This document shows positions 1 to 47,922 of a DNA stretch of 47,922 nucleotides, one piece after another. The notes under the pieces were generated by a model. It ran no database searches and was not told where the DNA came from. It was given only the letters and a program-made list of their open reading frames with translations. Location: positions 1 through 47,922 of IMG/VR virus record IMGVR_UViG_3300031652_000008; one strand, written 5' to 3'. How positions within the stretch are numbered: position 1 is the stretch's first letter; each line of letters begins with the position of its first letter. The DNA comes from a virus. The position numbers were made by a program, and so were the translations under genes.

Positions 1-127
1 CGGGCCTGGTATAATAACTCAATCTGGCATAAGAAGCAATTACGTGAACCAAAACAAACAATAAAACTATAATTATTGATATTTTCTTCATGACCGTGGA
101 TCTTCTGTTTTTTCTTTTACGAAATTT
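1..127. repeat. Terminal direct redundancy, left copy (contig circularises)
   Basis: Bases 1-127 are identical to 47796-47922. The RecT stop codon lies at 88-90 and the start of the next minus-strand gene overlaps it (ATGA), so the two ends join in a biologically sensible way. An overlap of exactly 127 bases is what a k-mer assembler leaves when it closes a circle. I therefore read it as an assembly overlap on a circular or circularly permuted genome rather than a true packaged terminal repeat. It also contains the first 30 codons' worth of DNA upstream of recT's end, duplicated. Confidence 0.9.
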
Positions 128-1035
128 TTAATATCCGTTGCGCTTGCGAGACCTTTTTCAGTGACTGGATCCAATTGGTTCTCTGAGAGGTATTTTATCA
201 GTTTATTAGCCCCGATGTTGTCAATAATCGGCAGTTCTCTTTCAATTGCTTCTTTTTGTTCATTCAGAAGTGTAGAATTCCTAATCAATGATTCAATGTA
301 AGTAATTGTTGAACCGGACGGGGTGAATGCCTCGTTATCCAATTGAATGGCATTATCAAGAAATTTATTGTTTCCTGAACGGGGAAGATATTTTGTTATC
401 CTTCTTAGGACGGTTTTCCGGTACATTTCGCCTTCATAATCCATCCATGTACACGTTTTTATTTTATCTGCTTCAAAAGCCTTGTATGATTCACTAACTT
501 GTTTTATTGTGCTGATTTCTTCATTGTCCATAAATTCATACTGGATATTTCCATCTGATAAATGACCAATAGAATAAACACCTATAATTTGTCCTTTTGT
601 TTTTTTGTTCACATAGTAAGGTTTATGAACAATCCGTGTTTCAATCCCTAAATCGACATCAAACAAATCACCTTCATATACTATGTTTGTTTGAATGTTC
701 TTGACTGTTCCGGTATCGGTTATCAATTTTACAAGGCCAATATAAGAGGGTTCTAAACATACCTCTATTAAATCCCCGTTCCTTCTCGGAACCAAATAAG
801 CCTCTTTTGCCGCCGGATTCAAAGTCAGGTTTATGCTTGAAAGATTTACTATTGATCTCAATAAACTTTCAGGGGTACATTTCCGAAGATATGAGTTCTT
901 TGGATTGTTCCAAATCTGGAGCGCAAATGAACATTCAGATTCAAATTTTTGGCGGGTAAATCCGAAACCCACTAATCTAGATTCAATTTTCTTAAAATAA
1001 TTTCTATTTACTTCAATTTTATTTTCTTTTCCCAT
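88..1035 (-). CDS. recT: RecT-family single-strand annealing protein
   Basis: This 315-residue protein anneals complementary single strands during phage recombination and replication. The RecT core is visible: a segment near residues 60-105 reading SSINLTLNPAAKEAYLVPRR, then a conserved LEPSYIGLVKL stretch, and near residues 195-215 a W-x-x-YEGEM-x-RKTVLRR segment followed by K-x-LP. The length fits the family. The gene ends in an ATGA overlap with the membrane-HTH gene that starts on the other side of the closing point (47886). No RecE- or YqaJ-type exonuclease was recognised beside it, although the usual partner is one. Family assignment is firm; the biological partner is unknown. Confidence 0.9.
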   Translation of the reverse strand: MGKENKIEVNRNYFKKIESRLVGFGFTRQKFESECSFALQIWNNPKNSYLRKCTPESLLRSIVNLSSINLTLNPAAKEAYLVPRRNGDLIEVCLEPSYIGLVKLITDTGTVKNIQTNIVYEGDLFDVDLGIETRIVHKPYYVNKKTKGQIIGVYSIGHLSDGNIQYEFMDNEEISTIKQVSESYKAFEADKIKTCTWMDYEGEMYRKTVLRRITKYLPRSGNNKFLDNAIQLDNEAFTPSGSTITYIESLIRNSTLLNEQKEAIERELPIIDNIGANKLIKYLSENQLDPVTEKGLASATDIKNFVKEKTEDPRS

Positions 1036-1039
1036 GATT

Positions 1040-1198
1040 TTAAGGATTTAATTGTTTTAAATATTCAATAATTTCGATATATGCCTCCATTTTTGCATCG
1101 GCATAATATTCAACGTCTTTATAGTTGCCCTCTGCTTTTAACTCTTTGACTATCTCAATCTTATTAAGATAAATCCTTATCAAGTCGTCTTTATTCAT
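1040..1198 (-). CDS. Small hypothetical protein, 52 residues
   Basis: The reading frame starts at an ATG whose last bases overlap the stop of the upstream gene (ATGA) and ends 5 bases before the RecT start codon. The product (begins MNKDDLIRIYLNKIEIVKEL) is acidic and predicted to be helical. Its tight packing between two real genes is the main reason to accept it. No family was recognised. Confidence 0.65.
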   Translation of the reverse strand: MNKDDLIRIYLNKIEIVKELKAEGNYKDVEYYADAKMEAYIEIIEYLKQLNP

Positions 1199-1356
1199 GA
1201 TTCATCATTTAGGTGTGAATTTTCAATGTTTTTTTTTAAAAACCATTCTTCAATATCCTTATCGTTTTCGTCGCTTTCTTCAAGTGACTTTTGCCAGTCT
1301 CTTTCCAGAATATCGTAATGATTCTGGACTGCTTTTAAGTAGTTAATTTCATTCAT
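1195..1356 (-). CDS. Small acidic hypothetical protein, 53 residues
   Basis: The frame is open further upstream, but I place the start at the ATG at 1356 (MNEINYLKAVQNHYDILERD), which overlaps the end of the HTH gene by 8 bases as other junctions here do. The product is acidic and helical. It is cotranscribed with the HTH gene and the 52-residue gene ahead of recT. Function unknown. Confidence 0.65.
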   Translation of the reverse strand: MNEINYLKAVQNHYDILERDWQKSLEESDENDKDIEEWFLKKNIENSHLNDES

Positions 1357-1549
1357 TTTCTTCAAGTTTGAAAATTTCTGAAATTGAAAGGTCAAAGGCC
1401 CGTGCAATTTTCAGGGCCACGTCAATAGGGGGGGTAGCGTCCCCTAGTTCATATAAGGAAATACTTTGCCGAGTTACCCCCGCTTTTTCGGCCAAATCCT
1501 GTTGAGACATGCCGAGATTTTTTCTAAGTTCTTTTATCCTGTTTTTCAT
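1349..1549 (-). CDS. XRE/Cro-type helix-turn-helix regulator
   Basis: This 66-residue protein is a single HTH_3 domain. Residues 14-35 (MSQQDLAEKAGVTRQSISLYEL) form the helix-turn-helix, followed by the usual tail (PPIDVALKIARAFDLSISEIF). It is close to small transcriptional repressors in which one domain binds operator DNA as a dimer. It sits in the early block ahead of recT and is the only classical phage regulator recognised. No divergently transcribed partner and no integrase were seen, so it is more likely a Cro-like switch than part of a full lysogeny module. Confidence 0.88.
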   Translation of the reverse strand: MKNRIKELRKNLGMSQQDLAEKAGVTRQSISLYELGDATPPIDVALKIARAFDLSISEIFKLEENE

Positions 1550-1607
1550 GATTTTAATTTTTTTTTCCTACTTTTTTAACGGGTTTTCGGTACCCCCCCT
1601 TTTTTTG

Positions 1608-1653
1608 AACCCTGAGAGGGAAACGATCCCTCTCTTGTTCCATAGCAGGGCTA
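1608..1653 (-). ncRNA. Structured RNA element, copy 1 (two-stem motif)
   Basis: On the minus strand a 7-bp outer stem (1647-1653 with 1608-1614 region) encloses a 5'-side internal loop containing CTATGGAACAA, a 7-bp inner stem GAGAGGG/CCCTCTC and the loop ATCGTTT. A second copy at 2246-2289 keeps the internal loop and hairpin loop but changes the stems in a compensatory way. The element starts inside the stop codon of the upstream gene and precedes the HTH gene. No long U-run follows, so it is not an ordinary terminator. Confidence 0.6.
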
Positions 1654-1851
1654 AAATAATCTCTGATAAGTATCAGAGTTGTAAAATTCAGCAGTGATTG
1701 CATAATTTACATCTTTGAATTTTATTGTTACGTTCTGGCAATCATCAAATCTGCCATCTTTTACACCTTTGCGGAATTCGTTTTTCGCTGCTCTTATTTC
1801 TCTAGCTGAATTGCCTGAGTGTGCTTCTATTATTTTGTATTTTCTTTTCAT
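1651..1851 (-). CDS. Small basic hypothetical protein, 66 residues
   Basis: This begins MKRKYKIIEAHSGNSAREIR and contains an alternating basic/acidic pattern ending with a beta-like segment. It has a leader (1852-1892) that shares its last ~40 bases with the leaders of two other early genes. Its stop codon forms the start of the structured RNA element at 1608-1653. The family was not recognised. Confidence 0.7.
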   Translation of the reverse strand: MKRKYKIIEAHSGNSAREIRAAKNEFRKGVKDGRFDDCQNVTIKFKDVNYAITAEFYNSDTYQRLF

Positions 1852-1918
1852 TACTTTGTTTATTAGATTAATACTTCAATAAAGCACGGTTACTGGCCGC
1901 GTGCTGTTCAGGTGGAAA

Positions 1919-2131
1919 TTAAAAATATTTAGCTATCAACTCTTCAATTAAACCGCTCTCGTCTCCCCACTTGTTATGTCTTTTATCCTTGAACATACGA
2001 CATGCTAATTCTATAAATTTAACATCATTCCATTTCAAGGAAGCGTAAATTGCGCGGGCAAGAGTTCCGGCATCGCTTCTATCGAAACCTATTTTCATGA
2101 TCTCTGTTGTTAATTGAACTGCACTTTTCAT
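1919..2131 (-). CDS. Small hypothetical protein, 70 residues
   Basis: This begins MKSAVQLTTEIMKIGFDRSD and is mostly helical and mildly charged. It follows its own promoter (2160-2191) and a conserved leader. It lies in the early block with other one-domain proteins of the size expected for host-takeover functions, but nothing in the sequence identifies its role. Confidence 0.7.
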   Translation of the reverse strand: MKSAVQLTTEIMKIGFDRSDAGTLARAIYASLKWNDVKFIELACRMFKDKRHNKWGDESGLIEELIAKYF

Positions 2132-2159
2132 GACTTTGCTTATTAGATTATTACTTCAA

Positions 2160-2191
2160 TAAAGATCGGTATAATAATTGGATTCTGCAAA
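2160..2191 (-). promoter_or_regulatory. Bacteroidota-type promoter (early)
   Basis: Read on the minus strand: TTTG at 2191-2188, exactly 20 bases, then GATCTTTA at 2167-2160. The same arrangement with TATCTTTA lies ahead of the 51-residue gene at 3097-3128, and the two share much of the surrounding sequence (GCAAATATATTTAACATTATTTT on the plus strand, slightly trimmed here). It drives the 70-residue gene and probably the genes after it. Confidence 0.6.
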
Positions 2192-2245
2192 TATATTTAA
2201 CATTATTTTAGACTGTTTTGCTAATTTATACTCAATCTAAATAAG

Positions 2246-2289
2246 AACCCTGCCCGGTAACGATCCGGGTTTGCTCCATGGCAGGGTTA
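2246..2289 (-). ncRNA. Structured RNA element, copy 2 (two-stem motif)
   Basis: On the minus strand AACCCTG pairs with CAGGGTT (7 bp), enclosing a 5'-side internal loop CCATGGAGCAAA and an inner stem CCCGG/CCGGG capped by ATCGTTA. Compared with copy 1 (1608-1653), the loops are conserved while the inner stem is completely different but still paired. It starts at the stop codon of the upstream 99-residue gene and lies just ahead of the promoter at 2160-2191. Confidence 0.6.
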
Positions 2290-2586
2290 GAAAACTAAAC
2301 CGAAAATTTCCTCATTCTCAACTAATTCGCTGAAAAATAAGTCTTCATCGTCTTTTTTTATGTTTTCGGTATACTCTGAATTGTATACCTTATTTTCAAA
2401 TTCCTTTTCAGGTACAACACACACATGTATGTTGTTTGGGATGAAATTTACCTGATAGATATACCCATCATCTATTTCATTATCCCAACAAATAGATGAT
2501 TTATTCCATTCAACTGCTGTGGTGTAAATGGAAAATTCAATTTTTTCATTTTTAAAAGCCGCAATATTTTTCTCTAAATTTTTCAT
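2287..2586 (-). CDS. Hypothetical protein, 99 residues
   Basis: An acidic protein (begins MKNLEKNIAAFKNEKIEFSI) with a mixed beta/alpha appearance in the first 60 residues and a very acidic C-terminus. It lies within the early operon between the 69-residue gene and the structured RNA element. The acidic, small, early character would suit a nucleic-acid-mimic or host-protein inhibitor, but that is only inference from composition and position. Confidence 0.7.
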   Translation of the reverse strand: MKNLEKNIAAFKNEKIEFSIYTTAVEWNKSSICWDNEIDDGYIYQVNFIPNNIHVCVVPEKEFENKVYNSEYTENIKKDDEDLFFSELVENEEIFGLVF

Positions 2587-2615
2587 GATTTTTATTTAAA
2601 ATTACAAATTTTTTA

Positions 2616-2825
2616 TTAAAACAAGTAAGACTCAATCCTTGCCCACTTGTTAGACAAGTTCTTAACCCTTCTTTCAGGGTTTTCAAGAAACAGGTTATAA
2701 GCACGGTTAAAATCTTCGACAGCTTCTTTTTTTGTGAAACCGCCAAAGTCATTACCTTTGGCTTCTTTTTCAAATCTATTTACAAGAGGAATGAAACCAT
2801 TTGTTATTTCTTCTATTGTTTTCAT
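2616..2825 (-). CDS. Small hypothetical protein with ribozyme-processed leader
   Basis: The 69-residue product begins MKTIEEITNGFIPLVNRFEK and is helical, with a middle segment (KKEAVEDFNRAYNLFLENPE) typical of a short alpha-helical hairpin. The start at 2825 follows the TTTTC-ATG context seen in all early genes of this block. Its 5' leader is the 3' product of the hammerhead ribozyme at 2846-2904, which would leave 26 bases upstream of the ATG. Function unknown. Confidence 0.72.
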   Translation of the reverse strand: MKTIEEITNGFIPLVNRFEKEAKGNDFGGFTKKEAVEDFNRAYNLFLENPERRVKNLSNKWARIESYLF

Positions 2826-2845
2826 GATTTTGTTTTTTTTGGTTT

Positions 2846-2904
2846 GACAAATACCCGGTCAATAAATAATCGGGTTTCGGCTATTGAAGCCTCATCAGTT
2901 TGCC
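2846..2904 (-). ncRNA. Type I hammerhead ribozyme
   Basis: Read on the minus strand. Stem I is GGCAAA (2904-2899) with UUUGUC (2851-2846), one G-U pair. The core is CUGAUGA (2898-2892). Stem II is GGCU-UCAAU-AGCC (2891-2879). The second core segment is GAAA (2878-2875). Stem III is CCCG (2874-2871) with CGGG, closed by the A15.1-U16.1 pair, and H17 is A at 2852. Every invariant hammerhead core position is present. Predicted cleavage is between 2852 and 2851. The 5' and 3' ends both leave through stem I, which defines type I. It lies between two early genes, so it would separate their messages. Confidence 0.85.
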
Positions 2905-2912
2905 TATCCTTT

Positions 2913-3068
2913 TTAGTCTTTATAAGCTAAATGATAAGCATTAATTCTGAGGGTTAGACTTGTTTTAGGATAAAGGTTTTTAAGCCATTTAATAGCATCT
3001 AATTTTGTTATGGCATCATATCTATCTGCTAATGTTTTTGCCATTTCTACGACTATTTTTGTTTTCAT
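2913..3068 (-). CDS. First early gene, 51-residue hypothetical protein
   Basis: The product (begins MKTKIVVEMAKTLADRYDAI, ends HLAYKD) is basic and helical. The start follows a conserved leader and the promoter at 3097-3128, making this the first gene of the early transcription unit. The stop codon is 9 bases upstream of the hammerhead. No family was recognised. Confidence 0.65.
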   Translation of the reverse strand: MKTKIVVEMAKTLADRYDAITKLDAIKWLKNLYPKTSLTLRINAYHLAYKD

Positions 3069-3096
3069 GATTTTGTTTTTTTGATTATTACTTCAA

Positions 3097-3128
3097 TAAA
3101 GATACAACATAATATTCAATTCTGCAAA
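3097..3128 (-). promoter_or_regulatory. Bacteroidota-type promoter, start of the early region
   Basis: Minus strand: TTTG at 3128-3125, exactly 20 bases, then TATCTTTA at 3104-3097 (consensus TAnnTTTG, one mismatch). It lies ~30 bases ahead of the first early gene. The segment 3129-3262 upstream carries no gene I can support; it is AT-rich and is the most natural place for regulator binding between the late terminator and the early promoter. Confidence 0.65.
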
Positions 3129-3262
3129 TATATTTAACATTATTTTTATAAGCAGAAAAAGGCTAACTAGCTGTAAATCAAATAGTATTATTTAGAATCA
3201 TTTAAGATAACGATTTTTTTTAGGAAAGTATCAAAAAAGGTGTGAAAATTCTGCGTAAAATC

Positions 3263-3307
3263 AAAAAAATAGCCAACTGTTTGAAACTTCAAACAATCAG
3301 CTATTTA
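3263..3307 (-). terminator. Rho-independent terminator of the late operon
   Basis: On the minus strand a long interrupted stem (AAATAGC with GCTATTT, then TTGTTTGAA with TTCAAACA) is followed by a run of seven T. It lies just downstream of the last late gene (3319-3588) and insulates the early promoter from late transcription. Confidence 0.88.
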
Positions 3308-3318
3308 ATTTATACAAA

Positions 3319-3588
3319 CTATTTCGGCCTGATTTCTTTAATTTCGACCGGCTCGCTGTTCAAAATATACCAACTCTGGATCAAATCAATAGCCTTGCTT
3401 ATACAATTATAACAATCAAATTTTAATTGCCTCTGCGTGATATATTCAAAATTATATTGAAAACGTTGCAAAGCATTATATAAAGGTATGTTCATACGTA
3501 CCTCGTTTTTTTCTTTTAAATCCAGATCGAATTTTTCAAACAGAAATTCGATTTCTTTTATCAGGCCTTCTTGTGTCAATTTCATCAT
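3319..3588 (-). CDS. Last gene of the late operon, 89-residue hypothetical protein
   Basis: The product begins MMKLTQEGLIKEIEFLFEKF and is helical with a cluster of aromatic residues in the middle (YNALQRFQYNFEYITQRQLK). It overlaps the upstream gene and is followed by the late terminator. Its place after the tape measure suggests a tail or lysis accessory role, but no family was recognised. Confidence 0.65.
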   Translation of the reverse strand: MMKLTQEGLIKEIEFLFEKFDLDLKEKNEVRMNIPLYNALQRFQYNFEYITQRQLKFDCYNCISKAIDLIQSWYILNSEPVEIKEIRPK

Positions 3589-4247
3589 GGCGCTGGTGTC
3601 ATTAATGAATCGAAAATAGTCTTAGTGTATGCGTATGTACCGTTAAACAACGTAACAGGAACATGCGTTTCCATATCCTGTTCAGGAGTCTCAAGGCGGA
3701 TTATATGGGCCGCCGCGTTCTCGATGTCGTTTAGGTTGCGGATCACCTGCGGGGCAATTTTCAACCCGGCGCTGTTGCCGTAACCCTCAAAAGCAGAATC
3801 GCCATCATTGACAGTTTTTTTATGCTTGTTTTCAATAAAAATAAAAACACGCCCGAAAAACAGTCTTTCAAGTTGGGCCTTAGTAACATTATCATTTTTT
3901 TGGATTATAAACTCCACGAAATGCTTAAATCGTGGCGTGCCTTTTGCAAGTATCAATTCATAACCTGCATTGATACTCATATCGGGCGCCTCATAATTGT
4001 AACCCTCCACCCCTGTTTCCAGTACATAATTGCTCCAAAGTATATCGGTTACTTTTGTTATCGTTGCGGCCCTGTGGTCATCAAGGTTTATGACTACGAA
4101 GTCTTTTTCTGCCCCTGGGATTGTGCTATCGGCACAAACCTCAAGTATATCCGCGTTGACTTCGGCACATTCTGCAAAAAATATCATCCGTTTCATAAAC
4201 TCGCTTACGAGAAAATAAAACGGGTTAAATAATTTTTTTAAATTCAT
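3585..4247 (-). CDS. Virion-associated hypothetical protein, 220 residues
   Basis: The start at 4247 shares its first base with the tape-measure stop (TGATG), which supports this start over the internal Met at residue 18. The sequence is of mixed alpha/beta type without signal peptide or membrane helices. It is translationally coupled to the tape measure gene, so it is probably a tail component. No family was recognised. Confidence 0.65.
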   Translation of the reverse strand: MNLKKLFNPFYFLVSEFMKRMIFFAECAEVNADILEVCADSTIPGAEKDFVVINLDDHRAATITKVTDILWSNYVLETGVEGYNYEAPDMSINAGYELILAKGTPRFKHFVEFIIQKNDNVTKAQLERLFFGRVFIFIENKHKKTVNDGDSAFEGYGNSAGLKIAPQVIRNLNDIENAAAHIIRLETPEQDMETHVPVTLFNGTYAYTKTIFDSLMTPAP

Positions 4248-7027
4248 CAGTTTGTTTCAATTTTAATTTCGTTCATTTTGTCTTTGTTCACCTCATCAAG
4301 TTGTCTAACGATGAGAACTGGTTGCCTTACATATTGTATTTTTGTTGAATTTTGTTCTGCTCTACGTGCAATGTTTTCACTTACAATACCTCCATCATAA
4401 TAACCATTATAAGTAGGTCTTAATAAATTAACAGCTTCTTTTCCACCCATTAAATTAACGTCCTGTTGCGAAAATACAACCTCCCCCTTGTGAACTATTC
4501 CGGCAGCTTCATATTTTCCACCATCACCTGTATATCCCCCCTCGTTAAACCCTGTTATGGCTGTTGCTGCAATACCTGCCACATTTGCCCAGGCATTAAC
4601 ACGGGCAAGTGTTGACATTGTGGCTGCATACGGCGGCCCTGCAACGCCAAATGAAATAGCGCTTAATTCTGCGGCTGTCAATTGAATAGCGGCCAATTGC
4701 TGTTTTAATTTAATAAATACCTCAGCAATTGCCAATCCTTTCGATAGCAAAAAAGCTGCTTTTGCAACGATTGTACCTTCCGCCGCGAATTCTTTTGTAG
4801 CATCTAATACGGATTGTCCTGCCTTTATACGTGAATCTGCGATGTCTTGTTCAGCTTCTGCAAGTTTTCTTTTTACATATTCCTCATATTTTGCGTTTTT
4901 TTCAGCTTCTTTGACCTTTTTTTCTTCATCACTTAATATTAAGCCTGAATATTTTTCAGCAAGTGCCCTCAGTGCGATCCATTGCGCCTCTGCTAGTATT
5001 AATTCATTTGCCCGCCTTTCTGCTTTTAATTCTTCATTATCTTCTTCTGATTCAGCAAATTCCATATTTTTTTCATACAATAAATCAAATCTCTTGTTTA
5101 TTGCCAGTTCTTCTTTTTCATAATTGGAAAGCGTCAATTCTAATAGTTCATCTTCAAAGTCAGCTTTTTGTTTTTTTAGTTTTAATTCTTCATCGTTTGC
5201 TTTTTTTAATGTATCGTAATATTCTTTATCAATTTTCTTTTTTTCTTCTGTTCGTTTTTTAAGTTCAGCTATTTGTTTTTTAGTTAATTCTTTTTCTTCT
5301 TCAATTAATTGCTGGTTTAATTCTTTTGCTAACTCAGCTTTTTTAAACATCTGCTCACTATCGGATTGTAAAGATTTACTTTGCAAAGATTTAATAATTT
5401 CAATCCTTCTATTTTCGTCATCAATTAACTGTTGGTTTCCAAGTTCAGTATATGTTTTTCGTGCTTCATAAGCAGATTTTAAATCCTTTTCGAGTTCAAT
5501 GGCATTTCTACCTCTTAGTTTTTGTTCAAAATCAGAAAATTTTTTCTCTTCTTCTTTGGTTTCTTCTAATATCTGCCGTATAGATTTATATTCGTCAAAA
5601 AATTTCGTTATCGGAACTAAAGTTCTTAGTAAAGATTTCCCAAATGTCTCACTAAAAGTCAATTCGCCTTCATTTATCAACGTCAATATCCTTAAAATAT
5701 CAGTCCATGATTGAACTAAATTTCTGGCAAATTCTGAGTAAGCTCCTGATCCTTCATTCAGCGAAAGCGTGAACCCTTCTTGTGCTGATTTTGCCTGGTC
5801 AATATCTCCAGACAGTGTGTCACGCATTATTAAAGCCATTTTTTCAGCAGCCCCGGCGGCGTTTTCGTATGCTATTGTATTTTGATTTAATACTTTTTCA
5901 TTTTCAGCTAATACAATCAATGAAGCTGCAGCCCTTTGTTTTACCAATTGTGTTGCTAATCCGAGTTTATCAGTCGAGTTGGCAACCATTTTATAAGCCT
6001 CATCAAGACTTATTCCCTGCTTATTTAATTGAATTAATATATTTCTTAAATCTGTACCTGCTTTACTTGCATCTATTCCCCTGTCGACTAATAATCCCAG
6101 CGCGGCGGCTGTATATTCAACACTATGACCCGTGACAGAAGCGGCTACCTGGGCGTTTGCCATTGATGTTTTCCACTTTTCCATATCAAGGGCGGAATTG
6201 GTAAAACTGGCAGCCATCACATCGACTACCCTTTGTGAATCCCGCGCCTGGAGATTAAAACCTCTTATTGTTGAAGCCGCTACGATAGCAGCCTCGCCAA
6301 GATCGGATTTTGTCGCTTCGGCAAGCAATAAAATCGACTCTGATGAATCAATAATCTGTTTTGAAGAAAATCCTAATTTCCCAAGTTCAACTTCCAGTTC
6401 CCCGACTTGTGACGCCGTGAATTTCGTAGATGCACCAAGATCAAGGGCTATTTTTTTTAATTTTAGAAAATCTTCATTTGTGGCTTTTGTAATTGCCCTG
6501 ACAGTTGCCATCTGTAATTCAAAGTCTTTGGTGGTTTTTAACATACCGCCAAAAACACGGATCAGACCTGACGCCCCTGCAAGAATGCCCATTGTTTTCA
6601 TCCACATGGAATTCAAACCCTGGAAAGCAGATTTATAATTTCCCACGTTCCTCCCGGCCCGGCCTGTTGTCATTTCCAACTGGCGGACTTCTTTTTCAAG
6701 GACATTAATAGAAGATTTTAACTTCCCCCCGACTGAGATATTTTCACGTTCTTCTTTTGATAGCCTGTCCCATTGATATTTAGCCTTAGCAAGCTGGGCC
6801 TGCATCTGCTTTAAGGAGCCGTTTTTTTCTTTGTCGATTGCAACATTAAGTTTTAAAAGCTGGTTTTGTGATTTAAGTTTATGGTTAAGTTCGGCATACT
6901 GCTTTTCCTCCTCCTGGGTGAGTCCCTTGTTTTCTTTGCGGGCTTCACGGAGCTTGTTTATTTCCGCTTTTAAAGCAGTTATGTCTTTGATATTCGTTTG
7001 AATATCTATTATTATTTTTTCTGTCAT
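4247..7027 (-). CDS. Phage tail tape measure protein
   Basis: This 926-residue protein sets tail length and occupies the tail lumen. The N-terminal ~130 residues are coiled coil. A small hydrophobic stretch is followed by the TIGR01760-type tape-measure core around residues 165-330 (motifs such as GASTKFTASQVGELEVELGK, then AATIRGF-like and ALDMEKWKTSMANAQ). A long charged coiled coil spans residues ~480-750 (KEEEKKFSDFEQKL and repeats of K/E), and an Ala/Gly-rich hydrophobic segment at ~770-840 is typical of tape-measure C-termini. The gene lies near the end of the late operon, after the fibre genes, which is not the usual order. The length suggests a tail of moderate length. Confidence 0.9.
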   Translation of the reverse strand: MTEKIIIDIQTNIKDITALKAEINKLREARKENKGLTQEEEKQYAELNHKLKSQNQLLKLNVAIDKEKNGSLKQMQAQLAKAKYQWDRLSKEERENISVGGKLKSSINVLEKEVRQLEMTTGRAGRNVGNYKSAFQGLNSMWMKTMGILAGASGLIRVFGGMLKTTKDFELQMATVRAITKATNEDFLKLKKIALDLGASTKFTASQVGELEVELGKLGFSSKQIIDSSESILLLAEATKSDLGEAAIVAASTIRGFNLQARDSQRVVDVMAASFTNSALDMEKWKTSMANAQVAASVTGHSVEYTAAALGLLVDRGIDASKAGTDLRNILIQLNKQGISLDEAYKMVANSTDKLGLATQLVKQRAAASLIVLAENEKVLNQNTIAYENAAGAAEKMALIMRDTLSGDIDQAKSAQEGFTLSLNEGSGAYSEFARNLVQSWTDILRILTLINEGELTFSETFGKSLLRTLVPITKFFDEYKSIRQILEETKEEEKKFSDFEQKLRGRNAIELEKDLKSAYEARKTYTELGNQQLIDDENRRIEIIKSLQSKSLQSDSEQMFKKAELAKELNQQLIEEEKELTKKQIAELKKRTEEKKKIDKEYYDTLKKANDEELKLKKQKADFEDELLELTLSNYEKEELAINKRFDLLYEKNMEFAESEEDNEELKAERRANELILAEAQWIALRALAEKYSGLILSDEEKKVKEAEKNAKYEEYVKRKLAEAEQDIADSRIKAGQSVLDATKEFAAEGTIVAKAAFLLSKGLAIAEVFIKLKQQLAAIQLTAAELSAISFGVAGPPYAATMSTLARVNAWANVAGIAATAITGFNEGGYTGDGGKYEAAGIVHKGEVVFSQQDVNLMGGKEAVNLLRPTYNGYYDGGIVSENIARRAEQNSTKIQYVRQPVLIVRQLDEVNKDKMNEIKIETN

Positions 7028-7461
7028 GCCAATTTTCTTAACCTTCGATAGCCCAAAACTTTACTTTTTTTGTATAAACTTATCTTTACCTGGTTGCCCT
7101 GGTTGCCACTATAGACATAGATATAATTTCCTTTTTCAGATATAAAAAACCCTACATGGCCTTCTTCTCCCTCCGGATCGTTGCGCCAAAATATTACCAA
7201 ATCGCCGAGTACCGGTTTTTGTACTACCTCCCCGACATTTAAACAATCCCTTGCATGTAAAGTGTTTATAAATTCATAATTGCACCTTTTTGCACAACAC
7301 ATCACAAAAGATGCACACCACGGCGTCTCATCTTCCCAAACCCATTCATAACCTAACTCATGAGCAAAATTTACAATTTCCGGATTTTCACCTCCCTTTA
7401 TCTCTTTCAGCCCATAATATTGCAAAGCGTATAATAATACATTCATCATTAATATTTTCAC
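7024..7461 (-). CDS. CHAP/NlpC-P60-like cell wall hydrolase (TIGR02594-type)
   Basis: This 145-residue protein probably cleaves peptidoglycan peptides, as endolysin or as a tail-associated lysin. The catalytic Cys is seen at about residue 49 in ETPWCASFV, the His at about 102 in GHVGFF, and the expected GDLVIFWR strand at ~86-93. It has no signal peptide. The gene sits directly upstream of the tape measure with an ATGA-type overlap, a position more typical of a tail tip hydrolase, but no other endolysin was recognised, so it may serve both roles. The start at 7461 is one of several Met; the Met at residue 5 or 6 is also possible. Confidence 0.8.
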   Translation of the reverse strand: MKILMMNVLLYALQYYGLKEIKGGENPEIVNFAHELGYEWVWEDETPWCASFVMCCAKRCNYEFINTLHARDCLNVGEVVQKPVLGDLVIFWRNDPEGEEGHVGFFISEKGNYIYVYSGNQGNQVKISLYKKSKVLGYRRLRKLA

Positions 7462-7484
7462 TCTCTTTTTTTTCGTTCAACATA

Positions 7485-9416
7485 CTACTCCAGCCGGAGC
7501 AGTTCTATTTCGGTGCTTTTGTCAGGATGAAACCTGTTGATAGCAGGACAAAACCACCATTTTGAATCTAGATAAACAGGCCAAAAATGATTAAATTCAT
7601 TAAAATCCGTAAGTGTTAAAAAGACCTTAACAGTTAATATTTCCGGCTGCTCAACAGCTTCTATAAAATCTGCGTAATAATCTAAAAGATTCTCAAAGCT
7701 AAAATCCTCAAACCTACAAAACGGAATATCTGTATTATAATTTGAATCAAAACTATCATCTTTGTAATTTATCGTTATGCCGGATTGTTGATCTAAATAA
7801 ACGATTCTCGGCTTGATTTTATTTTTTCTTTCAATGACCGTTTCCGGCACTGATTTATCGCCTGTATCTTCCAGAACTTTCATAATTGGTGTTAAATAAT
7901 CAATCCCTAATCGTGAAACCATTTCAGTCGCTGCGTATTCAGATTCTATATATTTTTTTTCTCCTTTATAATTTTTGTTGTTAAGTGTGAAATAAGAATT
8001 TCCAAGACCGTCTGGCACGTCTTGATCTTCTGTAAATTCACATGTATTCTTCTTTCCAAAGGATTCATAAACATAACTTTTTTTAAAATTTTCTTTCGCA
8101 TAATCCACCACGTCAAAAGTATCTATTTTGTTAGTCCAGTCATAAAAATTTCCTTTGTCGCGGTTTGCAAGTATTTCTTCAAACTTGATAAACTCCAGTT
8201 GATTTGAAAGGATATTGGCCTGACAGATCAGCCCGTTAAAAATCATGCGTTGTTTAATAAAATCTTTCTGTGATATATCAGGAAGATTCGCGGCTAATGG
8301 TATCCAAAAATTATAAGCTGTATTTTCAATCTCAACTAAATCAATTGAAAATGTTGAATTATTTGGGTCGTTAATACTTGCACTTCCAAGTGGGCCCACT
8401 TCTGCAATAATATAGATGTATTCATCTTTGTACGCGTAAAAACGTTCAGATGTAATAGTATAAGTTTGCGCCCCTAAAGTCGGCAAAAAAGCACTTGCTA
8501 AAATACTCCTGGATCCTGAATAAAGATTAAAACGTACACTTACGGCGGTTAAATCATAATAAATTACACTTGAAACAGTATAATAGCCTTCTGATTTAAC
8601 ATAATAAACATCTTTCACCCCGTAAACAGGGATATTAACAGCTTGTAAAAGTCCGTAAGGGTCTGCACTTGTTAAAGTATCAAATTCTATTACATCAACA
8701 TTTGTTCCCGGGTCACTTAATGGCATCCCTGCACTTGTTCTGGATGCAATTTCCATATTTTCACGTAAATTGTCATCTGCCGATATATCAATAGTCGGAA
8801 CCATTGCTTTAGTGAAATTAACATCTGAAAAAATTTCACCGGAAAAACTCCAATTCTCCGAAAGAGCAGGATTATAAGTCTTTGAAAAAATCCTGTCCCA
8901 GATTAAAGATTCAAAAATACACGGATAAACCTCATCAGTACGTACATAAGTATTATGGTCTGCCATTACTCCCCAATCAATCAGGCAATAAATAAAATCA
9001 GTATTTCCAAAAGTGTTTACTACGTTTGCAAAATTCCATTCATGATCTAAATCTGATAGGTCTAAATCCCGGATTGAATATCCTTCTATCTCATCAAAAA
9101 AATTGCTGTTTCCTTCTTTTAGCACTACTTTCCAGAATCCATTGTCATTTTCAATTGATCCAATACGGCCCTTTTTGAACATGTGTAATCCGTTCATCAA
9201 TAATTGACATTCTACATCACGATAAGGAAAATCAGTATCGTTTAAACCCAGATATTCAAAAACTCTTAAATTATTATCCGTTTTATAAATATTAAACGTC
9301 TGGGTTATACTTGATTTGATAATCTCAGGACTGGCAATATCATTGACCTTAGAAGAAAGATAAATCTTTTCGTCTTTTAATTCAATTTGCTGCCCGTTTA
9401 TGTATAACTCATTCAT
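7485..9416 (-). CDS. Large tail protein, 643 residues
   Basis: It begins MNELYINGQQIELKDEKIYL and is rich in beta-strand residues throughout, with many Tyr, Asn and Asp, as in baseplate or distal tail proteins. Proteins with this opening (short strand, then a line about nodes and 'TQTFNIYKTDNN') are common upstream of the tape measure in Bacteroidota phages, which is family-level recollection rather than a proven match. No enzymatic motif was seen. Confidence 0.6.
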   Translation of the reverse strand: MNELYINGQQIELKDEKIYLSSKVNDIASPEIIKSSITQTFNIYKTDNNLRVFEYLGLNDTDFPYRDVECQLLMNGLHMFKKGRIGSIENDNGFWKVVLKEGNSNFFDEIEGYSIRDLDLSDLDHEWNFANVVNTFGNTDFIYCLIDWGVMADHNTYVRTDEVYPCIFESLIWDRIFSKTYNPALSENWSFSGEIFSDVNFTKAMVPTIDISADDNLRENMEIASRTSAGMPLSDPGTNVDVIEFDTLTSADPYGLLQAVNIPVYGVKDVYYVKSEGYYTVSSVIYYDLTAVSVRFNLYSGSRSILASAFLPTLGAQTYTITSERFYAYKDEYIYIIAEVGPLGSASINDPNNSTFSIDLVEIENTAYNFWIPLAANLPDISQKDFIKQRMIFNGLICQANILSNQLEFIKFEEILANRDKGNFYDWTNKIDTFDVVDYAKENFKKSYVYESFGKKNTCEFTEDQDVPDGLGNSYFTLNNKNYKGEKKYIESEYAATEMVSRLGIDYLTPIMKVLEDTGDKSVPETVIERKNKIKPRIVYLDQQSGITINYKDDSFDSNYNTDIPFCRFEDFSFENLLDYYADFIEAVEQPEILTVKVFLTLTDFNEFNHFWPVYLDSKWWFCPAINRFHPDKSTEIELLRLE

Positions 9417-10326
9417 CAGAAGGTAATAATATTTTTATTTCTACGTCAAAAGTTTTTGAATCGGTTAAAAATTCATCTGTTATCATTTCAGCCTGGCAAA
9501 ACAGCCAGTCGGATTCTTTTACTACTCTTTGCCACGCCCCGGACTGGTCGGAAGTGTACGTTTCAGCAAAATAAAAATAATCTTCATTAATTTTTATTAT
9601 TTCTATTGCCCTGTTGTAATCTGTTGTACCTGAAATTATTATTTCGTCACCTGTTTCGAGTTTATGACCTGCTGAATATCCCCGCACTGTATTTGCTATT
9701 GTACCGGAATAATCGGTAATTTGAATTATTCCATTAAATTTTTTTGTCCAGTACATTAAACCATTATAATTCAAAGACCGTTTCAAGTCGATATATCTTT
9801 CTTTCTGGGTGTAGGAAATAGCATTTTTATATATTTTAAATTCCTGCCTGTTTCGTGACCCGATTGAAAATTCTCGTTTCCATGCCGTATGCAATACATC
9901 GAAATTAGCGTTTATCGTTTCGCCTTTATCAAGATCAACACCTTGCACCTGGCGGTGTGAAAACATCTCATATTCCATTCCACCCAAACGGTTTATCCAA
10001 CAGAAATAAAACGGGTTACATGGTTCTGTTTCAACATCGATTAAAAGCGTCTCTGTCATAACATCAAGAGATTCCTCAACGTTATAACTTAGATCAGTAA
10101 TTACACCGTCTGCATCAGTCGCGGCGGCCATCTCTGCTTCGGCAGCTATCCACGCCACAAGCTCGTTATACGTCCATTGAGTACCGGCATTGATCCCTAA
10201 AGTAGCAAGCATTCCAAGGCCAAGCGGATCTGGTTTGTATTCGATTCGTGCCCACTGATTGAACCCGCTCACCCCCGCGTTTTGCTCCTTAGTAGTCCAT
10301 GTATCATCTAAATCGAAATAAATCAT
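9409..10326 (-). CDS. Probable tail structural protein, 305 residues
   Basis: The N-terminal 80 residues (MIYFDLDDTWTTKEQNAGVS...) precede a beta-rich body. An SH3-like segment GHKLETGDEIIISGTTDYN lies near residues 220-245, a type of loop common in phage tail tip proteins. It overlaps both neighbours by a few bases in the tail cluster. The exact role was not recognised. Confidence 0.55.
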   Translation of the reverse strand: MIYFDLDDTWTTKEQNAGVSGFNQWARIEYKPDPLGLGMLATLGINAGTQWTYNELVAWIAAEAEMAAATDADGVITDLSYNVEESLDVMTETLLIDVETEPCNPFYFCWINRLGGMEYEMFSHRQVQGVDLDKGETINANFDVLHTAWKREFSIGSRNRQEFKIYKNAISYTQKERYIDLKRSLNYNGLMYWTKKFNGIIQITDYSGTIANTVRGYSAGHKLETGDEIIISGTTDYNRAIEIIKINEDYFYFAETYTSDQSGAWQRVVKESDWLFCQAEMITDEFLTDSKTFDVEIKILLPSDE

Positions 10327-10610
10327 TTTAAACTTTCTAAATAATCTTCTAATTCAATTATACCTTTATCCACGATGTTCCATTGTATTTCTTTGTAATT
10401 TTTCAAAAGGATATTAAATTCTTCCATGTTAAGAATTACTTCATCTTTTGAATCATCAAGTTTGTCGATAACTTTAAATTTTTGTCTCATTTCGCCTGTT
10501 GAAACGCCTTTTCCGATTGGTACGTTTTCAAGTATGGATTTTAAAAACTCAATCCTGTTTGTCGGGATTTTATCGCTTACTTTAAGATTTATAATTTTTA
10601 TTTCTTTCAT
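10323..10610 (-). CDS. Hypothetical protein in tail cluster, 95 residues
   Basis: A lysine- and glutamate-rich helical protein beginning MKEIKIINLKVSDKIPTNRI with a central segment EVILNMEEFNILLKNYKEIQ. It overlaps both flanking tail genes by 4 bases. Small helical proteins in this position can be assembly chaperones, but nothing specific supports that. Confidence 0.6.
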   Translation of the reverse strand: MKEIKIINLKVSDKIPTNRIEFLKSILENVPIGKGVSTGEMRQKFKVIDKLDDSKDEVILNMEEFNILLKNYKEIQWNIVDKGIIELEDYLESLK

Positions 10611-11167
10611 GGTTTTGTTTGTGTAAATATTGGTTTTTCAAAAAGTGTAGTACCTTCTTTTTCGCCATTGAAATAAGTAGTATAAGCTGCCGGGATGCTA
10701 TTAAAATACGCCCAAATGCCATCACTGTCTGGATGTATGATTGCACTCGAAATATAAAGATTATTAATCAGTTTATATTCCTGAACGCCTGTTGTTATCA
10801 ATGCTTCGCTGGCACAAATATTAAACAGTTCGTCTTTTGTCAGATATAACCTGTACCCCTGAGTTTCTTCAAGCCATTCGCTATCTTCGAGAAACGGATA
10901 TTCCAACTGATAACCTTTGCTTTGAAGATATTTTTTAAGTTCATTATTTCCAATTTGCCCTAACGCTTCGGCGCTTGCCTCAATCGTGCGTTTTATTTTA
11001 TCTTCGTTTATCCCGCCAATTCTTAAATAAACTTCTGAGCCTTCGATTTTCGCCCGTAAAGGTATGTCGAATTCCTTCGGAAAGAATTCAACTATCACAT
11101 CATTGATAGTCTGTTCCCCTGTGTCGGTTTTGAAACCTTCTATTTGTAAAATTTTTATTTGTGACAT
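10607..11167 (-). CDS. Hypothetical virion-region protein, 186 residues
   Basis: The ATG at 11167 (MSQIKILQIEGFKTDTGEQT) is chosen over the in-frame upstream codon at 11218 because the latter would run into the fibre gene. The protein is of mixed alpha/beta type. It sits between the fibre gene and the tail genes and may be a fibre assembly factor or attachment protein, inferred only from position. Confidence 0.6.
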   Translation of the reverse strand: MSQIKILQIEGFKTDTGEQTINDVIVEFFPKEFDIPLRAKIEGSEVYLRIGGINEDKIKRTIEASAEALGQIGNNELKKYLQSKGYQLEYPFLEDSEWLEETQGYRLYLTKDELFNICASEALITTGVQEYKLINNLYISSAIIHPDSDGIWAYFNSIPAAYTTYFNGEKEGTTLFEKPIFTQTKP

Positions 11168-11184
11168 AATTTTATATTTTAAAT

Positions 11185-13191
11185 TTAACTTGTTGGTGCA
11201 TCGTAGTAAGCTATCCAAACATCAGCGCCGTTTACATCTGCCCGGATGAAACCTTGAATTGTATTGCCTGCCGTCCAGCTTGAAAGGCTTTTGGTAGCGC
11301 CTGCTTCTGTCGTTCCGCTATATTTTATAAATGGTTCATTGTCATCTCCCTGTGTGAGTAAAAGGGCTTCTAGATTACTTCCCGCAGGTGCATAGATTTG
11401 ATTATTAGCATTAGTCCTGAAAATTTTATTATCAAATTCACCATATACTAAAGCAGTGGTTATTCCGGTTGCCAAATCGGCAGGACTTGCTCCTTGATGT
11501 AAATATAATCTATAATTATTAGTTTCTTTTAATCCAGCGTAAGTACCTAAGAATGTACAAAATGATGAGGTTATTGACTCTGCACCTGCATTATCTCCAA
11601 ACATTAAATTATTTGTGCCAGATGTTAATAATTCAGCTGTATTAAAACCTAATAGTATATTTTTCCCAGTTGTTCCATTTAAAGCATATCCTGCTCGACG
11701 GCCAATAGCAATATTATTTGATGTATTTGAACCATTAAAACCTACTTCTTGACCAATATATACATTATTGCTTCCAGTTGTTACATAAGCCCCACATGAA
11801 TCCCCCATAACAACATTTGAACTACCAGATGATATTCTAGTCCCTGCATTATGTCCGACAAGAACATTATCAGCTCCCCCGACTATCGCATCACCTGAAC
11901 CAAATCCAATTCCTATATTATAATTTCCAGTTACAAATTTTAAAGCCTCAAAGCCTATTCCGATATTGTAACCACCTGTTAAATTACTTGTTAAGGTATT
12001 ATAACCTATTGCAACATTATACCACCCAGATGTTAAAGCATCCAATGAATTATTACCCAATCCGATATTTCCCTTTGCAGTTGTTATCGCAGCCCCTAGC
12101 CCACCAGCATTATACCCCCAAAAAATATTGGCCTCTTCCATTGTAGTTCCATTGTCCTGAGCAAACATCGAAACTACTAAACCATCATTTAAACCACCAA
12201 AATCAATACGACCAGTATCAGTTACAGTAAATACATCTGCCCCTCCTGATTCATTAATAACAAACTCGGCAGCCCCCCCGCCTGTTGTTTGAAGGTTTAA
12301 TGTAGCGCCACCGTTTTGTTCTAAAGTAAATGTTTCTATCGGCGTTGCTGTTGTGTTCGGAGTGACGTAAAACCTTAATTCTGAACCTTTGGCCGTTGCT
12401 GTATGGTCTTCGGTTGCAAAAAATGATATTTTCCCTGCTAAAGCAAAAGCCGGGGTCACTTCTTCATAAGAATAACTTGAAAAAACGCTTATCTCATTTC
12501 CCGATACTACTTTTGTCGGCGCCCCTTCTGCTCCGTTTGCCCTTCTTGCGCGAAATTCCCCGTCATCGGCATATCCTGTGATTATAAAAGGATTAACTGC
12601 CCCTGCAATAACAGCTGCCCCTGTGCCTGCGATTTGATGCCATTTGTCATCATTTCTTAATTGTAAAACAATCTCATCACCTGCGGCCATCGTTATATCT
12701 GACGAGTCGATAAGGTTAAACTCCAAAGCATCCCCAGCCGATCCGTTGGCATGTTTTATTGTCCATGCCCCGGAAGCTACCAGCCGGACTTTAAAGCCAT
12801 AATCAAGAAACTTACAATTTAGTGTCTCTAAATCCGTCACGCCTGAAATTGTCACGGTGTTTCCCAGAAGTGCCATTTCTGCCACTTCACCTGTTCCCCA
12901 CGTTGGAGCCGTTCCGGTTGCTATAAACTGGGTTCCTACGTTATTATTTGCCGCCCCCACCCCGGTAAAATCTGCCCCTGTGTTGTCGGTTATTTCGTAC
13001 CACCGGTTCACGATAAGCACCCCTACTGATTTACGCGTAAAAAACGGCTCTAAATCATTCGCGCTTGCTACGGCTGTAAGTTTCTGAAACATCCAGCTTG
13101 TCATTTTTGAACGCTCCGAACTCCTAAAAAAATTATTAACACGGTTTGACCGTGTCAAATCCGCCGCCGGATTAAGTGTTAAAAGTCCCAT
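11185..13191 (-). CDS. Tail fibre with YadA-like head repeats
   Basis: This 668-residue protein is probably the receptor-binding fibre. Residues ~355-560 are a run of imperfect ~14-residue repeats with the core N-I/V-x-I/L-G-x-x-A (for example YNVAIGYNTL, YNIGIGFEAL, NNIAIGRRAG). This is the left-handed beta-roll repeat of trimeric adhesin heads and some phage fibres. The N-terminal ~200 residues are likely the attachment region. The C-terminal tail (ADVWIAYYDAPTS) looks like a trimer-closing end. The repeat region is a likely place for rapid host-range change. Confidence 0.78.
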   Translation of the reverse strand: MGLLTLNPAADLTRSNRVNNFFRSSERSKMTSWMFQKLTAVASANDLEPFFTRKSVGVLIVNRWYEITDNTGADFTGVGAANNNVGTQFIATGTAPTWGTGEVAEMALLGNTVTISGVTDLETLNCKFLDYGFKVRLVASGAWTIKHANGSAGDALEFNLIDSSDITMAAGDEIVLQLRNDDKWHQIAGTGAAVIAGAVNPFIITGYADDGEFRARRANGAEGAPTKVVSGNEISVFSSYSYEEVTPAFALAGKISFFATEDHTATAKGSELRFYVTPNTTATPIETFTLEQNGGATLNLQTTGGGAAEFVINESGGADVFTVTDTGRIDFGGLNDGLVVSMFAQDNGTTMEEANIFWGYNAGGLGAAITTAKGNIGLGNNSLDALTSGWYNVAIGYNTLTSNLTGGYNIGIGFEALKFVTGNYNIGIGFGSGDAIVGGADNVLVGHNAGTRISSGSSNVVMGDSCGAYVTTGSNNVYIGQEVGFNGSNTSNNIAIGRRAGYALNGTTGKNILLGFNTAELLTSGTNNLMFGDNAGAESITSSFCTFLGTYAGLKETNNYRLYLHQGASPADLATGITTALVYGEFDNKIFRTNANNQIYAPAGSNLEALLLTQGDDNEPFIKYSGTTEAGATKSLSSWTAGNTIQGFIRADVNGADVWIAYYDAPTS

Positions 13192-13197
13192 AATTAA

Positions 13198-16116
13198 TTA
13201 TTCTACTGGCATAAAATCCACGTTATAAAATTCATCACCTACACCCAAAGTGTACAATCTATCCCGATTGTAATCTTTTGGCACCCAGATAGTCTGTGAA
13301 CTATCCGAACTATTTGTATTAAGATCAGCCCCGTATCTGGGCATGTAAAAATATTGGCTTTGCACTCCGAAAGTCACATCATCAGCGAAAGCCCAGACAT
13401 GTTGCATTGCCCCGTTAATGTTCCCGATACCATGTATCAAAAAAGAATATTTTTGTTGATTTGCATAATCTTCGGAAAGTGAAAAATGATACGTATATCC
13501 GTTTGAATCTGTGACATTTAAATCATATAAAATTCCCCCTGTGGTTATTGAAATAATATTCGCTGCCCCTGAAATCACTGCATCACCTTGCCAACTCAAA
13601 GAATCAATATCTATTATGTCAGGCAACCGTATTTGTGAATCTGTTGTAACTTGCAGGCACCCGGCATTTACAAGCTCCCCGTCTTGGGTATTATATAGAT
13701 CATCTATCTCACCACTCAAGGGAATCAATGTGTGAAAATGTTCTACCTGGTGCGTTTCAAGAGAGAAATTTAAACTTACCTGTTTGACATTTGCCCCGTA
13801 ACTTCCTGTTAATTTCACCCGATTTAAAGCATTTGCCGTTGGGTTTATATCATCTGCCGAAACTGAAAGCACACCGCTATTAATGTCTAATCTGCTTTCG
13901 TTGCGTTGCAAAACTCCTAATTTATTAAGTATCGAAATACTAAAAGGATATTCATTATAAAATTCAGGCGCGCCAATTATAAGAAATTTTGCTAACGGCT
14001 CGGCATTGTCATTTATAACATATTTCCAAAGATTGGCGAATTCTCCCAAGTAAGGATTTCCCCATGTATAATAATACGTATCAGAAAGTTCAGAATTTGT
14101 TATTCCTATATCTGAAAGGATTTTTATATTTGAAACATTCTCGCAATAAAGAAAGAGAAGTACACCCCATGCAGTGGCATTTTCATTAACCACGCCCCGG
14201 TCGATCATTCCCTGCACAAGTAATCTAATGTAATCCCCTGCATTTGCCATACACCAAATAAGCTGCCGTTCATCTGTAAAAATCTGGCTGTAATGATTTG
14301 TCGGGTCTGCCACCCCGTCCGGGTAACGATCTAATTTTACACTTTGAAACCTGCCCGAAAAACCCGTTGACATCTTACGGATATCATCCATTTGATCAAG
14401 AATTTCCTGGGTCATCCCGGCTGCCGCTACATCAGCATCTGCCAAAAAATCAGCGTCACGTTGAACTACCCTATTATAGTCAGAAGTAACCCCCTGTGCT
14501 ATGCAATAAGCTGTCCCTAATACCGATCCGATATATTTTGGCATTCCATAACCTAAAAACCAATGCCTTTCGTTTGGATCCGTGATAGAGTTTGCAACCT
14601 GAGTATTAGTAGTCCATGCGGGCCATGCGTACTGATCGGCCAAATCATATTGAAGACACGGACTATTCGCGCGCGGGTTTCCTGCCGTATAGGTGAAATC
14701 ATTATCAAAATTTCCTGTATTTGGATATCCATAATTAGGACTCACCCCGTCTGCATTCACTTCAAAACAACTTGATGCGGCGGCGGCTGCATAAGCCCCG
14801 ACATGAAGGGGATCTACAAATAACATCATACGATCTGCCATTCCTGGATTTGGAAACATTGCACAAATTACAGTGTTATCATGTTCTATCTGCAAAGCGC
14901 TTTGTATCGAAGCTGCATAAGCCGGTTGCCCTGCTGCCTGTGTTCCATCGCCATCGAAATACCATACACCACCTGTTCCCGATACGTTGAATTCAAGACT
15001 TTCCAATGTTGTTTCATTAACCACAACTCCGTTAAACGAATAAGGCCCGGTCAAAGTAACAAGCGAACCTGTCCGCGCTGAGGTATAACCTGTAATTGAA
15101 TAATTACTTAAATAATTATCAAAAACAGTTTTAAAATTCGCTGCCGTGGTTTCTATATCTGCATCGATCTGGAAACATTTTTCGTAACTAGCCCCCGTTA
15201 TAGCTGTGAAAATTACCGTTACCTGGTTAATGTCAATCGTTATCGTGCTTCCGTTTGCAATGGATTCAAATTGTAAATTAATTTCTGCCGTTGCACTTCC
15301 GCCCGTCCCCCATTTCTCCAAAAGTGTCACTGCGAAATCACCGTAAAGATTCAGATCACGATAAGAAATATCATCATAATTATACCCGTTAGCCTTAATA
15401 AGCTGAGAGCGCACAAATCCAGAAACATCTAATTTCATCAGCCCGGTGGAATCTGAGACTATTTTATAATTTATCGTTTCGCCTTTTGATTCAATAGAGA
15501 CCTGAAGATAATAATTCGTTTTCATGTCGTTTGAATTTATCCACCCGCGATCACAAGAATAAATATACGGAGTGTCTATCTCGATAGATGAAAGATTGTC
15601 AGGATTGTTGTAATAAAGTGAAAGAATTTCATAACTCCCTGAGTAATATTCAACACCTGTTGATGAAACAAAGCCTTTCACATAAATATAATTTCCTACT
15701 TCGAGATCGTAATATTCATAATTCCCGCCAATCTGAATCTCTGCATTTCCGCCAACACTTGAATAAATAGAATTAATTTCTATGTCTTTTCGTAAAAATT
15801 GAAATTCATATTTGCTTAAAGAAGACCCCCACTTACTCGAACAGTTGATCGAAATATCCGTTAGGACAAATCCATCGGCGGTATCCCCGACATAAGCCAG
15901 ATTAATTGTTATATGAGAATAAACAGCATCTTTCGACAATGCACGAACAGAATAAATACCAATAACCGCCCCGGTTACAACAAATACATTTTGTTGTAGT
16001 TGAAAATTACTATCTGTATAGTTTCCTGAGTATTTCAACTGAACATACCCACCATTATTGTAAGACCCCACAAGTGTAATCTTCTCAGCTTTCGGATATT
16101 TTATTACTTCAATCAT
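13198..16116 (-). CDS. Very large virion protein, about 972 residues
   Basis: The ATG at 16116 (MIEVIKYPKAEKITLVGSYN) is preferred to the GTG at 16143. The first ~300 residues contain at least two related beta-sandwich-like units (GSYNNGGYVQLKYSGNY... and GGNAEIQIGGNYEYYDLEVG...). Residues ~300-400 have another such unit. The middle ~400-700 has an alpha-rich region with many Tyr and Trp. No catalytic motif was recognised. Neighbours are the fibre downstream and head-tail completion genes upstream, so it is most likely a tail or adsorption structure protein. Confidence 0.6.
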   Translation of the reverse strand: MIEVIKYPKAEKITLVGSYNNGGYVQLKYSGNYTDSNFQLQQNVFVVTGAVIGIYSVRALSKDAVYSHITINLAYVGDTADGFVLTDISINCSSKWGSSLSKYEFQFLRKDIEINSIYSSVGGNAEIQIGGNYEYYDLEVGNYIYVKGFVSSTGVEYYSGSYEILSLYYNNPDNLSSIEIDTPYIYSCDRGWINSNDMKTNYYLQVSIESKGETINYKIVSDSTGLMKLDVSGFVRSQLIKANGYNYDDISYRDLNLYGDFAVTLLEKWGTGGSATAEINLQFESIANGSTITIDINQVTVIFTAITGASYEKCFQIDADIETTAANFKTVFDNYLSNYSITGYTSARTGSLVTLTGPYSFNGVVVNETTLESLEFNVSGTGGVWYFDGDGTQAAGQPAYAASIQSALQIEHDNTVICAMFPNPGMADRMMLFVDPLHVGAYAAAAASSCFEVNADGVSPNYGYPNTGNFDNDFTYTAGNPRANSPCLQYDLADQYAWPAWTTNTQVANSITDPNERHWFLGYGMPKYIGSVLGTAYCIAQGVTSDYNRVVQRDADFLADADVAAAGMTQEILDQMDDIRKMSTGFSGRFQSVKLDRYPDGVADPTNHYSQIFTDERQLIWCMANAGDYIRLLVQGMIDRGVVNENATAWGVLLFLYCENVSNIKILSDIGITNSELSDTYYYTWGNPYLGEFANLWKYVINDNAEPLAKFLIIGAPEFYNEYPFSISILNKLGVLQRNESRLDINSGVLSVSADDINPTANALNRVKLTGSYGANVKQVSLNFSLETHQVEHFHTLIPLSGEIDDLYNTQDGELVNAGCLQVTTDSQIRLPDIIDIDSLSWQGDAVISGAANIISITTGGILYDLNVTDSNGYTYHFSLSEDYANQQKYSFLIHGIGNINGAMQHVWAFADDVTFGVQSQYFYMPRYGADLNTNSSDSSQTIWVPKDYNRDRLYTLGVGDEFYNVDFMPVE

Positions 16117-16324
16117 ATCTTTCGATGTATGGAGGGCTTTCACCCTTCCAGTGCATATACTTTAAATCATGAAATATTTTTTTATTTACATTATTCCAAT
16201 ATTTTTCCACTTCTTTTGTTGAATCACAATTAAAATTATACTTTTTTGACAACCAAATACAAAAGTCTTCTAATTGGCAGTCTATTTTTCCTGATAATTC
16301 TATATTTTTTTCTTTTTCAGTCAT
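16109..16324 (-). CDS. Small hypothetical protein, 71 residues
   Basis: The in-frame TTG at 16333 could also serve, but the ATG at 16324 (MTEKEKNIELSGKIDCQLED) is more likely. The product has three Cys, several Trp and a basic middle. It overlaps the next gene by 8 bases. Role unknown. Confidence 0.55.
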   Translation of the reverse strand: MTEKEKNIELSGKIDCQLEDFCIWLSKKYNFNCDSTKEVEKYWNNVNKKIFHDLKYMHWKGESPPYIERYD

Positions 16325-16329
16325 ATTAT

Positions 16330-16794
16330 TCAATCACGTAACCCTGATTTAATTTGTAACATTATATCATTTGAAATATCTTTCAACAATCCCTGCACAA
16401 TAGAAGGTTTTGCAAAATCACTTATCGTTCCGGAACTTTTGCCGCTAAACCTTGAATCGGCCCCCCGGTGTAATGCCGTGCCGCGTTTGTTGATCAAGTA
16501 CCTTAATGAAGCGGGTTTGATGCTTAACCCTTTTCGAGCAATCCATTGTGCCAATTTTTCTTCAAAATCTGTTCGTGTATTGCTTACACGTTTGCCGCGC
16601 CCGTATTCCCAGGCATTAAAAATCCATTCAAAAGTACTGCCTAAAACAGCGTGTACCATAGCCCCGTTTGTCGTAACATCAATAAACAAACTTTGAGGTA
16701 TCTTCCCGCTAAGATTTTGACCTTTTGAAGTGGCCCTTTGGACAATTTTTGACTTTTGCCCCTCAAGAAATATCAATAATGTTTCATTCAACAT
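16330..16794 (-). CDS. HK97 gp10-like neck / head-tail joining protein
   Basis: The ATG at 16794 (MLNETLLIFLEGQKSKIVQR) is favoured, overlapping the preceding gene; the Met at 16812 is an alternative. The middle of the protein (YGRGKRVSNTRTDFEEKLAQWIARKG, here quoted only as its first half: YGRGKRVSNTRTD) carries the basic patch seen in HK97 gp10-like proteins. The neighbours are the tail completion protein and connector, consistent with this order in siphoviruses. Confidence 0.65.
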   Translation of the reverse strand: MLNETLLIFLEGQKSKIVQRATSKGQNLSGKIPQSLFIDVTTNGAMVHAVLGSTFEWIFNAWEYGRGKRVSNTRTDFEEKLAQWIARKGLSIKPASLRYLINKRGTALHRGADSRFSGKSSGTISDFAKPSIVQGLLKDISNDIMLQIKSGLRD

Positions 16795-17644
16795 AACATA
16801 ACGGATAAGCACCCCTAATTATAGGTGCAATTTGTAATACTATGCCACTTGAATTGTCGTCAAACAATCCTGAATCTTTATTTTTGTCCGCGAAAGCCTC
16901 ACTTGTATTTACAACTTTTGCCTCTTGACGTACAAGCTCCGGCGTCCATTGCACTTTATACAATCCATTGCTTTCTGTGGCTATCTTGCTCAATGCTGCA
17001 AGAAAATCCTGCCTTATCAGTTCGCACGGCTCCAAGCAATATTGATCCTGTTCCGCACCAGTCCAGTTAAAATTCGATAAATATAAAAACAACAAAGTCA
17101 AATCCGGCTGTATATCAAAAGCCTGCCCGCGCAAAACAGGATTTTCATTGAATTCCAACAATAGAAAAATAGCCGGATATTTCTTTGGCTCTGTTGAATT
17201 AATATCTTTTAATGTTCCGTAATAATAATACGGCTGTTCACTTATCCACTCCATTGCAACGATAATACCGGAAGTAATCTTAAATTTATCATTGCTGATG
17301 ACTGTCCCGGTGCCTGTAAATGTTGCCACCGCCTCGCCTGTAAAAATTTCTCCACGTGAATAAGTCACACCATTATACACAATCGTTCCGATATTAACCC
17401 TGTAGTGTTCGCCTGCTACGATACTCCCTGAGCTGATTGTAATAGCCGAAACCTGGTAGCTTGTATCGTTGATTTTTACATAATCGTAATTAACCTCCGG
17501 ATTCCCGGCACCATATAACCAAAAAAGATTATGATTAACAGAAGTAATAGTCAACGTCCCATCACCATTATTAACAATATTGGTAATAGCCCCACGTTTC
17601 CGCATTAAGTCAATTATTTCTTTTATTACGTTGGTCACTAACAT
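16784..17644 (-). CDS. Tail completion / connector-type protein, 286 residues
   Basis: The protein has an N-terminal helix, an inserted beta domain (~residues 20-130 rich in T, S, G, V) and a C-terminal alpha/beta part (RGQAFDIQPDLTLLFLYLSN...). It lies beside the HK97 gp10-like gene. The C-terminal part resembles tail terminator proteins found in this position; the inserted domain is unusual. The call is from context and general pattern. Confidence 0.5.
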   Translation of the reverse strand: MLVTNVIKEIIDLMRKRGAITNIVNNGDGTLTITSVNHNLFWLYGAGNPEVNYDYVKINDTSYQVSAITISSGSIVAGEHYRVNIGTIVYNGVTYSRGEIFTGEAVATFTGTGTVISNDKFKITSGIIVAMEWISEQPYYYYGTLKDINSTEPKKYPAIFLLLEFNENPVLRGQAFDIQPDLTLLFLYLSNFNWTGAEQDQYCLEPCELIRQDFLAALSKIATESNGLYKVQWTPELVRQEAKVVNTSEAFADKNKDSGLFDDNSSGIVLQIAPIIRGAYPLCYVE

Positions 17645-17849
17645 ATTCTGATATATTTTCTTGTATTAATTCCTTTTCCCTTTTTATCTGCAACTCCGAA
17701 AGTACCCATTTCCATTCACTACGAAAAATTTCGTCCGGATGCAGCATCGGGTACATTTCTGAAAATTCATGACGTAAAAGAACAAACTCATTATAATATC
17801 CAAGTATTACGCTACTATTCGATAATCTATTGTATTTTCTTCGATCCAT
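17610..17849 (-). CDS. Small hypothetical protein overlapping its neighbour
   Basis: This 79-residue basic and helical protein (begins MDRRKYNRLSNSSVILGYYN) overlaps the upstream gene by 43 bases in the -1 frame and the downstream gene by 35 bases. Such long overlaps recall tail-assembly-chaperone pairs translated by frameshift, but no convincing slippery heptamer is visible and a plain ATG is available, so I treat it as an independent gene. Confidence 0.55.
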   Translation of the reverse strand: MDRRKYNRLSNSSVILGYYNEFVLLRHEFSEMYPMLHPDEIFRSEWKWVLSELQIKREKELIQENISEYVSDQRNKRNN

Positions 17850-18517
17850 TTGCTTTGCCCTGGCAAAAGGTAGCTTTTCAATAATTCTACCCCCAGATAA
17901 TAACTTATCTTGGAGAGCAATGAGCCGTAATATCTCATTATGAAAAAAAAAGCTACACTAAACACATCCGTTACCGAACATTGATTCAAATTTGATTCAG
18001 GTTTTAAAATAATATTACATAACTGAACCATGTTCGAAACAGTGCATTTTACAATCTCGTTATAGTAATTATTTAATTCTGTTAAATCCTTTTCAGGTAT
18101 GTTTTGATTTAGTGATTCTTTTTGTGATTCATTCAGTGATTCAATTCGTTTCAATGTTTGAATTAATGAATCGGTTTTGAGTTTGTTCTCATGATTCAAA
18201 ATCACCTGCCTGAATTTGCTTAGTTGTCCGATTGTAATATCTGTTTTTGTCAAATCTTTCGGTACCTTAACCCCGGCTATTTCCTTTGGCGGATCTAAAT
18301 GATTAAATAAATTATCGTTGATAGTCCATTGCAGATCATTCCAAACACGCTCAGGAATATCCATTGCATCTATGTACTCGCAATCTAACATTATTGAAGT
18401 AATCTCGGCAATATCGATCATAATCTTTTCGCCTTCGAGGTATTTAAATAATTTTAAATATTTCTCAACGGTACACTCTTTTATATTTCCCGGATATTTC
18501 CAATTTTTATACTTCAT
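17807..18517 (-). CDS. Hypothetical protein, 236 residues, possible tail assembly factor
   Basis: A helical protein beginning MKYKNWKYPGNIKECTVEKY with a hydrophilic first half and a more hydrophobic C-terminal third. The size and place between connector and tail completion genes fit an assembly chaperone, but the sequence was not recognised. The long overlap with the next gene is noted there. Confidence 0.6.
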   Translation of the reverse strand: MKYKNWKYPGNIKECTVEKYLKLFKYLEGEKIMIDIAEITSIMLDCEYIDAMDIPERVWNDLQWTINDNLFNHLDPPKEIAGVKVPKDLTKTDITIGQLSKFRQVILNHENKLKTDSLIQTLKRIESLNESQKESLNQNIPEKDLTELNNYYNEIVKCTVSNMVQLCNIILKPESNLNQCSVTDVFSVAFFFIMRYYGSLLSKISYYLGVELLKSYLLPGQSKWIEENTIDYRIVA

Positions 18518-18816
18518 TGCATGTTCTCTATTTTTATGTCAATTTTATCTAAACGGTTGGATATATCATCTTTCATCTCTTTGATTAATTCGTTTGTTGC
18601 ATTTCTTTCTTCTGATATTTTTATTTCAAATCTCTCAAAAGTCAAAATATCTACTTTTTTTTCTAATACTTTTTCCATATGCAAAACTTTCTCTTTGTAA
18701 ACACCAGTCTGAAATGCTACACTGCCTAATCCTAATATAATCCCGACTAAAGCAGAAACAACGCTAATAGTAATCATGCGAAAACCATTTTTTTCCGTCT
18801 TTGTTAAATCGCTCAT
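18514..18816 (-). CDS. Membrane protein with coiled-coil tail
   Basis: This 100-residue protein has one membrane helix (about residues 14-36, MITISVVSALVGIILGLGSV) and then a charged coiled coil to the end (EKVLHMEKVLEKKVDI onwards). This topology is seen in some holin- or spanin-like phage proteins and in viral membrane accessory proteins. It lies between the connector and a helical protein gene. A lysis role is possible, unproven. Confidence 0.6.
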   Translation of the reverse strand: MSDLTKTEKNGFRMITISVVSALVGIILGLGSVAFQTGVYKEKVLHMEKVLEKKVDILTFERFEIKISEERNATNELIKEMKDDISNRLDKIDIKIENMQ

Positions 18817-19355
18817 TATTGAATTGTTTGTCTTACAAATAACCCTTTTACATCTTTACGTTTGAAATAATCTGAAAAGCAAGGATAACTAACGATATTA
18901 GTGTACATATAATCAAAAGCCTCGTTATAATATTTGATCCCGGTATTCCACCGTTTTGCTGACACCCTGTAAAGGTTCACTTTATCATACCCTTGTGAAT
19001 TTTTTTGATTTTTTTTGACCGTTCCGGCATTAGTATTGAAAAAATCATCGTTCATCAACCATTCAGAAAATATAAAAGGCACCAGAAAACTCTTAAGGCC
19101 TAAATAATTTCTCTTATCTCCGTAAAAATCCGTATACCCACGTTCACCATTTAATAAGTTTATATACCTTGCCTGGGTCGGGACTCCATTGCCATCATCT
19201 TCAAAAGAATTATAAACCTCGACACCCATTAAATCAACCAAATGCTCTAACTGTCTGTCTGTAATAAAAGCATCCAACCGTTTTGTAATATCCATTTGGT
19301 TGGGATTAAGGTAATAATCACCCGTAAAATCTGATATAGTGACTAAGTTTATCAT
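18816..19355 (-). CDS. Head-tail connector-type protein (DUF6712-like)
   Basis: A 179-residue protein beginning MINLVTISDFTGDYYLNPNQ. The centre has helical hairpins with the hydrophobic pattern of gp6-like connectors (RLDAFITDRQLEHLVDLMGV, then FLVPFIFSEWLMNDDFFNTN). Proteins of this kind are common after the major capsid region in Bacteroidota phages, where they form a head completion ring. Its neighbours agree with this. Confidence 0.6.
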   Translation of the reverse strand: MINLVTISDFTGDYYLNPNQMDITKRLDAFITDRQLEHLVDLMGVEVYNSFEDDGNGVPTQARYINLLNGERGYTDFYGDKRNYLGLKSFLVPFIFSEWLMNDDFFNTNAGTVKKNQKNSQGYDKVNLYRVSAKRWNTGIKYYNEAFDYMYTNIVSYPCFSDYFKRKDVKGLFVRQTIQ

Positions 19356-19582
19356 TTTCTTATTTTTAAGCCAGGTGGCATCTGTTGAATATTGCTTTGT
19401 GTTGGTATTTCACGATTCCATAACGGAAATACCAATCTGTCGTTTAATACTTGTGAATTGAGCAAATTTGGCATTATACCATGTTTTACCTGCGTTTCAC
19501 AATAATAATTTACACGTTTCTCGAAATCCTCAAACGTTTCATTGTTTTTTTGGTACAAAATTTTCAATCCTAAATCTCTCAT
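19352..19582 (-). CDS. Small hypothetical protein, 76 residues
   Basis: The in-frame reading extends to 19663, but the ATG at 19582 forms an ATGA overlap with the stop of the pyruvyltransferase-like gene and is the likely start (MRDLGLKILYQKNNETFEDF). The C-terminus is Pro/Gln-rich. It separates the glycan module from the connector genes. Function unknown. Confidence 0.6.
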   Translation of the reverse strand: MRDLGLKILYQKNNETFEDFEKRVNYYCETQVKHGIMPNLLNSQVLNDRLVFPLWNREIPTQSNIQQMPPGLKIRK

Positions 19583-20364
19583 ATTGTTATTTCGTTTAAT
19601 CGGTGAAATGGAAAACTTTCTTTTAATTCTTTTATGCTTAGACGGCATTTCTTTACGGCGCATTTGTCTATAAGCCCGTATATATCATACTCATTATAAT
19701 TCTCACGCAAATCTAAGGTAGACTCTGCCGGTTCATGTGTTGAGCTATAATAATCCCTGAACTTAAACCCTTTCCCCACTACCTTATCAGATACAGTGAT
19801 CCATTTGTTTGGTATATCATAAGCATCGGCAATAATACACCCGTGCAAGCTGGATGAAATGATATTTTCACACATGTTCATTTTTTCTAAATACGTCAAA
19901 ACGTCCCAGCTTTCAATAATCAAAACCCCTTGTTTTCTTAGGTATTCAGTGAATTTTAACCGCGTATCAACATAATGTGGAATATACCCAAGTTTATATT
20001 TTTTTTCTTTAGTAAATGGAAAAATTTCAGGCAAAATAATTGACGGATCAGCATGTGGTACTTTCAGCCGGACACCAAATTTTACATGAATATAATCCTG
20101 GCTCAGCTTACCTCGCAGAAGATAAATATTTTCCGGATCAAGCGGGCCTGTCCCTATTGTTTTTGACATCACCCCCGTTCCCCAGATAATAGTTGTTTTT
20201 ACCGCGGCGGTCATCAACGATCCGGTGCTGAGCAAAAAAGGTAAATTCTGATTAATAGTCCATTTCAGTTCACACCCTGAAACATACCTTGTTATCAACG
20301 GGTTGATCAGGTCTCCAAAATTTACATCGGCCTTAAAATAAAATGTCCTTATTGTCTTATTCAT
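19579..20364 (-). CDS. Polysaccharide pyruvyl transferase-like enzyme
   Basis: This 261-residue enzyme would move a pyruvyl (ketal) group onto a sugar. Signatures include the N-terminal NFGDLINPLI, a Gly-rich strand WGTGVMSKTIG around residues 60-75, a middle segment with GYIPHYVD, and the C-terminal SSSLHGCIIADAYDIP, where the His is part of the known conserved motif. It is cotranscribed with two glycosyltransferases. It may decorate the virion or the host surface. Confidence 0.78.
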   Translation of the reverse strand: MNKTIRTFYFKADVNFGDLINPLITRYVSGCELKWTINQNLPFLLSTGSLMTAAVKTTIIWGTGVMSKTIGTGPLDPENIYLLRGKLSQDYIHVKFGVRLKVPHADPSIILPEIFPFTKEKKYKLGYIPHYVDTRLKFTEYLRKQGVLIIESWDVLTYLEKMNMCENIISSSLHGCIIADAYDIPNKWITVSDKVVGKGFKFRDYYSSTHEPAESTLDLRENYNEYDIYGLIDKCAVKKCRLSIKELKESFPFHRLNEITI

Positions 20365-21622
20365 TGATCCCTCCCGGAGTGTGACAAACTACGTACCCTG
20401 AGTTTCCACCCTTCTTATAATTACCTGAAATATTCCTAACGCGTTCAATAAACCTAAAATCATGTGTGTATCCATCCAGACCCTTCCAATCAACGCCGAG
20501 ACTTTTTAAATGACATATACAACTAGTTCCGGCACTACCAAGATGAAGTTTAACATTTTTTGGCATTACTTTGTTAAACTGTTTATAATTGTCATTGTAA
20601 TAAATCCAGTCAAACCCGTTGATCCAACTATTAACCCTTTGTAAATGGTCGTCTAAATAATAATCATCAGAGTCAAGATATATTATATATTTTCCTATTG
20701 CTTTGGATATCCCTGCACTGCGAACCTGCCCGGACAAATAAACCTGCTTTGGTATCTGGAGACATTTAACCTGTGAATATTTTGCATATTTTTCAAGGTA
20801 AATTTCTATTGTCCTCTCGCAACCGTCCGAAATGATAATCAGTTCCCATGATTTTAATGTCTGTCTTAATACTGAATCAACGGCACGAATAAATTTAGTT
20901 TCCCTGTCAGAAGCCCCCCCCTTATAAACACCTAAATAAACAGGCATGATAACAGAAAATTTAAATTTTGTCGGTATTTTTGGCTTATAAATTGTTTGTT
21001 GCCTAAAAGTGAGCTTGTTTTTCAACCCGTCGTCAAGTGTTGTTAGCGTTCTGCTTACTATATGATCTACAATCGATCGCACACAAAGTATATGTTTAAT
21101 ATTGTGTTTTTTAAGCTGTCGGACATAAATATTATCAGAAAACCAAAACTGCACGCCTTCATCAAGATAGCTTATCCGGTCAAGAAGTTTCCTGTTTATA
21201 ACAATTGCCCAACCAGAAACATGGTAGCTCACTTCATAACCTGTAATGTATCTTTGCTCTCTTCGTGGCACGTTTGCTGGATTACGCGGTGAAGCCGACA
21301 ACGCCCCGGACTCTTCCATACATTCAAGTAGTTCTTTGGCCCATCCTTCACGAAAAACAACATCATTGTTAAAAAATCCTACATATTGGTTTGTAGTTCT
21401 CTTAAGCCCGAAATTAATTGTACGGTTATAGTTAAATGTTGTAGCATCCTGAATACAATAAAGCATTGAAGCGTAATCGTAAACAGCTTCTTTGTTGTGC
21501 GTCTCGATAACTACGATATTAAAATCCCCCCCTGAGTTATGACAACTATTAATTGCATTTTGTGTCATCCTCTTGAGTGAATTATTTTTTGTCGCTGCTA
21601 TGATTAATATATCAATTGCCAT
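20357..21622 (-). CDS. Two-domain family 2 glycosyltransferase
   Basis: The 421-residue protein contains two GT2-type domains in tandem. The first (residues ~1-205) has an acidic metal-site motif FFNNDVVF and a VSGW pattern near 145-160. The second (~210-420) starts with KFSVIMPVYLG and has the classic YLDSDDYYLDD motif. Such bifunctional enzymes build repeating or branched glycans. It lies between two small genes and the pyruvyltransferase-like gene. Substrates are unknown. Confidence 0.82.
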   Translation of the reverse strand: MAIDILIIAATKNNSLKRMTQNAINSCHNSGGDFNIVVIETHNKEAVYDYASMLYCIQDATTFNYNRTINFGLKRTTNQYVGFFNNDVVFREGWAKELLECMEESGALSASPRNPANVPRREQRYITGYEVSYHVSGWAIVINRKLLDRISYLDEGVQFWFSDNIYVRQLKKHNIKHILCVRSIVDHIVSRTLTTLDDGLKNKLTFRQQTIYKPKIPTKFKFSVIMPVYLGVYKGGASDRETKFIRAVDSVLRQTLKSWELIIISDGCERTIEIYLEKYAKYSQVKCLQIPKQVYLSGQVRSAGISKAIGKYIIYLDSDDYYLDDHLQRVNSWINGFDWIYYNDNYKQFNKVMPKNVKLHLGSAGTSCICHLKSLGVDWKGLDGYTHDFRFIERVRNISGNYKKGGNSGYVVCHTPGGINE

Positions 21623-21857
21623 GATTATAAATTAATTCCGTTTTACTTAGTTCGTTTTCAAAATCATTAATAGAACAATTTATACATAAACTGTCGCCTG
21701 AATTCATACAAACGCAAACTATTTTTTTACCTTCCATGTCTTCATCCTGGTAATAACTTTCTATTTCACATTTTTTCAATCCCCCGGGTGCAAACCACTT
21801 TTTTAATACTACATCGCCCTCCGTTTTCTGGATCAAAATTTTACACTTAATATACAT
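21612..21857 (-). CDS. Small Cys-rich hypothetical protein, 81 residues
   Basis: The ATG at 21857 shares a base with the preceding stop (TGATG). Cysteines cluster in VCVCMNSGDSLCINCS near the middle, which could bind a metal. It lies within the glycan module. No family was recognised. Confidence 0.6.
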   Translation of the reverse strand: MYIKCKILIQKTEGDVVLKKWFAPGGLKKCEIESYYQDEDMEGKKIVCVCMNSGDSLCINCSINDFENELSKTELIYNHGN

Positions 21858-22075
21858 CAATTATTATTTTGTTGATATGTTATTATGTTTTCAAATTCCG
21901 TATCTGTAACAGGCAACTCACAAATAAACATTCCCGTTACCTGAAGATAACCACAATTATTTCTGCAATATTCCTCAGCTTCAATCCATGAACGTGCTTC
22001 AATATTTTGCCCGGCCCAGCGTTTTAGCTGGTTGTCTGTCGGGTCTGTGGCCGTGAGTTCAGTTGTAAATATCAT
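21857..22075 (-). CDS. Small hypothetical protein, 72 residues
   Basis: The product begins MIFTTELTATDPTDNQLKRW and contains the motif SWIEAEEYCRNNCGYLQVTG, a pattern I recall in short accessory proteins of Bacteroidota phages but cannot name. It is cotranscribed with the neighbours in the glycan module. Confidence 0.6.
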   Translation of the reverse strand: MIFTTELTATDPTDNQLKRWAGQNIEARSWIEAEEYCRNNCGYLQVTGMFICELPVTDTEFENIITYQQNNN

Positions 22076-22079
22076 TTTT

Positions 22080-22340
22080 TCAATTATTATACATAAATTC
22101 TAATTTAGCCGTACTATCCTTATTTTCAATAATTATTTTATCTCCATTATCGTAAATAATTTCGTATGGATTAACAGGCAATGAAGGATAATAAGGAATA
22201 AATTCGATATATTCTATTGTTTTTAAAATCGTATAATCTTCGATATCCTTCATTCCTTTTAATTCTTTTAACAATTCAGAAATTTTAACTGGTTCTAAAA
22301 TTTCAATCGTTTTTACTGATGTATTAATTTTTATATTCAT
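22080..22340 (-). CDS. Hypothetical protein, 86 residues
   Basis: The ATG at 22340 (MNIKINTSVKTIEILEPVKI) starts one base after the previous stop codon and is preferred over the TTG at 22364. The product is acidic, with alternating strands in its second half. Function unknown. Confidence 0.6.
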   Translation of the reverse strand: MNIKINTSVKTIEILEPVKISELLKELKGMKDIEDYTILKTIEYIEFIPYYPSLPVNPYEIIYDNGDKIIIENKDSTAKLEFMYNN

Positions 22341-22341
22341 A

Positions 22342-22503
22342 TCATTTTCTTTTAAAATATTCAATCCGCCTGCGATCTTTGTCTACCTTTGCCATTGCTT
22401 GCGCACGGCTCTGTTTATCTCCACAAGTATATAAATACTTAGTGCCTGCGTTTCCCCACCGCACCCAGCATCTATTTCCTGATCTTCCGCTTTGTACCGG
22501 CAT
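22342..22503 (-). CDS. Small basic protein of a common phage type, 53 residues
   Basis: It begins MPVQSGRSGNRCWVRWGNAG and continues with basic residues and SRAQAMAKV. Short basic proteins starting MPVQSG...RWG...G are frequent in tailed phages of many hosts. Their function is not known to me. It overlaps the next upstream gene by 32 bases in another frame. Confidence 0.65.
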   Translation of the reverse strand: MPVQSGRSGNRCWVRWGNAGTKYLYTCGDKQSRAQAMAKVDKDRRRIEYFKRK

Positions 22504-22585
22504 TTTTAATGTTTTTTATAGTAAAATATAAAGCAATTCCAAGTATTATAATCCACAAACAGCCATATATGATGAATTTTAGCAT
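22472..22585 (-). CDS. Membrane microprotein, 37 residues
   Basis: A single membrane helix (KFIIYGCLWIIILGIALYFT) precedes a basic tail (NAGTKRKIRK). The ATG overlaps the previous stop (TAATG). A dedicated tail of positive residues suggests an inside-facing C-terminus. No family was recognised. Confidence 0.55.
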   Translation of the reverse strand: MLKFIIYGCLWIIILGIALYFTIKNIKNAGTKRKIRK

Positions 22586-22668
22586 TATAATTTATTTATT
22601 AATTTTCTGAACAAATAAATTAGTAATACACCAAACCCGATAACAAGTAAAATAATTAAAATTTCCAT
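22585..22668 (-). CDS. Membrane microprotein, 27 residues
   Basis: The whole product is one hydrophobic helix (MEILIILLVIGFGVLLIYLF) with a short basic end. Start and stop both overlap their neighbours as TAATG, which is the main argument for translation. A role in membrane modulation or lysis timing is conceivable but not supported directly. Confidence 0.5.
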   Translation of the reverse strand: MEILIILLVIGFGVLLIYLFRKLINKL

Positions 22669-23315
22669 TAGTATTTATAATTTTTAGTTTGTTGATAAGC
22701 ACCCTTATGTTTAATTCTTAAATCCATCAAATAAACAGAATCAAACCCTTTACGCCGTAATGTTGCCCCTATGTTTATATCCTTGTCTACCAAAGCATTT
22801 GATGCTGTATAGAAATATTCAATTACTTCTTTTGGAAATACCTGGAAAATCCCCCCTGTATGAGTTACATAATCCACCCTAAAATTATTTTCCGTTCCCT
22901 TGTGCAAGATCCCGGGACGTACATTTGAATGAACTATCAGCGCTTCATCGAAAGGAGCCACCAGGCAGCATTTACAATGGTTACGAAAGAATTTTATAAT
23001 CTTTTCGAGAATGTTCTCAGAGATAATCTCACAATCATTGTCAAACTTAATAAGGAAATCAAAATTATATTTGTCCATCGCATACTTAATGCCTATTTTC
23101 CACGCTTTGATAATTCCATAGTTTTTGTCAAGACTTAGAGTCAAATAACCGTTATTTTGCAGCCATTCCAGCGTCCCATCCGTGCTCCCGTTGTCTACAA
23201 CTATATGTTTGAATTCATATCCTGCTTTTTCCCGAAGCTGATTTATATATTTTTTTGTTAGCTCCAACCGGTTGCATGTTATCGTTATGACTACTATTTT
23301 TGGTTTATAACTCAT
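22668..23315 (-). CDS. Family 2 glycosyltransferase
   Basis: The start at 23315 (MSYKPKIVVITITCNRLELT) overlaps the preceding gene by 11 bases and is preferred to the upstream one at 23348. The GT2 signatures are TCNR near residue 12, VVDNGSTDGT at ~42-51 and KFDNDCEI at ~98 for the metal site. The 215-residue length is that of a single catalytic domain. It belongs to the glycan module with the sulfotransferase-like, bifunctional GT2 and pyruvyltransferase-like genes. Confidence 0.85.
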   Translation of the reverse strand: MSYKPKIVVITITCNRLELTKKYINQLREKAGYEFKHIVVDNGSTDGTLEWLQNNGYLTLSLDKNYGIIKAWKIGIKYAMDKYNFDFLIKFDNDCEIISENILEKIIKFFRNHCKCCLVAPFDEALIVHSNVRPGILHKGTENNFRVDYVTHTGGIFQVFPKEVIEYFYTASNALVDKDINIGATLRRKGFDSVYLMDLRIKHKGAYQQTKNYKY

Positions 23316-23865
23316 ATCCGTATTTTTTTGCCTCTTTTTGAAGGTCATTAAAAGCCAACGGGAACGCCTCTTTTATTGTTCTCGATGTTATCTGAAACGG
23401 GCTGTTATGTTTGTTATATTCAATATTTTTATACATTTGCGGCTTTTTGGTTATTCCTGCAAGCGATAATATTTTTTTTGCCTCTTTCTTAATATCTTCA
23501 ATCCGGTACGAATAATCAGATTTTCGTTTTGCCTCCCGGTTCCACTCGATCCAGTAATAAATCAATCCTAAAAGTTTGTTTTGAAGATAAAGATTATACA
23601 CATACGGCACGGTTTTTAAAACATTTTTCCAAATTTTAGGCTGCCCGTTCATTGCACTTGATATGACTTTCAACGGATGCCTCGTTTGATGCAAGACTAA
23701 ATCATACCTTTTAAGATTATCAAACGTCTTAAAGTGGTTGCTTTGCCCGTTTTCCATCTCGCCTTCATGTCCTACCTTTAATCCGTTTTGCTGGAAAAAC
23801 TTTGCAGTATACCCCGTGGCACTTCTGGCACATCCGATAATAATAATCTTAACCGGGATATTCAT
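23305..23865 (-). CDS. Sulfotransferase-like protein
   Basis: The ATG at 23865 (MNIPVKIIIIGCARSATGYT) is preferred over the Met at 23904. The P-loop-like 5'-PSB motif IIIGCARSATGYTAKFF at the N-terminus, which binds the phosphosulfate donor PAPS, and the later LHQTRHPLKVISSAMNG motif match the sulfotransferase fold. If functional, it would sulfate a glycan or another acceptor. At 186 residues it is short for the family, so only the core domain is likely present. Sulfotransferases are uncommon in phages. Confidence 0.68.
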   Translation of the reverse strand: MNIPVKIIIIGCARSATGYTAKFFQQNGLKVGHEGEMENGQSNHFKTFDNLKRYDLVLHQTRHPLKVISSAMNGQPKIWKNVLKTVPYVYNLYLQNKLLGLIYYWIEWNREAKRKSDYSYRIEDIKKEAKKILSLAGITKKPQMYKNIEYNKHNSPFQITSRTIKEAFPLAFNDLQKEAKKYGYEL

Positions 23866-24745
23866 GCAAACCGAAATAAAGATAAATGCTATTTTGCTCA
23901 CCACCTATACAACAAGCCCGCGCCCACATTTTCATACCACAATTCCGGCATTTGTTTACGAAATCAGTAATCCCAGAATCGTTATTAAAGCCAGAAGAAA
24001 TATAAGGGAATTCCGTAAAATCATTAGTCAATAGTTTTGCCCCTATCTGTGCGGATTCACCAAAGACAATTTGAATTATAAACGGTAATACTGAATCTGT
24101 TTCAACTACCAATACCCTGTGAAGGTCAAAATATCTCGAATTGGTGTAAACAGGCGTGTCTCCTGAACCGAGTATCTGCACCCATGAACCAAAGTCATCC
24201 GCCCCGGTAGACAACTGAAAGGGTTGTATGCCCCCGGCCATCCTGTCAGCAACATGAACTTCACCAGAGGGCGTGCCATCAACACCAAACCAATATTCAT
24301 AATTGTGTAAATGCCTTTCAATTTCTGCCACCCTGTAAGCAACAGAATCAGGTACGCCATATAACCCGTCTGCGGGCGCATTATCAAGTTTTGCAAGCTC
24401 TGAAATATCAATTTCAACTAATCCTGGTATTGTTCCAACCTGACTTGACAATGCTGATATCTGGTTTGAAAGATTTGTTATTTGATAACCTTGTGCTATA
24501 CTAACTGAAAACTTTTTTTTTAGCTCCGTATAAAGTATAGTAGCATTAGTGGCATTAATCCCGAAAGCATCAATTGAATCGAATTTGTTTACATCAATCA
24601 CTAATTGTTTGAATCCATCATTGATAAACAACTGTTTGTCATTGTTTAAATCCAGTAAAACAAAATTCTTGGCAAATGAAACTTTCCTATCGTTAGTATA
24701 GATAAATTCTATATGTGACCCCTGGTCTCGGATAACTAAATTCAT
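23849..24745 (-). CDS. Capsid-region protein, possible head decoration or fibre
   Basis: This 298-residue protein directly follows the capsid gene. The N-terminus has short beta strands, then a possible coiled coil around residues 75-110 (GYQITNLSNQISALSSQVGT), and a C-terminal domain with a KCRNCGMKMWARACC cluster that may bind a metal. A coiled coil followed by a compact C-terminal domain is what trimeric head fibres look like, but I could not match a family. Confidence 0.5.
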   Translation of the reverse strand: MNLVIRDQGSHIEFIYTNDRKVSFAKNFVLLDLNNDKQLFINDGFKQLVIDVNKFDSIDAFGINATNATILYTELKKKFSVSIAQGYQITNLSNQISALSSQVGTIPGLVEIDISELAKLDNAPADGLYGVPDSVAYRVAEIERHLHNYEYWFGVDGTPSGEVHVADRMAGGIQPFQLSTGADDFGSWVQILGSGDTPVYTNSRYFDLHRVLVVETDSVLPFIIQIVFGESAQIGAKLLTNDFTEFPYISSGFNNDSGITDFVNKCRNCGMKMWARACCIGGEQNSIYLYFGLHEYPG

Positions 24746-24756
24746 AATAAAAAGTT

Positions 24757-24781
24757 TAAAAGAGGGCCGAAACCCTCTTTA
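24757..24781 (-). terminator. Hairpin terminator after the capsid gene
   Basis: On the minus strand AAAGAGGG pairs with CCCTCTTT around a TTTCGG loop, followed by a short T stretch. It lies between the capsid gene and the next late gene and probably reduces readthrough so that the capsid protein is made in excess. Confidence 0.75.
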
Positions 24782-24783
24782 GT

Positions 24784-25824
24784 TTACAATAAAATTCCGT
24801 ATCCGAAAATCGGCGTTTCAGGAGATGTACTCAGCGGCTGCATTGCAATAGCATAAGTAATCGTAAATTCATACGTTATGACATAATCCTGGCGCCCGCC
24901 GCCATCGGCAGTAGTATCGGCACACCCATCCACGGTAAACAAGTCATAAGTTACATCAGGGTACATCATACTTTGAAAAGTTCCCCACGTGCTATTCCCA
25001 GACTTTTTGCCGTCACGGTTTACTTTGTCATTCCAGAAAACAATTGCCACACCGCCATCTGGAATAAGATAGTGCATAGCTTCGTAGTACCCTGCTGGCA
25101 TAACCAAATTAGAATTCTGGACATTATACCCGCTAAACTGGTATGAGAAATTAGTAGAGTTGTTCGGGCCCTGGTTTGAAATATGTGCATAATCAGCCAA
25201 CCATGAAGTATTACAAACATCCCAAATCGGCGCTGAATAATTGTTCATTGCCATATCAGGGGTAGCAAAATTATAAAACCTGTTTTTGTTTGCCTGCATT
25301 ACATCGACCCTGAAATTTGCGGCGTTCCACGTATTAAAAGATCCCCCGGCACTAATAGCGTTTACCTGCGTGCGGTTTGCTTCAAGATAAGCATACAATA
25401 CAGCATCCAGTGAAGTATTAGGATTTAAAAACATTGACTTTTCAAGGTTCCAAAGTAAACTCTGTAATACCTCAGCGGCCTTGTATTCGTTGCCGTTGTG
25501 CTGTTTATATTGCAGTTTAATGGGGATGACAAGCTGGTTCCATGTTAATGCAACTTTTGAAGTCGCTCCGACTTCCCCGACTGGTGTACATGATTTATGT
25601 GTCGCTGGAGTATAATCAGCATTTTGAAAATACATTATTGAAGTCGGACGTGTTTCCGATTCACGTAAATTCGCTAGGTCTCCAACTGGTATCCATTTTC
25701 TCCCTGAATCAAAAACGGGTTTAATTTTAGTAATCTCCGGCCGCATTTCAAATTTCTTATTTGCAGCATCAGAAAGTTTGCGCCTTGCTTCCTGCAAGAC
25801 TGTAAGTGCATAAGTATCAGCCAT
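24784..25824 (-). CDS. Major capsid protein (probable)
   Basis: This 346-residue protein lies between a scaffold-like gene and a partial terminator, the usual place of the most abundant head protein. It begins MADTYALTVLQEARRKLSDA and includes a region rich in Asn, Tyr and Trp with strand-rich spacing (WNQLVIPIKLQYKQHNGNEY). The HK97 fold cannot be shown by eye. The call rests mainly on size, order (portal, scaffold, capsid) and terminator position. Confidence 0.75.
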   Translation of the reverse strand: MADTYALTVLQEARRKLSDAANKKFEMRPEITKIKPVFDSGRKWIPVGDLANLRESETRPTSIMYFQNADYTPATHKSCTPVGEVGATSKVALTWNQLVIPIKLQYKQHNGNEYKAAEVLQSLLWNLEKSMFLNPNTSLDAVLYAYLEANRTQVNAISAGGSFNTWNAANFRVDVMQANKNRFYNFATPDMAMNNYSAPIWDVCNTSWLADYAHISNQGPNNSTNFSYQFSGYNVQNSNLVMPAGYYEAMHYLIPDGGVAIVFWNDKVNRDGKKSGNSTWGTFQSMMYPDVTYDLFTVDGCADTTADGGGRQDYVITYEFTITYAIAMQPLSTSPETPIFGYGILL

Positions 25825-25829
25825 TTTTA

Positions 25830-26726
25830 TTAATTTTTCGCTTTTTTGTATTCATGATACAAGGCATCGGCCTCAGCGGTTAAAGGTTTTATACCTTTCT
25901 TTTTACAGAGATCCTCAAAACTGACATCGCTGTCAATATCTGAAAAATCTGTAACGCTCTTGCCCCTGCCTTTACGTGTGTCAATGTTCGGGAACCATTC
26001 AGTGACAAAATCAGTAATTTTTGAAGTAACTGAAATTGGATTCTGTAATGGGTCTTTTAATACTTTCCCTTCTTTCTTTACGACCGGCTTTTCATCTACG
26101 AAATCAATTTCAAACAAATTTTTAAACATCGTAACGGCCTTTTCACGTTCACGTCCCTGGTAAGCGATTTTTTCATCGCTTGTCTTATAAATCTCCGGAA
26201 CGGTAAATGTTACGCCCGAAAATTCTTTGTTTATCAAATCCTGAATCTTATGAGATTTGAATTTCTGTTTGAATTCTTTTTCTACCTGTTCACGCTCTTT
26301 TTTCAAGTTCTCAATAGAAGTCTGTAAGGCTGTTTTTTCTTCATTGAAAACTTTTTGTAAAGATTGGACTTTTTCATCCTGCGAACCTTCCAATAATCTT
26401 ACTTTATCTGATAATTTACCGGTCTTTGCTTCAAGTATTTTTTCAATAACTTTTCCCAAATCCCTTTTATCTTCAAAAGTAACATCCGGAAACATACTAG
26501 CGGCTTTTTTTATTATCATGTCCGCCCCGGCTGTCTTCCCCTCATCGTACTTGTCCTTTTCAATGTCTTTTGTCAGATTTGCACGGATAGTACTCAATTC
26601 ATCATCATCAAGAAAATATTTTTTCCCGAATTCTAAAGTTTCGTTTTCGCTTTCCAGCGCTTTAACTAATTTTTCACTCTCCACTCCTAACTTGGCAGAG
26701 ATACTACTAATAAGATTTTTATTCAT
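25830..26726 (-). CDS. Scaffold-like coiled-coil protein
   Basis: This 298-residue protein has a hydrophilic, coiled-coil middle (about residues 85-165, EKVQSLQKVFNEEKTALQTS and continuing) and acidic ends. It lies directly upstream of the capsid gene, as capsid scaffolds do. No protease motif was seen. The C-terminal ~80 residues are more ordered and may bind capsid protein. Confidence 0.65.
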   Translation of the reverse strand: MNKNLISSISAKLGVESEKLVKALESENETLEFGKKYFLDDDELSTIRANLTKDIEKDKYDEGKTAGADMIIKKAASMFPDVTFEDKRDLGKVIEKILEAKTGKLSDKVRLLEGSQDEKVQSLQKVFNEEKTALQTSIENLKKEREQVEKEFKQKFKSHKIQDLINKEFSGVTFTVPEIYKTSDEKIAYQGREREKAVTMFKNLFEIDFVDEKPVVKKEGKVLKDPLQNPISVTSKITDFVTEWFPNIDTRKGRGKSVTDFSDIDSDVSFEDLCKKKGIKPLTAEADALYHEYKKAKN

Positions 26727-27138
26727 TTTCTTTTTGTTTTAAGAGTTTTTTTGCTTCGTTTGATATTGTTTTTCTTGAATCTTCTGCGAATGCCTGCAAC
26801 TGTTCAGGTGTAAACATGTCGATATTCTCCCGGAACCTGGACACCGTATAAGTGTAAGTATCAAATAATGATTCTTCAATCTCTGCTTCTTTGACCGGTT
26901 TTGTTTCTTCAAATACCGGTTCAATTACCTTTACTTCTACTTTTTCTACCTGTGGTTTTGCGGGTTTTATTACTTTTATTGGAATTTCTTCAACTTCATT
27001 ATGAGTAATTGCCGGGCGCGGCTCAGATACACGTTTTATGATTTCCAGCCCCGGATCCCAGCTTCTTTTCGCTACGCGGGCCAAATTTTCTTCCATTGGA
27101 ATTTTTCGGCCATCGGATAATTTAACTAATACTTGCAT
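26719..27138 (-). CDS. Hypothetical protein between portal and scaffold, 139 residues
   Basis: The first 30 residues (MQVLVKLSDGRKIPMEENLA) form a small beta element, followed by a Pro/Lys/Glu/Val-rich, probably disordered linker (residues ~45-85) and an acidic helical tail. It overlaps both neighbours. It may be a head assembly accessory protein. No family was recognised. Confidence 0.6.
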   Translation of the reverse strand: MQVLVKLSDGRKIPMEENLARVAKRSWDPGLEIIKRVSEPRPAITHNEVEEIPIKVIKPAKPQVEKVEVKVIEPVFEETKPVKEAEIEESLFDTYTYTVSRFRENIDMFTPEQLQAFAEDSRKTISNEAKKLLKQKENE

Positions 27139-28840
27139 CGTTTATCGGTTTTAATTCGTTATTAGCATATTCATTAAATTTGTTTTGTATTTCTTCAACT
27201 TCCGCTATATATATTGGTTTTACTTCTGTCTCGAATCTATAAACATATTTATCAAGGTTTTTCTTGATTTGAAATTCCCCCGGCAATGGATTAAGCCCGG
27301 CCATCTCTATAAGGTCATAATGTGCATACGGATCGACTAAAAAAAGTTTTTGTTGCTTTGCCAGTTCGCGCGGGTTGTCCTGAAATTCACTCATCAGATA
27401 ATCCATCCATGCTTTGTTTAGGACATAAATACTTGCCTTTTTTTCTTTGAGTTTTATGTATTCGTCCAATAGTTCAATACTTGTTTTGAGATTGTATTTC
27501 GTTCCATAGGTAATAACCGAACCATGATATTTTACACCCAGGTAAAAATCACCAAGCAAATCGGTAAAAAACTGCTCAATCATTTGGCCGTTTCTGCTTA
27601 TCTCTTTTAGCTTGTCTTTTTCCGGCTCCTTTCGTACAGATACCTCAAAAGCTGTAGTATTTTTTGATTTTTCTTTATCAACACCGGAAATACTGCCCCA
27701 AATGGCAGAATAAATCTTATCCTCTCCGACCATTAAATCTTCTTCAAGTATCCGATGGACTTCTACTGGTGGCGTACCGTAACCAAATGGGGGGATCGGA
27801 ATCTTAACATTTGGATCAGAAACTTCCGGAATAATAGTTATATCTGATAAGTTTCTTTCTTTTGCGATCCCTGTACCTTGACAAGACGGGCAAATAATAT
27901 ACCCGCTTTCAGCATTGTCGGTTTGTATCCTGCCCTGCCCCTGGCAGTCATCACAAGCGTGTTGAAACTCATAGGTTCTGACAATTCCGACTTTAGTTTT
28001 ATAAATTCTGAACAGCGAATGGTCAAACAAATATTCATCCGCCAAAGTCATTGCCTCCCAGATATAAGAAGTTTTACACCCGTCTACCTTCACATCATCG
28101 TTATCAGAAATTATACACCCAGGGACTTTACCGAAATAATTCACAAAACTTACCGGTTCACCTTCGTTATATTCAACGATTTCAAAATCCTCTGGTTTAT
28201 TCCCTCCCTTTTTGCGTTTTACAATAATATCCCGTTGATCATCAATAACACGGTAAAACTCAGCATCGTTTTCTTTTATATCGTTATATTCAAAAATAAT
28301 GTATTCAATCGTAATGATGTTTTTATAGGCAATCGATTTTATAGAGTTTACAGGATAGTAGTTTATTTCTGTTTCACCAAGTTTGTTCAGTTCGAGAAGT
28401 AATATTCCGAAAGGGTCTAGATTTAGTTTTTTTCTCCAGACGGTATCCATGAATTTCTGGAGCGAATAACCCGTACTTGATTTAATTTTTTGTTTAAACA
28501 GTTCTTTGTCGTTATCATTTTCAATATCGTAAATCCGCGATCCGCCTTGCGCTGAAAAGATTTTATCAAGTGGTTTCAAAGTAGTGGCAAATATCCGAAC
28601 GGTTGCTTCATTTGCCAGCTTTCTCCGAAGTTCTAATGCTTTTTCATTTTCAACGCCGTCAATTTTTTGCAAAAACTTTTTTAATCCTATGCCTGCAACA
28701 TGAAGCTCATGTTTTTCTTTTAGCTTTACGCCCCGTTCCAATTGAACGGCATTATCCGGATTAAGAATCTTTTCAGCTATTTCGGCAATTGAAGAAAATA
28801 TCATTATAATAATGATAATATATATAATTTTCGTATTCAT
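27122..28840 (-). CDS. Portal protein with DnaJ-like zinc insert
   Basis: This protein of up to 572 residues forms the dodecameric DNA gate of the head. The call comes from size, place after the late promoter and before scaffold and capsid, and long mixed alpha/beta core (for example KFMDTVWRKKLNLDPFGILL). Residues 296-324 carry CDDCQGQG and CPSCQGTG, a paired CxxCxGxG unit of the DnaJ zinc-binding type inserted in the body. The start may be the Met at 28804 (MIFSSIAEIAEKILN), since the first 12 residues are a hydrophobic run of isoleucines and the promoter leaves only ~10 bases before 28840. Confidence 0.75.
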   Translation of the reverse strand: MNTKIIYIIIIIMIFSSIAEIAEKILNPDNAVQLERGVKLKEKHELHVAGIGLKKFLQKIDGVENEKALELRRKLANEATVRIFATTLKPLDKIFSAQGGSRIYDIENDNDKELFKQKIKSSTGYSLQKFMDTVWRKKLNLDPFGILLLELNKLGETEINYYPVNSIKSIAYKNIITIEYIIFEYNDIKENDAEFYRVIDDQRDIIVKRKKGGNKPEDFEIVEYNEGEPVSFVNYFGKVPGCIISDNDDVKVDGCKTSYIWEAMTLADEYLFDHSLFRIYKTKVGIVRTYEFQHACDDCQGQGRIQTDNAESGYIICPSCQGTGIAKERNLSDITIIPEVSDPNVKIPIPPFGYGTPPVEVHRILEEDLMVGEDKIYSAIWGSISGVDKEKSKNTTAFEVSVRKEPEKDKLKEISRNGQMIEQFFTDLLGDFYLGVKYHGSVITYGTKYNLKTSIELLDEYIKLKEKKASIYVLNKAWMDYLMSEFQDNPRELAKQQKLFLVDPYAHYDLIEMAGLNPLPGEFQIKKNLDKYVYRFETEVKPIYIAEVEEIQNKFNEYANNELKPINDASIS

Positions 28841-28857
28841 GGCATGCCATAACTGAA

Positions 28858-28889
28858 CAAAGATAATTTAGTTTTTTGACAAATGCAAA
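28858..28889 (-). promoter_or_regulatory. Late promoter, near-perfect Bacteroidota consensus
   Basis: Minus strand: TTTG at 28889-28886, exactly 20 bases, then TATCTTTG at 28865-28858, which matches TAnnTTTG fully. Transcription would begin near 28850, just ahead of the portal gene and after the terminator of the TIGR-Tas unit. This should drive the whole structural operon. Confidence 0.8.
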
Positions 28890-28931
28890 TTATTTTTATT
28901 TAGACTAAATTTAGATAAGAAAATTTGACAT

Positions 28932-28957
28932 GAAAAAAGCCCGGACAAACCGGACTT
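28932..28957 (-). terminator. Terminator of the TIGR-Tas transcription unit
   Basis: On the minus strand AAGTCCGG pairs with CCGGGCTT (8 bp, one G-U) around the loop TTTGT, followed by six T. It lies after the downstream array and before the late promoter. The loop and part of the stem (GGTTTGTC) recur in the terL terminator at 30361-30390. Confidence 0.88.
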
Positions 28958-28974
28958 AATCATTAGGCGGTGGT

Positions 28975-29073
28975 GATTATCTTACAACGTCTGATTCACT
29001 TTTCCGCGATGGTTATCTTGACCTCATTGATTCATTTAGCCATTTTAGTTATCTTGGTTGCGATGATTCACTT
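28975..29073 (-). repeat. TIGR-like array 2 (downstream of tas)
   Basis: Six 9-base repeats start exactly 18 bases apart at 28975, 28993, 29011, 29029, 29047 and 29065. On the minus strand they alternate between type A (AAGTGAATC or AAATGAATC) and type B (AAGATAACC, AAGATAACT or AAGATAATC). Between them lie five 9-base spacers (minus strand, in transcript order): ATCGCAACC, AAAATGGCT, AATGAGGTC, ATCGCGGAA, AGACGTTGT. A-spacer-B-spacer makes a 36-base unit, as reported for TIGR guide RNAs. The spacers are mixed in base composition, unlike the AT-rich ones of array 1. The array follows the tas stop codon by ~30 bases and precedes a terminator. Confidence 0.88.
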
Positions 29074-29102
29074 AAGTTTTTAGTATATATTGCAAGTGAT
29101 GA

Positions 29103-30044
29103 TTAAAATTTCCATCCCCTTTCTTTTGGTGTGACAATCCCGGTATGACCGAGTTTTGCCTCAGGATATAAACAAGGTGTTTCTAATCCTTCCAAAGTTC
29201 TCCATACATACCACAAATCTGCAAGAAAATGCTTTATCATTTTTCGCATTGCGGCAAAATGCCTGTGATTAGGTTTAGTATCTTTCCACATACATTCAAT
29301 CAATTTACCTTGCGTGTTATTTGATTTTGTCATTTTCTCACTTACTGAATAATCCTGTTTGGCCCGGTTGTAAACCTCTGAATAAATGTTTTTATGTTTG
29401 ATGAAACTTCCTGCCATTGAAAATAAAACAGTCCTTAATGTTTTATTACCACCTCCCGAAACGCCTTTTTCATACCTCTTATGGCTTGGTTTATCGTATC
29501 CGCAATAGGCCCAAATACTAGAAGCGTACCGAGCTTTTTCAATTTCCAGATAAACCAACAAATAAGCTACTGAAATTTTCCCGACTGCCTTAATTTGCAG
29601 CGCCTTTTGTGCTATTTCCGGAGCGCCTTTTGATAAGTGTTTTTCAATCCGCTTATCAATCTTGTATAACTGCTTTTTCAATGCCGTAATACTTTCCAGT
29701 AAAAAATTCAATGTTTCTTCATCCATATCATCAGTGCGGCGTTTCATTGCCTTTATCCGGTTTTCGGCTCCAAGTTTCTGTTTCATAATCTGCTCCCTGG
29801 CATCAATTAATATTTTTAAGTTTTTATGCCAGTCATCCCTGTTTCGTAACGTTCCATGCCGTTTCATGTGCTCAACAGGATCGACAATACGGGTGTTTTT
29901 GTCAACGTAAATACCACCGTTTGCTTTTGGATTAATTCTGTCAGTATCAACTAATGACATTTCACCAGCTAATACTTTTCCAGATAATGCACATCTACCG
30001 TTTTGCTTTCTGGAAATCCTTTGTTTTAATTCTTTTTTTGCCAT
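29103..30044 (-). CDS. tasH: TasH-like RNA-guided DNA-binding protein (HNH + Nop/IS110-type domain)
   Basis: The 313-residue protein has an N-terminal HNH-like module (residues ~12-63: QNGRCALSGK, LVDTDRINPKANGG, YVDKNTRIVDPVEHMKRHG). A helical coiled stretch spans ~65-155, and a C-terminal domain (~155-300) resembles the Transposase_20 part of IS110 transposases and the Nop domain (KAVGKISVAYLLVYLEIEKA, then YCGYDKPSHKRYEKGVSGGG and TLRTVLFSMAGSFIKHK). There is no IS110 RuvC-like DEDD domain. Tandem 9+9 arrays lie on both sides. This combination is that of the TIGR-associated (Tas) proteins of the HNH class. The usual DH of the HNH core reads D35-R36, so the general-base His may be missing. 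Alternatives are an isolated IS110 derivative or a decayed homing protein, both less likely given the arrays. Confidence 0.85.
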   Translation of the reverse strand: MAKKELKQRISRKQNGRCALSGKVLAGEMSLVDTDRINPKANGGIYVDKNTRIVDPVEHMKRHGTLRNRDDWHKNLKILIDAREQIMKQKLGAENRIKAMKRRTDDMDEETLNFLLESITALKKQLYKIDKRIEKHLSKGAPEIAQKALQIKAVGKISVAYLLVYLEIEKARYASSIWAYCGYDKPSHKRYEKGVSGGGNKTLRTVLFSMAGSFIKHKNIYSEVYNRAKQDYSVSEKMTKSNNTQGKLIECMWKDTKPNHRHFAAMRKMIKHFLADLWYVWRTLEGLETPCLYPEAKLGHTGIVTPKERGWKF

Positions 30045-30071
30045 TTTGTACGATTTTAAATTTAACTTAAT

Positions 30072-30221
30072 GATTCACTTTATAGATATGGTTATCTTTT
30101 CCATACTGATTCATTTTTTGTTTTGGGTTATCTTTTTATATATGATTCACTTAATTTTTGTGATTATCTTAAGCAATTTGATTAACTTTAATTTTATGGT
30201 TATCTTTCAGCTTCTGATTCA
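30072..30221 (-). repeat. TIGR-like array 1 (upstream of tas)
   Basis: Nine 9-base repeats begin every 18 bases from 30072 to 30216 (the last is truncated to six bases). On the minus strand type A (AAGTGAATC, AAATGAATC, AAGTTAATC) alternates with type B (AAGATAACC, AAGATAATC). The eight 9-base spacers in transcript order are AGAAGCTGA, ATAAAATTA, AAATTGCTT, ACAAAAATT, ATATATAAA, CAAAACAAA, AGTATGGAA, ATATCTATA. The periodicity is exact, with no indels over 150 bases. The array ends 27 bases before the tas start codon and is preceded by an attenuator-like hairpin. The plus-strand reading frame through it is only an effect of the 18-base period. Confidence 0.9.
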
Positions 30222-30325
30222 AAAAAAGCCGCCTGGAAATCGCACAAACCAGACGGCAAAAACTAGAGAAATATCCTCCATAATGTGCGATTCTAACCTG
30301 CCTAAAAAAATCATGAAAAAACTTT
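30222..30325 (-). ncRNA. Leader RNA / attenuator of the TIGR-Tas unit
   Basis: Between the promoter and array 1, the minus strand has a terminator hairpin GCCGTCTGG/CCAGGCGGC (30257-30249 with 30236-30228) followed by seven T at 30227-30221. Its 12-base loop contains TGTGCGATT (30246-30238), exactly complementary to AATCGCACA at 30292-30284 upstream. The two pairings could form a pseudoknot or exclude each other, so the leader could either end transcription early, giving a ~100-base RNA, or allow readthrough into array and tas. Confidence 0.65.
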
Positions 30326-30331
30326 ACTCAA

Positions 30332-30363
30332 CGAAGATACAAAATAATTTTGACTTATGCAAA
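30332..30363 (-). promoter_or_regulatory. Promoter of the TIGR-Tas unit
   Basis: Minus strand: TTTG at 30363-30360, exactly 20 bases, TATCTTCG at 30339-30332 (one mismatch to TAnnTTTG). Its -33 element sits in the T-tract of the terL terminator. It gives the array-tas-array unit its own transcription, separate from the flanking late genes. Confidence 0.72.
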
Positions 30364-30390
30364 TAAAAACCCCCGGACAAACCAGGGGCC
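30361..30390 (-). terminator. Terminator after terL
   Basis: On the minus strand CCCCTGG pairs with CCGGGGG (one G-U) around TTTGT and is followed by TTTTTATTT. It ends the terminase transcript and overlaps the promoter of the TIGR-Tas unit. The ~50 bases between it and the terL stop contain nothing else recognised. Confidence 0.85.
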
Positions 30391-30441
30391 TTAGTATCAA
30401 CCTTAATTTATGAAAAAAATCCAGCTAAAAAGCTGAAAATA

Positions 30442-31713
30442 TCATTTTCCCGACATCAATAAAGTCGGCTTTCTTACATTATAAGACGCCCGCATGATAA
30501 ACACATCAAGCCAGTCTGGCGATCTTCCAATATTTTCCTTAATCTTTTCCTTCGGTAAAATCCTTAATTTATTGTCTTTTTCTGAATCATACGTTTTTAA
30601 TTGCTCCAACTCCTCAATAATCATTAATCTTTCCTTTTCCGGCATCTCGCATTCGATGTATATCTCATTCCTGTTTGCAATTTCGCTCAACTTATAACCG
30701 CATTCATCCTTGAAATGGTTATAATTTCTATTAGTCGGTACATGGTTTGCTACAAATCCCTGACATCTTAGATTATCTTTCACGCCTCCCCCGATACCGT
30801 CTTCATCAACTTTAATGTTAAACAAGGGGATGCCATATTTTTGCCTGAAATTCTCAATTGCTATTTGTTGTTTGACTGTCGATGAAATATCAAATATGAC
30901 GAAATCAATCAATACCCAGCCTGCCCAAACTGTTAATATTGCCCTGTTGCTTCCATACCTGGCAATATCAGATATAGAATAAATATTGCTTCCCCTTCTG
31001 ATATGCGTATTTGTGAATATTGCAAGTATGCTTTCATGTTTTATTAATTGTGTTTTGTCGAGTGTCCCCTCTGCCAGGTATAATGCTTTAAATTCTACCG
31101 GGTTTAAATCTTTTCGTGCCTGTTCAATTTCTTCTAATGATAATATTTTTGCTTTTACGGCATCATAAGCGGTAATCTTGAAATATTCATATTCTGAATT
31201 TTTTTCTTTTGCTTTCTCCCCTAGTAAATGTCCCCAGTTTGTCAGCCCTGTAAAATTACCTATTAGCTTACATTTTCCCCTTGTATAAGTTAATGTAGTC
31301 CTGAGTGCTATCCACGCATCATATTTGGCACGCGTGAATTCATCAAAGACCGCCGCGTAAACATCTTCTCCAAATAATGAATCTGGCTTGTCTGCCGACT
31401 TAAATCTAATTACTGTATTCCGTGGCGTGGTAATTATCAGTTTAGAATAGTTAATTTTATAAAATGGATTCTTTTGCACTTTTATTACAAGCCGCTTAAA
31501 TGCTATTTCTGATTGATCGAAAATCGGAGCTACCCACCAAAAATTGGAACCTTCAGGATAATCTAAATCATGAGCTTCTTTAAAAAGCCACCAAAGATGG
31601 CAAAATGTTTTTCCTGATTTTGTTGAGGCTTCTGTAACTGTAAATCTTTTCGAGCACGATAATATCTTTTCCTGGTAATCAGCTAGAGTAGGTTGTTTAA
31701 TCTCAAATTTCAT
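30442..31713 (-). CDS. terL: Terminase large subunit
   Basis: The 423-residue ATPase-nuclease packages DNA into the prohead. The Walker A-like motif TEASTKSGKT lies at residues ~27-36, Walker B AVFDEF at ~121-126. The C-terminal RuvC-like nuclease is suggested by SDIARYGSNRAILTVW (~247-262), VDEDGIGGGVKDNL (~303-316) and SPDWLDVFIMRA near the end, which supply acidic residues. It overlaps terS by ATGA. All catalytic motifs are in place. Confidence 0.93.
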   Translation of the reverse strand: MKFEIKQPTLADYQEKILSCSKRFTVTEASTKSGKTFCHLWWLFKEAHDLDYPEGSNFWWVAPIFDQSEIAFKRLVIKVQKNPFYKINYSKLIITTPRNTVIRFKSADKPDSLFGEDVYAAVFDEFTRAKYDAWIALRTTLTYTRGKCKLIGNFTGLTNWGHLLGEKAKEKNSEYEYFKITAYDAVKAKILSLEEIEQARKDLNPVEFKALYLAEGTLDKTQLIKHESILAIFTNTHIRRGSNIYSISDIARYGSNRAILTVWAGWVLIDFVIFDISSTVKQQIAIENFRQKYGIPLFNIKVDEDGIGGGVKDNLRCQGFVANHVPTNRNYNHFKDECGYKLSEIANRNEIYIECEMPEKERLMIIEELEQLKTYDSEKDNKLRILPKEKIKENIGRSPDWLDVFIMRASYNVRKPTLLMSGK

Positions 31714-32264
31714 TTTGTGAAATCAATATCAATGTTGCCGGAATGCTCTAACTTATCTGGGGCGTTATAACCCATCATTTTGTTAATTTGTTCTATCGCG
31801 CTTAATTTTGAATAAAGTTTTATTTTAATAAACTTTATATCAATTGAGTTATATTCTTTTTCTAATTTATCATATTCTTTCTTAACTTCTGTTTTGGTTT
31901 CAATGCTCTCAATACATTGTTTTTCTTTATCTGTCAATTGTTCAAATTCTTTCAATTCTATCCATGTATTATGCAAATGTGCGATATTTGAATAAGCAAT
32001 TTTTATCAATTCATTTAATTGTCTTGTTTTAGATATTTTACATTCCTTTTCATAATCATCCTTTATGTAATCTATATATTCCTGAATATGAAGTTTTGAT
32101 AAGTTCTGTGTAGCTATCTCACAGCAAGTTTTATGACTATATCCGGCTTTTCTTGCTGCCCTTGCTCCGTTCCAATCAATAATATACTCATGACAAAAAT
32201 TCTTTTCTTTGTTTGTTAATTTTTTCTTAAGCTCCTTTAAAGTATATTTTATTTCATCATTCAT
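31710..32264 (-). CDS. terS: Terminase small subunit
   Basis: This 184-residue protein recognises phage DNA and loads TerL. The N-terminal Terminase_2 DNA-binding region is seen (LTNKEKNFCHEYIIDWNGAR, then AARKAGYSHKTCCEIATQN), followed by a helical oligomerisation part and a C-terminal tail ending HSGNIDIDFTK, typical of TerS proteins. The promoter at 32335-32366 lies upstream. Confidence 0.9.
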   Translation of the reverse strand: MNDEIKYTLKELKKKLTNKEKNFCHEYIIDWNGARAARKAGYSHKTCCEIATQNLSKLHIQEYIDYIKDDYEKECKISKTRQLNELIKIAYSNIAHLHNTWIELKEFEQLTDKEKQCIESIETKTEVKKEYDKLEKEYNSIDIKFIKIKLYSKLSAIEQINKMMGYNAPDKLEHSGNIDIDFTK

Positions 32265-32334
32265 ATATCTTCTTTCTTGTGATTCAATATTATCAATCCT
32301 TTATAAAAAGCCATCTAATGAAGTTGCCATACTA

Positions 32335-32366
32335 CAAATTTACTATTTATTTACTTAATTAACAAA
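32335..32366 (-). promoter_or_regulatory. Promoter of the terminase operon
   Basis: Minus strand: TTTG at 32366-32363, exactly 20 bases, TAAATTTG at 32342-32335 (perfect TAnnTTTG). It lies in the ~115-base gap upstream of terS and gives a leader of ~65 bases. Confidence 0.8.
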
Positions 32367-32378
32367 CTTTGCTGATTA

Positions 32379-32969
32379 TCAGCTATTTAAACACATAATT
32401 AAAACATAAGGTAGATGATTTAAATAATAATTTCGTGTTTTTGTATCAATTTTTGGATTATTAATAACTTCATTAATATATTTTTCGCAAAACCCAAAAG
32501 CAGCATAAGGTTCTTTATATTTTTTTTTATATTCTCCAAGCAATTTATCTGTATTAATTGGGACGTAATTTTGTATATTTAACATGTCTTTTTTATTTAA
32601 TATTTCATATAATGGATTTTTTCTGCCAAATAGAACCTTACCAATAGCCATCTTATCTCCATAATAAATAACGTCTTTTAGTTTTTCGGTTAAATTCCGT
32701 ATGTTGTCACCAATTATTACTAATCCATTTGGCTTTTTTATTTCGTATCCTGCATATCGTCCAATAAATATACAATTCGATACTTCATAAGGAATATTTT
32801 TTTTTTCATTGTTTAAATATTTAGGATACGTTTTCATAAATTCGTTAAAATCTCTGTCAATTTCTTTCTTTTCATCTTTGTTAAGTTCGCTGTACTTTAT
32901 ATTCAATTCAAAAGAATCAAGTACGCCTTGAACATAAGCTTTTTTTAAATCTTCAATTGTGTAGTTCAT
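32379..32969 (-). CDS. Hypothetical protein, 196 residues
   Basis: A basic alpha/beta protein beginning MNYTIEDLKKAYVQGVLDSF, with a Gly-rich central segment (GNCIFIG-like, IGRYAGYEIKKPNGLVIIGD). It is the last gene of the accessory region before the terminase promoter. No family was recognised. Confidence 0.7.
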   Translation of the reverse strand: MNYTIEDLKKAYVQGVLDSFELNIKYSELNKDEKKEIDRDFNEFMKTYPKYLNNEKKNIPYEVSNCIFIGRYAGYEIKKPNGLVIIGDNIRNLTEKLKDVIYYGDKMAIGKVLFGRKNPLYEILNKKDMLNIQNYVPINTDKLLGEYKKKYKEPYAAFGFCEKYINEVINNPKIDTKTRNYYLNHLPYVLIMCLNS

Positions 32970-33153
32970 TTTTTAATTTATCAAATTCGTTATCAAATTC
33001 AAAATGGTTTATTTCGAGCCTTTCTCTTTCAATGGCTATATGATGAAGTATCTCAATGTCGATTTGTTTATCAAGTAAAATATTGAACATTTTTTTTATT
33101 CCGAGGTTAAAAGCTGCTTTTATTGTGAGTTCCCTGTTTTCTGATTCAGTCAT
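32953..33153 (-). CDS. Small hypothetical protein, 66 residues
   Basis: A helical, charged protein beginning MTESENRELTIKAAFNLGIK. Its start overlaps the previous stop and its end overlaps the next gene by 17 bases. Function unknown. Confidence 0.65.
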   Translation of the reverse strand: MTESENRELTIKAAFNLGIKKMFNILLDKQIDIEILHHIAIERERLEINHFEFDNEFDKLKNELHN

Positions 33154-33530
33154 TGTTTCATTCCTTCTGTAAATGATTGTTTAATTACTTTAATCAATTC
33201 AGATAATATTTCAATTGGAATACTTTCTGAATCCATTAATTTAGCCTGTCTTTCACAATTAGAATATAAAATATCAAGCAATAACCTATATTTTACAATA
33301 AAATTATTAACAGTTTTATTTTTTACTGATGCTGGTTTGCTTTTTTCGATTATCGTTTTTAATATTATCAATGAAACATTACTTTGATTCCATTGTTTTG
33401 TTATTTCTTTTGATGTGTTCAGTATTCTGTTAAGATTATCAAATACCATTTTTTCCACCTTCTGACTTGGAGTTATTTTTTGCATGACTTTAATATTTTT
33501 TAATTTTGCTGGAATATATAATCGTTCCAT
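33150..33530 (-). CDS. Hypothetical helical protein, 126 residues
   Basis: The ATG at 33530 (MERLYIPAKLKNIKVMQKIT) follows the stop of the membrane microprotein by two bases and is preferred over the open codon at 33557. Basic and helical throughout. No family was recognised. Confidence 0.65.
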   Translation of the reverse strand: MERLYIPAKLKNIKVMQKITPSQKVEKMVFDNLNRILNTSKEITKQWNQSNVSLIILKTIIEKSKPASVKNKTVNNFIVKYRLLLDILYSNCERQAKLMDSESIPIEILSELIKVIKQSFTEGMKQ

Positions 33531-33532
33531 AC

Positions 33533-33634
33533 CTACAAATTTATACAAATTAAGCAAATTATTGTCAAAATTAACCCACTAAAACAAATACTTAATGCAA
33601 TTATTTGCACTTCAATCCAATTTAATTTTTTCAT
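33533..33634 (-). CDS. Membrane microprotein, 33 residues
   Basis: The product is a short amphipathic start (MKKLNWIEVQIIALSI) and one membrane helix. The ATGA overlap with the upstream gene and tight spacing to the next support translation. Function unknown. Confidence 0.5.
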   Translation of the reverse strand: MKKLNWIEVQIIALSICFSGLILTIICLICINL

Positions 33635-33816
33635 GACCAATAAAATTTGAAATTTTTCACTGCAAATATAATCATCTGAACAATTCCACAAATTATAGGA
33701 ACCTCACAAATGATCACCCAGGTAGTTAATAATATCATTTCTAAATTATCTGTATCGATTGTTAGTTTCATTGAATTTGTTTCTATGTTAGCAACATTTC
33801 GCCTTAATGTTGCCAC
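33631..33816 (-). CDS. Small membrane protein, up to 61 residues
   Basis: One or two short membrane-embedded stretches follow a polar N-terminus (MILLTTWVIICEVPIICGIV). The start is uncertain; the Met at residue 16 is an alternative giving 46 residues. It overlaps the upstream zinc-ribbon gene by 13 bases if the first Met is used. Confidence 0.55.
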   Translation of the reverse strand: MATLRRNVANIETNSMKLTIDTDNLEMILLTTWVIICEVPIICGIVQMIIFAVKNFKFYWS

Positions 33817-33995
33817 TGTTCTTTACCACATAATTTGCATTTAGTTGCCGATGTTGTACCACTAATGTCTGGAACAAAGGTTTTACAAATAGAATCGCTA
33901 ACATTAAATAAAACACATATTTTCCATTGTGCTTCATCAGGTTTCATTTCATTAGCATATACCTTATCTAAAATTTCTCTTATTTTTATATCCAT
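33804..33995 (-). CDS. Small protein with CxxC pair, 63 residues
   Basis: It begins MDIKIREILDKVYANEMKPD and ends with KCKLCGKEQWQH, a single Cys pair plus a terminal His that could bind zinc. It is followed by the small membrane protein. Not recognised. Confidence 0.6.
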   Translation of the reverse strand: MDIKIREILDKVYANEMKPDEAQWKICVLFNVSDSICKTFVPDISGTTSATKCKLCGKEQWQH

Positions 33996-34029
33996 AATAC
34001 GTGTTTTATTTTTGCCGTTAGCCGTCAGT

Positions 34030-34230
34030 TTAACAACGCACTAACTCGCCTGTCATTCCTTCTATATATTCTTGTCCGCATTTTGAACATTTAACCTTTG
34101 AAGTTACTCTATACTGTTTTACATATTTCAAAGAGTGAAATCCTACTTTACACCAAAAACTACGCCTAACATCGGCTAAAACTTCATTGCCTACATTAGT
34201 GTTATTTTGAACTTCATTACTATTTTCCAT
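34030..34230 (-). CDS. Small zinc-ribbon-like protein, 66 residues
   Basis: A CSKCGQEY pair near the C-terminus suggests a half zinc ribbon. The segment VRRSFW with its coding DNA (19 bases) is shared with the neighbouring gene 34304-34519, whose other parts differ. The 3' end meets the repeated sequence GCCGTTAGCCGTCAGTTTAA on the plus strand. Function unknown. Confidence 0.55.
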   Translation of the reverse strand: MENSNEVQNNTNVGNEVLADVRRSFWCKVGFHSLKYVKQYRVTSKVKCSKCGQEYIEGMTGELVRC

Positions 34231-34303
34231 GTTTATTGCATTTTGAAAGTTATCTGCATTTTATACGGCAACGCAGTTTAGCCGAGTACCATTAGGCGTA
34301 ATT

Positions 34304-34519
34304 TTACCAACAGTCCTTATATAAATCACCAACCAATTCAATTACACCAGCAATCACACCCAATGGTATTGCCACTAAAGTAATTATCAATAACGCACCA
34401 CGCCTTAACCAATTTCGTTCTACTTTGTCTAATGGGTGCTTAAATTCATTCCAAAAACTACGCCTAACAACAGGTATAGTGCATTGCTCGTTTTGTTCTT
34501 TTTTACTATCTGTATTCAT
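34304..34519 (-). CDS. Small membrane protein, 71 residues
   Basis: One membrane helix (ALLIITLVAIPLGVIAGVIE) lies in the C-terminal half. The N-terminal part carries the VRRSFW segment shared with the gene downstream. Possibly a member of a cassette-like set of small genes. Role unknown. Confidence 0.55.
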   Translation of the reverse strand: MNTDSKKEQNEQCTIPVVRRSFWNEFKHPLDKVERNWLRRGALLIITLVAIPLGVIAGVIELVGDLYKDCW

Positions 34520-34599
34520 AATTCAAAGTTTTTATTTTGTTAATTAAGTTCGTGCTGTAAGGTCGCAACGACACCATACCCAAACCGTTAGCCGTCAGT

Positions 34600-34965
34600 T
34601 TAAGAGACAGCGTGGTAATTACAATTTGTCTTTAATTTGATAAGTCTCTTTTTTTGAGCCAGACAATAATTTTCGACTTCTGCATCATACAAGTATTGAA
34701 ATTCTTCATTTAATTCGTTGTAATCTGCTTCCATATATTTAGTACAAACATGGTAAGTTCCTTCAACTTTAAACTGTAATATCAATTCTTCATTGTCGGT
34801 CACTGGTTTGCCACCTATGCAACTTCTTAATGTTAAACTTTTACAAGTCAAACAACTTTTTGATATTGGGGTTTTAAAACATTTCGGCTCGTGTACTTTC
34901 ATTGCCTGTTTCGTCTTTAAAATCCTTTTACAAAATTCACATTCAAAAGCGGTTATTTTTTTCAT
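34600..34965 (-). CDS. Zinc-finger-like hypothetical protein, 121 residues
   Basis: The N-terminus has a C2HC-type pattern (FECEFCKRILKTKQAMKVHE, then PKC) and a further CLTCKSL pair. The rest is acidic and helical. It ends at a copy of the repeated GCCGTTAGCCGTCAGTTTAA sequence. It may bind nucleic acid; function unproven. Confidence 0.65.
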   Translation of the reverse strand: MKKITAFECEFCKRILKTKQAMKVHEPKCFKTPISKSCLTCKSLTLRSCIGGKPVTDNEELILQFKVEGTYHVCTKYMEADYNELNEEFQYLYDAEVENYCLAQKKRLIKLKTNCNYHAVS

Positions 34966-34981
34966 ATTGTTTTAGTTAGTT

Positions 34982-35824
34982 TCATATTGGATATTCTCTT
35001 AGTTGTAAATGTTTCGGGAATTTATTTATGTCTTTGACCAGCTTTCCGTTAATTTCAAGTTGTTTTACGAATACTGGAACATTCGCGGTCTGACATTGAT
35101 CAACAATACTTTCAATCCATTCCAGTTTTGCCGGTCTCCGGTTTGGGCCTGATTCACTGCCGACAATTACCCAGTCAACACTCGTAAAACAAGAAGTATG
35201 ATAAAATAAACTAATATAACCCAAACACGGCTCAATACTCAAAAATCTTACTTTTGCAGGTATTTTCAATAATTCAGGTATGCGTTCATCTGCCCATTTC
35301 TGGTTCTCGGTTGTTACTCCAAGCCAAAGATTTTTAAGCGGATAAAAGTCTTCATATTCAATATTCATTCCATTATTATGATAACAATAATATCTTATTC
35401 TTTCAAATCCCATCATTTTTTCGCTCATCCAACTTATATCTTCATAATTGAAATATTCATTCATTTGCTTTGGTCTTTTAGTCAACACTTGAAATATATG
35501 ATGTGGATTTGATGCAATAACTGTCATTGTTTTATCAACCCACTCAAAAGGCACAGATTCATGAAACAGATCCCCCATCGAAACAACAAAAAACATTGAG
35601 GACTTTTTGAATTTAAAAGGCTTGTTTAATTGTGATTCTGCAAAATTGGTCTTGCCTGTCCACCCTTTAGGGTCTACAACAGGAAAATAAGATTCATTGC
35701 CCATTACACATAACCATTTAGCCATCTTTTCAGCATAACAATTTTTACACCCTTCTGATATTTTGGTACATCCAATAACAGGATTCCATGAGTGTTCTGT
35801 CCATTCAATTTTAGTTGTTTTCAT
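34982..35824 (-). CDS. DUF5131 (phage Gp37/Gp68-like) radical-SAM-type protein
   Basis: The N-terminal motif GCTKISEGCKNCYAEKMA has three Cys at about residues 19, 26 and 29 that could hold an iron-sulfur cluster. The remainder has TIM-barrel-like strands (FVVSMGDLFHESVPFEWVDK, QVLTKRPKQM, WLGVTTENQ, RFLSIEPCLG and VIVGSESGPNRRP). This matches the DUF5131 family in phages and mobile elements. The reaction is unknown. It lies near two DNA methyltransferases and could work on nucleic acid, but this is inference. Confidence 0.88.
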   Translation of the reverse strand: MKTTKIEWTEHSWNPVIGCTKISEGCKNCYAEKMAKWLCVMGNESYFPVVDPKGWTGKTNFAESQLNKPFKFKKSSMFFVVSMGDLFHESVPFEWVDKTMTVIASNPHHIFQVLTKRPKQMNEYFNYEDISWMSEKMMGFERIRYYCYHNNGMNIEYEDFYPLKNLWLGVTTENQKWADERIPELLKIPAKVRFLSIEPCLGYISLFYHTSCFTSVDWVIVGSESGPNRRPAKLEWIESIVDQCQTANVPVFVKQLEINGKLVKDINKFPKHLQLREYPI

Positions 35825-36086
35825 TGTTTCTTTTTTTCATAGCTGTTTGTTGTTTCTTTGTTTTATAAAAGTTTATATCAATATCATTTTCTTTCATTAG
35901 TTTCAAAAGTTCTTTTGCCTGCTTCCTCTTCGCGATCACCCCCTTTATACACCAATGCTTTTTATATTCCCATCTCAGAAATGAATCTCCATAAACCGGA
36001 TTAAATGGGTTCTCCTTTTTATAAATTCCTTTTGCTATTACTTTTCCACAATAAGGACATTTAGGTGCTTCTCTATATACTGCCAT
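35811..36086 (-). CDS. Zinc-ribbon protein, 91 residues
   Basis: Residues 8-20 contain CPYCGKVI, and further Cys occurs in HWCIKG at ~45, so a zinc-binding fold is likely. The C-terminus is basic. Overlaps the DUF5131 gene by 14 bases. Role unknown. Confidence 0.65.
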   Translation of the reverse strand: MAVYREAPKCPYCGKVIAKGIYKKENPFNPVYGDSFLRWEYKKHWCIKGVIAKRKQAKELLKLMKENDIDINFYKTKKQQTAMKKRNNENN

Positions 36087-36360
36087 TGTTTCTTTGTTTT
36101 ATGAATTGTTTGAATAACTGTTCTGTTGTTCTCCAATCTTCTCTGATTGTCTGATTTGAATATAAAGGCAACCATAATCCATGTGCTTTAGTATGACTTT
36201 TGCCACAATATTCAGCAAATTCACAGGCTAAACTTTCAAGCTCTTTTTCAGCGAATTCAACACCTTTGTTAAAACCATTTTTGAAGATTTTTATATCCTC
36301 GTCGTCACAATATGGATTGACTCTAATTTCAGCCCTTAAAATTCTATGTTTTGATATCAT
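36073..36360 (-). CDS. Hypothetical protein, 95 residues
   Basis: A helical protein beginning MISKHRILRAEIRVNPYCDD, with a middle segment (FAEKELESLACEFAEYCGKS). It lies in a group of three overlapping genes with the same orientation. No family was recognised. Confidence 0.65.
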   Translation of the reverse strand: MISKHRILRAEIRVNPYCDDEDIKIFKNGFNKGVEFAEKELESLACEFAEYCGKSHTKAHGLWLPLYSNQTIREDWRTTEQLFKQFIKQRNNGSI

Positions 36361-36511
36361 TGTTTCTTTGTTTTATAACAATATATGCCAGTCTTAGTTG
36401 ATTAATAAGCTCAAGAAAATATTCATAAATATCTTTAGGCAAATCATCAATGTCAACAATAACATTATTATTTAATTCGACCATAATTCTTTTAAATGGT
36501 TTTTTTTTCAT
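36344..36511 (-). CDS. Small hypothetical protein, 55 residues
   Basis: It begins MKKKPFKRIMVELNNNVIVD and is helical at the C-terminus. A rare Shine-Dalgarno-like AGGAG lies 10 bases upstream of the ATG. The end overlaps the next gene by 17 bases in a different frame. Function unknown. Confidence 0.6.
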   Translation of the reverse strand: MKKKPFKRIMVELNNNVIVDIDDLPKDIYEYFLELINQLRLAYIVIKQRNNDIKT

Positions 36512-36524
36512 TTTAAAACTCCTT

Positions 36525-36959
36525 TCATTTTTTCCACGGATTATCTTTTATTTTTACCAAATCATTGAATTTCTTCTTATATATATCTGATAATAAAGAT
36601 AATTCAAATTTATCTAATTTACAAATATTGTGCTTTTTTATTTCTAGCCGCTCAATTTCCTTAATACCATGCTTTTTGATGAGAAATTCTTTCATAATAT
36701 CCTGCCGACCACCTGCGAAATGGTTGCACTGTAAACACATTATATCATTATTAGTGTCCTCAAAAGCTACCGAAAAATAAGTGTTATTACAGTCAAAAAC
36801 TTTGATCCAGTGACCGAGATGAATATTTTTGTCAGGAAGTTGCAGGAACCTTCCGCAAGTCGAACACTGACAAACATAATCATTATTGCAAAGTGACAGT
36901 TTTCGCCACTTAGAATAATTCTTCCAGGCTGGTGTATTATAAAAGTCTTTAGATTTCAT
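36525..36959 (-). CDS. NinG-like recombination nuclease
   Basis: This 144-residue protein resembles lambda NinG (Rap), a structure-specific nuclease for recombination joints. It carries CQCSTCGRFLQLPDKNIHLG with two Cys pairs, a His in HWIKVFDCNN, and then CLQCNHFAGGRQ, the usual spacing of the family. It would complement RecT. The starting MKSKDF is fine. Confidence 0.8.
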   Translation of the reverse strand: MKSKDFYNTPAWKNYSKWRKLSLCNNDYVCQCSTCGRFLQLPDKNIHLGHWIKVFDCNNTYFSVAFEDTNNDIMCLQCNHFAGGRQDIMKEFLIKKHGIKEIERLEIKKHNICKLDKFELSLLSDIYKKKFNDLVKIKDNPWKK

Positions 36960-36985
36960 TTCGGCCTTTTAAATTTATAACATTC

Positions 36986-37012
36986 AATAAAAGCCATTAA
37001 CCGGCTTTTATT
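36986..37012. terminator. Perfect 10-bp hairpin between small genes, repeat family member
   Basis: AATAAAAGCC and GGCTTTTATT are exact inverted repeats separated by seven bases, which could terminate transcription in either direction. The right half (ttaaccggcttttatttc-ttgtta) recurs at about 37344-37371, 38331-38357 and 38880-38906, and a truncated copy lies near 39220-39242, each directly after a small gene. Confidence 0.55.
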
Positions 37013-37018
37013 TCCTTG

Positions 37019-37282
37019 TTACCTGCAAGGCAAGTATTTTATAATCCATTTGCCTAATTTTAGGTATTTAGTGTATCCGTATCTTTCGCTAAATAGCAAT
37101 CCTTTATCTTGGTGCTTCCACATTAAACCCCTGCCAAACAGTCTAAACCAACTCTGTTTTTTAGAATGAAGCGAAGCCCAGCAGGTAACACCAAATAAAC
37201 ACAATACAAGCTGTGTGCTGTCTTCAAGCTGTGTGCTGTCTTCAAACTTTATTCTTTTAGTGTAATTGATTATGTAATTCAT
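37019..37282 (-). CDS. Hypothetical protein with tandem six-residue repeat, 87 residues
   Basis: Residues ~14-25 carry EDSTQL twice in a row from an exact 18-base tandem duplication. The remainder is aromatic-rich and basic (CWASLHSKKQSWFRLFGRGL). It may be small and membrane-peripheral. Not recognised. Confidence 0.55.
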   Translation of the reverse strand: MNYIINYTKRIKFEDSTQLEDSTQLVLCLFGVTCWASLHSKKQSWFRLFGRGLMWKHQDKGLLFSERYGYTKYLKLGKWIIKYLPCR

Positions 37283-37343
37283 AATTTTGTTCTTTTAATT
37301 TGTACTGTGTTTATTAATCACGTTAGCCACAATTAAAAAAATT

Positions 37344-37371
37344 AATTAACCGGCTTTTATTTCTTTGTTAG
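37344..37371. repeat. Dispersed intergenic repeat copy (AACCGGCTTTTATTTC)
   Basis: A copy of the ~28-base sequence found also at 36997-37020, 38331-38357 and 38880-38906. Here it follows the 3' end of the gene ending at 37379 and is preceded by CGTTAGCCAC on the plus strand. It lacks the full inverted repeat of the first copy. Confidence 0.65.
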
Positions 37372-37378
37372 GGCACAT

Positions 37379-37585
37379 TTAAAGCCAAAGTATGCCCTCA
37401 TCACCATCAATGTCATGCGAATATTCCATCAGCATTTCAGTCGTTATCTCATTACCTGCCGCATCTTGATATTTGCCGTCTTTCAGTTGGAACAGTATCA
37501 CTTCTTGAGTAATAAAACGTGCCCTAACATTGGCTATACTCCATGCCTTGTTTTGTGGTTTCTTTGCGGTTTGTTGATTATTCAT
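37379..37585 (-). CDS. Small hypothetical protein, 68 residues
   Basis: The ATG at 37585 (MNNQQTAKKPQNKAWSIANV) is preferred to the Met at 37636. The second half has a small beta/alpha look with LKDGKYQDAAGNEITTEMLM. Not recognised. Confidence 0.55.
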   Translation of the reverse strand: MNNQQTAKKPQNKAWSIANVRARFITQEVILFQLKDGKYQDAAGNEITTEMLMEYSHDIDGDEGILWL

Positions 37586-37647
37586 AAGTCTGTAATTATT
37601 TAAAAGTTTCGTTATCGTTTCACGGCACGAGAGCATAGCCGTAGCCG

Positions 37648-37986
37648 TTAGCGGTAATGTTGGTCACAAAATACTCTACAGGTTCTTAAATCAAGCCCTG
37701 TAATCTCTTTCAGCTTTTTTACCGCTTGCAAAAATGTGTTATGTCCGTACAATTCTTTTACTACTGTGTATTGGTCGTGGTCAATAAAAACACTACCGCT
37801 AACACGGTATATAATTAAATTTTTAAAATCGCACAATGATCTTAGGCGGTAAATACACAATCCAAATATTCTACTATCATATATACCTTTTAGGTAATAA
37901 TATTGGAATTGCTCACGCTCGTTTCGTGGTTGTCTTTCAAGTATCTTTTTTAAAGATGCTGATGTTCTTATTTTAAACTTTTTCAT
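37648..37986 (-). CDS. Hypothetical basic protein, 112 residues
   Basis: Begins MKKFKIRTSASLKKILERQP. Strongly basic, with several Cys and aromatic residues. Its TAA stop lies inside the repeated GCTAACGG sequence found after other genes in this stretch. Not recognised. Confidence 0.6.
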   Translation of the reverse strand: MKKFKIRTSASLKKILERQPRNEREQFQYYYLKGIYDSRIFGLCIYRLRSLCDFKNLIIYRVSGSVFIDHDQYTVVKELYGHNTFLQAVKKLKEITGLDLRTCRVFCDQHYR

Positions 37987-38026
37987 ATCTATATCCTATT
38001 TTAAAAATCAAATCATATACTTTTTC

Positions 38027-38065
38027 GTTGTGGTGCATTAAAACGTTCGCTTCGCCACCACAACA
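38027..38065. repeat. Intergenic hairpin, CGTTTTAATGC family, copy 1
   Basis: GTTGTGGTG and CCACCACAAC form a 9-bp stem around a loop that includes GCATTAAAACG (plus strand). The same arrangement recurs at 38627-38665 and the loop motif also at 42311-42374. It lies between two small genes. Confidence 0.65.
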
Positions 38066-38084
38066 ACATATATAGGCAATAAGC

Positions 38085-38264
38085 CTACTCTTTTAGCGGT
38101 TCCCAATCTTCATCGTGCATATTATCGTGTTCCGAACCATCAGGAAATCTAAACACATAACCGGGTTCATTCAGGTCATCCGCAATATCAACAACATCAC
38201 CAAGATGACATGGAAATTCATCACCTTTATAAATTCCTTTAAAATAATATTTGCTTCTTTTCAT
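38085..38264 (-). CDS. Small hypothetical protein, 59 residues
   Basis: The ATG at 38264 (MKRSKYYFKGIYKGDEFPCH) is the likelier start; the frame is open to 38300. Beta-rich with an acidic C-terminus (FPDGSEHDNMHDEDWEPLKE). It could be an SH3-like fold. Role unknown. Confidence 0.55.
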   Translation of the reverse strand: MKRSKYYFKGIYKGDEFPCHLGDVVDIADDLNEPGYVFRFPDGSEHDNMHDEDWEPLKE

Positions 38265-38330
38265 AATTTCGTTATTTAATTCCGTAGGCTTACTGCCCAT
38301 ATATGCATCTCGTTATAAATATCACATAAA

Positions 38331-38357
38331 ATTAAACGGCTTTTATTTCTTTGTTAG
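38331..38357. repeat. Dispersed intergenic repeat copy
   Basis: Copy of the AACCGGCTTTTATTTCTTTG family, here AAACGGCTTTTATTTCTTTG, directly after the gene that ends at 38361. Preceded by ATCACATAAAATTA, which also precedes the copy at 38880. Confidence 0.65.
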
Positions 38358-38360
38358 TGG

Positions 38361-38564
38361 TCATTGCCGGATTTTATCAATCACAAATTTTGCACCATCA
38401 ATAAAAATTTGTCTTTTATCAGTTGTGCCAATATCATTATCGTGCCGATATGGAAATTTTTTACTTGCAAAATTTTTAATATCTTCATCAGAAGGCAACG
38501 ACAAACTAACATTGTATAATTGAACATTGCCAGCTTCATCGGTAATTTTAAATTCGTATTTCAT
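38361..38564 (-). CDS. Small hypothetical protein, 67 residues
   Basis: Begins MKYEFKITDEAGNVQLYNVS with a beta hairpin and continues with a helical part. Followed on its 3' side by a dispersed repeat copy. No family was recognised. Confidence 0.6.
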   Translation of the reverse strand: MKYEFKITDEAGNVQLYNVSLSLPSDEDIKNFASKKFPYRHDNDIGTTDKRQIFIDGAKFVIDKIRQ

Positions 38565-38626
38565 ATCAAGTTTTATTTTATGTTTAACATTCGTGTTTCA
38601 AATGGCACCGTTTTTTATACGTTACC

Positions 38627-38665
38627 GTTGTGGTGCATTAAAACGTCCGCTTCACCACCGCAACA
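38627..38665. repeat. Intergenic hairpin, CGTTTTAATGC family, copy 2
   Basis: GTTGTGGTG pairs with CACCGCAAC (one G-T) with the loop GCATTAAAACGTCC (plus strand). The sequence differs from copy 1 at both stem and loop positions while keeping the fold. Confidence 0.65.
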
Positions 38666-38685
38666 AAGAATAAACACAAAAAAAT

Positions 38686-38826
38686 TTACTGAGCTCGTTC
38701 TTTTATATACTCTTCCAGTTTTTCATAGAAGAGTCCTTTATCATTCCACTTGTTATAAATCCTTTCTACCTCACTATAAGGCATATCGTAATCGTCTGCT
38801 GTCTGTTGTATAAATCCGTTTTTCAT
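38686..38826 (-). CDS. Small hypothetical protein, 46 residues
   Basis: MKNGFIQQTADDYDMPYSEV opens the product, which then has a helical segment ending IKERAQ. It is shaped like a short helix-turn-helix (residues 5-25: QQTADDYDMPYSEVERIYNK), but too short to assign. A hairpin follows its stop. Confidence 0.55.
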   Translation of the reverse strand: MKNGFIQQTADDYDMPYSEVERIYNKWNDKGLFYEKLEEYIKERAQ

Positions 38827-38879
38827 TATCGTAAATTTTAAAGATGTTTATTTAAATACGTTATAAATCACATAAAATT

Positions 38880-38906
38880 AATTAACCGGCTTTTATTTCT
38901 TTATAA
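38880..38906. repeat. Dispersed intergenic repeat copy
   Basis: Copy of the AACCGGCTTTTATTTC family immediately 3' of the gene ending at 38901. Preceded by ATCACATAAAATTA, which also occurs near 39225 without the rest of the repeat. Confidence 0.65.
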
Positions 38907-39152
38907 TGTTTTTTGCTGCTGCACTATAATCTTATCAATATGTTGAAATATGCTTTCTGGTCGCTCCCAATTTTCTTCTGCAAATTTCACTACACTATCA
39001 AACCATTTTGCAAACCATTTCGTTTTGCCTAAACTCTCTGCTAATACAAAGTATGTTTGCAGGTGAAATAACTCGCCTTGAGAATTGCTATTAAATATTC
39101 GTTCAGCATATTTTTCTATCCCTAATATTTCTGTTGCTTCTTTAAAATTCAT
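38901..39152 (-). CDS. Hypothetical helical protein, 83 residues
   Basis: Begins MNFKEATEILGIEKYAERIF. Helical with aromatic residues in the middle (FAKWFDSVVKFAEENWERPE). No family was recognised. Confidence 0.6.
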   Translation of the reverse strand: MNFKEATEILGIEKYAERIFNSNSQGELFHLQTYFVLAESLGKTKWFAKWFDSVVKFAEENWERPESIFQHIDKIIVQQQKTL

Positions 39153-39224
39153 AATAAATCATTTTTTTAAATTAGTGTAGTAATTTATTAATGTCGGCAT
39201 TACTAGCCAAACAGTTATATATAA

Positions 39225-39647
39225 TCACATAAAATTAATTAACTCGTCTAGAATGTCAGTTTCAGCCGCATCAGTATCTTTTGCAATCATATCGAAACAA
39301 TCTTTGTAAACTATTTTAAATTGTGCTTCGTCTTTAGCCGCAAAACTTACACTATCGTAATCAGGATAAATCAACCCATCAATTTTTATAAATTTTCCAT
39401 GCCCGGCATAACATTGAATAAACATACGATATACCTTGTAATTTGGCAATTTACTTAAATTTTGCGTATGGAAATAGCCAAATTTCATCAAAGCCCAAAA
39501 CTTTTTTAAAAAATCATTGTTTCGTGGAATCGTTATTTTAGCACGGTATACAGTGTCGGTTCTCATGCTTAAAATTTCAGTATAATCTGAATTAAAAGCC
39601 GGTCTCAAAAAAGGATCTTTACTATATCGTATTAAATCAATTTCCAT
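39225..39647 (-). CDS. DUF1367-like protein
   Basis: The segment TVYRAKITIPRNNDFLKKFW with ALMKFGYFH at residues ~32-60 matches the usual core of DUF1367 proteins found in phage recombination and replication regions. The 140-residue length fits. The role of the family is not established. Confidence 0.65.
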   Translation of the reverse strand: MEIDLIRYSKDPFLRPAFNSDYTEILSMRTDTVYRAKITIPRNNDFLKKFWALMKFGYFHTQNLSKLPNYKVYRMFIQCYAGHGKFIKIDGLIYPDYDSVSFAAKDEAQFKIVYKDCFDMIAKDTDAAETDILDELINFM

Positions 39648-39900
39648 TCTTTTCGATTTCGTTCAGCCATTTAATAAGTTTGTTAATATTATCAGTACAG
39701 CCATAGGCCTTTAGCATACCTTCTTCGTCACATTGTTTCATTTGCTTCTTTGTGATCCTCATTGACTGTAATTTCCTTCTTAGCATAGGAATAGAAATTA
39801 ACGATTCGCTTTCTAAACCACCGCACACCCAACATCCGTATGAATCACAATCCGGATCCCATTTCATACCACATGATTTACAAACTTTGAACATTTTCAT
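39637..39900 (-). CDS. Zinc-binding hypothetical protein, 87 residues
   Basis: The ATG at 39900 overlaps the preceding stop (ATGA). Two Cys pairs, CKSCGMKW and CWVCGGL, form a zinc ribbon in the first 35 residues, and a basic helical tail follows. May be a DNA- or RNA-binding accessory protein. Confidence 0.65.
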   Translation of the reverse strand: MKMFKVCKSCGMKWDPDCDSYGCWVCGGLESESLISIPMLRRKLQSMRITKKQMKQCDEEGMLKAYGCTDNINKLIKWLNEIEKNGN

Positions 39901-40055
39901 AATTTCCATTCTTTTGATTTGAACCATTCCGAGAGATAATTTAGCAATTCTTTTGCTTCTTTTTCAGAAAAAGAATGCTTTACCTGGTCTTTGATTATCA
40001 TTAAGTCCATTCTATGCTTATCAAGAAATTCAATTTGTTTTTTGCTTAATTCCAT
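39897..40055 (-). CDS. Small hypothetical protein, 52 residues
   Basis: The frame runs MELSKKQIEFLDKHRMDLMI to the C-terminal SKEWKL. Overlaps the methyltransferase gene by 26 bases in another frame. Helical. Function unknown. Confidence 0.55.
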   Translation of the reverse strand: MELSKKQIEFLDKHRMDLMIIKDQVKHSFSEKEAKELLNYLSEWFKSKEWKL

Positions 40056-40695
40056 TTATATATAATTCTGGTTGATTTTTAAATAAATCTAACTGTGAAA
40101 TATGATTTTTTATTCGCTTTACAGCATCGTTGAAATAGTCTTTGTCAAGTTCATAACAAACTATACTAAATCCCATTCCAATACAGGCAATGACCAAAGA
40201 CATTGATCCGCCGTGTGTGTCAAGAATCCTATCCCCCTCTTTGGCATAATTTATTAAAATCCATTTATAGAGCTGTACTGGTTTTTGTGTTGGATGGAAT
40301 CTGTCCTTATCAGTATTGTTTATTTTAACAATTCGTGCAGGGCTATCAAACGACGTCCAAGCAATTTCTATTTGGCTCATTGTTGGTATTGCAACCATTT
40401 TTTCCCAACATATTATTGTTCTTGTTGGATGTAAGTCAAAGTAATTTCCTCCCCAAATTATTTGGCTTTTACTTACTCTAAATAATTGTTCAAAATATTC
40501 AATACTCGGAGCATTATCATCCCAATTTATCCGCCTTATATCATTCATAAATTTAATTTGTGAGTTTGTTCCACCTCCATCAGTTATTCTTTTACCAAGT
40601 CCATACGGCGGATCAACAATTGCTAAATCAAAAGAATTTTCTTTCATTCGTTGCATCGCAGGTAAACAATCTTCGTTATATAATTGAATTATCAT
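40030..40695 (-). CDS. DNA adenine/N4-cytosine methyltransferase (DPPY type)
   Basis: This 221-residue enzyme carries motif IV as VDPPYGLG near residues 27-34, and the target-binding and SAM motifs at the C-terminal part (HPTQKPVQLYKWIL followed by EGDRILDTHGGSMSLVIACI, where the usual FxGxG is DTHGGS). The order places it in the beta group of N6/N4 amino methyltransferases. It has no visible companion nuclease, as expected for a phage protective methyltransferase. Confidence 0.9.
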   Translation of the reverse strand: MIIQLYNEDCLPAMQRMKENSFDLAIVDPPYGLGKRITDGGGTNSQIKFMNDIRRINWDDNAPSIEYFEQLFRVSKSQIIWGGNYFDLHPTRTIICWEKMVAIPTMSQIEIAWTSFDSPARIVKINNTDKDRFHPTQKPVQLYKWILINYAKEGDRILDTHGGSMSLVIACIGMGFSIVCYELDKDYFNDAVKRIKNHISQLDLFKNQPELYINGIKQKTN

Positions 40696-40907
40696 CTTTT
40701 GAACGTTAATAAATATTCCCTAAAATCTCTTTCCTGGTCTTCGTCATATCTTTTATTTTCTGAAATATTGTTGGCTTTCCGGAAAATTCTATGCTTTTCC
40801 ATTAGCCAAACCATATATTTATGATTAGCGTTTTTCTCTGAATAACTATCAGACATCATCCAAAGTTCATAATAATCGTTGAATACAGTATTTAGATACT
40901 TTCCCAT
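40692..40907 (-). CDS. Small hypothetical protein, 71 residues
   Basis: Begins MGKYLNTVFNDYYELWMMSD. Basic and helical, overlapping both neighbours. It lies directly upstream of the adenine methyltransferase gene and overlaps it by 4 bases. Not recognised. Confidence 0.6.
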   Translation of the reverse strand: MGKYLNTVFNDYYELWMMSDSYSEKNANHKYMVWLMEKHRIFRKANNISENKRYDEDQERDFREYLLTFKR

Positions 40908-41068
40908 AATGTTAGTTGTTTTACTTTCTTTTCACTCGAATAATCACACCCAAAAGTCCAACTGCATTTTAATTTGTCCGGATTATAAATGCTTTGAAGC
41001 AATTTGCCTTTCTTGCATTTTGGACAAATTTTGTCTATTAATCTATATAGTTCTTTGGACTGATCCAT
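40892..41068 (-). CDS. Zinc-ribbon protein, 58 residues
   Basis: The start at 41068 (MDQSKELYRLIDKICPKCKK) is chosen because the upstream part lies in the ncRNA A terminator. Two Cys pairs (CPKCKKGK and KCSWTFGCDY) suggest a topoisomerase-type zinc finger. The preceding ncRNA ends one base before the ATG, so translation would depend on readthrough of that terminator. Confidence 0.65.
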   Translation of the reverse strand: MDQSKELYRLIDKICPKCKKGKLLQSIYNPDKLKCSWTFGCDYSSEKKVKQLTLWESI

Positions 41069-41195
41069 AAAAAAAGTCCTTAAAAGAAAAAGACCGGATA
41101 TCCTGTCGCAAAACACTTCCGGCCTAATCCCTCTAAGGACTGTATTAAATTAGTATTTCCGTTTCTTCTTATCATGACAGGATTATTAGTGTTTG
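41069..41195 (-). ncRNA. ncRNA A, pseudoknotted small RNA
   Basis: A transcript of ~127 bases from the promoter at 41202-41233 has three helices. P2 pairs 41134-41141 with 41075-41082 (8 bp). P3 pairs 41118-41124 with 41092-41098 (one G-U). A pseudoknot joins 41176-41183 with 41100-41107 (8 bp), the latter being in the P3 loop. A poly-U end follows P2. A homologue at 46436-46561 keeps all helices with compensatory changes. The GUUUUGCGAC loop is conserved. Rfam class not recognised. Confidence 0.78.
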
Positions 41196-41201
41196 CTTGT
41201 A

Positions 41202-41233
41202 CAAATGTAATCAAAATTATTTTAAAAAACAAA
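41202..41233 (-). promoter_or_regulatory. Promoter of ncRNA A
   Basis: Minus strand: TTTG at 41233-41230, exactly 20 bases, TACATTTG at 41209-41202 (perfect TAnnTTTG). No reading frame starts near the predicted initiation site at ~41195, and a terminator follows ~125 bases later, so the product is an RNA. Confidence 0.8.
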
Positions 41234-41278
41234 TTATAACTATCAATAAATTCAATTGAAACTGAATTTATTTTTAAG

Positions 41279-41587
41279 TTATAGTACATGTAATTCACTT
41301 TCACAAATCAGCATCCTATGTTCTGTTTCTATATTTCTTACTATGTAATATTGCTTTCCATGAAATTCTCCTTTGTGTTCGAGTACCTCATATTTAAATG
41401 TTGTTCCTGTTATAGTTTGTCCATAAACACGTCCTATAACACACGGCAAAACTCCATTGGTCTTGTTGGTTCTCAATAAATTTATCCTATGCCTCAAAAC
41501 AAATAAATCAGCACAAGGAAATTTTGAACCAAACTTCTTAATGAATGATATCCTTATTCTCAATATAAGAATTTTTAATTGTCTCAT
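41279..41587 (-). CDS. Hypothetical basic protein, 102 residues
   Basis: The ATG at 41587 (MRQLKILILRIRISFIKKFG) is preferred to the TTG at 41611. A basic helix is followed by a small beta barrel-like part (VIGRVYGQTITGTTFKYEVL). SH3-like folds in small phage proteins have this look. The gene lies between the cytosine methyltransferase and the ncRNA A promoter. Confidence 0.6.
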   Translation of the reverse strand: MRQLKILILRIRISFIKKFGSKFPCADLFVLRHRINLLRTNKTNGVLPCVIGRVYGQTITGTTFKYEVLEHKGEFHGKQYYIVRNIETEHRMLICESELHVL

Positions 41588-41627
41588 AACCCTAACTAGA
41601 TATATATTCAATTAACATATTTCTATG

Positions 41628-42278
41628 TTAGCAACAAGCACTACGAAGTACCTCATTGCAAAGTTCGTGTGGTATTTTAGATCGTTCATAGTGTCCGTTC
41701 TTTCCTTGCGTTCCTGTTTTTGCTCCACGTCTTGCACTTTCGTGGTGGCAATGTTTATCAATTATATTTCCGTCTTTATCGTATTTGTAATTTCTACACA
41801 TTGGTCGAGGTTTCCAGGTCTTTGAGTTAGTCCATATATCGGTCGGTTTTGCTCTGCTATCTCCATATTGGCAATACCAAACAGTATATCTTTTAAATTC
41901 TTGCATCCAGTTCATGTGCCTTAACATACCTCTTGGGTTTTCAATAAAAAATACCATGTTTGGGTTAATAACTAACCATTCTTTAATCAAACTAATAAAG
42001 TGTTGGTTTACTGTATCACATTTTTTAGCGTAATCACTTTTTGGTTCTGTTTTATTTCGGTGCGTACTTATGGCTGCAATAGTATAAGTAGTACAATCAG
42101 GCGAAGCCCAAACTATATCAGGAATAAATGGCACATCTTCTTTTGTTAGTTCACCAATATCAATTGAAAGGTTTATGTTTTCATATTGTTCCCAATCAAC
42201 TGAAAAAACATTCATTCCTAATTTTTCACCTGCCTTCCCTATGCTTCTCAATCCTGCAAATAATTCTAATAAATTCAT
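41628..42278 (-). CDS. DNA cytosine-5 methyltransferase (short phage type)
   Basis: Motif I is LLELFAGLRSIGKAGEKLG at the N-terminus, motif IV is ASPDCTTYT with the catalytic Cys at ~62, and motif VI is ENPRGM at ~113-118. At 216 residues it is shorter than most C5 methyltransferases, so the target recognition domain is reduced. It fits phage-type enzymes of the SPDCTT group. Probably protects phage DNA from restriction. Confidence 0.85.
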   Translation of the reverse strand: MNLLELFAGLRSIGKAGEKLGMNVFSVDWEQYENINLSIDIGELTKEDVPFIPDIVWASPDCTTYTIAAISTHRNKTEPKSDYAKKCDTVNQHFISLIKEWLVINPNMVFFIENPRGMLRHMNWMQEFKRYTVWYCQYGDSRAKPTDIWTNSKTWKPRPMCRNYKYDKDGNIIDKHCHHESARRGAKTGTQGKNGHYERSKIPHELCNEVLRSACC

Positions 42279-42310
42279 ATCTTGTATTCTAAGTTTTTAC
42301 TAATTAAACC

Positions 42311-42374
42311 GTGCCAGTTGCTAACACGGTGTAAAACCGCATTAAAACGACGGTTTACACCAACCGTTAGGCAC
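42311..42374. repeat. Large imperfect palindrome, attC-like
   Basis: The outer ends GTGCC/GGCAC are complementary, next CTAAC pairs with GTTAG, and the inner part GGTGTAAAaCCG pairs with CGGTTTACACC. Bulges occur on one side, and the loop contains GCATTAAAACG (plus strand). The overall form (7-bp GTTAGGC end, bulged long stem) recalls attC recombination sites, and the loop motif links it to the hairpins at 38027 and 38627. Confidence 0.55.
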
Positions 42375-42383
42375 AATATTTTA

Positions 42384-42800
42384 TTAATTTTTCCCGCCCG
42401 CGCTTTCGATTTCTCTAATTTGTTTTTCTAAAAAATCAGATATAATCAATGTTGTTTGCGATGGGATTTTATTCATGCTGGAATCTTGTTGCACCCAATC
42501 AATTGTTTTTCCGCCAGCCACAATAAAAATAGCCTCATTTTTTGTAGGTATAAATGTTGTTAAAATTCCAAACAAGGCACTTCCAACAAATGCCATCCAT
42601 AACTTTGAAGTAATTTTTTTTCTTTCATTACGGCGTTTAGTTAATTCAACTCCATGATGATTATCATCAAAACCTAAACTCATGACAGCATAAATAATTA
42701 CTGCAATTCCAGCCACAGCCAAAACAATTGCAAACGTTAAAAATAATGCGTGTATTGAATCCAACCTTGTTAGCCAATACAATTTAGAATAAGTACTCAT
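42384..42800 (-). CDS. Membrane protein with two helices, 138 residues
   Basis: Two membrane helices lie at about residues 17-41 (ALFLTFAIVLAVAGIAVIIY) and 68-86. The loop between is basic and the C-terminal half (SQTTLIISDFLEKQIREIES) is soluble. It could be a holin-like or superinfection-related protein. It is followed by the attC-like palindrome. Confidence 0.65.
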   Translation of the reverse strand: MSTYSKLYWLTRLDSIHALFLTFAIVLAVAGIAVIIYAVMSLGFDDNHHGVELTKRRNERKKITSKLWMAFVGSALFGILTTFIPTKNEAIFIVAGGKTIDWVQQDSSMNKIPSQTTLIISDFLEKQIREIESAGGKN

Positions 42801-42815
42801 GTTTTTAATTGATTA

Positions 42816-43214
42816 TTATATATTTAATTTTATCTGTTGAAATTCTTCCCTAAAATGCTTATCTGTTTCCAATCGGTTGCTAATTGATTTAACCGAGTTA
42901 TAAATGATACAACTACTTAAATTGCCTACATGCTTAGCAATTATACTTTTTGATAATTTCAAATCTTTTGCAAGATAATGAATGACCTGACGAGGTAGTA
43001 AATATTCCGTATCCCTGCATTTCATGTTCAAAGATTCAATATCAACATTATAATACGCACAAACTATGTTCCGGTAATAAAATAGTTTTTCTGTTTCAGT
43101 CATGAAGGGGATCTCGTCTTTCCGGTTATTGTTCCAGTTCTCGAAATCTTTTAAAATCTGTGATTTTGTCCTGCCTGTGAAATGGATTATATAAGCAATT
43201 ATATTTTCATTCAT
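42816..43214 (-). CDS. DnaA domain IV-like DNA-binding protein
   Basis: The second half (CRDTEYLLPRQVIHYLAKDL, then LSKSIIAKHVGNLSSCIIYN and SVKSISNRLETDKHFREEF) matches the DnaA C-terminal DNA-binding domain, which recognises DnaA boxes. The N-terminal ~55 residues are not the AAA+ core. This is a stand-alone domain IV beside the DnaB gene. It may bind the phage origin or compete with the host initiator. Confidence 0.8.
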   Translation of the reverse strand: MNENIIAYIIHFTGRTKSQILKDFENWNNNRKDEIPFMTETEKLFYYRNIVCAYYNVDIESLNMKCRDTEYLLPRQVIHYLAKDLKLSKSIIAKHVGNLSSCIIYNSVKSISNRLETDKHFREEFQQIKLNI

Positions 43215-43414
43215 GATATGTTATTTAGGTTAATAAATTCACGTTTCATCCAAAATCGTAATTCAAATCCAAAAAAACATAGTCTCCACTCATATTCAGA
43301 AAAAGAAAACCAATACTTAGTAATCCCGATTAACGTATAATTACCCCAACAACTTTGTTTCCAACGATTTGTAAAAACAATTTCATCTAATTTATGTTTG
43401 TATCTCCTTTTCAT
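43211..43414 (-). CDS. Small aromatic hypothetical protein, 67 residues
   Basis: A basic, Trp- and Phe-rich protein (MKRRYKHKLDEIVFTNRWKQ and GFELRFWMKREFINLNN). It sits between dnaB and the DnaA-like gene with an ATGA overlap. No family was recognised. Confidence 0.6.
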   Translation of the reverse strand: MKRRYKHKLDEIVFTNRWKQSCWGNYTLIGITKYWFSFSEYEWRLCFFGFELRFWMKREFINLNNIS

Positions 43415-43445
43415 GATTCGTTTATTTTAGTTTATATAATTCATT

Positions 43446-44864
43446 CTAAAAAAGCATTTTACCCTGTTTGATCGATTCTTGCTCGAAAGTGCTATCTTCA
43501 TCAATAAATTTATTGATATATTCATTATGCCTCAGAACCACTAAACCGGTTGCACCGTCTGAATTTTTCTCAACGATATTCCAAATTTCATTTGTCCTGA
43601 CATAATCCCTTTCTAGCTTATGATAGTAATCTTCTCTATATAGTGCTATGATTAAATTTGCATCTTGCTCTAAATTTCCGCTATCCCGTAAATCTGACAT
43701 TTGTGGTTTATTTCCTGCCCGACTTTCAACATTCCTATTAAGCTGATGTAATGCAATAACAGGAATTTTCAACTGAATAGCTAATTGTTTTAATTCTCTG
43801 GAAATTTCACCGATTTCATTATTCCGATTGCCTTTATACCGATCAGAAGGTTTTATCAATCCCAAGCGATCGACAATTACAAGATCGAGTTTATTTTTCA
43901 ACTTTTTGGCCCGGCAAATACTTTTTAGTTTCGAAAGTTCAAAAATATTATCGTAAATATCCAGTGAATAAGTGCTAAAGTCATTTTCTGATTCATACAT
44001 TAAATCAATATATTCGTTATCAAAGGTCCCTGTTTTGTAAAATTCAGGATTAATATTTAAATAACTTGTTATAATTCTATCAGATAATTTCTCCTTTAAT
44101 ATCTCAAGGCTAAAATAAGACACGTTTTGTGTTTCGGCTGCTTTTAAAGCAAATTGCAATCCTTCTGCTGTTTTGCCCATAGATGGCCTACCCACTATTA
44201 AAATAAAATCACCATCTTGCCATCCGCCAGTTAATTTATCTAAGTTTCTTGAGCCCGTGGAAATACCAGGAATTTTAACGCCTTCTTGTTTTCGTTTCAA
44301 TGCACGTTCAATACTCAATGAAATGTTTTCTTTTAAGGTTTTCAGCTCAGTGTTTCCCGAGAAAAAGTCGTTAATATCATCCGCCGTTGATTCAAATTTA
44401 TCCAAAACATTATCAATATCACAATCATAAGCGTAACAATCATTGATAATTTCAGTACATTTTTGTATCAATATCCTTTGGAGGCTTTTATATCTTATAA
44501 TTTCAATATGGTCGTTTATATTTGTAGGAAGTGAACTATTTGCTGATAATTGAGTAAGGTAATAAGCACCGCCGATTATTTCAAGTTCGTTTGTTTTTCT
44601 TAATTGTTCGGTAACGGTAAGCAAATCAACGGATTTATTTGTATTATGAAGCAATTTAATAGCATTGAAAATAATTTGATGTGAATCGTTATAAAATGAA
44701 TCTTCTTTTAAGATGTTGATGACTTCGATTAATATCTTCTTATCAATAAGAATAGCACCCAGAATGGCAGATTCAAATTCAACTGCCTGTGGTGGTACTT
44801 TACCTAAATCAGCGACAATTTTATCAATATTGTTTTGAGATTTATATTTTGCTTTATCTTCCAT
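43446..44864 (-). CDS. dnaB: Replicative DNA helicase, DnaB type
   Basis: A 472-residue helicase that unwinds DNA at the fork. The N-terminal domain runs from PPQAVEFESAILGAILID (~24-41) to ~residue 165. The helicase core begins near residue 195 with ISTGSRNLDKLTGGWQDGDF and Walker A GRPSMGKT at 225-232. The Walker B-like LVIVDRLGLI and the ALHQLNRNVESR and KPQMSDLRDSGNLEQDA motifs follow, ending with a region of DNA-binding residues. All motifs are present. Confidence 0.95.
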   Translation of the reverse strand: MEDKAKYKSQNNIDKIVADLGKVPPQAVEFESAILGAILIDKKILIEVINILKEDSFYNDSHQIIFNAIKLLHNTNKSVDLLTVTEQLRKTNELEIIGGAYYLTQLSANSSLPTNINDHIEIIRYKSLQRILIQKCTEIINDCYAYDCDIDNVLDKFESTADDINDFFSGNTELKTLKENISLSIERALKRKQEGVKIPGISTGSRNLDKLTGGWQDGDFILIVGRPSMGKTAEGLQFALKAAETQNVSYFSLEILKEKLSDRIITSYLNINPEFYKTGTFDNEYIDLMYESENDFSTYSLDIYDNIFELSKLKSICRAKKLKNKLDLVIVDRLGLIKPSDRYKGNRNNEIGEISRELKQLAIQLKIPVIALHQLNRNVESRAGNKPQMSDLRDSGNLEQDANLIIALYREDYYHKLERDYVRTNEIWNIVEKNSDGATGLVVLRHNEYINKFIDEDSTFEQESIKQGKMLF

Positions 44865-44911
44865 TTATAAAATCCATTAAAACGAAATTTTATACTTAAT
44901 ATTAGCAATTA

Positions 44912-45322
44912 TTAATTGCTTAACCAGCATAAATCACAACAATTTCCACCATCTTTTTTTTCTGAATCGGTTAATTTATTTCCGCAAATAACGCAATTAA
45001 CAGAATTGCTATATATAGCGCTCTCGTTCGTTATTTTTGCCTGAGCGCGCTTTAATTCATCCGCTAAGAAAGTACAATGTATATCTTGAACATTTTTTAC
45101 TTTTCCGTCTGGAAGAATAATGCAAAATGCTAATCCACCTGTATTTAAAGTTCTACCCCCATCAGTTGTACCAAGTAGTTCACATTTTTGGTCTTGATAC
45201 ATTACATATCGTTTTTCTGTTTTTGTTGATTTGATAGCATCACATAATGATTTTGTCATTATTCCTAATGCTTTAACCGATTTGTCAAAAATCGTTGCAA
45301 TTGTATTTTCTTGTTTTGTCAT
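44912..45322 (-). CDS. Hypothetical protein with C-terminal zinc-binding motif
   Basis: The ATG at 45322 (MTKQENTIATIFDKSVKALG) is preferred over 45352. A central domain resembles a small beta fold (KCELLGTTDGGRTLNTGGLA) and the C-terminus has CVICGNKLTDSE and CCDLCW, a zinc ribbon. Lies upstream of dnaB. Role unknown. Confidence 0.65.
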   Translation of the reverse strand: MTKQENTIATIFDKSVKALGIMTKSLCDAIKSTKTEKRYVMYQDQKCELLGTTDGGRTLNTGGLAFCIILPDGKVKNVQDIHCTFLADELKRAQAKITNESAIYSNSVNCVICGNKLTDSEKKDGGNCCDLCWLSN

Positions 45323-45388
45323 GATTTTAATAAATAACTGGCTATAATACACAATGTAAATCAGTTGCTATTAGCCTTGTTAATAAAT

Positions 45389-45416
45389 TGAAGCGTCTTG
45401 TCTGGCAATCGCTTCA
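45389..45416. terminator. Weak hairpin after the DUF1376 gene
   Basis: TGAAGCG and CGCTTCA are exact inverted repeats with a 14-base loop. The following T-content is low, so a pausing or weak termination signal is all that can be proposed. Confidence 0.35.
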
Positions 45417-45428
45417 TATTGCCATTTG

Positions 45429-46040
45429 TTATCGGTTATAAAGTTTTAAAGCCTCTTCTGTTGTCATTGGTTTACCACATTTTGGATATTGTTTTTTTAG
45501 TTTGTTTATAAAGTGGTTCATATATTCATAAAAAGGCTGATTTGTATCAGTCGAAACCAAATGCTGATTAATAAACAATTCAGCTTCTTTTTTTATCGTT
45601 TCGATTGAAATTTGAAAAAATTCAGCTTTTAATAAATTATATATTTTAATAATATTATCTTCATTTATAATTTTATTTATATTTTCATCTTTATTTTCAT
45701 TTTCCATATGAGAGGTCACATGACCTTTATTTTTTTGTTTTTTTGTATACTGATTTATACCTTTTAAATTGTTTCTTCTGCTTTGCGTGAAAGCCTTTCG
45801 TTTATTTTTTTCAATCTCTAATCTTTCATTATAATATAATCCTTTGTCGTCAATTTTAAATTTATCCTGAATTTTTATCCAAATTTGACCTACTGTTTGA
45901 GCTATCATATGACCACTCATATGACCTCTATTGAATTGCAGCATCAATAATTCCATATAAGCTCCTTTTTCTTCAAATGTCATTCCAAGCGTACCTCCTA
46001 GCCAATCATTTGGATAGAATAAAAATGCAGGGTCTTTCAT
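45429..46040 (-). CDS. DUF1376 (YdaU-like) replication-region protein
   Basis: The N-terminal FLFYPNDWLGGTLGMTFEEK with GAYMELLMLQFNRG is the DUF1376 signature, a winged-helix-like domain found in phage replication modules. The C-terminal third is charged and helical and may contact the helicase. The order with DnaB downstream is as in other phages. It may serve as initiator or helicase loader, by inference. Confidence 0.8.
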   Translation of the reverse strand: MKDPAFLFYPNDWLGGTLGMTFEEKGAYMELLMLQFNRGHMSGHMIAQTVGQIWIKIQDKFKIDDKGLYYNERLEIEKNKRKAFTQSRRNNLKGINQYTKKQKNKGHVTSHMENENKDENINKIINEDNIIKIYNLLKAEFFQISIETIKKEAELFINQHLVSTDTNQPFYEYMNHFINKLKKQYPKCGKPMTTEEALKLYNR

Positions 46041-46423
46041 TTTTTTATTGAAATTATCATATTAATAATATCATATATGCAATCTATTTCAAAAGGATTT
46101 AATTCTCTAATTAAATTAATTATATTACAAATTGAACCAATATTGTCACAAAAATTATTTTGAATAATAATTGAAATATCTTTCATATTTGAATGTAAAT
46201 ATTCATGGCATTCATTACATAACAATAAAAAATTATCATCCTCATATTCCCAAATTTTATGATTTGGCAAATATATCTTATGATGCAATGATAATTGTTT
46301 TTCATCTTCTTGACATATTTCACAAAACAAATCTTCTGTACTATATTTTTTCTTAAAATACTCAAAATATTCAAGCCGTTTTTTTTGCCATTTCGGATGT
46401 AGGTATTGTTCTTTGTAGGTCAT
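46037..46423 (-). CDS. HNH endonuclease-like protein
   Basis: This 128-residue protein carries CEICQEDEKQLSLHHKIYLP (Cys pair, then the HH of the HNH core) and LLLCNECHEYLH (second Cys pair and final His). It lies just after ncRNA B, the terminator of which precedes the ATG by 12 bases. Such short HNH proteins in phages help in DNA packaging or act as homing or defence nucleases. Confidence 0.82.
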   Translation of the reverse strand: MTYKEQYLHPKWQKKRLEYFEYFKKKYSTEDLFCEICQEDEKQLSLHHKIYLPNHKIWEYEDDNFLLLCNECHEYLHSNMKDISIIIQNNFCDNIGSICNIINLIRELNPFEIDCIYDIINMIISIKK

Positions 46424-46435
46424 AGCTATATAATT

Positions 46436-46561
46436 AAAAAGTCCTCAAAAGAAAAAAGCCGGATGCATGGTCGCGAAACCCTACCGGCTTAAATCCTCTA
46501 AGGACTGTATGAGAAATGGAATATCTGCTACTCTTAACCATGCTTTTAAATTGAGTTTCGC
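46436..46561 (-). ncRNA. ncRNA B, pseudoknotted small RNA, homologue of A
   Basis: A ~126-base RNA, aligned end to end with ncRNA A. P2 pairs 46499-46506 with 46440-46447 (one G-U). P3 pairs 46484-46490 with 46456-46462 (7 bp). The pseudoknot is 46537-46543 with 46465-46471 (7 bp), with different bases from A at every position except the ends. The loop GUUUCGCGAC is shared. It ends in a poly-U tract after P2. No coding frame fits it. Confidence 0.78.
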
Positions 46562-46567
46562 TGAGTA

Positions 46568-46595
46568 CAAATATACAAAACTTTTCGGAATAAAA
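46568..46595 (-). promoter_or_regulatory. Promoter of ncRNA B (weak -33)
   Basis: Minus strand: TATATTTG at 46575-46568 matches TAnnTTTG fully. The -33 position, 20 bases upstream, reads ATTT, so only partly matches TTTG. The start would be near 46561. Confidence 0.6.
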
Positions 46596-46598
46596 AAA

Positions 46599-46796
46599 TT
46601 AAATTGTATTAAATTCAATACTTTTTAACAATCGTTTTATCTCACGTTTCCGGGCCGGTTTAGCCTTGATTTCAAAGTTCCAAAAACTTTTTCCAGTCCG
46701 GTTCACATGCCGAAATGATACTTCATCAGGCTTGATATTAAGGTTCTTTAGCTGTTCGCTGATTTTTACTGTGTCCATATAAACAGGCTTTTCCAA
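46599..46796 (-). CDS. Small hypothetical protein, 65 residues
   Basis: Starts MEKPVYMDTVKISEQLKNLN. Basic C-terminal half (EIKAKPARKREIKRLLKSIE) with a beta/alpha pattern in the first half. Lies directly before the ncRNA B promoter. Not recognised. Confidence 0.6.
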   Translation of the reverse strand: MEKPVYMDTVKISEQLKNLNIKPDEVSFRHVNRTGKSFWNFEIKAKPARKREIKRLLKSIEFNTI

Positions 46797-46814
46797 ATAA
46801 ATTTAATTGTTTCA

Positions 46815-47003
46815 TCAGCACAAAGATTTAATCAATTCAGTATAAACCCATCCAGGCCAAAATTCAGAAAGTTCATCAATCTCCTTTTCGGTCATCGACC
46901 GGCCTTCATAATCAGCAGATTCAATATAAGCATCTGCAAAATCAGGGTAATCCTTTGTGTCAATCCCTGAAAATTTTATGTTGCTTATTTTTTCAAGTTC
47001 CAT
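46815..47003 (-). CDS. Small acidic hypothetical protein, 62 residues
   Basis: It begins MELEKISNIKFSGIDTKDYP and contains DFADAYIESADYEGRSMTEK, a pattern shared with short acidic proteins in many phages. The role is not known. Confidence 0.65.
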   Translation of the reverse strand: MELEKISNIKFSGIDTKDYPDFADAYIESADYEGRSMTEKEIDELSEFWPGWVYTELIKSLC

Positions 47004-47020
47004 GGTTAAATTAGTTGTTT

Positions 47021-47347
47021 TTAAAAGATATTAAAATTTTTTAAATTCATCTTTACCGTCCACCCACTATTATTTTTCATTATAACAAATTCATGCCATT
47101 CGGAATAATAAATAGTTGTTACAAGAGTTGCAAAATAACCTCTTATGGTATATGTTTTGCCCTGAGTGATTGACTTTGTTGTTCTCTTGGCAATTATTTT
47201 TGTTCCAATTCTCAGTGCTTCTGGCTTATTACTCCACATTTTAGCACGTTCTTTTTTTAAACGTTCCTGTTCTGCAAGTTTTTCCTTGCGGCTCAAATTC
47301 AAATACCAACCAGGCTTTAGATTTTGAATTGTTTTTTGTGAATACAT
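47021..47347 (-). CDS. Hypothetical protein with SH3-like C-terminal half, 108 residues
   Basis: The N-terminal half is basic and helical (LSRKEKLAEQERLKKERAKM). The C-terminal half (GTKIIAKRTTKSITQGKTYT, then FVIMKNNSGWTVKMNLKNFN) looks like a small beta barrel. Neighbours are the membrane-HTH gene and the small acidic gene. Function unknown. Confidence 0.6.
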   Translation of the reverse strand: MYSQKTIQNLKPGWYLNLSRKEKLAEQERLKKERAKMWSNKPEALRIGTKIIAKRTTKSITQGKTYTIRGYFATLVTTIYYSEWHEFVIMKNNSGWTVKMNLKNFNIF

Positions 47348-47358
47348 TTTAGTTGTTT

Positions 47359-47886
47359 TTATTGATTTAAAATTCTACATACTTTGCCTTGTGAGATATT
47401 TAGCTCACCTGCAATTTTTCGCTGTGAAAGCCCTTTTTTTGACATCTCAGCGACTTTCTTGATTAATTCTCTATTCACTGTATTGTTTTTTCCAGGTCTC
47501 TTAAAATGGCTTAAAATGCGCTTATTTTTGATTTGTATTTTTTGATTAATCTCAGAAATTGTGTAAATTCCTATTGAAGTAATCAGGCCTAAAATTATAC
47601 TTTTGCTCAAAACTTCAATATTTTCAATCTGAAAACCAGTGTTATAATACAAAAAAGCACCAAACCCATCAATAATTGATAACAAAATATTAATATACCT
47701 TTCATTTCCATAGGTTACATTTATCATTGTGACACCACCCAGACCAATACCAAACGAAATAGAAAGGATAATATCTATTGTTTTTTGAATATCGTCGGGC
47801 CTGGTATAATAACTCAATCTGGCATAAGAAGCAATTACGTGAACCAAAACAAACAATAAAACTATAATTATTGATATTTTCTTCAT
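47359..47886 (-). CDS. Membrane protein with C-terminal helix-turn-helix
   Basis: This 175-residue protein has four hydrophobic segments in the first ~115 residues, and the last 35 residues (VAEMSKKGLSQRKIAGELNI and SQGKVCRILNQ) form a helix-turn-helix of the resolvase/HTH_23 type. The combination of a membrane anchor and a DNA-binding domain is unusual. It starts in an ATGA overlap with the recT stop on the other side of the closing point (position 91 of the left copy). Confidence 0.72.
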   Translation of the reverse strand: MKKISIIIVLLFVLVHVIASYARLSYYTRPDDIQKTIDIILSISFGIGLGGVTMINVTYGNERYINILLSIIDGFGAFLYYNTGFQIENIEVLSKSIILGLITSIGIYTISEINQKIQIKNKRILSHFKRPGKNNTVNRELIKKVAEMSKKGLSQRKIAGELNISQGKVCRILNQ

Positions 47887-47922
47887 GACCGTGGATCTTC
47901 TGTTTTTTCTTTTACGAAATTT
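47796..47922. repeat. Terminal direct redundancy, right copy
   Basis: Identical to bases 1-127. The 5' end of the membrane-HTH gene and the 3' end of recT lie within this segment, so counting genes twice should be avoided. Confidence 0.9.

Follow-up and report, generated by a model that had tools for sequence, protein, structure and literature searches.

Hammerhead ribozymes in phages and other genomes

Tandem hammerhead ribozymes of phages and prophages flank single genes, and it was proposed that they divide long transcripts into messages of gene length (Perreault et al. 2011, PMC3088659). According to the same report, hammerheads of A. tumefaciens cleaved themselves both in vitro and inside E. 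coli, while circular products were sought in tandem cases and were undetected (PMC3088659). A 2017 review treated the role of prokaryotic hammerheads as an open question (PMC6155905). The element described here lies on the minus strand of a 47,922-nt viral sequence from IMG/VR (hereafter the window, meaning the whole stretch of DNA that was analysed) and belongs to this already known kind, phage hammerheads between genes with a proposed function in message processing. Like the tandem hammerheads of Perreault et al., it is found between co-directional phage genes, whereas the published tandem cases are multi-copy and the window has one copy (PMC3088659). The passages of that report on tandem hammerheads make no mention of a fixed distance to stop or start codons, or of agreement in stem I within a phage (PMC3088659).

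Three other groups were compared. Schistosoma-type and newt type I hammerheads (RF00163) have the topology and the core in common with the window element, and a contact between stem I and loop II would be expected in both; however, they are eukaryotic repeats, and the RF00163 model does not score the phage class. The RAGATH-1-hammerhead (RF03152) shares the hammerhead core, although the window element stays far below its gathering score. Streptomyces phage Janus (L172 847-5489) carries seven type II hammerheads at Rfam level in approximately 5 kb, which, as in the phage class described below, occupy one gene gap each, always on the coding strand and just before an annotated start. Unlike the window, Janus is G+C-rich, and its ribozymes have the type II permutation and are detected by Rfam.

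A complete type I hammerhead in the window

The minus strand from 2904 to 2846 reads GGCAAA CUGAUGA GGCUUCAAUAGCC GAA ACCCG-(13 nt)-CGGGU A UUUGUC, and its parts were assigned as follows.

2846..2904, minus: entire type I hammerhead motif, stem I open-ended (sequence and fold)
2899..2904, minus: stem I 5′ strand, GGCAAA (sequence)
2892..2898, minus: catalytic core CUGAUGA, C3 to A9 (sequence)
2879..2891, minus: stem II, GGCU/AGCC, 4 bp, loop UCAAU, class loop consensus U-N-A-N-U (sequence and fold)
2876..2878, minus: core G12 A13 A14, GAA (sequence)
2853..2875, minus: stem III, ACCCG/CGGGU (strands 2875-2871 and 2857-2853), 5 bp, 13-nt loop, closing pair A15.1-U16.1 (sequence and fold)
2851..2852, minus: predicted cleavage site, H17 = A (2852) / U (2851) (position in the hammerhead fold)
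2846..2851, minus: stem I 3′ strand, UUUGUC, six bases with which the downstream product would begin (sequence)

Stem I, formed by 2904-2899 with 2851-2846, has 6 bp, five of them Watson-Crick and one G-U. CUGANGA, GAA and the A15.1-U16.1 pair are intact, H17 is A, within A/C/U, and the three helices form a three-way junction open at stem I. A folding program returned the hammerhead as both the minimum-energy and the centroid structure (-16.6 kcal/mol, z -2.9). The conserved unpaired A before stem I, the AA after it and the U-N-A-N-U sequence of loop II, which may belong to a tertiary contact between the flank of stem I and loop II, are all present as well. A complete type I hammerhead at 2904-2846 was confirmed, and self-cleavage is predicted. 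The preliminary description of this DNA had named a type I hammerhead with every core position and three stems, open at stem I, and had placed the cut at 2852/2851; each of these elements was found where it had been placed, and the cut agrees with the position in the fold.

A strict descriptor, requiring an intact core and stems I, II and III of at least 6, 4 and 5 pairs, matched only 2904-2846 within the window, and Markov-1 simulated sequence with the dinucleotide make-up of the window gave 0 matches in 440 Mb. A covariance model of the class (R2), built from 16 other phage members with the window left out, scored the window ribozyme at 61.7 bits (E 2.4e-13). Stem III is just 5 bp with a 13-nt loop and stem I contains its one G-U pair, as might be expected of an inactive relic or of a hairpin merely resembling a hammerhead; however, all core positions are intact, the class positions outside the core are also kept, and the chance of such a match is near zero by the descriptor, so that we consider this the least probable of all the readings discussed here.

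Rfam models are too narrow for the phage class

The preliminary description had put forward the Rfam hammerhead model as a check, and by its own criterion the outcome would speak against the element: no Rfam family, RF00163 (Hammerhead_1) included, attained its gathering score, and no valid hammerhead match to the element was obtained at a permissive E-value. The top sub-threshold hammerhead match was to RAGATH-1-hammerhead, at 17.5 bits, where the gathering score is 56.3. Eight other loci holding dozens of equally good hammerheads likewise had no Rfam match, and a near-consensus class member reached merely 19.9 and 15.8 bits, while the same scan did find the type II hammerheads in the Streptomyces phage. 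Since dozens of close relatives fail in the same way, the Rfam hammerhead models are too narrow for the phage class, and the fault is in the models and not in the window element. As a consequence of this blind spot, many phage genomes are without hammerhead annotation.

A class of phage hammerheads

Relatives were collected from IMG/VR with two patterns. The first constrained nothing but the core and a short segment of stem III, and returned 28 loci. Covariation counts were not taken as proof of the fold, because those sequences had been picked for pairing; a fairer test is that in 25 of the 28 loci from this pattern stems I and II are complementary too, so that all three stems are present. 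The second pattern, which included the AA after stem I, returned at least 120 loci, and 106 of 116 new viral loci were real hammerheads among the matches listed. Altogether, the IMG/VR scans gave at least 213 distinct type I hammerheads in at least 132 loci. Outside the core, the class is marked by a 6-bp stem I with an A before it and AA after it, and by loop II of the form U-N-A-N-U; the AA was built into the second search pattern. Among the matches listed, 52 of 132 loci had at least 2 copies, none had mixed strands, and same-strand arrays reached eight copies. The window holds a single copy, as do many class members, multi-copy operons being common but not universal.

The same pattern, applied to 257 billion bases of species genomes, returned 21 loci, of which 5 were real, and therefore the class mainly belongs to phages. 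PHROG functions of 125 downstream genes were mostly unknown, with a few matches to RNA polymerase, anti-restriction and MazG-like functions.

Three loci outside this setting were observed. In Mucilaginibacter, a chromosomal hammerhead of the phage class (L161 4579-4643) lies approximately 190 nt upstream of a transposase-type ORF, which resembles IS1595/ISXO2 by eye, with no gene start near the hammerhead. A Daejeonella MAG has a hammerhead (L150 3794-3860) followed by a structured-looking non-coding stretch instead of a gene, and in Legionella parisiensis a hammerhead (L149 5264-5321) precedes a RAGATH-13 ribozyme (5465-5559) by approximately 145 nt.

Position between stop and start codons

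Across the class, among the matches listed, the position of the next ATG peaked at 22-28 nt past the cut. Expected numbers were taken from random same-strand positions within the same loci. On this basis, and among the matches listed, an ATG 13-37 nt downstream of the cut was found for 159 of 213 hammerheads (26 expected), an upstream stop codon at or inside stem I or the core for 168 (21 expected), and both together for 126 (3.3 expected, with a maximum of 8 in 100 trials), compared to only 10 with both when the hammerheads were read in antisense. The ribozyme often supplies the stop itself, as the UAA of stem I or the UGA of the core. In one locus (L028), eight hammerheads within approximately 5.4 kb occupy most gene boundaries of one block. 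The window fits the rule, with co-directional genes, 8 nt between the stop and stem I, and a leader of 26 nt, as the preliminary description had it in placing the site directly after the stop of the 51-residue gene, ahead of the 69-residue gene, with a leader of 26 bases.

Structure, class, position rule and strand are thus computed observations. Because the layout of stop, ribozyme and start recurs in more than 100 other phage sequences, long messages are probably sliced into single-gene messages, and the rule, with a stop touching or inside the ribozyme, a start approximately 26 nt past the cut and arrays at successive gene boundaries, turns message processing into a specific testable claim. 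The same rule can also mirror simple packing into the gap, with no function implied.

Selection could alternatively act mainly on the upstream product, whose compact hairpin 3′ end and cyclic phosphate would slow 3′ exonucleases, with the downstream leader incidental. With the type I topology, stems II and III would stay with the upstream product, and the upstream stop codon lies within the ribozyme itself in 107 of 213 cases among the matches listed, by which upstream gene and ribozyme are fused. However, the length of the leader is likewise confined to a narrow range (mode 22-28 nt), copies from one phage resemble each other in leader and stem I but not in the 5′ flank, which argues for the downstream side, and the type II arrays of Janus occupy the same gaps yet would divide the motif differently. 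We regard this alternative as possible but rather unlikely.

The window ribozyme and its neighboring genes

The main genes of the window are on the minus strand, and its portal protein matches those of phages of Bacteroidota (Polaribacter, Bacteroides) among others. A transposase-like gene lies between the portal and terminase genes (29103-30044) and is probably an inserted element. The surroundings of the ribozyme, in the direction of transcription, are the following.

3267..3306, minus: terminator-like hairpin, 18 pairs then a T run, closing the preceding transcription unit
3097..3128, minus: Bacteroidota-type promoter match, TTTG-N20-TATCTTTA, weak alone (11 matches in the window, 4.7 expected)
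2913..3068, minus: upstream gene, 51 aa, no known family, stop 8 nt before stem I
2826..2851, minus: 26-nt leader of the downstream message, 5′-OH predicted, A-rich before the ATG (class mode 22-28 nt)
2616..2825, minus: downstream gene, 69 aa, no known family, ATG at 2825

Since the terminator-like hairpin and the promoter match precede the 51-aa gene, the ribozyme looks to be in the first gene gap of an apparent new transcription unit. The gene pair leads from there toward a RecT-like gene, and the label "early", used in the preliminary description, is reasonable on these grounds.

The 69-aa and 220-aa genes had no homologues in IMG/VR, the homologue search there gave no close relative with the identical flanking gene pair, no DNA relatives of the window were found in INPHARED, and no hammerhead was found in the RecT relatives (L029-L032). 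Relatives of the DnaB of the window have hammerheads upstream of DnaB and in the same direction, and in distantly related phages whose TerL, DnaB or neighboring gene is similar (L040, L060, L065, L077, L098, L124) a hammerhead lies upstream of those genes.

From this position and from the conservation of the class, we think it likely that the window hammerhead is an intercistronic processing site heading an early operon. RNA polymerase would start near 3090 and produce a single message spanning both genes (51 aa and 69 aa) with the ribozyme between them; the ribozyme would fold within the gap from stop to start and cut after A17. The upstream message would then finish with a 2′,3′-cyclic phosphate behind stems II and III, its 3′ end being protected by hairpins in place of a terminator, while the downstream message would begin with a short unstructured 26-nt 5′-OH leader with an A-rich start region. 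Expression of the genes would be uncoupled, each piece being translated and decaying separately. It is position and conservation that suggest intracellular cleavage, the chemistry of the resulting ends and any effect on stability or translation. Several points stand against such a role in the window: having one copy only, it cannot alone release a single-gene unit, the Rfam models give no score, the flanking genes are without a known family, and no close relative was seen to have this gene pair.

Agreement of stem I within a phage

Before hammerheads of one phage were compared, probable recent duplicates were removed along with related contigs; the following values hold for the class loci among the matches listed. 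The outer three bases of stem I agreed within a phage at 0.76, compared to 0.48 when shuffled (z 8.5, and 7.8 under shuffling within G+C strata). Stem II had no such agreement (z 0.4, and 0.1 within G+C strata), and that of stem III was weaker than in stem I (z 3.6, then 2.1 within G+C strata). The leader agreed as well (z 6.7), while the 5′ flank did not. An identical 6-nt stem I was found in 50 of 129 same-phage pairs and in 1397 of 15271 between-phage pairs.

This agreement reflects either slower change of stem I than of stem II within a lineage or a phage-specific tag on the 5′ ends of messages. In the extended form of the latter, stem I would be a shared end tag, by which all processed messages start alike and units end in the matching strand; the units may rebuild the ribozyme from their two ends, become religated and circulate as stable RNAs of one gene each, or a phage factor may recognise them. 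We hold this to be very unlikely. Still less likely is that the elements serve to make rings or relays, in which the two ends of a gene-length unit released by two neighbors would make a hammerhead again, and the unit would be religated to a circle or swap ends with other units. A stem I common to the hammerheads of one phage would let the ends of released units pair again; on the other side, the window has a single copy, circular products were undetected in the published tandem cases (PMC3088659), and common descent with slow change of stem I gives the identical pattern. A phage-encoded end-joining system was also considered and dropped, because RtcB and the AAA_33 end-healing kinase were absent in 25 of 25 hammerhead phage records, which equally speaks against rings and relays.

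Within the open-licence texts that formed the literature scope, the class-level position rule, the gap in Rfam and the agreement of stem I are apparently new, and an earlier description in other texts is possible.

Hammerheads in cultured phages

The position rule can be tested in cultured phages, namely the Flavobacterium elemo phages and the pelagiphage HTVC019P. In phages elemoA, elemoB and elemoC (host Flavobacterium sp. BAL314), an unannotated hammerhead was found (L170 3993-4060), which has the identical stem I GGCAAA/UUUGUC followed by AAAC, the same core, a 4-bp stem II with a U-N-A-N-U loop, and a location ahead of a small gene, as in the window. In contrast to the window, stem III is different, H17 is C, and the flanking genes are unrelated. 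Some phage gene starts have been called inside ribozymes, and elemoB is an example: its deposited gene (L170 4035-4331) has a GTG start at 4035 inside the hammerhead, whereas an in-frame ATG at 4077 leaves a 28-nt leader from the predicted cut. The deposited GTG start is probably wrong.

In the Pelagibacter phages HTVC019P, HTVC131P and EXVC012P, a hammerhead lies upstream of the MarR, integrase and RNA polymerase genes. That of HTVC019P (L171 2944-3014) is followed by approximately 395 nt without an annotated gene, in which the only frame right after the cut has 15 codons.

What the first reader, a model, noticed from the sequence alone, without database searches (positions are those of the whole stretch)
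28932..30390. Probable TIGR-Tas (TasH-type) RNA-guided DNA-targeting system inside the late region of a Bacteroidota phage
Seen: two arrays of alternating 9-base repeats and 9-base spacers, with exact 18-base period and so a 36-base A/B unit, flank a gene for a protein with an HNH-like N-terminus and an IS110/Nop-like C-terminus. The unit has its own promoter, leader and terminator. Known: TIGR-Tas systems, reported in 2025, pair such tandem interspaced arrays with Nop-domain proteins that may carry HNH (TasH) or RuvC (TasR) nucleases, and their guides are 36 nt with two 9-nt spacers. Inference: this is a phage-borne TasH with arrays on both sides, which could target competing phages, plasmids or host genes.
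Basis: partly seen in the sequence, partly recalled or inferred. Interest (0 to 1): 0.95.

Follow-up and report, generated by a model that had tools for sequence, protein, structure and literature searches.

The report
Phage-borne TIGR-TasH RNA-guided nuclease locus
This phage carries a small RNA-guided DNA-cutting system of a kind described in 2025 (TIGR-TasH), with a guide array on each side of the gene; it is a clear new member of that family, but what it targets remains unknown.

Summary
ORF 29103-30044(-) is a TasH: NCBIfam TIGR_Tas_endo E=5e-36, 49% identity end to end to the characterised Salicola phage CGphi29 TasH, and an AlphaFold model (pLDDT 92) matching solved TasH-tigRNA-DNA structures at TM about 0.9, with no RuvC domain. 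Two same-strand arrays with an 18-nt period flank it, best read as 10-nt repeats plus 8-nt spacers (as in SpTIGR), not 9+9, giving 4+4 units. Thirty IMG/VR loci (26 distinct) encode relatives, every one with a linked array; the one genome scan found none. The cassette fills a 1.6-kb terL-portal gap that is about 96 bp in a distant relative, Polaribacter phage P12002L. Additions: a Bacteroidota-type promoter; an array leader whose terminator loop pairs over 9 nt with upstream RNA, recurring with different letters at two other (mutually related) loci; and sister phages sharing only 6 of 14 units, in the same order, with interior replacement. No targets were found in the phage itself or other TasH phages; hits in the wider virus collection look like chance. 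New member of a known kind; biological role unresolved.

The parts
29103..30044 (-). tasH gene, 313 aa: HNH (about residues 1-65), coiled coil (71-138), Nop/RNA-binding C-terminal part (142-313)
30071..30224 (-). TIGR array 1 (upstream of tasH): 4 units, spacer A/B pairs gaagctga/taaaatta, aattgctt/caaaaatt, tatataaa/aaaacaaa, gtatggaa/tatctata; begins with 5'-truncated edge TTTTGAATCA
28956..29109 (-). TIGR array 2 (downstream): 4 units, tcacttgc/aaaaactt (decayed loop AATATATACT), tcgcaacc/aaatggct, atgaggtc/tcgcggaa, gacgttgt/ccaccgcc; first edge overlaps the tasH stop codon, last edge 3'-truncated
28932..28957 (-). intrinsic terminator after array 2
   Evidence: 8-bp stem, T tail
30332..30363 (-). 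Bacteroidota-type promoter candidate TTTG-N20-TATCTTCG
   Evidence: sequence; consensus from established knowledge (-33 TTTG, -7 TAnnTTTG); consensus -7 boxes at the same place in L007 and L013
30221..30292 (-). leader element: arm a 30284-30292 (AATCGCACA), terminator-like hairpin 30228-30257 with loop a' 30238-30246 (TGTGCGATT) complementary to a, T run 30221-30227

Best explanation
A phage-encoded TIGR-TasH locus. One transcript from a promoter near 30332-30363 is expected to run through a structured leader, array 1, tasH and array 2 to the terminator at 28932 (inferred). The array RNA is cut at the edge repeats into 36-nt tigRNAs, each with two 8-nt spacers; a TasH dimer binds one tigRNA through the box motifs of the edge and loop repeats; spacer A pairs with one strand and spacer B with the other of a roughly 16-bp target; the two HNH domains nick both strands. 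These steps are reported for SpTasH and/or TaTasR in PMC12045711 and are carried over here by homology; none is shown in this phage. The purpose most likely is cutting DNA of other mobile elements or of cassette-free relatives; this last step is inference.
For: NCBIfam TIGR_Tas_endo above cut-off, and all 27 aligned members match it. 49% identity to SpTasH over 309 aa, which carries 36-nt tigRNAs and cuts DNA (PMC12045711). Model pLDDT 92.4; Foldseek best hits TasH-tigRNA-dsDNA 9w04 (TM 0.87-0.90), then TasR 9mty, then IS621. HNH residues D33, R36, N50 invariant and H59, H63 nearly so across 28 sequences, shared with SpTasH. Arrays far above chance, same 10+8 layout as SpTIGR and the relatives. 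Truncated first and last edges plus terminator as in the published description. No exact match of any unit to its own genome.
Against: No RNA or cleavage data. Targets not found. Array 1 spacers are AT-rich and some repeats differ from the consensus (AAGTTAATCA, AAGATAACCC; decayed first loop of array 2), so parts of the arrays may be degenerating. Published tests with TasR in E. coli saw no protection against phage or conjugation (PMC12045711).
Confidence: 0.93

Rival explanations
1. Same machine, different purpose: the cassette behaves like a free-standing homing element. TasH cuts the corresponding region of cassette-free phages during mixed infection and the cassette is copied in by repair, the arrays replacing a fixed recognition site.
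For: It sits in a 1.6-kb terL-portal gap that is about 96 bp in Polaribacter phage P12002L. In other phages TasH lies near conserved genes of the sort that often neighbour homing endonucleases (established knowledge): terL-portal (L033), minor head, DNA polymerase, helicase, primase, UvsX. The HNH part weakly resembles that of a group II intron maturase (6me0, E=0.0026).
Against: Units match the flanks of their own cassette hardly better than shuffled pairs (80 units with 3 or fewer mismatches against 65 expected), and there are no exact matches in other TasH phages. A homing enzyme needs one target, not 4 to 40 units. I annotated only large neighbours, so conserved genes are over-represented anyway.
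Confidence: 0.2
2. A TasH that no longer cuts: it binds DNA under tigRNA guidance and regulates genes.
For: The residue after the HNH aspartate, usually the catalytic histidine (D-H), is arginine here (D35-R36); one relative (L027) has lost D35, H59 and H63 yet keeps a 17-repeat array.
Against: SpTasH has the same D-R and is reported to cut in an HNH-dependent way (PMC12045711). The window protein keeps D33, D35, R36, N50, H59 and H63.
Confidence: 0.07
3. IS110-family transposase remnant with chance repeats.
For: Weak Pfam Transposase_20 hit and IS110 HMM hit below cut-off; the matching phage protein families are labelled transposase.
Against: N-terminus is HNH, not the DEDD RuvC of IS110; the Tas HMM scores far higher; arrays present at all relatives; chance excluded.
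Confidence: 0.01

Closest known systems
SpTIGR-TasH of Salicola phage CGphi29 (PMC12045711; PDB 9w04, 9vzx, 21kl and others)
   Same: HNH plus Nop effector, 49% identity, same fold; 10-nt edge and loop repeats with 8-nt spacers, 36-nt unit; phage, near head genes
   Different: Arrays on both sides here, only downstream in CGphi29 by my parse; repeats AAGTGAATCA/AAGATAACCA against AAGCGAGYCA/AAGACARCCA; AT-rich phage with Bacteroidota-type promoter; structured leader
TIGR-TasR (TaTasR, PDB 9mty)
   Same: Nop domain, dual-repeat array, dimer expected
   Different: RuvC instead of HNH; 9-nt spacers; about 22% identity in the structural alignment
IS110/IS621 bridge-RNA recombinases
   Same: Distant Nop-like RNA-binding part
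   Different: DEDD RuvC catalytic domain, bridge RNA, transposition; no such domain here

Membership tests
TIGR-TasH | Nop-domain effector of the Tas clade | tested here: met
   NF052498 124.6 bits against cut-off 100; Foldseek TasH/TasR
TIGR-TasH | N-terminal HNH nuclease domain | tested here: met
   beta-beta-alpha layout in the model, conserved D33/R36/N50/H59/H63 as in SpTasH; Pfam HNH itself is not hit by the window protein, only by 3 relatives
TIGR-TasH | Dual-repeat array: two alternating 8-12-nt repeats with short spacers, 36-nt unit | tested here: met
TIGR-TasH | Array begins and ends with truncated edge repeats, followed by a terminator | tested here: met
   TTTTGAATCA start, ATTTTAATCA over the stop codon, TAATGATTAA end, terminator
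TIGR-TasH | Processing to 36-nt tigRNAs bound by TasH | not testable with these tools
   needs small-RNA sequencing
TIGR-TasH | tigRNA-guided cleavage of both strands | not testable with these tools
   needs biochemistry
TIGR-TasH | Identifiable natural target (not a defining feature so far; none reported in PMC12045711) | tested here: inconclusive
   none beyond chance
IS110 transposase | DEDD RuvC domain | tested here: not met
CRISPR-Cas | One repeat of about 25-36 nt with similar-sized spacers | tested here: not met
   two alternating 10-nt repeats, 8-nt spacers

The most novel reading that the evidence does not exclude
The TasH cassette of these Bacteroidota-type phages is controlled by its own RNA switch: the leader can form either a terminator or a 9-bp pairing between the terminator's loop and an upstream arm. 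Too few bases separate that pairing from the closing stem for both to form fully, so the two would compete, turning array and nuclease on or off during infection. Alternatively the leader is a stand-alone small RNA that serves the TIGR system.
Probability: 0.25. Interest if true: 0.6.

Novelty: new member of a known kind. Interest (0 to 1): 0.42.

Why it matters
TIGR-Tas systems have a known effector mechanism but, in the paper read (PMC12045711), no known natural targets, no known way of gaining spacers and no described regulation. This locus, with the TasH loci gathered here, gives compact phage-borne examples, a candidate regulatory leader, and a sister-phage pair in which interior units are replaced while the order of the shared units is kept. 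Each bears on one of those open questions and can be tested.

Tried and rejected
Self-targets: none; best matches equal to scrambled controls. Targets in 1.03 Mb of TasH-phage DNA for 326 units: 0 exact, 39 one-mismatch against 28-41 in the control geometries and pairings. Targets near own cassette: 80 against 65 with 3 or fewer mismatches, too weak to claim. IMG/VR exact targets: 28, 25 and at least 120 hits for three units; no control scan was run. The large count is mostly gap 1 (83 of 120), which keeps the reading frame (my reading: a codon run for Asp-Val-Val-Gly-Gly-Gly), and the hits fall into 93 unrelated contexts. Rfam: nothing credible for the leader. Leader motif GGTTATAACCNTAAAG in IMG/VR: found with the loop pairing and terminator only at the TasH locus already known. 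The loop-upstream pairing was also looked for in L010 (7 bp, P=0.06) and L008 (6 bp, P=0.49): not significant. Portal and terL scans of IMG/VR found no close relative of this phage. Genome contigs gave no TasH, but that scan used two short peptide patterns only. PADLOC: no hit.

Full report
OBSERVATION. The region was read on both strands. The 313-aa ORF at 29103-30044(-) is flanked by two same-strand arrays with an exact 18-nt period. In the 47.9-kb window the longest run of 18-nt steps whose 10-mers match 36 nt later is 6; in 200 dinucleotide shuffles it is at most 2. The 9+9 reading is one base off: the first A of each repeat is nearly constant here and in relatives, giving 10-nt repeats (edge AAGTGAATCA, loop AAGATAACCA) and 8-nt spacers. 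Eight units in all, the first unit of array 2 having a degenerate loop repeat. The first edge of array 2 overlaps the stop codon of tasH (ATTTTAATCA), a feature shared with relatives such as L007, L008 and L010.

THE PROTEIN. NCBIfam NF052498 TIGR_Tas_endo, E=5.3e-36, above its cut-off; IS110 model below cut-off. BLASTP to the Salicola phage CGphi29 protein: 49% over 309 aa. That protein is the TasH of eight PDB entries. AlphaFold2 on 27 sequences: pLDDT 92.4. Foldseek: TasH-tigRNA-dsDNA 9w04 E=2e-29, TM 0.87-0.90; then TasR 9mty; then IS621. No RuvC domain. In the HNH part D33, R36 and N50 are invariant and H59 and H63 nearly so over 28 sequences. Where a canonical HNH has D-H this family has D-R or H-R (positions 35-36), including SpTasH (D-R), which is reported active (PMC12045711).

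RELATIVES. IMG/VR gave 30 loci, 26 distinct after removing near-identical copies (L002/L007, L008/L009/L035, L011/L012); all carry 18-nt-period arrays next to the gene. INPHARED holds one full-length relative, CGphi29, under two accessions; its other hits are partial. PLSDB gave only partial, IS110-like hits. One pattern-based scan of GTDB contigs found none, which is not proof of absence.

CONTEXT. The window is a phage: terL, portal, terminase small subunit, tape measure, DnaB helicase. Its nucleotide matches and many of its portal and terL relatives are phages of Bacteroidota. In Polaribacter phage P12002L terL and portal are about 96 bp apart; here the gap is 1.6 kb and holds the cassette. 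This supports insertion, though P12002L is only a distant relative (portal 26% identity). Neighbours of tasH that I annotated in other loci include terL-portal, portal/minor head, DNA polymerase (four loci), helicase, primase, UvsX and replication initiation genes. I picked large ORFs, so this is descriptive, not a test.

LEADER. Upstream on the minus strand lies TTTG-N20-TATCTTCG, close to the Bacteroidota consensus (established knowledge). Between it and array 1 is a 9-bp hairpin with a 7-T tail; its loop TGTGCGATT is complementary to AATCGCACA upstream. I noticed this first in the window, then looked at relatives: L007 (TTCTGCGAG/CTCGCAGAA) and L013 (TGTACGAGA/TCTCGTACA) have the same layout with different letters (shuffle P 0.0002, 0.0006, 0.0005; the first is post hoc). 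L007 and L013 come from related phages, so they are not fully independent. L010 and L008 were not significant. A scanner for the layout found 3 hits in 2 Mb of shuffled sequence and no other copy in the window. With one or two bases left between the paired loop and the closing strand, full pairing and the full stem look sterically incompatible (my inference), hence the switch idea.

TARGETS. Using A then the reverse complement of B, gap 0-2 (orientation inferred from the published 8-nt 3' overhangs), no unit has an exact match in its own genome or in the other TasH phages, and one-mismatch counts equal controls. Collection-wide exact hits are at a level that chance and coding bias can explain. 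So the biological role is open.

ARRAY CHANGE. In L019 and L021 (tasH DNA 92% identical) 6 of 14 units are shared with at most one base different, in the same order; the others differ, including replacements between shared neighbours, and one unit keeps spacer A while B differs. This does not look like the end-on growth of CRISPR arrays. It is one pair only.

VERDICT. Real, and a new member of a known kind.

Noticed in passing
L019 and L021, downstream arrays: Sister phages share 6 of 14 tigRNA units in order while interior units are replaced; relevant to how TIGR arrays change.
   Followed up: partly
L027:2983-3924: TasH relative that lost D35, H59 and H63 of the HNH motif yet keeps a 17-repeat array: possible natural nuclease-dead TasH.
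   Followed up: partly
L018, upstream array: Two adjacent units differ by one base (gcaaaaat/gaatcgaa and gcaaaaat/ggatcgaa): recent unit duplication.
   Followed up: no
L032:2036-2932: A ParB-like gene upstream of tasH; in the paper read, ParB-like genes were reported in operons with tasA.
   Followed up: no
window 34455-34589: 135 bp 88% identical to Polaribacter phages Freya, unlike the rest of the genome; partly overlaps a hypothetical protein there.
   Followed up: partly
window 30366-30391 and 30420-30437: Two further hairpins with T tails on the minus strand between terL and the leader, which may insulate the cassette from terL transcription.
   Followed up: no

Follow-up and report, generated by a model that had tools for sequence, protein, structure and literature searches.

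Two homologous RNA elements precede two gene sets of a phage

The viral DNA analysed here (47,922 nucleotides, IMG/VR record IMGVR_UViG_3300031652_000008; hereafter the window) carries two related elements on its minus strand, A and B, each followed by a small gene (Table 1). The zinc-ribbon-like product of the gene after A has no Pfam match, and past this gene, further on, lies a methyltransferase gene. The gene for an HNH protein that follows B is itself followed by genes of the replication type. The first-pass annotation had described two homologous RNAs at 41069–41195 and 46436–46561. Indeed, A and B align over their length, and the ends it gave fall within 2 nt of those predicted here. 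Stem P2 and hairpin P3 are, as it held, common to both RNAs: 61 of the 77 columns of the P2/P3 segment are identical, and the minimum free energy (MFE) folds have z scores of −3.74 and −3.31 for the two RNAs relative to dinucleotide shuffles. With a descriptor made up of P3, the U-tract and both upstream helices (see below), A and B were the sole matches on the two strands of the window, and nothing matched on 2 shuffles of one strand.

Table 1 Features of elements A and B and of the genes that follow them
Feature	Coordinates	Strand	Remarks
Leader RNA A	41069–41197	minus	From the predicted +1 through the last U-tract; sequence and A/B alignment
A, −7 promoter box	41202–41209	minus	TACATTTG; Bacteroidetes sigma-A type; predicted +1 at 41197
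A, strand X	41188–41196	minus	GCAAACACT; +2 to +10
A, strand Y	41176–41183	minus	ATCCTGTC
A, P2 5′ strand	41128–41141	minus	Partner 41075–41088; MFE fold
A, P3 hairpin	41092–41124	minus	MFE fold
A, loop partner X′	41108–41117	minus	X′ and Y′ together, 18 of 19 P3 loop nt
A, loop partner Y′	41100–41107	minus
A, U-rich tract after P3	41082–41091	minus
A, P2 3′ strand and final U-tract	41069–41088	minus	ATG at 41068 directly next
Zinc-ribbon-like protein after A	40892–41068	minus	58 aa; CPKC...CSWTFGC by eye
Leader RNA B	46436–46563	minus	Sequence and A/B alignment
B, −7 promoter box	46568–46575	minus	TATATTTG; predicted +1 at 46563
B, strand X	46553–46561	minus	GCGAAACTC; +3 to +11
B, strand Y	46536–46543	minus	GCATGGTT
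B, P2 5′ strand	46494–46506	minus	Partner 46440–46452; MFE fold
B, P3 hairpin	46456–46490	minus	MFE fold
B, loop partner X′	46473–46481	minus	Within P3
B, loop partner Y′	46465–46472	minus	Within P3
B, U-rich tract	46447–46457	minus	Overlaps P3 end, then continues
HNH protein after B	46037–46423	minus	128 aa; PHROG HNH families, best 4.2e-9
Primosomal-type protein after B	45429–46040	minus
Gene of unknown kind after B	44912–45352	minus
DnaB-like helicase after B	43446–44864	minus
Further genes after B, overall span	43446–46040	minus

Both elements have, as had been claimed, a TAnnTTTG box upstream and a hairpin with a U-tract. Work on F. psychrophilum places the promoter box there at −12 to −5 relative to the start site (PMC9723704). 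However, TAnnTTTG occurs 75 times in the window against 75.55 expected, and without enrichment the box alone is no proof of a promoter. The terminators of A and B are likewise predictions, and a simple terminator scan of the window, restricted to loops of 3–8 nt, listed neither of them. Between the last U-tract and the start codon lie 0 nt in A and 12 nt in B, which leaves no room for a promoter; we therefore read both as 5′ leaders, in each of which a hairpin and U-tract stand between the putative promoter and the first codon. The claim of homologous, structured, pseudoknotted RNAs that are under selection is supported, but the independent transcripts claimed for them were not confirmed, and the sequences are read as attenuator-like leaders of operons rather than as free-standing ncRNA genes. 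Even so, a terminated transcript of about 128 nt may be made.

Two helices connect the 5′ end with the P3 loop

The pseudoknot noticed earlier corresponds to helix Y, which is formed with different letters in A (ATCCTGTC/GACAGGAT) and in B (GCATGGTT/GACCATGC) and so covaries as stated. Overlooked was a second helix, X, between the extreme 5′ end and the same loop. In A this consists of GCAAACAC/GTGTTTTGC, with one bulged U and seven uninterrupted pairs (AAACACT/AGTGTTT), and in B of the nine pairs of GCGAAACTC/GGGTTTCGC. X also covaries between A and B, which accounts for the single T/C change in the loop stretch described earlier as identical apart from one base. Between the two leaders, 7 of the 17 X′Y′ columns differ, compared with 9 of 60 others. 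The two-helix score over the first 42 nt was matched by 0 of 1000 shuffles for A and for B alike, these being mononucleotide shuffles with P3 loop boundaries fixed in advance. Single helices were less extreme: when 75 upstream nt were shuffled 5000 times, eight pairs with G–U allowed arose in 644 shuffles for A and in 230 for B, and, with G–U disallowed, eight pairs arose in 18 for A and seven in 61 for B.

The segments follow one another in the order X–Y–X′–Y′; X′ directly neighbours Y′, and a short linker is all that separates X from Y. The two helices are probably unable to stack as one rod and may be mutually exclusive, which would suit a switch. We propose, with confidence and doubt about evenly balanced, that A and B form the 5′ leaders of two early operons in a Bacteroidetes-type phage and serve as RNA switches on read-through into these operons. 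At the level of sequence, a promoter-like box places the transcription start at, or a few bases from, strand X; X and Y are complementary to a stable hairpin's loop, the hairpin has U-tracts behind it and the first codon comes immediately after them, and related phages keep this arrangement with altered letters. In the proposed mechanism, the long hairpin and U-tract would terminate or strongly pause transcription, and pairing of the 5′ strands with the P3 loop would set how much terminated leader is made relative to full mRNA. Either a protein or the corresponding segments of a second transcript could be the trigger.

To our knowledge, few regulatory RNAs have been studied in Bacteroidetes-type phages, and these leaders sit at a control point of replication genes there. 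They would be members of new RNA families: Rfam (cmscan at gathering thresholds, the window and 7 related loci) gave 0 matches, the E-value mode over 40900–47000 gave two weak matches, neither at A nor at B, and literature searches returned no description of such leaders. A helix that is hypervariable yet self-complementary makes a strong signature, and one that is simple to test.

Leaders of the same architecture in other phages

The first-pass annotation had named homologues as the check on its pairs. The pairs are kept with new letters in L048, L187 and L195, and an equivalent helix between 5′ strand and loop is present in 29 of 29 and 6 of 6 distinct sequences of two related sub-types (III and IV, below). 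When both helices were scored against 1000 shuffles, the observed score was reached 0, 0, 0, 0 and 5 times for A, B, L048, L187 and L195, respectively, and at most 14 times in 12 of the 14 leaders compared. The scores of L191 (223) and L331 (409) were no better than those of shuffles; for L191 this is due to the script breaking up the long helix.

A scan that combined a descriptor with the promoter yielded 11 distinct matches scoring at least 70 in 149 sources (1,316,372 bases) and 0 in reversed DNA, where the best score was 69, although the cut-off of 70 was picked after the scores were known and L010 was left out of the sources as GC-rich noise. At a score of at least 66, there were 14 matches versus 4 in reversed DNA. 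Promoter and loop limits had been added because the second descriptor was noisy, and its many large-loop matches were treated as chance. Also judged chance were L117 and others with first-descriptor scores in A's range, together with, by eye, all matches of exact-sequence A and B patterns in viral contigs (2 and 4). A loop-plus-U-tract pattern was found in at least 54 viral and at least 120 genome stretches; a ranking of 152 distinct such contexts by P3 gave, among its best 25, a single acceptable locus in addition to A and B, L048. L340 (descriptor score 80) was rejected, being a repeat array located on the wrong side of the helicase gene. In L215, the upstream strand first assigned turned out to precede the promoter and was replaced by another pairing at +1. 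A blastn search of 50,697 phage records with B and the L248 leader gave no match, and a single-sequence protein search with the HNH protein found nothing; two distant helicase loci from single-sequence protein search (L009, L010) have no such leader. In A, B, L048, L187 and L195, short open reading frames begin close to Y; a conserved leader peptide was rejected because, by eye, the frame in which the shared P2 sequence is read is not the same in A and B. From eight named phage and plasmid stretches, one leader of the same architecture was accepted, that of the published isolate Tenacibaculum phage JQ (L272).

In other uncultivated phages, the relatives precede replication operons with the order (HNH or other small gene)–DUF6291/Lin1244-like–primase/helicase. 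Zinc-ribbon and HNH genes do follow A and B, as annotated, but a general link to those proteins was not upheld. The HNH proteins are of about 97–165 aa, and such a leader stands in front of 5 of 9 distinct HNH loci (L048, L187, L190, L191, L214); Pan5 (L185) and Abp95 (L186) are likewise without one. In L195, the leader lies directly ahead of the DUF6291 gene, with no HNH gene. An HNH-specific RNA was therefore rejected. Most leaders adjoin initiator or helicase genes, as might be expected of a replication-origin element whose transcript primes DNA synthesis or binds the initiator, though the search began from those very genes. We give this idea almost no credence: the window holds two copies about 5 kb apart, and A stands ahead of the zinc-ribbon gene and then the methyltransferase gene.

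Sub-types III and IV

In sub-type III, a 7-bp helix between 5′ strand and loop is formed in all 29 distinct sequences, with 11 different sets of pairing letters (hereafter codes). Over the whole structure, double changes occur at 24 of 40 pairs, and 97.8% of cells are paired, compared with 26.5–45.9% when the strands are slid, with the misaligned rows L241, L253, L299 and L303 taken as unpaired at three pairs. From this set L310 was dropped as chance and contexts shorter than 190 nt were skipped; the invariance of the 5′ hairpin is by construction, since that hairpin was the search pattern. The six sequences of sub-type IV are 97.7% paired, with double changes at 8 of 37 pairs.

An alternative fold is visible in sub-type III: until the terminator strand ACATTTAGGGG has been made, an upstream copy of ACATTTAG can pair with CTAAnTGT. 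Truncated leaders have this upstream hairpin in their MFE fold in 25 of 28 cases, and full leaders have the terminator stem in 27 of 28, L289 being left out as its 3′ strand was missed by the script. Across the sub-type III alignment this antiterminator-like hairpin has 0 pairs with a double change, the sole hint of compensation being L302 (GACTTTAG/CTAAAGGC, by eye), and it was seen in this sub-type only, none being identified for A and B.

A sub-type III covariance model located sub-type IV (L230, L244) and L190 correctly, but only with E values of 0.5–2.3, no better than those of its antisense-strand matches (E 0.07–0.1), and it did not find A or B. Homology between sub-types thus rests on position and architecture. 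In a genome search that scored 150 candidates for each genome and had no positive control, the model gave 0 of 8, and the sub-type III pattern occurred in 1 of 395 Bacteroidota genomes, at a place that by eye lacks the structure.

The pairing letters vary more than their surroundings

In the most similar pair of leaders, L282 and L317, the code differs at 6 of 14 positions and the remainder at 1 of 110. Among sub-type III pairs with unlike codes, the code had diverged more than the rest in 247 of 262, a count over non-independent pairs that excludes four misaligned rows (L241, L253, L299, L303) and in which some 16–20 non-code columns were fixed, being the search pattern. Divergence is 0.38 for the code, 0.29 for stem H1 and 0.22 for stem H2; other stems vary too. 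In a survey of 51 loci, in which the script left L315 uncoded though it is coded in the helix count, the code CAATCAC precedes three clearly different genes and the gene start MKTKLIITN is found behind four codes. Three genomes have two leaders, namely the window, L190 (L190a and L190b) and contig G009, and the codes differ in all three.

A diversifying code suggests pairing in trans, as with the CI RNA of satellite phage P4. The terminated leader might act as a small antisense RNA that terminates nascent leaders of the same code by pairing between 5′ strand and loop, which we consider possible, if doubtful. Such an RNA would provide dosage feedback on the replication genes, and co-infecting phages that share its code would be shut out. 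The rapid change of the code amid stable surroundings, seen also in the X′Y′ columns of A and B, its uncoupling from the downstream gene and the unlike codes of two-leader genomes are consistent with this idea, and P4 provides a precedent in the pairing of CI RNA with seqA and seqC (PMC4825925). However, A and B are only partly orthogonal, as X of B forms 7 pairs, one of them G–U, with X′ of A; two phages in one dataset had different codes in 3 of 3 pairs, an outcome expected by chance with probability 0.59; and, given that other stems diverge too, cis pairing alone could drift. Moreover, integrase PF00589 is present in 0 of 19 records, the window included, although these may be fragments, and Bacteroidota genomes seldom contain such phages (4 of 395 have the helicase). 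Both observations make prophage immunity unlikely; interference between lytic phages remains as the alternative to it. That the 5′-strand lock and loop key co-diversify under selection, as a coded RNA recognition in lytic phages, we advance only tentatively and hold to be rather improbable. It would combine dosage control with exclusion of same-code rivals without a prophage, and several operons could run on separate codes. The beginning of the RNA matches its own hairpin loop while the matching letters keep changing, much as lock and key, and an RNA-based incompatibility code, if true, would be a new kind of phage–phage interaction.

Likeness to known leader RNAs

For P4, a leader of replication genes with a complementary upstream segment and premature termination has been described (PMC4825925). 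The leaders described here share with it an untranslated replication-gene leader and a hairpin-loop segment complementary to an upstream one. They differ in lacking an Rfam match, in their promoters, in that a downstream seqC does not appear to be general (by eye, a short repeat near the start codon of L191 and L210 is the only candidate for such a second target, and none was noticed in A and B) and, given the integrase count above, in temperate carriage; for these leaders, action in trans is putative. The c4 RNA of P1/P7 is grouped with P4 CI RNA as the same kind. The rep attenuators of plasmids of the pT181/pIP501 type also have alternative terminator and antiterminator folds in a replication-gene leader, but their antisense RNA comes from the opposite strand, whereas both pairing partners here lie in one transcript. 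The HEARO/omega RNA lies ahead of IscB, an HNH gene, and thus likewise precedes an HNH gene; the HNH proteins here are short, and the leader of L195 has none behind it.

SAM-II and preQ1 riboswitches have a pseudoknot near the start codon, as do these leaders. Structured RNAs with fixed parts flanking a variable helix ahead of early operons might sense a ligand in the manner of a riboswitch, or a protein, including the product of the first gene. We judge this very improbable: no conserved ligand core was noticed, nor an invariant one that the sub-types share; of the parts measured, the pairing letters vary most; and RNAs of the same code precede unrelated first genes, which speaks against autoregulation by the first product.

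Position of the 5′ strand and the start codon

Relative to the predicted transcription starts, and among 12 leaders with a free 5′ strand, X starts at +0 to +3 in 10 (A, B, L187, L195, L191, L210, L190a, L190b, L216, L215), at +6 in L048 (box TATATTGC) and at +8 in L214; in L272 and L331, the pairing strand is within the loop of a 5′ hairpin, at +9. The first open ATG, found mechanically, is 9–39 nt past P3 in 14 of 14 leaders. These positions would suit a P3 loop that shelters the 5′ terminus of early phage mRNA against 5′-end-dependent decay, or a hairpin beside the start codon that sets translation in a phylum lacking Shine–Dalgarno sequences, either of which we think unlikely to be the function of the leaders as a whole. 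Neither explains the faster divergence of the code, nor the U-rich tracts that follow most of the 14 hairpins immediately. In L191, L210 and L215, however, there is no U-tract after P3, which indicates that intrinsic termination is not the output of every leader, and there translation control or 5′-end protection would also fit. In L191 and L210, moreover, the start region (CTGTAGTTATG and GTGTAGTTATG, respectively) repeats, by eye, part of the 5′ strand, and this short repeat near the start codon, TGTAGT, could compete for the loop.

Architecture of leaders A and B

The window carries two homologous predicted 5′ leader RNAs, A and B, both on the minus strand, each with a TAnnTTTG box followed by an AT-rich 5′ part and by a two-storey hairpin in which stem P3 stands above stem P2. 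A U-rich tract lies 3′ of P3 and a second U-tract 3′ of P2, and the first codon of the downstream gene follows the second tract after 0 nt (A) or 12 nt (B). The P2/P3 segments are identical in 61 of 77 columns, and pseudoknot-free folding of A and B gave z values of −3.74 and −3.31. The first-pass annotation had proposed that the 5′ part pairs with the P3 loop, and we confirmed this pseudoknot (helix Y; ATCCTGTC/GACAGGAT and GCATGGTT/GACCATGC). A second helix, X, forms between the extreme 5′ end and the half of the P3 loop that Y leaves free (GCAAACAC/GTGTTTTGC with one bulge in A; GCGAAACTC/GGGTTTCGC in B), resulting in a double pseudoknot. The loop GTTTyGCGAC is constant apart from one T/C change, which A/G in X compensates. 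Within the loop, the partner strands X′ and Y′ adjoin each other. Because the strand order is X-Y-X′-Y′ and the X–Y linker is short, we infer that X and Y are not stacked into a single rod; on this geometry, they may be mutually alternative. The cognate pairings of A and B scored at best 20 and 21.5 on our script's own scale, and the A/B cross combinations 16.5 and 15.5; cross-pairing is weaker than cognate pairing, yet present.

The TAnnTTTG box of Flavobacterium psychrophilum occupies positions −12 to −5 (PMC9723704), and we predicted start sites by placing this spacing on the boxes of the leaders (see table; X begins later in L048 and L214, L-numbers being loci of related phages or contigs). 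The predicted starts lie at or close to the beginning of X, and the pairing strand would therefore be the 5′ end of the transcript, provided that these promoters are used.

Related leaders and their gene context

Exact-sequence patterns for A and B gave matches that were all judged to be chance. A pattern combining loop and U-tract recovered one homologue, L048, located upstream of a gene whose product is related to the HNH protein of the window (48% identity), and a search with this HNH pair yielded five loci, namely the L048 contig again, L187, L189, L190 and L191. Querying with these phages' primase/helicase found 143 relatives, and the best 80 loci among them were retained. Both helices are present in the close homologues L048, L187 and L195. 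In the related leaders L210, L190 (where the leader occurs in two copies), L191, L214, L215 and L216, pairing between the 5′ strand and the P3 loop takes the form of a single long helix or of two nested ones. In Tenacibaculum phage JQ (L272) and a copy on contig G009 (L331), a small hairpin has the 5′ strand itself as its loop. For 12 of 14 leaders, at most 14 of 1000 shuffles reached the observed pairing score, and for L191 (223/1000; helix split by the script) and L331 (409/1000) the score was not above shuffles; these counts overstate independence for L048, L195, L210, L216, L272 and L331, since the searches that found them rewarded such pairing or loops. A and B were taken from the first-pass annotation, and the loci L187, L190, L191 and L214 were reached via their genes. 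By eye, the start-codon regions of L191 and L210 repeat part of the 5′ strand (TGTAGT), so that either copy is a possible partner for the P3 loop.

Coordinates of features, with properties of individual leaders
Feature	Coordinates (strand)	X begins relative to predicted start	Helix length	Downstream DUF6291 or Lin1244-like gene
Leader A, window	41197–41069 (−)	+2		
Leader B, window	46563–46436 (−)	+3		
L187		+1		DUF6291
L195		+2		DUF6291
L191		+2	about 20 bp, one bulge	DUF6291
L210		+3	23 bp	DUF6291
L190 copy a		0		Lin1244-like
L190 copy b		+1		Lin1244-like
L216		+1		
L215		+1		
L048		+6 (box TATATTGC)		
L214		+8	10 bp	Lin1244-like
L248				Lin1244-like
TGTAGT repeat, L191	~285–300			
TGTAGT repeat, L210	~2275–2290			
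Small ORF, L189	4825–5001			
Repeats, L340	365–530			
Transposase-like gene, window	29103–30044 (−)			
Region upstream of transposase-like gene	30045–30441			
Glycosyltransferase-like protein, window	20357–21622 (−)			

Downstream of the leaders, an HNH gene, another small gene or none is followed by a gene for a DUF6291 or Lin1244-like protein and then by a primase–helicase gene; the L187 primase–helicase contains Toprim and DnaB_C domains. The B operon of the window encodes the HNH protein, a primosomal-type protein, a product of no assigned function and a DnaB-like helicase; A precedes a zinc-ribbon-like gene and, farther on, a DNA methyltransferase gene. At L189, L199 and L209 a small ORF, HTH-like by eye, replaces the leader ahead of HNH, and protein and RNA regulators may be interchangeable at this site. 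Separately, L340, which lies next to a phage-type primase/helicase gene of a Bacteroidota genome, contains repeats with AAGAGCTATGCTTTTGAG, which we take to resemble a CRISPR-type repeat.

Covariation and divergence of the code

A pattern for the 5′ hairpin of sub-type III, a related leader group, matched 52 stretches. Across all collected loci, 30 distinct contexts fit the pattern; L310 was dropped as a chance match, leaving 29. All 29 have a 7-bp helix (including a G-U pair in one) between a strand shortly 3′ of the 5′ hairpin and the inner hairpin loop, with 11 codes, that is, letters of the 5′-strand:loop helix. In alignment A6, pseudoknot included, 97.8% of cells pair, falling to 26.5–45.9% in a sliding control. 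Double changes occur in 24 of 40 pairs (equalled by 0 of 500 shuffles), and the "further pair types" statistic was reached in 6 of 500, although kinship among rows can beat shuffles even without structure. Given the sliding control and the 11 different codes, chance is not a tenable explanation of this structure. The sub-type III hairpin pattern matched once in each of 14 records out of 20 screened. For sub-type IV (6 distinct sequences), 97.7% of cells pair, and none of 500 shuffles equalled the 8 of 37 pairs with double changes; the value for "further pair types", reached by 329 of 500 shuffles, is not evidence by itself.

Between L282 and L317, 6 of the 14 code positions have changed, each with compensation, against 1 of 110 other columns. 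Of 262 sequence pairs with unlike codes, 247 show greater divergence in the code than elsewhere, a count in which pairs are not independent and the search pattern fixes some 16–20 of the other columns. Mean pairwise divergence was 0.38 for the code, 0.29 for H1, 0.22 for H2, 0.17 for P3, 0.07 for the unpaired rest and 0.008 for P1 (low by construction), H1, H2 and P1 being further parts of the sub-type III alignment; stems other than the code also vary, but less. Between A and B, 7 of 17 X′Y′ columns differ, versus 9 of 60 others, and the codes are unlike in all three genomes seen with two leaders (the window, L190 and G009). Across 51 loci, code and downstream gene are reshuffled relative to each other.

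Possible mechanism

Comparison of the sequences establishes the architecture, maintained pairing and position of the leaders. The hairpins would terminate or pause transcription, and this would depend on pairing of the 5′ strand. In sub-type III, MFE folding of truncated leaders gives an alternative hairpin 5′ of the terminator stem in 25 of 28 cases, and MFE folding of full leaders gives the terminator stem in 27 of 28; the alignment holds no compensatory changes specific to the alternative hairpin. L191, L210 and L215 have no U-tract, and in some leaders the output may therefore be translation or stability. We rate the leaders as attenuator/antisense-type. The best explanation for the code's diversification is that partners can meet in trans as well, for which P4 CI RNA is the nearest precedent (PMC4825925). 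A bolder reading, that the leaders form a coded-exclusion system, seems unlikely. Classical prophage immunity is disfavoured because integrase PF00589 was found in 0 of 19 records searched and these phages are rare in Bacteroidota genomes (helicase in only 4 of 395). No Rfam family matches the leaders, and we found no description of them in the literature searched, whose coverage mostly excludes subscription papers.

The virus and its possible host group

By tblastn, the portal protein encoded in this 47,922-base IMG/VR virus record matches 26 phage records. The top two carry the names of non-Bacteroidota hosts (32.4% for Rhodobacteraceae phage LS06-2018-MD05 and 28.4% for Pseudanabaena phage Pan5), and the remaining 24 those of Bacteroidota hosts (for example, Polaribacter phage P12002L, 26.0%). 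On the basis of the portal matches and promoter boxes we tentatively label the phage "Bacteroidetes-type". Between its portal and terminase genes lies a transposase-like gene (phrog_4285, 5.5e-36) that scores 19.5 bits against PF02371 (IS110/IS116-type), just under the cut-off of 21.3. In the ~400 nt upstream, the sole listed ORF is small and on the opposite strand, and this region could be a candidate location for an IS110 bridge RNA. The window also encodes a glycosyltransferase-like protein (phrog_22332, 1.7e-23).
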